DNA of 23,667 bases, taken from the IMG/VR virus record IMGVR_UViG_3300046004_002055, positions 1-23,667 of that record. One strand, 5' to 3'. Positions 1 through 23,667 of the stretch are shown here, piece by piece. The stretch's first letter is position 1, and each line of letters starts with the position of its first letter. This DNA is from a virus. The translations under genes were made by a program, and so were the position numbers. The notes below the pieces were generated by a model. It had not been told where the DNA came from. It ran no database searches and worked only from the letters and a program-made list of their open reading frames with translations.

Positions 1-51
1 GGATATGACAATTAAATCATCATAGATTATATCTATTAGCCTGATGTCCAT
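1..51 (-). CDS. Possible 5' end of a minus-strand gene leaving the window
   Basis: An ATG on the minus strand at 51-49 opens a frame that stays open to the left edge (17 codons, MDIRLIDIIYDDLIVIS). An in-frame stop lies 9 bases upstream, so this ATG would be the true start. It has the same orientation as the next two genes. The stretch is too short to identify and could be chance. Between it and the terminator near 250 (positions 52-246) I see no coding frame of note and no convincing RNA gene; this stretch probably holds its promoter and leader. Confidence 0.3.
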   Translation of the reverse strand, partial: MDIRLIDIIYDDLIVIS

Positions 52-246
52 TGAGTTTTAAGGCAAACAGCCAAAGAAAACTGTAGTATAATTAACTAAA
101 TTGTAATGCACTTGCCCTTCAACCGTTATAATATTTCTATTATAAGAGTAACAGTAATCTGCAAGCTCTATTCCTGTTCACACTTCCTACATTACAATAT
201 AGTGTAGCACATAGTGCTTAGTAAGTTGGTACATAAGAACAAAAGT

Positions 247-265
247 AAAAGGGGCTTTCGCCCCC
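247..265 (-). terminator. Intrinsic terminator of the 270-533 gene
   Basis: Read on the minus strand, a GGGGC stem, a GAAA tetraloop and GCCCC are followed by TTTT and a further T-rich stretch. It starts only a few bases after the double TAG stop of the minus-strand gene ending at 270, so it is placed as that gene's terminator. Confidence 0.85.
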
Positions 266-269
266 TCTA

Positions 270-533
270 CTACATACCTAGTGTAAGGTTCAATTTTGGT
301 ACCAAGGCTTTGTACTCTTCAGTCACCCCTGTTAGTATATCAGTTTCTTTTCTGATAGATACCTCAAGGTCACCTTTGATGTGTAGCATACCTTCATTTA
401 ATTCAAGGTCTTCCTTGTCAAATGCCAATGTACTAACACCAAAGGTTCTGCCTTTTAATGCAACAGAGTAGTGTGTGTGTTGCTCACCTTTTGCCACAAA
501 GTTTGTAGCTTTCAATACTTTTACCTTAGTCAT
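270..533 (-). CDS. Small hypothetical protein, possibly an OB-fold/ssDNA-binding type
   Basis: Protein of 87 residues starting MTKVKVLKATNF and ending LVPKLNLTLGM. The frame stays open upstream to 638, but that extension (rich in Pro, Ser and Asn) crosses G-tract DNA and does not look like protein, so the ATG at 533 is preferred. The sequence alternates short beta-like segments with charged turns, as small beta-barrel phage proteins do. Comparison with small phage single-stranded DNA-binding proteins is only a guess from length and pattern. It ends in two consecutive TAG codons and is followed at once by a hairpin terminator, so it seems to be the last gene of its transcript. I do not recognise a family. 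Confidence 0.65.
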   Translation of the reverse strand: MTKVKVLKATNFVAKGEQHTHYSVALKGRTFGVSTLAFDKEDLELNEGMLHIKGDLEVSIRKETDILTGVTEEYKALVPKLNLTLGM

Positions 534-596
534 AGCTGCGGATTTATTAAGTTTGTTTATAGAACACAAGGGACTCGTTTCCCCTGCTAACTTTAT

Positions 597-739
597 GGGG
601 GGGTGTTGTTTGGGGCTGTATCCACGATTAGAACCCATACACCATTTTTATTATGGGGGGGGACACACATTCAGGTTTCAAAAAATATTTTTAAAAATTT
701 TTAGTGGGGGCATCAAATATCCTATATAAACATGGGGGG
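597..739. repeat. Cluster of homopolymeric G tracts in an intergenic region
   Basis: In AT-rich surroundings the plus strand has G runs at 597-603 (7), 612-615 (4), 655-662 (8), 706-710 (5) and 734-739 (6). Three of them follow an AT motif (TATGGGGGG twice, CATGGGGGG once). The stretch 534-792 between two minus-strand genes has no other convincing coding frame. It also holds CCCATA (634-639) facing TATGGG (652-657), a possible weak hairpin. Confidence 0.6.
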
Positions 740-741
740 TA

Positions 742-770
742 TAAAATAAAAAACCCCTACTAGAGGGGTT
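742..770 (-). terminator. Intrinsic terminator of the 793-1008 gene
   Basis: AACCCCT (752-758) pairs with AGGGGTT (764-770) around a 5-base loop. On the minus strand the stem is followed by a TTTTTTATTTTAT tract. It lies about 23 bases past the stop of the minus-strand gene that ends at 793. Confidence 0.85.
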
Positions 771-792
771 CTTAAATACAGTAAACTGAAAA

Positions 793-1008
793 TTACACTT
801 CTGTGCTTTCTACATCAGCTTTTACTACTTCTACTTTTTCAATTACTGCTTGTAGCTGCTCAGGTGTAGCACCTTCAGACAACAAAGCATTTAGAGAGGC
901 AATAGTAGCTTCAAGGGCTGAAATAGCCAAAGCAACTTGTTCTTGTTTAGCGTCTACAACTACTTGTAAATCATCTACTTTTTGTGATAATTCTTCGATT
1001 TTTGACAT
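793..1008 (-). CDS. Small all-helical, coiled-coil-like phage protein
   Basis: Protein of 71 residues starting MSKIEELSQKVDDLQ. Nearly the whole chain has heptad-like spacing of Leu, Val and Ile (residues 4-45 and 50-68), with a likely turn at SEGATPEQ. It has no Cys and no membrane segment, and is acidic. Short coiled-coil proteins of this kind are common in phages but have no fixed function, so none is assigned. The frame is open to an ATG at 1068, which would add 20 residues (MGFINIYLNSEE). I prefer 1008 because coiled-coil character begins there. A promoter-like ATTTGTACGT at 1087-1078 sits only 9 bases ahead of the upper ATG, so the longer form remains possible. Confidence 0.65.
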   Translation of the reverse strand: MSKIEELSQKVDDLQVVVDAKQEQVALAISALEATIASLNALLSEGATPEQLQAVIEKVEVVKADVESTEV

Positions 1009-1077
1009 TATAATGTTAAGTTTAAGGGTTACTTCTTCAGAGTTAAGATATATGTTTATGAATCCCATACTATATAT

Positions 1078-1087
1078 ACGTACAAAT
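1078..1087 (-). promoter_or_regulatory. Putative -7-type promoter motif of the leftward unit
   Basis: Minus-strand ATTTGTACGT, preceded by CTT to give a TATTTG core like the Bacteroidota -7 box. The same 10-mer occurs on the plus strand at 12951-12960, just upstream of the scaffold gene. No clear TTG -33 box is visible at the expected distance, so confidence is limited. Confidence 0.35.
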
Positions 1088-1147
1088 AAGTCCTAAAGTT
1101 TCCACTTAACAGAAATTTAATATCGTAACTTTTTACTATCTTGCAAG

Positions 1148-1164
1148 TATAATTGCTATATTTA
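1148..1164 (+). promoter_or_regulatory. Putative promoter with an element shared with the capsid operon
   Basis: TATAATTGCTATAT at 1148-1161 runs into TATATTTA (1157-1164), a near match to the TAnnTTTG -7 box, 18 bases before the ATG at 1175. The 14-mer recurs exactly at 12894-12907, upstream of the scaffold and capsid genes. Both copies have TTG a few bases upstream (1141-1143 and 12889-12891). Confidence 0.5.
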
Positions 1165-1174
1165 TTTTAAGAAA

Positions 1175-1510
1175 ATGAAGAAAATCATCATACCTATCTA
1201 TCAAAGAGTGCTTTTTGTCCACATTGGAGTACCCTCTGAACGTACATCCAAGAAACATAACCTAAGTATTAACCCCACAGACATAGCTTGCGTACATGAA
1301 ACTGATGATGGAATATTCGTATGGTTTTCGTCTACAGAGTTTAAAGCTTCCATAGCTACACATGAATCAGTACATATCAAAAACCTTGTATTTGACCAGA
1401 TAGCAGCTAAACCAGACTTTGAAAATGATGAGCATGAAGCTTATTTTGTAGAATGGATTGTAGAGACAATAGAAAAAGTTTACAAAAAACATACTAGCTC
1501 AAAGCAGTAA
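1175..1510 (+). CDS. Zincin-like phage protein (HExxH motif)
   Basis: Protein of 111 residues. HESVH at residues 63-67 matches the HExxH zinc-binding signature of gluzincin-type metallopeptidases. About 18 residues on, NDEHEAYFVEW (84-94) offers the acidic third ligand (E86 or E88) followed by an Ala-Tyr helix. This resembles the small phage zincin-like proteins with the layout HExxH then DExxAY. The N-terminal 60 residues are beta-rich. No signal peptide or membrane segment is seen, so it should act inside the infected cell. Its substrate is unknown; it could be an inactive zinc-binding fold. It begins the rightward unit after the divergence point, has its own promoter, and its last 17 bases overlap a convergent minus-strand gene. 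Confidence 0.75.
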   Translation: MKKIIIPIYQRVLFVHIGVPSERTSKKHNLSINPTDIACVHETDDGIFVWFSSTEFKASIATHESVHIKNLVFDQIAAKPDFENDEHEAYFVEWIVETIEKVYKKHTSSKQ

Positions 1511-1826
1511 TATCTACACTTTTTATATTTTTAAATTTCTCTGCATTAATAAATACTTTGTAATACCTAAATACTTTCCAAAGTACTTTTAAACACATAG
1601 AAGGATTTTTGTAAAGAAAACTGAACAAAGGCTGTCCTTCAGAAATTCCTTTAGATACTTTAACCAAAACTATTGTCTTACTACCATTTAGTAGTGTCAC
1701 TTTAAATACATTATGCTCCCAAGAACGATTTGCATTTATATAAACAAACATAAAGCGTACATTAAAATTAGAGTATTCTTGTACACCTAAAACGGCATTA
1801 GCCAATAAAAATTTAATTGCTTTCAT
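1494..1826 (-). CDS. Hypothetical basic protein, convergent with the zincin-like gene
   Basis: Protein of 110 residues starting MKAIKFLLANAVLGVQ. It has a hydrophobic N-terminus (residues 4-14) and alternating beta-like strands, and is rich in Lys, Phe, Val and Tyr. The ATG at 1826 is preferred over one 24 bases upstream (1850) because a good Bacteroidota promoter ends at 1840, which would put the upper ATG upstream of the transcription start. That promoter is the main evidence that this is real and not a shadow. No family is recognised. Its 3' end overlaps the 1175-1510 gene by 17 bases, so the two transcripts would be antisense at their ends, and no separate terminator fits between them. 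Confidence 0.6.
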   Translation of the reverse strand: MKAIKFLLANAVLGVQEYSNFNVRFMFVYINANRSWEHNVFKVTLLNGSKTIVLVKVSKGISEGQPLFSFLYKNPSMCLKVLWKVFRYYKVFINAEKFKNIKSVDITALS

Positions 1827-1839
1827 AAAAAAGTTTTGG

Positions 1840-1870
1840 TAAAGATACAAAAAAGTATAACCATTCCAAA
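1840..1870 (-). promoter_or_regulatory. Bacteroidota-type promoter for the 1494-1826 gene
   Basis: On the minus strand TTTG (1870-1867) is followed by exactly 19 bases and then TATCTTTA (1847-1840), a 7/8 match to TAnnTTTG. The start codon lies 14 bases beyond. Confidence 0.6.
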
Positions 1871-1889
1871 TAATTTTCGTATTATTGCA

Positions 1890-2176
1890 CAGTGATAGCG
1901 AAGTAGTTCTTTCTTTCCTGGTAATAAGACTTAAGGGTAATGCTATCTGACCTTAAGGACTCAATTAATAAGATTAGACATTCTGTCTATTTTCTTACCC
2001 AATACAATATTGTCTTATTATTGATAAACTATAGCCCCCAATAAGTAGTGGAAGGATACTGGATCAGATAGTTATATTAAAGATATTTATATCTTTGGAA
2101 GTTAAGTTTAATGACTTCCCCACACATGAATTGCCCCCTTGTCATGTGGATGGTTTTTTCCAAAGGGGGCTTTTTT
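1890..2176 (+). ncRNA. Candidate structured non-coding RNA or long structured leader
   Basis: The interval 1851-2214 has no credible gene but many hairpins: CTTAAGG 1930-1936 with CCTTAAG 1951-1957; TAGACA 1975-1980 with TGTCTA 1984-1989 (3-base loop); AAAGATA 2079-2085 with TATCTTT 2090-2096 (4-base loop); GGAAGTTA 2097-2104 with TGACTTCC 2112-2119 (one G-U pair, 7-base loop). TAATAAGAC 1922-1930 can pair with GTCTTATTA 2012-2020, enclosing the first two. The loop of the first hairpin (CTATCTGA 1943-1950) is fully complementary to TCAGATAG 2064-2071, and in part to GATAGC 1894-1899, giving a possible pseudoknot or switch. It ends in an intrinsic terminator. I do not recognise an RNA class. 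A 34-codon frame at 1940-2044 lies inside and is probably chance. Its promoter and 5' end are not resolved. Confidence 0.5.
2133..2176 (+). terminator. Strong intrinsic terminator with an overlapping alternative stem
   Basis: GCCCCCTT (2133-2140) pairs with AAGGGGGC (2163-2170), followed by six T. An inner stem TGGA 2147-2150 / TCCA 2159-2162 shortens the loop. CACATGA (2123-2129) can pair with TCATGTG (2142-2148); this stem encloses the left arm of the terminator, so the two form an H-type pseudoknot or compete. A second GCCCCC at 2034-2039 could also capture the right arm. Confidence 0.8.
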
Positions 2177-2184
2177 AACAATCG

Positions 2185-2200
2185 GGTTAGCAAGCTAACC
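2185..2200. promoter_or_regulatory. Perfect inverted repeat before the nuclease gene
   Basis: GGTTAGC (2185-2191), AA, GCTAACC (2194-2200): a 7-base perfect palindrome with a 2-base centre, 15 bases before the ATG at 2215 and after the terminator. It could be an operator for a dimeric regulator or a hairpin at the 5' end of the mRNA. No T tract follows, so it is not a terminator. Confidence 0.5.
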
Positions 2201-2214
2201 GTATAAATAGTAGC

Positions 2215-2916
2215 ATGAAAAACAAAAGAAAATACAGTGATCAGCAGATACAAGGACTAAGAGAAAGGAACATTAAAAAGTTTAAAGAAAGTCAAGAAAA
2301 TGAAAAAATGTATGCTGAAATAAATAAACTAGTTCAGCAAAGAGTTAAAAAAGCTGTACAAAAAGAAAAAGATCTACACATGGCTAAAAGTGAAAGCCAG
2401 TTAAAAACAGCAGAGTACTTTAAAGAAAAGTTACTTAAGTCTATGACTGAGACAGAGCAACATATCTGTACATTATTAGACCTAGCGTTTGTAAAGTATG
2501 AAGCACAAAAGATAATACACCTACGTGAAGGTAAATTCATTATTGTAGATTTCTGCATACAAGATAAGTATATATTAGAACTAGATGGAGGCCAGCACTT
2601 TGAAGAAATAAAGATGTTTGAGGATTCTGTAAGAGATCATATACTTAAACAAATGGGATATACTGTAAAGAGAGTTAGCAATGCTTTGCTTAAAAATATA
2701 ACCATAGAAGCATTTAAAAAGTATTTACACAGCTTTAAAAATCCTAAAAAACTATCTACCTATAAAAGAAAAGATATAGTACGATTTGGTAAACATAAGG
2801 GTAAGTCTGTAGAGGAGCTTTTAGCAGAAGATCCAAAATACCTAATATGGATGTTTAGAACTGAAATTTGTATTTTTGAAAAAGATATTTTAAAATTATT
2901 GGATATAAGACCATAA
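2215..2916 (+). CDS. DUF559/Vsr-like PD-(D/E)XK nuclease fused to an ExoX-like C-terminal domain
   Basis: Protein of 233 residues in three parts. Residues 1-75 are highly charged and helical, likely coiled coil. Residues 78-175 form a DUF559/very-short-patch-repair-type endonuclease core: VDF (D112), LELDGGQH (E122, D124, H128) and then DxxRDxxLKxxGY with RVSN (140-155), the usual DUF559 ending. Residues 188-217 (RFGKHKGKSVEELLAEDPKY...W) match the small domain found at the C-terminus of ExoX-type exonucleases. The likely role is DNA cleavage or processing in the cytoplasm, in recombination, repair, or attack on host or rival DNA; the sequence does not decide which. The gene follows a terminator and palindrome and precedes the chaperonin operon, which has its own promoter. 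Confidence 0.75.
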   Translation: MKNKRKYSDQQIQGLRERNIKKFKESQENEKMYAEINKLVQQRVKKAVQKEKDLHMAKSESQLKTAEYFKEKLLKSMTETEQHICTLLDLAFVKYEAQKIIHLREGKFIIVDFCIQDKYILELDGGQHFEEIKMFEDSVRDHILKQMGYTVKRVSNALLKNITIEAFKKYLHSFKNPKKLSTYKRKDIVRFGKHKGKSVEELLAEDPKYLIWMFRTEICIFEKDILKLLDIRP

Positions 2917-2921
2917 TTTTC

Positions 2922-2951
2922 TTGTTTGTCTCAAAATAATACCTATATTTG
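2922..2951 (+). promoter_or_regulatory. Bacteroidota-type promoter of the groEL-groES operon
   Basis: TTG at 2922-2924, a 19-base spacer, then TATATTTG at 2944-2951, a full match to the TAnnTTTG -7 box. The A-rich leader AAAACAATACAAAAA leads to the ATG at 2970. It lies in the short gap after the nuclease stop (2916). Confidence 0.75.
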
Positions 2952-2969
2952 CTCAAAACAATACAAAAA

Positions 2970-4535
2970 ATGAGCAAAATAATAGAATTTCACACAAGAT
3001 CCCTTCAGAAAGGTGCTAACATTTTAGCAAATGCTGTAAAAGGTACTCTTGGGCCACAAGGAAGGAATGTAATCCTCTCACGTCAATTTAATCCACCACA
3101 CATAACTAAAGATGGTGTTAGTGTAGCAGCTTCAATAAAGCTTGAAGATCCAAATGAAGGACTAGGAGCACAGTTATTCCAAGAGATAGCTAACAAAACA
3201 TTGGAAGTAGCAGGTGATGGTACAACTTCTTCTATAGTTTTAGCTCAACACATTCTTAATGAAGGACTTCTTCTTATTTCGCAAGGAGTAAATCCTGTAA
3301 AACTGAAGAAAGGTATAGAGCTTGCAACAGCAGATGCAATACTTTCTATAAGAGCTCAATCTTTACTACTACAAAAAGACTCAATTCTAAATGTAGCTAC
3401 TATTTCAGCTAACAATGATTATGAAATAGGTAAACTAATAGCTGATGCTGTAAATCTAGTAGGAGAAGAAGGTCTAATTACTGTAGAAGAATCTCGTTCT
3501 ACTGAAACATACATAGAAGTTACAGAAGGTCTTAAGATAGAAAAAGGCTACATATCTCCTTATTTTGTTACTGATCCAAACAAGATGGTAGTAGAATACC
3601 AGGATGCTCTTATTTTAATTACAGACGAGAAAATAACCCAAACTACACAAATTCTAAAATACTTAGAAGCTTGTGTAAAAGAGCAAAGAGCTCTTATTAT
3701 TATTTGTGAAGATTTAGTAGATGAAGCTCTTTCTACACTTGTAGTAAACAGAATGAAAGGTATCAAAGTAGCAGCTATCAAAGCTCCTGCACATGGTGAC
3801 CATAAGAAAGAACTACTACAAGACATAGCTACCATAACAGGTGGTTTATATATTACTCAAGATAAAGGCTTATCTTTAGAATCTTCTCAATTATCTGCTT
3901 TAGGACAATCAGACATAAAAATCTTTAAAGACTCTACTACCTTAATTAATGGTAAAGGCAAAAAAGAAGACATCTTGATAAGAGTAAATCAAATAAAGGA
4001 ACAAGCCAAACACGTAGAACTACAGTTTGACCAAGACAGACTTACCAAAAGAGCACAAAAACTTTCAGGAGGAGCAGCTGTATTATATGTAGGAGCAACT
4101 ACAGAAACAGCCCTGAAAGAAAAAGCTGATAGAATTGATGATGCACTTTGTGCAACAAAAGCTGCAATAGCTGAAGGTATAGTACCAGGAGGAGGAACAG
4201 CATTTATAAAAGCAATATCTTCTATCTCTTCAAATAAAGACAAAGACATACAAGCAGGTATAGACTTAATAAAGAAAGCATTAGAAGCACCCTTAAGACA
4301 AATATTATCTAATGCAGGCTTAGAAGAAGATCCTATAATCTCAAAAGTAAAAAAAGGCAAGCAGTTTAATGCCAAATCTGAACAATACGAAAATCTCTTA
4401 GAAACAGGAGTAATAGACCCAACAAAAGTAGTAAGAGTAGCCTTGGAAAACGCATCATCAGTATGTGCACTATTCCTAACTACATCTTGTGTAGTAGCAG
4501 AAAAATATGTAGAAACCCCAATGAATTTTAATTAA
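2970..4535 (+). CDS. groEL: Phage-encoded chaperonin GroEL (Hsp60)
   Basis: Protein of 521 residues, against 548 in E. coli. GroEL assembles into rings that refold proteins using ATP. Nucleotide-site motifs are intact: GTLGPQGRN (25-33), ITKDGVSVA (45-53, D48), AGDGTTSS (81-88, D83), PGGGTA (406-411), and the catalytic Asp equivalent to D398 in RIDDALCAT (D391). Apical residues that bind clients and GroES also appear kept: Y-Y-F in GYISPYF (193-199), ILKYLEA, and ALSTLVVN. The C-terminal Gly-Gly-Met tail is missing; the chain ends VAEKYVETPMNFN. The upstream TTG at 2949 is not the start because it overlaps the -7 box. Seven bases separate the gene from groES. Placement beside terminase and capsid genes shows it is phage-borne. 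It probably folds capsid, tail or polymerase proteins. Confidence 0.95.
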   Translation: MSKIIEFHTRSLQKGANILANAVKGTLGPQGRNVILSRQFNPPHITKDGVSVAASIKLEDPNEGLGAQLFQEIANKTLEVAGDGTTSSIVLAQHILNEGLLLISQGVNPVKLKKGIELATADAILSIRAQSLLLQKDSILNVATISANNDYEIGKLIADAVNLVGEEGLITVEESRSTETYIEVTEGLKIEKGYISPYFVTDPNKMVVEYQDALILITDEKITQTTQILKYLEACVKEQRALIIICEDLVDEALSTLVVNRMKGIKVAAIKAPAHGDHKKELLQDIATITGGLYITQDKGLSLESSQLSALGQSDIKIFKDSTTLINGKGKKEDILIRVNQIKEQAKHVELQFDQDRLTKRAQKLSGGAAVLYVGATTETALKEKADRIDDALCATKAAIAEGIVPGGGTAFIKAISSISSNKDKDIQAGIDLIKKALEAPLRQILSNAGLEEDPIISKVKKGKQFNAKSEQYENLLETGVIDPTKVVRVALENASSVCALFLTTSCVVAEKYVETPMNFN

Positions 4536-4542
4536 TATATAT

Positions 4543-4818
4543 ATGAAAGCACCAAACTTAACACCAGTACCTCTTGGAGAAAGAGTAATTATAGAACCAA
4601 TAGTGGAAAAGCAAGAATCAGAGTTATTCTTAGCTGAAAGTAAAATGCCACCTGCAACACAAGGCATAGTAAAAGCTGTATCAGAACAGGTAACTACCTT
4701 AAAAGTAGGAGATGTAGTACAGTTTAGCCCTAATACAGGAGTACCTTTACTTATGGTAGATAATGCATACTTGCTTATGCGGGTAGGAGATGTAATTTGT
4801 AAATTTGTTGAACTATGA
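4543..4818 (+). CDS. groES: Phage-encoded co-chaperonin GroES
   Basis: Protein of 91 residues, against 97 in E. coli. It has the GroES plan: PLGERVIIEPI (10-20) for the usual PLxDRVxxK strand; a mobile loop (about 22-38) with LFL (28-30) in place of the IVL tripeptide that docks on GroEL; TQGIVKAV for the usual TxGxVxAVG; KVGDVVQF (54-61); and a C-terminal strand VGDVICKFVE. It caps the GroEL ring and closes the folding chamber. It lies 7 bases after groEL, and its stop overlaps the next start by 4 bases (ATGA), so the genes are co-transcribed and probably translationally coupled. The altered loop and shortened roof region suggest a pair matched to the phage GroEL or its clients. Confidence 0.92.
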   Translation: MKAPNLTPVPLGERVIIEPIVEKQESELFLAESKMPPATQGIVKAVSEQVTTLKVGDVVQFSPNTGVPLLMVDNAYLLMRVGDVICKFVEL

Positions 4819-5150
4819 AACTAAAAATAAATGAGTTAACTAAAGAAGTATTCATTGAAAAAGGCTTTGAACAATCTAAAGTAAATAATTTATTAGATTG
4901 GTTATTAGAAAATCGTGAAAATTACACTATTAGTGCTACATCTGAATTTTCTAATATTACAAAGATAGGAATTACTATAGATAAAAGCCCAATCTGTTTT
5001 CCTTGGCAAACAGCTCAAGTACCTATTTATAATGCTACTTTAGAAGGAATAGAGCCAGAAGAAGACTTCCCCGAAAGAAGAAAAATCTCTTTTACCAGAG
5101 ATAGTGAAGGATTTTTCAATATAGATGTAGAAGATTATCCACTAGTATAA
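4815..5150 (+). CDS. Hypothetical protein coupled to groES
   Basis: Protein of 111 residues (MKLKINELTKEVF...) overlapping the groES stop by 4 bases. The N-terminal third is helical and the rest beta-like, with conserved-looking aromatic and Pro positions (ICFPWQTAQVP, 60-70) and an acidic end. It has no signal peptide or membrane segment. I do not recognise the family. Its place between groES and the DUF2829 gene, with 11 bases to the latter, suggests it belongs to the same accessory transcript; whether it is a chaperonin partner or an anti-defence factor cannot be told. Confidence 0.7.
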   Translation: MKLKINELTKEVFIEKGFEQSKVNNLLDWLLENRENYTISATSEFSNITKIGITIDKSPICFPWQTAQVPIYNATLEGIEPEEDFPERRKISFTRDSEGFFNIDVEDYPLV

Positions 5151-5161
5151 ATTTAAAACTA

Positions 5162-5461
5162 ATGAACATGAATTTTGGACAAGCAATTGAAGCAATGAAA
5201 GAAGGCTCTAAAGTATATAGAGCAGGTTGGAATGGTAAAAATATGTATTTATGGCTACTACCAGCAACAGAAGTAAAAAAAGAATGGATTAAAGACCCAA
5301 TGCTACTTTCAGTTTTTGGAGATAGAGATACGTTACCTTGTTTAGGGAGTATCGGAATGTTAACAGCAACAGGTGAAGTACTTACAGGTTGGTTAGCATC
5401 TCAATCTGATATGTTAGCAGAAGATTGGCATGCCTTTAAGGAGTTTAAGAAAATATCTTAG
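5162..5461 (+). CDS. DUF2829 protein, Tad2-like (Thoeris anti-defence 2) candidate
   Basis: Protein of 99 residues with the DUF2829 pattern: NFGQAIEAMKEGSKVYRAGWNGK (residues 4-26 region), an aromatic strand MYLWLLP (28-34), a variable loop, and the hallmark WLASQSDMLAEDW (77-89). DUF2829 includes Tad2, a phage protein that binds and sequesters the cyclic ADP-ribose-type signal of Thoeris defence (1''-3' gcADPR), blocking activation of the effector. That role is inferred from family membership; many DUF2829 members are untested. Either ATG at 5162 or 5168 could be the start; the second gives the typical MNFG beginning. It is the last gene before a strong terminator, at the end of the chaperonin operon. 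Confidence 0.8.
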   Translation: MNMNFGQAIEAMKEGSKVYRAGWNGKNMYLWLLPATEVKKEWIKDPMLLSVFGDRDTLPCLGSIGMLTATGEVLTGWLASQSDMLAEDWHAFKEFKKIS

Positions 5462-5478
5462 AAGAGTTAAAAACAATT

Positions 5479-5507
5479 AGAGCTATCATAAAAAGGTAGC
5501 TCTTTTT
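5479..5507 (+). terminator. Terminator of the groEL-groES-Tad2-like operon
   Basis: AGAGCTATC (5479-5487) pairs with GGTAGCTCT (5495-5503) with one G-U pair around an A-rich 7-base loop, followed by a run of T to 5507. It lies 18 bases after the stop of the DUF2829 gene. Confidence 0.85.
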
Positions 5508-5536
5508 GCTTATGCAACTAATTAAAAACTATTTCG

Positions 5537-5544
5537 TATATTTA
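5537..5544 (+). promoter_or_regulatory. Putative -7 box of the packaging operon
   Basis: TATATTTA, preceded by TATTTCG, lies between the terminator and the ATG at 5549. It resembles the element before 1175 (TAATTGCTATATTTA). A TTG at 5506-5508 is 28 bases away, too far for a standard -33 box, so the assignment is tentative. Transcription from it would give a very short leader or use the ATG at 5555. Confidence 0.4.
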
Positions 5545-5548
5545 CCTT

Positions 5549-5731
5549 ATGACAATGCCAAGAGTTTTCTCTATAGAATGTGAATCAGTAACAGGACTTA
5601 TCAAAGCTACGCTTAACGTAGAAAAGATATTCCAAACCTGTATGCTTGAAGGTGAACATTACTTAACAGAAACTTTTAGCCTTGAAGATAAACACTTTTT
5701 AGTTGTTACTGTATGGAACTCAGAGGAATAA
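5549..5731 (+). CDS. Small hypothetical protein, first gene of the packaging unit
   Basis: Protein of 60 residues (MTMPRVFSIECESVTG...VVTVWNSEE). It is predicted to be mostly beta strands with two Cys. The start could be the second ATG (5555), which gives a slightly longer leader from the -7 box. It overlaps the next gene by 19 bases. No family is recognised; it is accepted because of its position between a terminator-promoter region and a tightly overlapping gene chain on the same strand. Confidence 0.55.
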   Translation: MTMPRVFSIECESVTGLIKATLNVEKIFQTCMLEGEHYLTETFSLEDKHFLVVTVWNSEE

Positions 5732-6009
5732 CAGACCTGTATAAAACCAAGCTAACAGAAGAAGGGCCCATAGAAATACTTTGGAAAAGGAATGTATCTT
5801 TTAAGATATATTGCCAACCAGCACAGTTAGGCATACATGCAGAAGTAATAAACATACGAACAGGTAAACCATACAAAGATAGATGTCAGGTATTTATACA
5901 GGATTTTGGAGTAGCCACAGTAAAACACACGGTAAAAGTAATTTCAGAAATGAAAGAGCAGCATACACAAGGTAAAACAGTAGGATTTCATGCGCACAAA
6001 GGTAATTAG
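5713..6009 (+). CDS. Hypothetical protein
   Basis: Protein of 98 residues (MELRGITDLYKTKL...). It is beta-rich up to about residue 62, then has a helix (VKHTVKVISEMKEQH) and a His/Gly-containing tail. The ATG lies inside the end of the previous gene (19-base overlap), and no later Met leaves a sensible protein. It overlaps the next gene by 20 bases. I do not recognise it. Confidence 0.6.
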   Translation: MELRGITDLYKTKLTEEGPIEILWKRNVSFKIYCQPAQLGIHAEVINIRTGKPYKDRCQVFIQDFGVATVKHTVKVISEMKEQHTQGKTVGFHAHKGN

Positions 6010-6412
6010 GAACTACTTTGAAGACTACAATAAGTTAGAAGAGTTTAAGGTAGAATTTCTACAGGAACTTGAAGATTGGAAAGAGGAGATGGCTGCTAAT
6101 GAGTTACATTATGTAGTACTTGAAGAAATCTACCTACAAGAAACAGATCCTTCCTATACACTGCAATTCGAGTTTTACCTGCAAGGAAGATATAAGTATC
6201 ACCTTACGTATGCCCAAATAAAAGAGCACTCCCTACAAGAAAAGAAAAATATACCTGTAAAGGTATTTGTTACAACAGCAGAGTTTAAAGATTTATTACT
6301 TGCGTATATGACAGAATATCCTGATATTTGTCCAGACAAGAATAAATTAGTAGTAAATGGCATAACATTTAAACTCTACTTACAAGAAATAAACGATGAT
6401 AAAGCCCTTTAA
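5990..6412 (+). CDS. Hypothetical acidic protein
   Basis: Protein of 140 residues (MRTKVIRNYFEDYNKLEEF...). The first 40 residues are helical and strongly acidic. The rest alternates strands rich in Tyr, Phe and Leu with short helices, such as FKDLLLAYMTEYP (about 99-111). It has overlaps of 20 bases with the gene before and 17 bases with the gene after, as expected in a packed phage operon. No family is recognised and no membrane segment is seen. Confidence 0.65.
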   Translation: MRTKVIRNYFEDYNKLEEFKVEFLQELEDWKEEMAANELHYVVLEEIYLQETDPSYTLQFEFYLQGRYKYHLTYAQIKEHSLQEKKNIPVKVFVTTAEFKDLLLAYMTEYPDICPDKNKLVVNGITFKLYLQEINDDKAL

Positions 6413-6890
6413 TATAAAGGTAAAAAATAAACAAGAGTTGTTTTTAGCTTACCTAAAAGCAATAAATTGGACTCTCCCTGAACAGCTAACTGATTCAGAG
6501 CTAGAGGTATTATCTTATCTTGTGTATTATAATAACTTTTACGCAGCTGAAATAAAGTCAGATGAAATAAGGTATGACCTATTGTTTTCTTCTTCTACAA
6601 AGAAAAAAATAAGGGAAGAATTTGACATAGACTCACAGAAGTTTGAGACTTACCTAAACAAACTGAGAAAGAAAGGTATTATCACAAACAATGTCTTGTC
6701 TAATAAAGTAGTAATAACAATAGACGATAAACTAGAAATACGTTTTACAATGACCCTAAAAGAAACTACATTAAAAGCAGAGCCTAAAGAAGATAAACCT
6801 TCTTTTGATGCTTTTGTAGATGAAGTATTAGAAGTACCTGAAGTATCTACCATAGGTACTTTCACAGATGAAGACCAAGATTTTATATAA
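6396..6890 (+). CDS. Winged-helix-like protein next to the packaging genes
   Basis: Protein of 164 residues. Residues 32-47 (TDSELEVLSYLVYYNN) and 68-107 (KKKIREEFDIDSQKFETYLNKLRKKGII, then NKVVITID) fit a winged helix-turn-helix: a first helix, a recognition helix pair beginning REEFDIDSQKFETYL, then a two-stranded wing. The C-terminal 40 residues are acidic and probably disordered. Proteins of this layout occur near the packaging genes of crAss-like and other Bacteroidota phages, where they may bind DNA as a regulator or in packaging; the role is inferred. The next small frame starts on the last base of its stop codon (TAATG). Confidence 0.65.
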   Translation: MIKPFNIKVKNKQELFLAYLKAINWTLPEQLTDSELEVLSYLVYYNNFYAAEIKSDEIRYDLLFSSSTKKKIREEFDIDSQKFETYLNKLRKKGIITNNVLSNKVVITIDDKLEIRFTMTLKETTLKAEPKEDKPSFDAFVDEVLEVPEVSTIGTFTDEDQDFI

Positions 6891-7051
6891 TGATACCAGA
6901 AGATAAAATACTAGCATTTGATTTACGTAAAATTCCTGAAACTATGTCAGTTGAAGATTACATAAAACATTTAGAATCTTTAGAGCACCCTGAACTAGAG
7001 GAGGGAGTAGTGCTTATAGATAAATTTCCTACAAATGAAACTGGACTATAG
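6890..7051 (+). CDS. Small 53-residue protein fitted between overlapping genes
   Basis: The ATG at 6890 shares a base with the preceding stop (TAATG), and the frame runs to a TAG at 7049-7051. The protein (MIPEDKILAFDLRKIPETMS...FPTNETGL) is acidic and has sensible codon use. It fills a gap that would otherwise be 144 bases in an operon where genes overlap, and it overlaps the HU-like gene by 17 bases. No family is recognised. Confidence 0.6.
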   Translation: MIPEDKILAFDLRKIPETMSVEDYIKHLESLEHPELEEGVVLIDKFPTNETGL

Positions 7052-7283
7052 ACTAGAAAGACTAGTAGAGAAACATGCAAAGAGATGTAATATTACTAAA
7101 GCAGAAGCGCTTGAAGTAGTATCTGCTTATTTTTCTAACATAAAAGAAAAGATTACAAGCTCTTCCTACGAAGAAGGGTTTGTGGAAATATACATGCCTA
7201 AGTTAGGAGAGTTTTGCCCTAACTACCAAAAAATAGAAAAAGTACATGAAGTTATTGAAGCTAGAAAACAATCATCTTTGTAG
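7035..7283 (+). CDS. HU/IHF-like DNA-binding protein (short phage form)
   Basis: Protein of 82 residues. ITKAEALEVVSAYFSNIKEKI (20-40) matches the helical half of HU/IHF proteins. FVEIYMPKLGEFCPN (49-63) matches the HU strand pair, in which VxLPGFGxF precedes the DNA-binding arm. The long beta-arm is short or missing (NYQKIEKVHEVIEARK), as in small phage HU-like proteins beside packaging genes. It probably binds or bends phage DNA in replication or packaging. Short overlaps with both neighbours suggest co-expression with the terminase. Confidence 0.65.
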   Translation: MKLDYRLERLVEKHAKRCNITKAEALEVVSAYFSNIKEKITSSSYEEGFVEIYMPKLGEFCPNYQKIEKVHEVIEARKQSSL

Positions 7284-7791
7284 TATAACTCCTGAAGCAT
7301 TAGGATTAAAAGTATTCAGAGATATATGGGAAAGAGATAAAACCAAGAATAAAGACAGGGCTAAACTAGACTTGTCTTTTGTGTATTTCTTTGCTGACTG
7401 GCAAAGTACTTTTAAAAAGCTACCAACTGAAGATAAGATACTTACTTTAGAAAAAGAAGTATACGATAATAAACAGAAAGCTGATGAACTAGTTTTAGCA
7501 GCAGCAAAGTTATATGAAGAAATACAGAATGAATCATCATTCTCTCTTAAATACTTAGAGTCTGTAAAGAAGACTGCAATGAAGATAGCAGATTACTTAG
7601 AAAAGATAGACCTTGCAGAAAGGACTAAATTAGGAGGACAAGTATACAATACTTCTCAATTACAGAAAACCATTGCAGATTTTCCTGAGACTATAAAGAA
7701 GATTATAGAAATGGAAAAACAAGTACAGGTAGAATTAACTCAAGACCCTAATCTAAGGGGAGGAGCACATAAATCATCATTTGAAGATTAA
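7246..7791 (+). CDS. Packaging-region protein with a conserved C-terminal RGG..FED motif
   Basis: Protein of 181 residues, mostly helical. There is a segment around 18-58 with aromatic residues (SFVYFFADWQS), long helices at about 64-105 and 110-165, and a C-terminus NLRGGAHKSSFED. A tail of the type RGGxxxSxFED recurs in proteins encoded just before the large terminase in Bacteroidota phages, so it may be a packaging factor such as a small-terminase equivalent; this comes from recall and position. The ATG at 7246 overlaps the HU-like gene by 38 bases. There is no other good in-frame Met before residue 100, so the start stands with some doubt. Confidence 0.6.
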   Translation: MKLLKLENNHLCSITPEALGLKVFRDIWERDKTKNKDRAKLDLSFVYFFADWQSTFKKLPTEDKILTLEKEVYDNKQKADELVLAAAKLYEEIQNESSFSLKYLESVKKTAMKIADYLEKIDLAERTKLGGQVYNTSQLQKTIADFPETIKKIIEMEKQVQVELTQDPNLRGGAHKSSFED

Positions 7792-7792
7792 T

Positions 7793-8065
7793 ATGAAATT
7801 ACAAGAAATAATAGACCACGCAGTGGCCAACAATTTAGGTAAAAAAGAAGATAATATAGATTATTTAACAATAGAATGTACCCATGAAGAGTATAAAACT
7901 TTTGCAAGAGAAATAGAAAATAATACAACGCCATATAAACCAATGAATGGTGTAGAACCCATTTACAAATTGCCGCCTGGAACATTCTATAGATTTCAAA
8001 ATTACAATGGAGTATACCTAGAGATTATAGTAAATAAAGACTTAAAGAATTGGAAAATTAGATAA
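7793..8065 (+). CDS. Hypothetical protein before the large terminase
   Basis: Protein of 90 residues (MKLQEIIDHAVANNLGKK...). The ATG at 7793 is chosen over a TTG at 7781, which lies inside the previous gene; it starts one base after the preceding stop. The first 35 residues are helical and the rest beta-like, ending LEIIVNKDLKNWKIR. The stop shares a base with the terminase ATG (TAATG), so translation is probably coupled. No family is recognised. Confidence 0.65.
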   Translation: MKLQEIIDHAVANNLGKKEDNIDYLTIECTHEEYKTFAREIENNTTPYKPMNGVEPIYKLPPGTFYRFQNYNGVYLEIIVNKDLKNWKIR

Positions 8066-10074
8066 TGCTTACACAAGAAGATATATTAGCTTTTACTGAA
8101 GTACGTAGGCACTTTGAAGAGTACAAAACATATTGTCCTTTTCCTGAATCACGTACACCAAACTCTCGCTGGATGCAATTCTGGCAAAGAGAACAAGAGC
8201 GTATATTAAAAGGTTACGAATATTTACCTAACAAATTCATTACAGGAGAACTATACTATTATTTCAATTATAGTATAATGGACAAAACTGTAGAGAAAGA
8301 TGGTATTACCTATACTCTTATGGGTGCTCCTGATACATGGGACGGAACTATTGAAGTAGATACATATTATCAGGAAGCAAAGAAGAACAAAAGAGATTGC
8401 TTTATATTAAAAGGTCGTAGGAAAGGTTTATCATATTATGCAGCTAGCTGTGCATCAAGGTTATACCATTTTGTAAGGAATAGTAATACATATGTAATAG
8501 CAGCAACCAAGCAATACATCTTAGGAGCTGACTCTACTATGACTAAGATATTTCAGAATGTTGACCACATGTCTGAACATACACCTTTTGGTAAACTACG
8601 TCAAAAGATAAATAAAGCTGACCACATAAGGGCAAGTTACTTAGAAAATGTAAATGGACAGATAATAGAAAAAGGGTATAAATCTAACATTGCAGCAGTA
8701 GTACTTGATGATCCACAGAAACTAAGGGGTAAGAAAGGACAATTGATCATTGTAGAGGAAGCAGGTTCATTTCCTAACTTACTTGATGCAATACCTATCA
8801 TACGTAAATGTATTTTGGAAGGTACTCTAAAGATAGGAACCATATTAGCTTTTGGTACAGGTGGTGATGAAGGCCCAGGATTTGCAGCAATGGAAACTGT
8901 ATTCTACAAACCTGATGCATACGGATTTCACGCAATAAAGAATGTATGGGAAGAATCTAAATCTTCTCAACCGTGTTGTTTCTTCTTTCCTGCGTACAAA
9001 AATTATCTTGGTTTTATAGATGACTGTGGAAATTCAAAAGAAACAGAGGCAAGGGATTACATACTTAACCAAAGGGCAGAAAAGAAAAAATTAGGTGTAG
9101 ATAATAAGACACTGCTTAAAATGGCAGCTGAAGATCCAATTACACCTGAAGAAGCAATGCTTCGTACAAAGGGAACTTACTTTCCGATAACTGAAGCAAA
9201 GAAAAGACTTTCAGAACTATTCAATGATAAAGAATTAGGAAAGCATAATGTTGGTAGATTAGAGTATAATGAAGATAAAGTAATTAAATGGACTGATGTA
9301 CAAGATGCTCAACCTCAAAGAGATTGGCCTATATTAGACCCTACCATAAATTACATAGAAGTATTTGAACTACCTCAACAGGATAAGAATACAATGGTTG
9401 TACCACGCAACAGGTACATAGGAGGTATTGACCCTTACAATCAAGATCAGACAACAAACTCTGAATCAGTTGGTTGTATGTTTATAATGGACTTATGGAC
9501 TGACAGGATTGTATGTGAGTATACAGCACGTCCTGAAAGAGCAGAAGATTTCTATGAAACTTGCAGAAGAATATTGGTGTGGTACAATGCAACAGCAATG
9601 TATGAAGCTTCAGTAACACTGATGTACAAGTTCTTTGAAAGGAAACAACAACTATACTTGCTAGCTGATACTCCAAGCTACTTACGAGATAGAAATACTT
9701 GGAGAGAAGGATTGGATACTTCAAAAGGTATAAAGCCAACTGAAGATGTAAACAAAAGAGGAAGAGAATCACAAAAAACCTGGATGTTAGCTGACTTAGA
9801 TTTAACTACAGGCTCCAAAAAGATAGATTCAATAAGATCTGTGGGTTACTTAAAAGAAGTTATAAACTGGAATAAGGATGGTAACTTTGATAGAGTATCC
9901 GCAATGAACATGTTATTTTTGTACAGGGAAGACCTTACAGATGATGTTGCAGAAGAAAGGAAAAAGCCCAAGTCAAATAAATTTGGTAACTTTTTTACTA
10001 AGTTTAAAGTACAAAGGAAGTTAACAGACATTTTCGATAAAGAAGATTTTGAAACATTTGAGAAATACAGATAA
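8065..10074 (+). CDS. terL: Large terminase subunit (ATPase and nuclease)
   Basis: Protein of 669 residues, the length usual for crAss-like terminases. The N-terminal ATPase has a deviant Walker A, LKGRRKGLSY (115-124), without the standard GxGKS/T; a Walker B with catalytic acid, QLIIVEEAG (226-234); and coupling motif FGTGGDEG (263-270). The C-terminal RNase H-like nuclease starts at IGGIDPYNQD (452-461, D456 likely metal ligand), and further acidic residues follow (ERAEDFYE, 491-498; DRVSAMNML near 610). It cuts concatemeric DNA and drives it into the procapsid through the portal, which is encoded next with no gap. Confidence 0.9.
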   Translation: MLTQEDILAFTEVRRHFEEYKTYCPFPESRTPNSRWMQFWQREQERILKGYEYLPNKFITGELYYYFNYSIMDKTVEKDGITYTLMGAPDTWDGTIEVDTYYQEAKKNKRDCFILKGRRKGLSYYAASCASRLYHFVRNSNTYVIAATKQYILGADSTMTKIFQNVDHMSEHTPFGKLRQKINKADHIRASYLENVNGQIIEKGYKSNIAAVVLDDPQKLRGKKGQLIIVEEAGSFPNLLDAIPIIRKCILEGTLKIGTILAFGTGGDEGPGFAAMETVFYKPDAYGFHAIKNVWEESKSSQPCCFFFPAYKNYLGFIDDCGNSKETEARDYILNQRAEKKKLGVDNKTLLKMAAEDPITPEEAMLRTKGTYFPITEAKKRLSELFNDKELGKHNVGRLEYNEDKVIKWTDVQDAQPQRDWPILDPTINYIEVFELPQQDKNTMVVPRNRYIGGIDPYNQDQTTNSESVGCMFIMDLWTDRIVCEYTARPERAEDFYETCRRILVWYNATAMYEASVTLMYKFFERKQQLYLLADTPSYLRDRNTWREGLDTSKGIKPTEDVNKRGRESQKTWMLADLDLTTGSKKIDSIRSVGYLKEVINWNKDGNFDRVSAMNMLFLYREDLTDDVAEERKKPKSNKFGNFFTKFKVQRKLTDIFDKEDFETFEKYR

Positions 10075-12525
10075 ATGTTAGGACAAGTAAAATTACTCCC
10101 AGACCAGATGGTGTCTGATGAAAAGAAGGCTACTAAAGAATGGCAGAAGAATAACATGGATGCTTTTGAAAACATCATTATGTTTGAGAATCGTCAATTA
10201 CGCCCAACTCTTTATAATAAGTTCAACAACTATAATCTAAAAAGAGGAGTAATAAACCAAGCAGATTTTGAGAAGATACTAGACCCACATGGGCTAGGAT
10301 TAAATTCTTTTCCTGCAAGGCTAGAACACATGGGCTTTGGTAATGCCAAAATAGACCTATTAGTAGGTGAGCACATGAACCGTAGGTTTGATTGGAGAGT
10401 TACCTTAAGTAATAATGATGCTGAAGGTATCTCAGGAAAAGAACAAAGAATGATGGGTAGGGTAAAGCAAGAACTTGTAGATATGTTACAAGGTAACCTA
10501 CCTGAAGAAGAAGCTCAAGCAAGATTACAAAGGCTTTCTGATTACATGAACTATGAATGGCAAGATGTAGCAGAGTCAGGAGCTCAAAAGATATTAAAGT
10601 ATTATTACAAACAACAAGATTTAGATACAATATTTAACAGGGCATTTGAAGATGCGCTGATTGCAGGTGAACAGATAGTATTTACAGAAGCATTAGGTAA
10701 AGAACTTTTCATAAGAAAAGGAGACCCAACAAAAATCTTTACCATAATGTCAGCTGAATCCATTGATGAATCAGGACTTGAGGCACTAGTAGAGGTAAGT
10801 TACCAAACAGTATCAAATGTATTAGACAATTTCCACGCCTACTTAGATACAGAAGCCATTGCTAAACTACAAGCCTTTAAAGGTATCTCGCCTTTTGGTG
10901 GTACATCTGGTTGGACTTACCCTACTTATGGCCCTGTAGGTGAATTAGCTATACCTGATAATTCTATTACAGCTTCAGGTATATTCCCTGTATCTGAATT
11001 AGAAAGAACACTATTTGCAACTAACATAGATGTAAATGGTAACATGCGTGTTGTACATTGCTTGTGGAAATCAAAAAGAAAAGTAAAACTACTTAAGTCT
11101 TTCAACGAAGAAACAGGACTGGAAGAAGAAAAGTATGTACACCAAAAGTACAAACCTAATAAACTAGTAGGTGAAGAGATAGTAAAAGAAATGTGGGTAA
11201 ATGAATGGTGGAGAGGTTTTAAGATTGGCTACGATATATACGTAAAGATAGAACCTGTACCATTCCTTTCTACATCTTTAGATAATATCTCACGTCAAGA
11301 ACCACCTGTTACTATACAGATATATAATACAAATACTTCAAAGGCACAAAGTCTTATGGATATTTGTAAACCTTTTGATTATATGTTAGATGTACTCTAT
11401 TTCAAGAAGAAACATTTAACTTCCTTAATGTTACCTGACATGTTGGTATTTCCTACTTCAATGATGCCTGATAACATGAATCTTGAAGAGTTTATCAATT
11501 ACATGCAGACTACTGCTACCATACCTCTTGACCCTACTGCTGAAATAGACAATGGAGCATTGGCAGGTAAAGCAGCAGGACAAATAAACAATACAGTAGG
11601 AGCTAACATCATTTCAGCAGCTCAGAATGGCCCACTTTCAGTTATAGGTAATCTTATAGATACCACACTACAAAGTATGGATCAAGTAACTGGTATAACT
11701 CAACAAAGACAAGGCGCCATACAGAATAGAGAATTAGTAGGTAACGTAGAAAGATCTGTAACACAGTCATCTCATATAACTGAAAAATGGTTTAGGTTAA
11801 ATGATAAGTTTAAATTACGTACTTTACGTAAAGTAATGAATATCTCTATACAACAATTCAAGGAGAACCCCAAGAAGTTTCAGTATATCCTAGACGACTT
11901 AACTACATTAGTTTTAACTGATGAAGAACTTACAGCTATACAAGCTTCAGAATTTGACTTACATGTAACTAATTCTTCTAACGATGCAGTAATAATGCAG
12001 AAAATTGAAGGCTTATTCCAAGTTGCAATGCAAAATGGTACAGCTACTCTTTCTGATGTATTGGAGATTTACCAAAATGAATCTATATCTAATGCAACTG
12101 CCAAACTTAAGTTACGTGAGAAACAACGTGAAGAGAAAGCAGCTGAAGCACAAAAACAAGAACAACAGATAAGACAACAATTAGAGCAGTCTGCACAAGA
12201 AATAGAAGATAGAAAAGTAAGGTTAGAAGCAGCTAAGTTAGAATTAGAAAGATATAAGATAGATACAGACAGAGAAACTAAACTGGAAGTAGCTCAACTA
12301 CAAGCTCAATCATTTGATCCTGAGAAAGATTACAATAATAACAATGAGCCTGACTATCTTGAAATGCGTAAACTAGATTTGGAACAACAGAAAATAGAAT
12401 TACAACGTCAGTCTGAAGCCATAAGAGTTTCCTTAGAACAACTCAAAGAGAAAAATAAAAAAGAGATAGCTCAACAAAAGCTAGAAGTAGATAAAATAAA
12501 AGCAAGAAAAAGTGGAAGTAAATAA
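10075..12525 (+). CDS. Portal protein, crAss-like
   Basis: Protein of 816 residues, starting directly after the terminase stop. The portal dodecamer sits at one capsid vertex and is the channel for DNA. Features in order: an alpha/beta N-terminal domain; a wing and clip region with many aromatic residues (EMWVNEWWRGFKIGYD); helical stem segments around ISAAQNGPLSVIGNL and QMDQVTG-like helices; and a roughly 145-residue C-terminal coiled coil very rich in Gln, Glu and Lys. In that tail DPEKDYNNNNEPDYLE resembles a calcium-loop motif seen in portals of Bacteroidota phages. Size, position after terL and this tail agree with crAss-like portals. Its last 14 bases overlap the next gene. Confidence 0.85.
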   Translation: MLGQVKLLPDQMVSDEKKATKEWQKNNMDAFENIIMFENRQLRPTLYNKFNNYNLKRGVINQADFEKILDPHGLGLNSFPARLEHMGFGNAKIDLLVGEHMNRRFDWRVTLSNNDAEGISGKEQRMMGRVKQELVDMLQGNLPEEEAQARLQRLSDYMNYEWQDVAESGAQKILKYYYKQQDLDTIFNRAFEDALIAGEQIVFTEALGKELFIRKGDPTKIFTIMSAESIDESGLEALVEVSYQTVSNVLDNFHAYLDTEAIAKLQAFKGISPFGGTSGWTYPTYGPVGELAIPDNSITASGIFPVSELERTLFATNIDVNGNMRVVHCLWKSKRKVKLLKSFNEETGLEEEKYVHQKYKPNKLVGEEIVKEMWVNEWWRGFKIGYDIYVKIEPVPFLSTSLDNISRQEPPVTIQIYNTNTSKAQSLMDICKPFDYMLDVLYFKKKHLTSLMLPDMLVFPTSMMPDNMNLEEFINYMQTTATIPLDPTAEIDNGALAGKAAGQINNTVGANIISAAQNGPLSVIGNLIDTTLQSMDQVTGITQQRQGAIQNRELVGNVERSVTQSSHITEKWFRLNDKFKLRTLRKVMNISIQQFKENPKKFQYILDDLTTLVLTDEELTAIQASEFDLHVTNSSNDAVIMQKIEGLFQVAMQNGTATLSDVLEIYQNESISNATAKLKLREKQREEKAAEAQKQEQQIRQQLEQSAQEIEDRKVRLEAAKLELERYKIDTDRETKLEVAQLQAQSFDPEKDYNNNNEPDYLEMRKLDLEQQKIELQRQSEAIRVSLEQLKEKNKKEIAQQKLEVDKIKARKSGSK

Positions 12526-12874
12526 ATTTATTGGAAGGTTATTCCATGCACGAGATACAGCACATCTATATCATTTATCATTAGAAGGCCCAGGAGCTTA
12601 TGCAGCACATGTGGCAGCAGCAGATTTCTATGATAAACTCTTAGATTTTACTGATACCCTTATAGAGTCTTATCAAGGTAAGAATGGGTTACTGTCTTTA
12701 ACCATACAAGCTTCTTACACAGAAGTAAGCAAAGATTTTCCTACTTATCTTAAAGCACTACTAACTTATATTGAAACAGAATGTCCCTTCACAGACTCTG
12801 ATGAACTCAATATTATAGACGAAATTAAGACTCTTACAAAACAAACCTTATATAAATTAACGTACTTAAGGTAG
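12512..12874 (+). CDS. Small helical phage protein, DUF5856-like
   Basis: Protein of 120 residues starting at a GTG; no in-frame ATG exists near the start, and the conserved region begins at once (VNKFIGRLFHARDTAHLYHL). This beginning, with DFYDKLLDFTDTLIESYQGK (38-57), resembles the phage family DUF5856, recalled without a search. These are ferritin/Dps-like all-helical proteins of unknown role, often encoded beside portal genes. The chain has four predicted helices and conserved His residues (12, 18, 21) that could bind metal. It overlaps the portal gene by 14 bases and is the last gene before the promoter region at 12889-12960. Confidence 0.6.
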   Translation: MEVNKFIGRLFHARDTAHLYHLSLEGPGAYAAHVAAADFYDKLLDFTDTLIESYQGKNGLLSLTIQASYTEVSKDFPTYLKALLTYIETECPFTDSDELNIIDEIKTLTKQTLYKLTYLR

Positions 12875-12888
12875 TTTTTATATACAAC

Positions 12889-12960
12889 TTGTATATAATT
12901 GCTATATATGCCTATATTTTTAATTTTAATTAGTGCAACAAATAGCTAATATTTGTACGT
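12889..12960 (+). promoter_or_regulatory. Promoter region of the scaffold and capsid genes
   Basis: The intergenic region 12875-12976 has TTG (12889-12891), 21 bases, then TATATTTT (12913-12920). Between them is TATAATTGCTATAT (12894-12907), identical to 1148-1161. Further on, TAATATTTG runs into ATTTGTACGT (12951-12960), which is identical to the minus-strand motif at 1087-1078 and 16 bases before the ATG at 12977. At least two start sites are therefore possible. Confidence 0.5.
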
Positions 12961-12976
12961 TTAAAACACATATTTT

Positions 12977-14113
12977 ATGGAAATAGAAAATTTAGAAGTT
13001 ATTCCTTTTGACCAGATTGGTAAAGAACCAGAACCTAAAAAGGAAAAAACAACAGAAGAAAAAGAACCTAAAACTGAAGTAACTTCAGATGATGGTCTTA
13101 TTTCTTTTGATGACATAGTAAAAGTTTCAGAAGAAGGACCTAAAACAGAGCCTACTAAAGCTGCTGAAAGTAATGATGTATTGTCAACTACTCTTAAAGC
13201 TCTTTACGAAAAAGAAGGATTAGAATTTAATCCTGAAGATTTTGACGGTACAATAGAAAGCTACCTTTCTTTGCAAGAAGATCTATCAGATAGGAAAGCA
13301 CAGGTAAAACTAGACTCACACATACAGAATAATCTTAACCCTCTTAATAAGAAGTTCATTGAGTTAGTTGATAATGGTGTATCAGTTGAAGATGCAGCTG
13401 ATTTGATGAAATCACTAAAGACTATCTCACAAATCAATAAAGATGATATTTCATCTGACTTAGAATTGGCTGAAAAGATTCAAAAAGAATACTTGCGTAA
13501 TACTACTAATTTCTCTCCTGAAAAGATAGAGAAAGAAATTAGGAAGTCTAAAGAAGCAGGTGTTTTAATGGAAGAGGCTGAAGCTAACTATGATGAGTTA
13601 GTTCAAGTAGTTATAAACTATGAGGCTGAGCTAAAAGAGAATGTAGTAAGACAATCACATGCTCAACAAGCTCAGGCACAAAAACAACTACAAGACTTAC
13701 AAGACTTTATTGAGTCTACAGAAGAAATTGGTGGAATAAAGTTATCAAAGAAACTTAAAGAATCTTGGACTAAAGAATATCAAACAGTTGAAGCTAATGG
13801 TCAAAAAGTAAATCCAATATTTGCTACCCGCCAAAAAGATGAAGCTAAGTTTGATGCTCTTTTACGTTTCTACCATACCATTGGTTTATTTAAATATGAT
13901 GCTCGTAAAAAGGATTTTATTCCTGATTTAAGTGTGCTAAAGAACGTAGGTAAAGCAGACGTAATAAAAGAACTGGAAGCAGCTATTTCTAGCAGCAACC
14001 AAAAAGGTATAAACAAATCATTTGCAACTACCTCTACAGATACTATGGAACAGGTAATAAATGATGGCTATGCCAAATTAGCAGAAGCAGTAAAAAACAA
14101 AAAAATAAAATAA
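12977..14113 (+). CDS. Putative scaffolding protein
   Basis: Protein of 378 residues directly upstream of the major capsid gene (23-base gap), the usual place for a scaffold. Residues 1-65 are very rich in Glu, Lys, Pro and Thr and likely disordered. The rest is almost entirely helical with coiled-coil character (such as AELKENVVRQSHAQQAQAQ). The C-terminus is basic (AEAVKNKKIK), as expected for contact with the capsid protein. It would guide procapsid assembly and then leave. Two short SFDDI/PFDQI segments repeat in the acidic N-terminus (about residues 10-14 and 43-47) and could be docking motifs. The assignment rests on position and composition. Confidence 0.65.
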   Translation: MEIENLEVIPFDQIGKEPEPKKEKTTEEKEPKTEVTSDDGLISFDDIVKVSEEGPKTEPTKAAESNDVLSTTLKALYEKEGLEFNPEDFDGTIESYLSLQEDLSDRKAQVKLDSHIQNNLNPLNKKFIELVDNGVSVEDAADLMKSLKTISQINKDDISSDLELAEKIQKEYLRNTTNFSPEKIEKEIRKSKEAGVLMEEAEANYDELVQVVINYEAELKENVVRQSHAQQAQAQKQLQDLQDFIESTEEIGGIKLSKKLKESWTKEYQTVEANGQKVNPIFATRQKDEAKFDALLRFYHTIGLFKYDARKKDFIPDLSVLKNVGKADVIKELEAAISSSNQKGINKSFATTSTDTMEQVINDGYAKLAEAVKNKKIK

Positions 14114-14136
14114 CAACTAAAAACAAATAATTTAAA

Positions 14137-15660
14137 ATGATTGAAAATTTTGGAACCCTCTCAAAACTAGGCCCTAAAAGTTACATTGGGCCTTTGAAAG
14201 TACCTCACTTAGGTGAACTAGGTGAGAAATTCGGCTACGATGTAGAAAAAATGGTCTATCGCAGATTGTTTCAATATCTACCTTCGGACGACTATATCGC
14301 ATTTATGCGTGAATTTCCTGTACATGCCTTGGCTACTAGCAACGATCAGTATTTCTGGCGTCTTGGTGGTACTAACCAAAAGGTAGTAACTCTATTAGAT
14401 TGGTCTGACTTAGCAGGTGCTAAACCTTCTAAAGTAGGTCAAAATGGTGCTCAATGGTATATGTACTTTGCTGAGCCACTATTTAAAATTGGTGATGTAG
14501 TTCTTGGTGATAATCCTTTGGATTACAACATCATGGTTAAAGACTTCACTGAAGTTTCTAAAGACAAATATGAGTACCGTGTTGAACTAATCAACCAAGG
14601 TTCTCCTCTTATGTCTGTACCTGATTCAGAATTAACTGTAGGTTCAAACTGGTCTAAAGGCTGGCAATTGTCTCCTAACGAGCGTTCTTATCAAGGTACT
14701 GACTTCTACATGAATACCTTTGTTGAGCTTAAAGCTCCTACTTCATTGCACCGTATGCAATACAAAGTAGATGGTAACATGATTGAGCAAAACAAACCTA
14801 TGCCTTTTGGTATGGTGTTTAAAGATGATGCAGGTGCTAAAATTTCTGTAGGTGCTTATGTAAACTACTTTGATGCTCTTGCTATCCATCAGTTTGAAAT
14901 GCAAGCTGCCCGTGCTTTCATTCTTTCTCAAAAGAACTATGATAGCTCTGATATGGTTTATAACATTGACGATAAAAACAAATGTGTTATTAAATCATTC
15001 CCAGGTTTCTTCAAACAAATTGCTGCAACAAACACTATTCCTCAAAACTCTATTAACTTAGACCAAATAGTTGACATTGCACAAGACTTGAACCTTGCTT
15101 ACAAATATGATGACCAATTGTACCTAGTTATTGAAACAGGTTACTATGGTTACCAAGAAGCATCTAAATGGTTAGAAAACCGTTCAACTACTTACACTCC
15201 TAACTGGACTTTACATCGCATTCAAGAGAATGGTGATATGGGTGGCCAAGGTTTAACTTACCAAGGTGTATTTACCCGTTTCCGTTCTTACAATGGTGTA
15301 AACATTGAAGTTAAAATGCGTAAGTTCTTTGATGATCCTGAATTGTGGAAACAACGTGACCCATCTAACTTAGGTTTAGTAGCTTCACGTCACATGTTAA
15401 TTCGTTCAGGCGTTAAAGCTGACAGCCAATTCTTAGGTGATAGTGGTATTAAACGTCTATCTGTGAAAGCTTACGAAGATGGTATCTTCCGTTACATTCC
15501 AGGTATGCGTAACCCATTCTCTCCAGGTGGTACAGGTTGGGCAGGTAAATCTTCTACAGTATCTCCTGAAGATGCTTACGAAGTACATGGTATGATGTAC
15601 AATGGTTGTGTTATTGAAGACCCAACTAAAGTATTATTCTTGCCACGTAACGTAGCTTAA
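14137..15660 (+). CDS. Major capsid protein, crAss-like
   Basis: Protein of 507 residues. The N-terminus (MIENFGTLSKLGPKSYIGP, then LKVPHLGELGEKFGYDVEK) and the following FQYLPSDDYIAFMREFPVHAL resemble major capsid proteins of crAss-like phages (HK97 fold). Codon use differs sharply from the neighbours: Arg is almost always CGT, while terminase and groEL use mainly AGA, which indicates very high expression. It builds the icosahedral head; no N-terminal delta domain or protease gene is evident beside it. It is preceded by a typical A-rich Bacteroidota translation start (AAACAAATAATTTAAA) and followed by a strong terminator hairpin. Confidence 0.85.
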   Translation: MIENFGTLSKLGPKSYIGPLKVPHLGELGEKFGYDVEKMVYRRLFQYLPSDDYIAFMREFPVHALATSNDQYFWRLGGTNQKVVTLLDWSDLAGAKPSKVGQNGAQWYMYFAEPLFKIGDVVLGDNPLDYNIMVKDFTEVSKDKYEYRVELINQGSPLMSVPDSELTVGSNWSKGWQLSPNERSYQGTDFYMNTFVELKAPTSLHRMQYKVDGNMIEQNKPMPFGMVFKDDAGAKISVGAYVNYFDALAIHQFEMQAARAFILSQKNYDSSDMVYNIDDKNKCVIKSFPGFFKQIAATNTIPQNSINLDQIVDIAQDLNLAYKYDDQLYLVIETGYYGYQEASKWLENRSTTYTPNWTLHRIQENGDMGGQGLTYQGVFTRFRSYNGVNIEVKMRKFFDDPELWKQRDPSNLGLVASRHMLIRSGVKADSQFLGDSGIKRLSVKAYEDGIFRYIPGMRNPFSPGGTGWAGKSSTVSPEDAYEVHGMMYNGCVIEDPTKVLFLPRNVA

Positions 15661-15672
15661 ATTTAATTAAAT

Positions 15673-15711
15673 TTTTGGGGCTAGTATAAAAATCGTATAT
15701 TAGCCCCAAAA
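15673..15711 (+). terminator. Terminator after the capsid gene, overlapping a promoter-like element
   Basis: TTTTGGGGCTA (15673-15683) pairs perfectly with TAGCCCCAAAA (15701-15711) around a 17-base AT-rich loop, followed by TTATTTTTA. It lies 12 bases after the capsid stop and 8 bases before the next ATG. In the same segment TTG (15675-15677), an 18-base spacer and TATATTAG (15696-15703) form a plausible Bacteroidota promoter for the next operon. Confidence 0.75.
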
Positions 15712-15719
15712 TTATTTTT

Positions 15720-16697
15720 ATGGAAAAAGAAACAAAAACAAAATCAGCTCCTGCTGATAAAACAGAAGGTATGACATTTGATCAGATTGTTGCAAATGGC
15801 CTTCACCCTTTTCTTAAGCCTAAGAAACTTAAGATTAAACCAATTAGTGATTTAAAGTTTGAGGGACAGACTATTTCTGAACTACCTCAAGGCTTTATGA
15901 TGGAACATCAGGTGTATAAACTTGACCTTCCTATTGATGGTAAAACAGGGCAACTAGTAAAAGTATTTGATACTACTACTAAATATCTTGTTCCTGGTTA
16001 TAATGAAGAAATGACTGAGCTAGAGTTCTTTTCTCGTGAAAAGAATATGGATTTAGCTACAAATGCAAAGAACAATAACTTTTGGAAAGCTTATACAGAT
16101 CCTACAACTCGTGATTCACAAAGGGCTTTTACTTTAGACATTCCTAAGAATGGTATAGTATTAGACCTTACAAGAGTAGAAGATTGTCTGAAAGCTAAAA
16201 TTGCCTATGCTAACACACGTAGGATTGCTCCAAATTGGGAAGATAGGTTTGATATGCCTACTTACCGTTTTGCCTTGGTAGATGAAAATCGTGCTTTTGA
16301 CAATAAAAAAGAATTACTGGACAAACGTACTAAAGCAATTCAGTTGTATGCAACAGAATATGTAGGCCAAGAAAATAAACTACGTAACTTCATTGTTGTA
16401 CATAACCCATTGAAGAAACTTAACAAGGCTACTTCTTTAGCTACCTTAGAAACCTATGTAGGTGAGTTAGCAACAGAAAAACCTGATGAGTTTTTTAACG
16501 TACATAAAGATCCCTTCTTCTTGCTAAAAACTAAGATTTACAAAGCAATAGAAGTTGGTTACATTCTTTATGCTACCAAAACTACCTTTAAAACAGTTAA
16601 TGATGAGCCACTAGGTACTATCATGGACATTATAGGTAAATGCAGGGAAGATATAAACTTCCTAAATAGAATTGAAAAAGAAATACAAGATAAGTAG
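15720..16697 (+). CDS. Conserved virion-region protein after the capsid gene
   Basis: Protein of 325 residues (MEKETKTKSAPADKTEG...). A short Lys/Thr-rich N-terminus is followed by a mixed alpha/beta body, including HQVYKLDLPIDGKTGQL, FWKAYTDPTTRDSQRAF and a helical C-terminus (KIYKAIEVGYILYATK, then a charged helix). Long proteins at this place, between the capsid and connector genes, are a constant part of crAss-like genomes and are taken to be virion or assembly proteins; the precise function is unknown to me. It has a likely own promoter in the hairpin upstream and is followed after 3 bases by the connector-like gene. Confidence 0.65.
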   Translation: MEKETKTKSAPADKTEGMTFDQIVANGLHPFLKPKKLKIKPISDLKFEGQTISELPQGFMMEHQVYKLDLPIDGKTGQLVKVFDTTTKYLVPGYNEEMTELEFFSREKNMDLATNAKNNNFWKAYTDPTTRDSQRAFTLDIPKNGIVLDLTRVEDCLKAKIAYANTRRIAPNWEDRFDMPTYRFALVDENRAFDNKKELLDKRTKAIQLYATEYVGQENKLRNFIVVHNPLKKLNKATSLATLETYVGELATEKPDEFFNVHKDPFFLLKTKIYKAIEVGYILYATKTTFKTVNDEPLGTIMDIIGKCREDINFLNRIEKEIQDK

Positions 16698-16700
16698 AGC

Positions 16701-17534
16701 ATGACAGCAAACGAGTGGAGAGATATTTTTGTAGTTGCATACGAAAAGATAACATCAAATGGAGCACCTGATATAGAGGATGCACAGTTATCAATACTCT
16801 TCACCAACGCTCAGTTGCACTTTGTTCAAACTCGCATAAGTACGCTCAACACAAAAAAAGAGGGCTTAGAGGAAACAGAGGTAAGAATGCAGGGGTTATC
16901 AGGCCTTGTAACAGATTCTGATGACCCCTTTAATTCTACTAACCCAACATCAGTATCATTAGATCAACAGGGAGTATTTTCTAACTACAATCTGCAAGGA
17001 ACATTCTGGGATTTACCTCAGAATTTTATGTATGCCATATATGAAGATGTAACTATAGACAAAATAGATTGCACTACTGATGATTATGGAATATTAACTG
17101 TAGATGTAGTAAAACATGATGAGATAAAAAGGAACTCTGTAAATCCTTTTAAAAAGCCTTATTGGAATGGTAATGAGGGTACAGCTTGGAGAGTAGCATA
17201 CCAAAGAAATGCTTCAGCATACGGAGCTTCTACAACTACCAACCCTACCTATAATCCTTTAACTGATTTAGGCTATTCATTTCTTGTAGGACAAACTCCA
17301 AAAAGGCATGAACTAATTACAGATGGTTCTTTCTCTATTACTGATTACAAACTTAGGTTTCTCAAGATACCTAAACAGATAGTTGTAGATATTACTACAC
17401 CTGCAAACCAAAGAAATTGTGAGTTAGATGCTTCTACTCACTTGGCAATAATTAACATTGCGGTTGATATGGCAAAAGAAGCCTTGAATCAACCAAACAC
17501 ACAAATTATTCCAAATATGCAACAAGTTGAATAA
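16701..17534 (+). CDS. Head-tail connector (ring/adaptor) protein candidate
   Basis: Protein of 277 residues. It begins with a helical region (MTANEWRDIFVVAYEK, up to about residue 50), followed by a beta-rich middle. Near the C-terminus a conserved-type segment, NCELDASTHLAIINIAVDMA, gives a long amphipathic helix typical of the adaptor proteins that stack under the portal in crAss-like and related podophage tails. I infer that it forms a ring between portal and tail barrel. It begins 3 bases after the previous stop and ends in front of the first fibre-like gene. Confidence 0.6.
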   Translation: MTANEWRDIFVVAYEKITSNGAPDIEDAQLSILFTNAQLHFVQTRISTLNTKKEGLEETEVRMQGLSGLVTDSDDPFNSTNPTSVSLDQQGVFSNYNLQGTFWDLPQNFMYAIYEDVTIDKIDCTTDDYGILTVDVVKHDEIKRNSVNPFKKPYWNGNEGTAWRVAYQRNASAYGASTTTNPTYNPLTDLGYSFLVGQTPKRHELITDGSFSITDYKLRFLKIPKQIVVDITTPANQRNCELDASTHLAIINIAVDMAKEALNQPNTQIIPNMQQVE

Positions 17535-17567
17535 ATTTAAGTATAAAGGCTAAAACAAAACAAAGAA

Positions 17568-18122
17568 ATGAGCGTAACAATTACAGCCACAGAAATTACA
17601 AGGGCAAATAACCCACAACCACTAGGTCAAACAGAATCTGGCATTGTGCGTGCAAATGTCTACAATGATGTAGTAACAGATTTAGGTAATCTAGCTACAG
17701 CAGTAAATGATATATCAACTACCACAGGAACTGTAAAAGCTGATATAGTATCAGAATACACAGCAGGTTCAGGAGTAACTGTAGATTCAGTTCTACTTAA
17801 AGATGGTTATGTATCTCCAACTAAAGCAGCTTACACACAAGGAACTAGCAAAACTACAGCAGTGCCTATTACTACACGTACAGGTACAATAACTACATTT
17901 GCTCTTACTGATGCAGCTAATGCTTCTTTCTCTTTTGATGTAACTCTAACAGGGTTAGCAGCTACTAACGTACCTTTACTTACTGTAGACCAAAATGCTT
18001 CTACAGGTTTTGCAGTAGCTTCAGCTAAAGCAGATACAAACAAAATTACTGTTACAGTAAAGAACGTAGATGCTTCAGCAGCTCTTAATGCAGCAATTAA
18101 AATTCATTATACAATTCTATAA
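17568..18122 (+). CDS. Beta-rich head fibre or capsid decoration protein
   Basis: Protein of 184 residues. The N-terminal 50 residues are helical (SGIVRANVYNDVVTDLGNL), then comes EYTAGSGVTVDSVLLKDG (62-79), a motif frequent in trimeric phage fibre and spike proteins, where it forms a beta turn between shaft and head. The C-terminal 100 residues are Thr/Ala/Val-rich beta strands. No Cys and no aromatic-rich core is present. A head fibre or auxiliary capsid protein is the best inference from position and composition. An A-rich leader (AAAACAAAACAAAGAA) precedes the ATG. Confidence 0.55.
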   Translation: MSVTITATEITRANNPQPLGQTESGIVRANVYNDVVTDLGNLATAVNDISTTTGTVKADIVSEYTAGSGVTVDSVLLKDGYVSPTKAAYTQGTSKTTAVPITTRTGTITTFALTDAANASFSFDVTLTGLAATNVPLLTVDQNASTGFAVASAKADTNKITVTVKNVDASAALNAAIKIHYTIL

Positions 18123-18143
18123 CAATTAAAAAATAACATAAAA

Positions 18144-18545
18144 ATGAGAACAATTTCAAGAACAATTACATTAACTAAAGCTCAAATTGATGCTTTAGAT
18201 TCAACAGCAGTTGAAATTTTAGAACCATGCGCAGCAGGTAAAGCCTTGGTATTACTAGGCGCTCAAGCTTGGAAAACAGCGGGGGGACAAACGGCAGGTA
18301 CTTCAAGGACTTTTAATTTTGTATATAGTGCTACAGCAAGTACTGCAATAAGCACTCTTGCCGCTATTAATAGTGCAACAGGAGCATTAGATACTGATAA
18401 TAATCGTATTCAATCTGCTGTAGGTACTGCAAATGCTTCACCTGCTAGTGGTGATGGCATTAGTATAAAAGCTTCAGGAGCTATTACAGCTGCTGCAAAC
18501 ACACTATTGAAAATTAAAGTAGATTTTCAAATTATTGATCTATAA
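18144..18545 (+). CDS. Small beta-rich virion protein
   Basis: Protein of 133 residues (MRTISRTITLTKAQIDALD...). It is Ala/Thr-rich with strands at about 4-10, 32-40, 56-70 and 118-132 around a flexible middle, and ends KIKVDFQIIDL. This composition and length fit a capsid decoration or tail-barrel accessory protein. It has no signal peptide. It sits between two structural genes with short A-rich gaps, so it is read as part of the virion operon. No named family is recognised. Confidence 0.55.
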   Translation: MRTISRTITLTKAQIDALDSTAVEILEPCAAGKALVLLGAQAWKTAGGQTAGTSRTFNFVYSATASTAISTLAAINSATGALDTDNNRIQSAVGTANASPASGDGISIKASGAITAAANTLLKIKVDFQIIDL

Positions 18546-18568
18546 CTAAAAATATAAAAATATAAAAA

Positions 18569-19861
18569 ATGAAATCACAAAGTGTAATTAAAGACCAATT
18601 CCGTCTTATCGTAGCAAAAGACATTGCTCGTTCAGCAACGGTAGGTGCTCTAGCCTCTCCAACATCAGTAGCTGATGGCGAAGTAGTAGTAACAGATGCA
18701 GGTAATGTAATCTTAGACACCACTACAGTACTTACAGCAGATCGTATTAAAATTGTACAAGGTCGTGGAGCTTCTAAACCTCTATTTGAAACAGCTACAT
18801 TTGCTGCTTCTGAAGTTTATCAGTACAAAGGCCAAGCTTTTGAAGATGCTCAACAACAAGTAACTTACTTAGGTTATGATGCAGTAGCTAACACAGGTTC
18901 TATTGAAGTTCTAAATAACAATGCTTATGCATTAACTTTGACTTTCAATGAACTAACAGTTCCTGGTCAACAAGGTTCTTATGTTCCTGTATCAGTATGG
19001 TATCAATCAGATGCTACAGCAACTCAAGCTAAAGTGGCTAATGGTTTGTATAACAACCTTGTTAGGCAACTAGCTAACTTTAACCTTCCTGTAATTCTTG
19101 CAGAACGTGTATCAGACGCAGCAGGTGTAGATACAACTCGTACAGCAACTGTATCACAAGGTTCTAAAACTGTAACATTGACTGGTACTTCTTTATTAGT
19201 AGCAGGAGACTATATTCGTTTTGGCTCAGCAGATACTGATCCTATATACAAAATAGCTTCTGAAACAGGTACTGGCGCTAACCTAGTATTAGACCAACCT
19301 TACCAAGCAGCTGATGCTACAGGTGTAGCAGCTTACAGAATTGCAGCTGCAACTCTTGCAGCAGGTAACATGGGCATCAGGTTTACAGGCATTGAACAAC
19401 CATTTGTACTTGACTCACGTCCAGTAGATAAAGTTCAATTCTACGTAGGTATCTCTAACTCACAAGGTGCAGCTAGTTCAACTACTATAAGTACTACAGC
19501 TATTGCAACCTATGGTCATGGTACTTATGCTCTTATTACTACTCAACAAGCTGATAGCTCTCGTAATGCAGGTGATTTCTATGGTTATGCAATATACCCA
19601 TACGACAAGCCTCTTACTACTACAGTAGTAGGTCAGGATTACTCTACCTTAAACATTGGCACTCGTGTAGGTCGTGGTTTAAACGGTGAACTTACTCCTA
19701 ACAACTTTGTAGCTAACATTGAGATTGCTTGTGCTTTAGATGGTAACGTAGCAAATACTTTTGATACTAACATTATAGGTGCTTCAGGTTGTGCTTCAGT
19801 AGTTGATGCATATGTTACAGCTAACACTGCTTTACCTTCACAAGTACCTAGCAATATATAA
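18569..19861 (+). CDS. Second abundant structural protein (auxiliary capsid or tail candidate)
   Basis: Protein of 430 residues (MKSQSVIKDQFRLIVAKD...). It is beta-rich throughout, with an insertion at about 195-260 (TVSQGSKTVTLTG, GDYIRFG) shaped like a small immunoglobulin-like domain. Near the end are GRGLNGELTPNNFVANIEIAC and a Cys pair region. Codon use is capsid-like: most Arg codons are CGT and most Gly codons GGT, suggesting a high-copy protein. I infer an auxiliary capsid protein or another major virion component; a tube- or sheath-like protein is a less likely alternative. Its stop shares a base with the next start (TAATG). Confidence 0.55.
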   Translation: MKSQSVIKDQFRLIVAKDIARSATVGALASPTSVADGEVVVTDAGNVILDTTTVLTADRIKIVQGRGASKPLFETATFAASEVYQYKGQAFEDAQQQVTYLGYDAVANTGSIEVLNNNAYALTLTFNELTVPGQQGSYVPVSVWYQSDATATQAKVANGLYNNLVRQLANFNLPVILAERVSDAAGVDTTRTATVSQGSKTVTLTGTSLLVAGDYIRFGSADTDPIYKIASETGTGANLVLDQPYQAADATGVAAYRIAAATLAAGNMGIRFTGIEQPFVLDSRPVDKVQFYVGISNSQGAASSTTISTTAIATYGHGTYALITTQQADSSRNAGDFYGYAIYPYDKPLTTTVVGQDYSTLNIGTRVGRGLNGELTPNNFVANIEIACALDGNVANTFDTNIIGASGCASVVDAYVTANTALPSQVPSNI

Positions 19862-20448
19862 TGGCATATACTCCAAGCCTGAGTATATGTGAAAAGAATC
19901 ACTGCTCAGACGTACTTCTGACTGATTCAAGAGGTTTGTATGATTCTACCCTCAATCCAAATGGATGGAATGGGGGTAGTAATCCTACCAACTCAACTAT
20001 TACTTCTGCCACAGTAAGTGTACTATTACCTAGTGAAACTACTGCTGTAGATTTAGATGTAACTGCTTCAGTTACAGCTGCAACAATAAACAACTATCAA
20101 AGTATATTTGATTTAGGCACATACAGTGCTACTGATTTTAATACTACAGGTAAACTTCCTGATGGTATTTATACTTTCACTTATACTATAGTAGATGGTA
20201 GTGATACATACACTTCATCTTATAAAACGTATTTATTTTGTCAAACACGTTGTTGTGTAGACAAATTGTTAGCTGAAATTCCTAACAGAATGAATGATCT
20301 AACATATATTAACAATGTAGAAATGGCTAATGCATATTTGCTGGCTGCTTCTAAATCTGCTTTTTCTTGTGGTAAGTTTACTGAAACTGCAAAACTAGTA
20401 GAACAAGCTAAAAAGATTTGTAATTTTTATAATAAAACTTGCTGCTAA
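19861..20448 (+). CDS. Cysteine-rich virion-region protein
   Basis: Protein of 195 residues in two parts. Residues 1-125 are beta strands resembling an immunoglobulin-like domain (KLPDGIYTFTYTIVDGSDTY, about 101-120). Residues 126-195 are helical, with CQTRCCVDK and ending KKICNFYNKTCC, plus SCGK in between. The Cys pattern (two near the N-terminus, CxxxCC in the middle, CC at the end) suggests a bound metal or intersubunit contacts, since disulfides would not form in the cytoplasm. Similar Cys-rich proteins appear among virion genes of Bacteroidota phages, from recall. Starts and stops overlap by one base on both sides. Confidence 0.6.
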   Translation: MAYTPSLSICEKNHCSDVLLTDSRGLYDSTLNPNGWNGGSNPTNSTITSATVSVLLPSETTAVDLDVTASVTAATINNYQSIFDLGTYSATDFNTTGKLPDGIYTFTYTIVDGSDTYTSSYKTYLFCQTRCCVDKLLAEIPNRMNDLTYINNVEMANAYLLAASKSAFSCGKFTETAKLVEQAKKICNFYNKTCC

Positions 20449-21284
20449 TGTGTACAGGAAATTGTAATTGTTCGTGTGACCAAATAACATTACCTACTAT
20501 AGCTGGTTCATCTGGCGTAGATGGGTTAAATGCCTTTACTACTACTACAGCACAATTTACTGTACCTGCAATAGGTGCTAACGTAACTTTAGCTGTATCT
20601 AATACTAATCCTTCTACAGGCTCTTGGGCAGTACCAGGGCAATCAATATATATTGAAAATGCAGGTTACTATACTGTAGTTAGTTCAACTACTACATCTA
20701 TTGTATGTACTAACGTAGGTACAGTAGGTAATACAGCTCCAGGAACAGTAGTTGCTAGTGGGCAACAAGTATCTCCAGCAGGTGTAGCACAGCCACAAAG
20801 TGGTACCATACTATATGATTATTTTGGAGAAACAGCTACAACAGGCTCTTGGACATTGTTTAATGGTGTAGACCAATCATTGACTTATGATAAGTTTGCA
20901 CTATCAACAAACCAAGATGAAGTTAATATAAAAGCTTTTATAACTACTCCAATAACAATAAATCCTACTACTGCCTTTAGATTTAGAATAGATGGTAATG
21001 TTATATTTTCAACTACCAACATTAACTACTCTCCATTCTGTAGAATTACATTTGATATTACATTAAACAGAGTGTCAAGTACAGGTTTTACTATTATAGC
21101 TAAACAATACGTTACATCAGGTAAAGGGCAAACAACAGTATATGATTACTCACAAACAAGCGTAGTATCTATTACTGACCTAGATAACCAAGGCAGCTAT
21201 CCACTTACTTTTGATTTTCAAGTAAATTCAGACGTAAATAACACTTTAGTTTGGCAGTCAATAACTTCAAATAAAAAATTATAA
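20448..21284 (+). CDS. Fibre-like protein with a Cys-rich N-terminus
   Basis: Protein of 278 residues from the ATG at 20448, which shares a base with the previous stop; a TTG 9 bases upstream is not needed. The N-terminus MCTGNCNCSCDQ is followed by GSSGVDGLNAFT, a remnant of a collagen-like Gly-X-Y stretch, then a compact module AQFTVPAIGANVTLAVSN...GQSIYIENAGYYTVVSS (36-80) that recurs at the base of phage tail fibres. The C-terminal 150 residues are beta strands (YDYFGETATTGSWTLF...), perhaps a receptor-binding or attachment domain. It is inferred to be a tail or head fibre, co-translated with the next fibre gene. Confidence 0.6.
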   Translation: MCTGNCNCSCDQITLPTIAGSSGVDGLNAFTTTTAQFTVPAIGANVTLAVSNTNPSTGSWAVPGQSIYIENAGYYTVVSSTTTSIVCTNVGTVGNTAPGTVVASGQQVSPAGVAQPQSGTILYDYFGETATTGSWTLFNGVDQSLTYDKFALSTNQDEVNIKAFITTPITINPTTAFRFRIDGNVIFSTTNINYSPFCRITFDITLNRVSSTGFTIIAKQYVTSGKGQTTVYDYSQTSVVSITDLDNQGSYPLTFDFQVNSDVNNTLVWQSITSNKKL

Positions 21285-22819
21285 TGGCACTAGATTTAAA
21301 CCCACTATATACTCAAATTGACTTAAATGGTGCTACAGTAACATTAGATATAGATGAACTTTATAATTCATACATATTCTATGGTACAGGTACTCTATTA
21401 GCAAACTATACAATAGCTCCTTCAGCTTCTGCTACTTCTAATTTAAGCTTTAGCTTGATAAAAACAGGTGCTACAGATTTAGGTGGATTTGATTTTACTA
21501 TTTTTGGAAGAACTTTAACTCAACAAGAAGCTAATAGTGATCTAATAATAAACATTATATATGATACTATAGCTTCTGCTTGGGTAGTAACACTTGTAGT
21601 AGATAATACTAACCTACCTTCTATATATGAAGGTATAGAAACTCAAGCTACTCCTACTAGTGGTACAGTTACTTTTGATGCTAACATAAACAAAAAATGG
21701 CAGCAATTTACAGGTTCTGTAACTCTTGTAGGTAATTTAACTATTACAGGCACAGCAACTACTTCAGGGCAAGAATTTTGGATTGTATGGAACTCTGCTA
21801 CAGATACTAACAGTAATACCTTATCTATATTTGGACTTACCATAGATGCAGGTGATGCACTAGCAGGTAACTTCATAGTAGTAGCTAAATGGAATGGTGC
21901 TACTTGGGATAGCCAATTTATAAGTAGCCAACCAGGATTATGGGAATCTACAGGCACAAAATCTGTAAAGAAATTAGGTTCTAGCTCTACTGCTACAGGA
22001 AGTTATAATACTGACTTAGGTAGTGGAAATGCAGTTACTGGTGATTATAATACAACATCAGGCAACACTAACACTATTGTAGGGGATTATAACATTGTAC
22101 AAGGAGATACCAATTCTGTAACAGGAAATTATAGTACAGTAATAGGAGATAATACTACAACTTCTGCAAACTACGCAACTGCAATAGGTTATAACCATAC
22201 AGTATCAGGACAATATGGTACTTCTTTAGGTTATGTAAATACAGCATCAGGTCTGGCTGCCTCTGCTATAGGAGCTGATAATACAGCTTCAGGAGATTAC
22301 AGTTTAGCAACAGGTATAGCAGCAAATGCTTTTAGAGCAGGCTCTAGCTCACATAGCTCATCTAATTATGGTGGAGCAACAATAGCTCAACATTCTATAG
22401 TAGAATGTCTTGTAATAACTACTGATGCTACTAAAACTACCTTACTTTTAGATGGGTTAGCAGGTCTTATTACTATTGCAGCTGACTCTGTAGCTAATTG
22501 CTATGTAAAAGTAACAGGTATACAACAAGGCGGTGGTTCAGGTAGTGCAGGTACAGTAGCTACTTTCAATGCTTGGGTAACTATAAAAAACATTGGCGGT
22601 ACTACAGCTTTAGTAGACTCTCCACTATATATGGATAATACAGGTGTAATAAGTGCTACCCCTGCTTCTTCTGCACAAGATGCAGCAGCTTCTACTTGGG
22701 CTTTAGATTTAACTCCTGATAATGCAAATGATGCTTTACTAGTACAAGTAACAGGAGAAGCCTCTAAAACTATCTACTGGCATGCAACTGTTTATATTGA
22801 TGAAGTAAAATACGTATAA
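21284..22819 (+). CDS. Fibre protein with YadA-head-like repeats
   Basis: Protein of 511 residues. Residues 1-110 and 125-220 are two similar-looking beta domains (NLTITG, EFWIVWN, AKWNGATWDS). Residues 232-343 are eight perfectly phased 14-residue repeats of the type GxxNTxxGxYxxxI, as in the left-handed beta-roll head of trimeric adhesins such as YadA. Residues 370-511 form a C-terminal beta domain with VKVTGIQQGGGSGSAG, WVTIKNIGGTT and VTGEASKTIYWHATV, found behind such repeats in many phage and prophage proteins. It should form a trimeric fibre for host binding. It overlaps both neighbours by one base. Confidence 0.8.
   Translation: MALDLNPLYTQIDLNGATVTLDIDELYNSYIFYGTGTLLANYTIAPSASATSNLSFSLIKTGATDLGGFDFTIFGRTLTQQEANSDLIINIIYDTIASAWVVTLVVDNTNLPSIYEGIETQATPTSGTVTFDANINKKWQQFTGSVTLVGNLTITGTATTSGQEFWIVWNSATDTNSNTLSIFGLTIDAGDALAGNFIVVAKWNGATWDSQFISSQPGLWESTGTKSVKKLGSSSTATGSYNTDLGSGNAVTGDYNTTSGNTNTIVGDYNIVQGDTNSVTGNYSTVIGDNTTTSANYATAIGYNHTVSGQYGTSLGYVNTASGLAASAIGADNTASGDYSLATGIAANAFRAGSSSHSSSNYGGATIAQHSIVECLVITTDATKTTLLLDGLAGLITIAADSVANCYVKVTGIQQGGGSGSAGTVATFNAWVTIKNIGGTTALVDSPLYMDNTGVISATPASSAQDAAASTWALDLTPDNANDALLVQVTGEASKTIYWHATVYIDEVKYV
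21977..22312 (+). repeat. Eight tandem 14-codon repeats (YadA-head type)
   Basis: Eight consecutive 42-base units encode residues 232-343 of the fibre protein. Every unit begins with Gly, and seven of eight have Gly at position 8. The repeats match at protein level but have diverged at DNA level, so this is an old protein repeat and not a recent DNA expansion. Confidence 0.85.
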
Positions 22820-23388
22820 TGACTACAGCTTGCAGGAACATACATATCAATGACATACAGTGTAAGTTTGCTGATTTAGCTTATGAACAGGCTCAAGCAT
22901 TAGCAATAGGAAGACCTTGTGATACAAGATCTTTATATATTCGTATTATAGGTAGTTACCTGCCTTTACTGTATTGTTACAAAACATTTGATGATACTGT
23001 AACTTATGCTTATAATTTTATCTTTACCAAAACAGACGATACAGCTATAACTGTAGACTTAACTATAGGTACTGAAACATTTTCATACAGTGGTACAGGA
23101 ACAGGATTTGAAATAACCAATTACTTTTTACAAGAAATATTAGCAAATACCACCTATGAATTTGAAGGATTCACACATCAAGGAGCATTGTATATTTATA
23201 GCTACGATACTTCTCTTACTTTTGGTACTACAACTACTGTTGTAGAATCAGAGGAGATTACTGTAACTACCTCTATGGAAGATACGTATGAATCTATATT
23301 AGATATTTGGAACTGTATTTCTGAAGAACAAGTCTGTGCAATTATTAACAACGCTAAAAAACTAACAGGAGAATGCAATTGCAGCTAG
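22819..23388 (+). CDS. Hypothetical virion-region protein with Cys at both ends
   Basis: Protein of 189 residues. The N-terminal helix (MTTACRNIHINDIQC, FADLAYEQAQALAIG) is followed by a beta-rich middle of Thr/Tyr/Phe strands (about 55-150), and the C-terminal helix region SILDIWNCISEEQVCAI ends GECNCS. The Cys-rich ends recall those of the 19861-20448 and 20448-21284 products, so these proteins may join through bound metal or direct contacts; this is inference. The ATG shares a base with the fibre stop (TAATG). No family is recognised. Confidence 0.6.
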   Translation: MTTACRNIHINDIQCKFADLAYEQAQALAIGRPCDTRSLYIRIIGSYLPLLYCYKTFDDTVTYAYNFIFTKTDDTAITVDLTIGTETFSYSGTGTGFEITNYFLQEILANTTYEFEGFTHQGALYIYSYDTSLTFGTTTTVVESEEITVTTSMEDTYESILDIWNCISEEQVCAIINNAKKLTGECNCS

Positions 23389-23667
23389 GAGGAAACTCAC
23401 AAGGATTAGTTTCACTAATCACTCTACTAGGAAAACAACTAGTACCAACATTATACAAATCTTTAACAGTATCAAGTACAGCAGTTAGCTTACCTAATAT
23501 ACCTGAAGGAGCTGTAGCAGCTCATATAACTGTAGAAACAGGTGTAACACTTCGTTATACTTTAGACGGTACTACAGCTACAACATCTATAGGACATTTG
23601 TTAGCAAACAATCAAATACTAGAAATAGTAGGCTCAGTAGCATTATCTAAGTTTTCTGTAATAGTCT
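23373..23667 (+). CDS. Partial gene for a beta-rich virion-type protein (runs off the right edge)
   Basis: The ATG at 23373, inside the end of the previous gene (16-base overlap), opens a frame without stops to the window end. The 98 visible residues begin MQLQLGGNSQGLVSLITLLG and continue with strands such as SLTVSSTAVSLPNIPEGAVAAHITVETG and VTLRYTLDGTTATTS. The strand pattern with a typical RYTLDGTTAT turn is common in small phage capsid- or tail-associated beta proteins. The end and full size cannot be seen. Confidence 0.65.
   Translation, partial: MQLQLGGNSQGLVSLITLLGKQLVPTLYKSLTVSSTAVSLPNIPEGAVAAHITVETGVTLRYTLDGTTATTSIGHLLANNQILEIVGSVALSKFSVIV

Follow-up and report, generated by a model that had tools for sequence, protein, structure and literature searches.

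A conserved 17-bp site upstream of the scaffold and capsid genes of a crAss-like phage as a candidate activator site

A 17-bp sequence, TATATAATTGCTATATA (positions 12892-12908, + strand), precedes the probable scaffold gene in the DNA analyzed here, the whole of a viral record of 23,667 bases (hereafter the window). The deep conservation of this motif, which is retained at the same place in 20 of 21 loci collected by capsid-protein similarity, supports its assignment as a functional cis element. Since the motif is conserved in a sister lineage and stands at a fixed distance from a predicted promoter, the sequences suggest that a protein bound to it turns on capsid production. The activator model as a whole, in which the motif is the upstream protein-binding site of a dedicated scaffold-capsid promoter, is in our judgement moderately probable.

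Genome organization and the capsid unit

The window was assigned to the Crassvirales (crAss-like phages): its TerL, portal and major capsid protein (MCP) are of the crAss-like type and are encoded in a syntenic order, and a match to the crAss ring protein (PF25710) is also present. Among the matches listed, identity to named crAss-like phages amounts to 31-35% for TerL and 23.5-24.9% for MCP. Two long relatives, G1 (96,431 bases) and G2 (94,185 bases), share aligned segments with the window that are 73-100% identical, with about 90% identity over the longest segment, and several fragments are equally close. Within G1 the genes form two arms, which diverge between positions 51084 and 51326. The gap preceding the zincin-like ORF of the window (1175-1510, + strand; label taken from the earlier note; phrog_1365, unknown function) corresponds to this divergence point, so that the rightward, structural arm opens with this ORF. 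Bearing on the question of the host, a pattern search for the capsid in one genome each from 84,980 prokaryote species revealed no relative.

The 17-mer lies downstream of a DUF5856 gene (12512-12874, + strand; phrog_858). The gene that follows it (12977-14113, + strand) has no family match and was labelled as the probable scaffold gene by its position before the MCP gene (14137-15660, + strand; phrog_11589, E 1.9e-33). Behind the capsid gene there is a terminator-like hairpin of 16 pairs with a T-rich tail (15673-15711, + strand; z -6.25), and a hairpin occupies the same place in the sister locus L266 (z -6.90). With this hairpin at their end, the scaffold and capsid genes look like a single unit with its own start and stop.

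The shared 14-mer and conservation of the scaffold-side site

It had been claimed earlier that an exact 14-mer, TATAATTGCTATAT, is common to two distant intergenic gaps of the window. Both copies are indeed exact and located on the + strand, at 1148-1161 and 12894-12907, the second being contained in the 17-mer. No third match is found in the window at up to 2 mismatches; since 32 of 100 whole-window shuffles give at least two matches at 2 mismatches, this looser test is uninformative. The argument that the match is unlikely to be due to chance held only in part. Over the whole window, the repetition of 14-mers is at an ordinary level (6 observed, shuffle mean 5.16) and cannot reject chance. 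Restricted to the 12 non-coding gaps of at least 14 bases (1459 bases in total, by our own gene list), the test rejects it weakly: TATAATTGCTATAT is the sole 14-mer common to two gaps, and any such sharing arose in 30 of 1000 gap-by-gap dinucleotide shuffles (3%). Judged on the window alone, the two-gap match is therefore suggestive, not compelling. A further upstream resemblance between the two gaps, "GTAnnTTTTT", was noticed by eye and discarded, as 9 of 24 bases match, which is about the level of chance.

Other elements of the earlier description fared unevenly. The TTG said to stand just before each copy is present in the window (1141-1143 and 12889-12891), but on the scaffold side three of four aligned relatives have TTA. 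TATATTT boxes, described as related to the motif, occur at 2944, 5537 and 12913, but the one placed at 15696 reads TATATTA and falls within the hairpin at 15673-15711. That the boxes belong with the motif is not supported, given that the groEL box is part of an ordinary Bacteroidota-type promoter and that at 15696 is part of the hairpin. The box at 12913 was considered as the -7 box of the scaffold gene and rejected; G1, G2 and L004 have TATAATTT instead, and nothing corresponds to it in the alignment of the sister lineage. The proposed check, whether the motif is equally common inside genes, gave a divided answer in G1: of the four matches at up to 1 mismatch, two are in gaps that precede genes and the other two fall within genes. 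At up to 2 mismatches G1 and G2 hold 8 matches each, versus 3 and 1 for the reversed pattern.

Viral contigs were scanned for the exact 14-mer, the resulting counts being lower bounds. Among the matches listed, 13 of the 107 scored lie in a gap less than 100 bp from a downstream ORF in sense orientation, a placement found for 4.7% of 2360 composition-matched controls; these 13 include four from the window clade or its sister lineage, three of which are mutually near-identical. A parallel scan with TTGCAAGTATAATTGC gave 40 stretches, 4 of them known relatives, and all 35 scorable matches among the other 36 lie inside ORFs; this sequence was rejected. The sister lineage was first met in the 14-mer scan, in which, among the matches listed, three contigs carry the motif before a scaffold gene whose product is about 38-43% identical to that of the window.

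The scaffold-side copy is exact in G1, G2, L005/L140 and L004, although these relatives alone tell little, because the whole scaffold gap is well conserved among them. More informative are the 21 loci found by capsid-protein similarity alone, of which 4 belong to the window clade and 17 to the sister lineage (amino acid identity to the window of 52-55% for the capsid protein and 36-43% for the scaffold protein). In 20 of them the scaffold gene is preceded by the 17-bp consensus TATATAAWTGCTATATA, a quasi-palindrome of the form TATATA-N5-TATATA; the exception, L280, has only TATATAATTTTCATATA. The exact 17-mer is common to the gaps of the window and of L264 and L269, and in neither case did any of 1000 shuffled gap pairs reach a match of 17. 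In L272 and L276 the motif differs by one base, the longest exact match with the window gap is 9, and this length was reached by 395 and 487 of 1000 shuffles, respectively.

The exact 17-mer was found in 54 viral stretches, 23 of which encode head genes (20 contigs of the 21-locus set and three new ones, L065, L308 and L318). A scaffold gene follows the 17-mer in 22 of these 23; the remaining stretch, L307, ends before that point and has the correct upstream neighbour. The other 31 stretches have no match to the seven query proteins, and in 23 of them the 17-mer falls outside open frames of 100 codons, indicating that it occurs also in gaps of other phages. In distant crAss-like loci, the best matches have 3 mismatches, which speaks against an order-wide promoter class. 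The idea of a promoter class repeated in each genome finds no support in the 11 sister records searched, all of them fragments: 10 contain a single exact copy and the remaining one contains none, while G012 has one further match at 1 mismatch.

The copy at 1148-1161 (+ strand), 13 bp before the zincin-like ORF, is part of a conserved 20-bp block, TTGCAAGTATAATTGCTATA (1141-1160), which is identical in the window, G1, G2, L142 and L144. The protein proposed to bind the scaffold-side site may bind here as well, and it is plausible that the two window copies serve one purpose. A competing explanation, that the scaffold site is real and the zincin-side copy a chance match in an AT-rich gap, is a serious possibility, which we hold to be somewhat less than probable. 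It accords with the 3% of gap shuffles that share a 14-mer, and with the rank that this copy receives from a matrix derived solely from sister sites (two distinct sequences): 4th in the window, 4th in G1 and 5th in G2, behind matches situated inside genes. In addition, the sister records G009 and G010 extend past the start of the late arm and have no second copy within 1 mismatch. Against coincidence, the 20-bp block is identical in G1, G2, L142 and L144 despite flanks that differ between the window and G1/G2, and in the window, G1 and G2 the scaffold site is the only non-coding match that scores higher than the zincin-side copy.

Promoter anatomy and readings of the site

Alignment of the scaffold gaps revealed a second conserved block, composed of a TGYAAC element and a Bacteroidota-type -7 box, the latter starting about 30 bp before the ATG (27 to 33 bp in individual loci). 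The block begins 38 bp past the 17-mer in the window clade and 48 bp past it in the sister lineage. The window has GTGCAAC at 12933-12939 (+ strand), and L308 and 9 of 16 sister loci have the variant TTGCAAC. The probable -7 box of the window, TAATATTTG (12947-12955, + strand), resembles the consensus TAnnTTTG given for Bacteroidota in the accessible parts of PMC9723704 and PMC7366714, and a transcription start is predicted near 12960. Of 16 sister loci, 10 have an exact TAnnTTTG and the other 6 have TAATTTCG, with one mismatch; six window-clade loci have one extra base. The window, G1 and G2 each contain a single instance of the pattern TGYAAC-N5-9-TA-N2-3-TTTG. By itself, TTGCAA was rejected as a recognition word: there are 18 sites in the window, and those listed are mostly in genes.

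The distance between the 17-mer and TGYAAC is constant within each lineage: every one of the 16 sister loci that have the site shows 34 bp, and each of the 6 window-clade loci (including L308, found by the motif) shows 24 bp. In L318, likewise found by the motif, ATGAAAC stands at 34 and the box is one base off. This constancy spans a drifting spacer. Seven loci were compared over its first 30 bp: 22-23 of the 30 bases match between the two closer sister subgroups, but only 9-14 between those further apart. The window-clade spacing is shorter by 10 bp, approximately one helical turn; if the last base of the -7 box is taken as the end point, the shift is 9 bp, because the window-clade box TAATATTTG is one base longer. 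With only two spacings and one change, helical phasing is suggestive.

According to the accessible text of PMC9723704 and PMC7366714, promoters of the primary sigma factor of Bacteroidota combine the -7 element TAnnTTTG with a -33 element, TTG or TTTG. For contrast, 74 loci of distant crAss-like relatives were examined, which supplied 266 upstream regions (229 after removal of duplicates). TTG-N17-23-TAnnTTTG is present in 24 of the 266, where shuffles give 1.8 and the opposite strand gives 1. The spacing in the 20 deduplicated sites is exactly 20 in 15 and 19 in 3, and 17 of them end 20-31 bp before the ATG. For comparison, the sequence TTG-N19-TATATTTG (2922-2951, + strand), read by eye as the promoter of groEL in the window, is of this ordinary Bacteroidota sigma-A type. 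The scaffold promoter approaches this type in its probable TAnnTTTG-type -7 box about 30 bp before the ATG, but 23 of 24 promoters lack a TTG at N17-23 before the -7 position, the exception being L318, with a spacing of 22; in place of the TTG there are TGYAAC and the conserved site near -60. Given the TTG-bearing promoters of distant crAss-like loci, the TTG-less scaffold promoter is unlike the ordinary kind.

A distance that stays fixed while the spacer drifts, the change by about one turn, the quasi-palindrome near -60 and the missing -33 element together give the region the look of an activator-dependent promoter. Of the features looked for in an activator-dependent late promoter, the conserved upstream site, the fixed distance and the absence of the core upstream element were found. 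The promoter would consist of three parts at fixed distances: TATATAAWTGCTATATA (about -68 to -52 in the window), TGYAAC (about -27 to -21) and the -7 box. A dimeric activator, probably encoded by the phage, would bind 12892-12908 and recruit the host RNA polymerase. The capsid unit, ending in the terminator-like hairpin, would in this way be switched on late.

The earlier note had proposed a phage-specific promoter or activator site. An activator fits best, and the idea that the 14-mer is itself the promoter is not supported, as a second block with a -7 box lies downstream. The alternative that the motif is a core promoter, either with TATAATTG as a -7 box (TA-N3-TTG) or as a promoter for a phage RNA polymerase, as the earlier note had it, we consider unlikely. 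Its appeal is that TATAATTG is one base from TAnnTTTG, that the motif of the zincin gap lies 13 bp before an ATG, and that the only other -7-like box of that gap, TATATTTA at 1157, overlaps the motif and is lost in G1, G2, L142 and L144. It is opposed by 7 of 16 sister sites that read TATAAATG, which destroys the TTG, by the fixed distance to the downstream block, and by a 17-mer that ends 69-82 bp before the scaffold ATG, compared with the 20-31 bp of most distant sigma-A sites. Moreover, TATAATTG is not enriched in the 266 distant crAss-like upstream regions (3, versus 3.5 in shuffles), on which ground an order-wide promoter class was also dismissed.

The quasi-palindrome would suit a dimeric repressor whose operator holds the capsid unit off until late, and copies at both the arm divergence point and the capsid unit would suit a common off-switch. 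We regard this as improbable: with its centre near -60, the site would lie clear of the polymerase, and the lack of a -33 element suggests a promoter in need of help, not restraint. Also improbable is an RNA element, acting as a hairpin or as a processing site within mRNA that reads through from the portal operon. In its favour, L276, in which arms of 10 bp flank the centre, is more stably folded than its shuffles (z -3.39), and the TATATA arms can pair in other loci; yet folding is no better than in shuffles for the window (z -0.68), L270 (z -1.01) or the zincin-side copy (z -0.06), and a fixed spacing to a DNA promoter element would be unexpected. As the core arms are invariant, they offer no covariation to count for RNA pairing. 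A repressor, an RNA element and a core promoter at the motif are each less likely than the activator model.

In its most specific form, the activator model holds that a phage-encoded dimeric activator near -60, helically phased, replaced the host -33 element and also binds the start of the late arm in the window clade, a combination that we put forward tentatively and think rather unlikely in full. If it were true, the 17-mer would be the recognition word of a late master switch new to the Crassvirales, within the literature that could be searched.

The first late gene of the sister lineage was inspected by eye in L281 (G009), upstream of 10120, and before the first long rightward gene in L282 (G010), L284 (G008) and L283 (G011); the sequences of G008 and G010 are identical there. 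Each record has a -7 box, TAGATTTG or TAGCTTTG, with TATTCTATAT 15 bp before it. TATTCTATAT stands where the -33 element would be expected and resembles the second half of the 17-mer, and it may represent another activator site.

Candidate factors, related systems and other features

No candidate binding protein could be tied to the 17-mer. A phage sigma factor, as in late promoters of the T4 gp55 type, was looked for: neither Sigma70_r2 nor Sigma70_r4 was found over the cut-off in four records, in which a divergent factor or an incomplete record could hide such a domain, and a weak Sigma70 match in G009 (E 0.022) is below it. Matches resembling the C-terminal helix-turn-helix of DnaA were identified over the cut-off in L337 (G008:3154-3339) and just under it in L338 (G002:30992-31114) and L339 (G001:32460-32582), with none in G009. 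These proteins, present in both lineages, are possible DNA-binding regulators, and for the 17-mer they are a lead only. Apart from the DnaA-like match, Pfam and PHROG scans of 80 G1 proteins (best 25 of 50 PHROG families) revealed no obvious regulator.

Activators of late transcription have been described in other phages. The late promoter A3 of phi29 is used by the host polymerase and has no -35 box; the activator p4 binds an inverted repeat well upstream, near -82. Late promoters controlled by P2 Ogr and P4 delta carry an activator site with dyad symmetry, centred near -55, and direct transcription of late structural genes by the host polymerase; the Ogr site, TGT-N12-ACA, is present at several late promoters. 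The scaffold promoter shares with A3 the upstream inverted-repeat site and the lack of a normal upstream core element and, as proposed, would also be used late by the host polymerase, but differs from A3 in sequence and distance. With the Ogr and delta promoters it shares a dyad upstream site before structural genes, but the Ogr site recurs at several late promoters, while here 10 of 11 sister records have one exact copy. As a kind, the activator-dependent late phage promoter is already known from phi29 and P2; the sequence, geometry and lineage appear to be new.

In the Crassvirales, the accessible parts of PMC8375218 and PMC10136315 assign early transcription to a virion RNA polymerase and late transcription probably to the host polymerase, and the former source adds that the phage polymerase may share in late transcription. 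The window resembles this programme in its divergent arms, with structural genes in one of them, and in capsid genes expected to be late. It differs in that those parts of PMC8375218 and PMC10136315 describe no phage promoter motif or activator. A search of the open-access literature found no description of a crAss-like promoter motif or late promoter. The passage from an injected RNA polymerase to late expression is little known in crAss-like phages. A conserved 17-bp site with fixed geometry provides a defined target, with predictions for an activator, for the place of a transcription start and for phasing by 10 bp.

Several features of the window lie beside this subject. The divergent gap (597-739) contains runs of 6-8 G at 597-603, 655-662 and 734-739 in an otherwise AT-rich genome, and ATCAAATATCCTATATAAACATGGGGGGTAT within this gap is common to the window, G1 and G2. 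Close to the start of the structural arm, the phage encodes a GroEL and GroES pair (2970-4818), and positions 2215-2916 encode a DUF559 domain together with an ExoX-like C-terminal domain; the interval between the zincin-like ORF and groEL has no called gene in G1. A protein with a Tad2-like domain (5162-5461; PF11195, E 1e-22) is a possible anti-Thoeris protein. Shortly upstream of the gene at 5549 there is a second terminator-like hairpin, followed by TTTTT, at 5479-5503 (z -2.90 for the stretch 5462-5520). Finally, the terminase of the named crAss-like phage cr125_1 (L145, 6926-8968) contains 11 in-frame stops under the standard code, all of which are read through with TAG as Gln; the terminase of the window differs in this respect.
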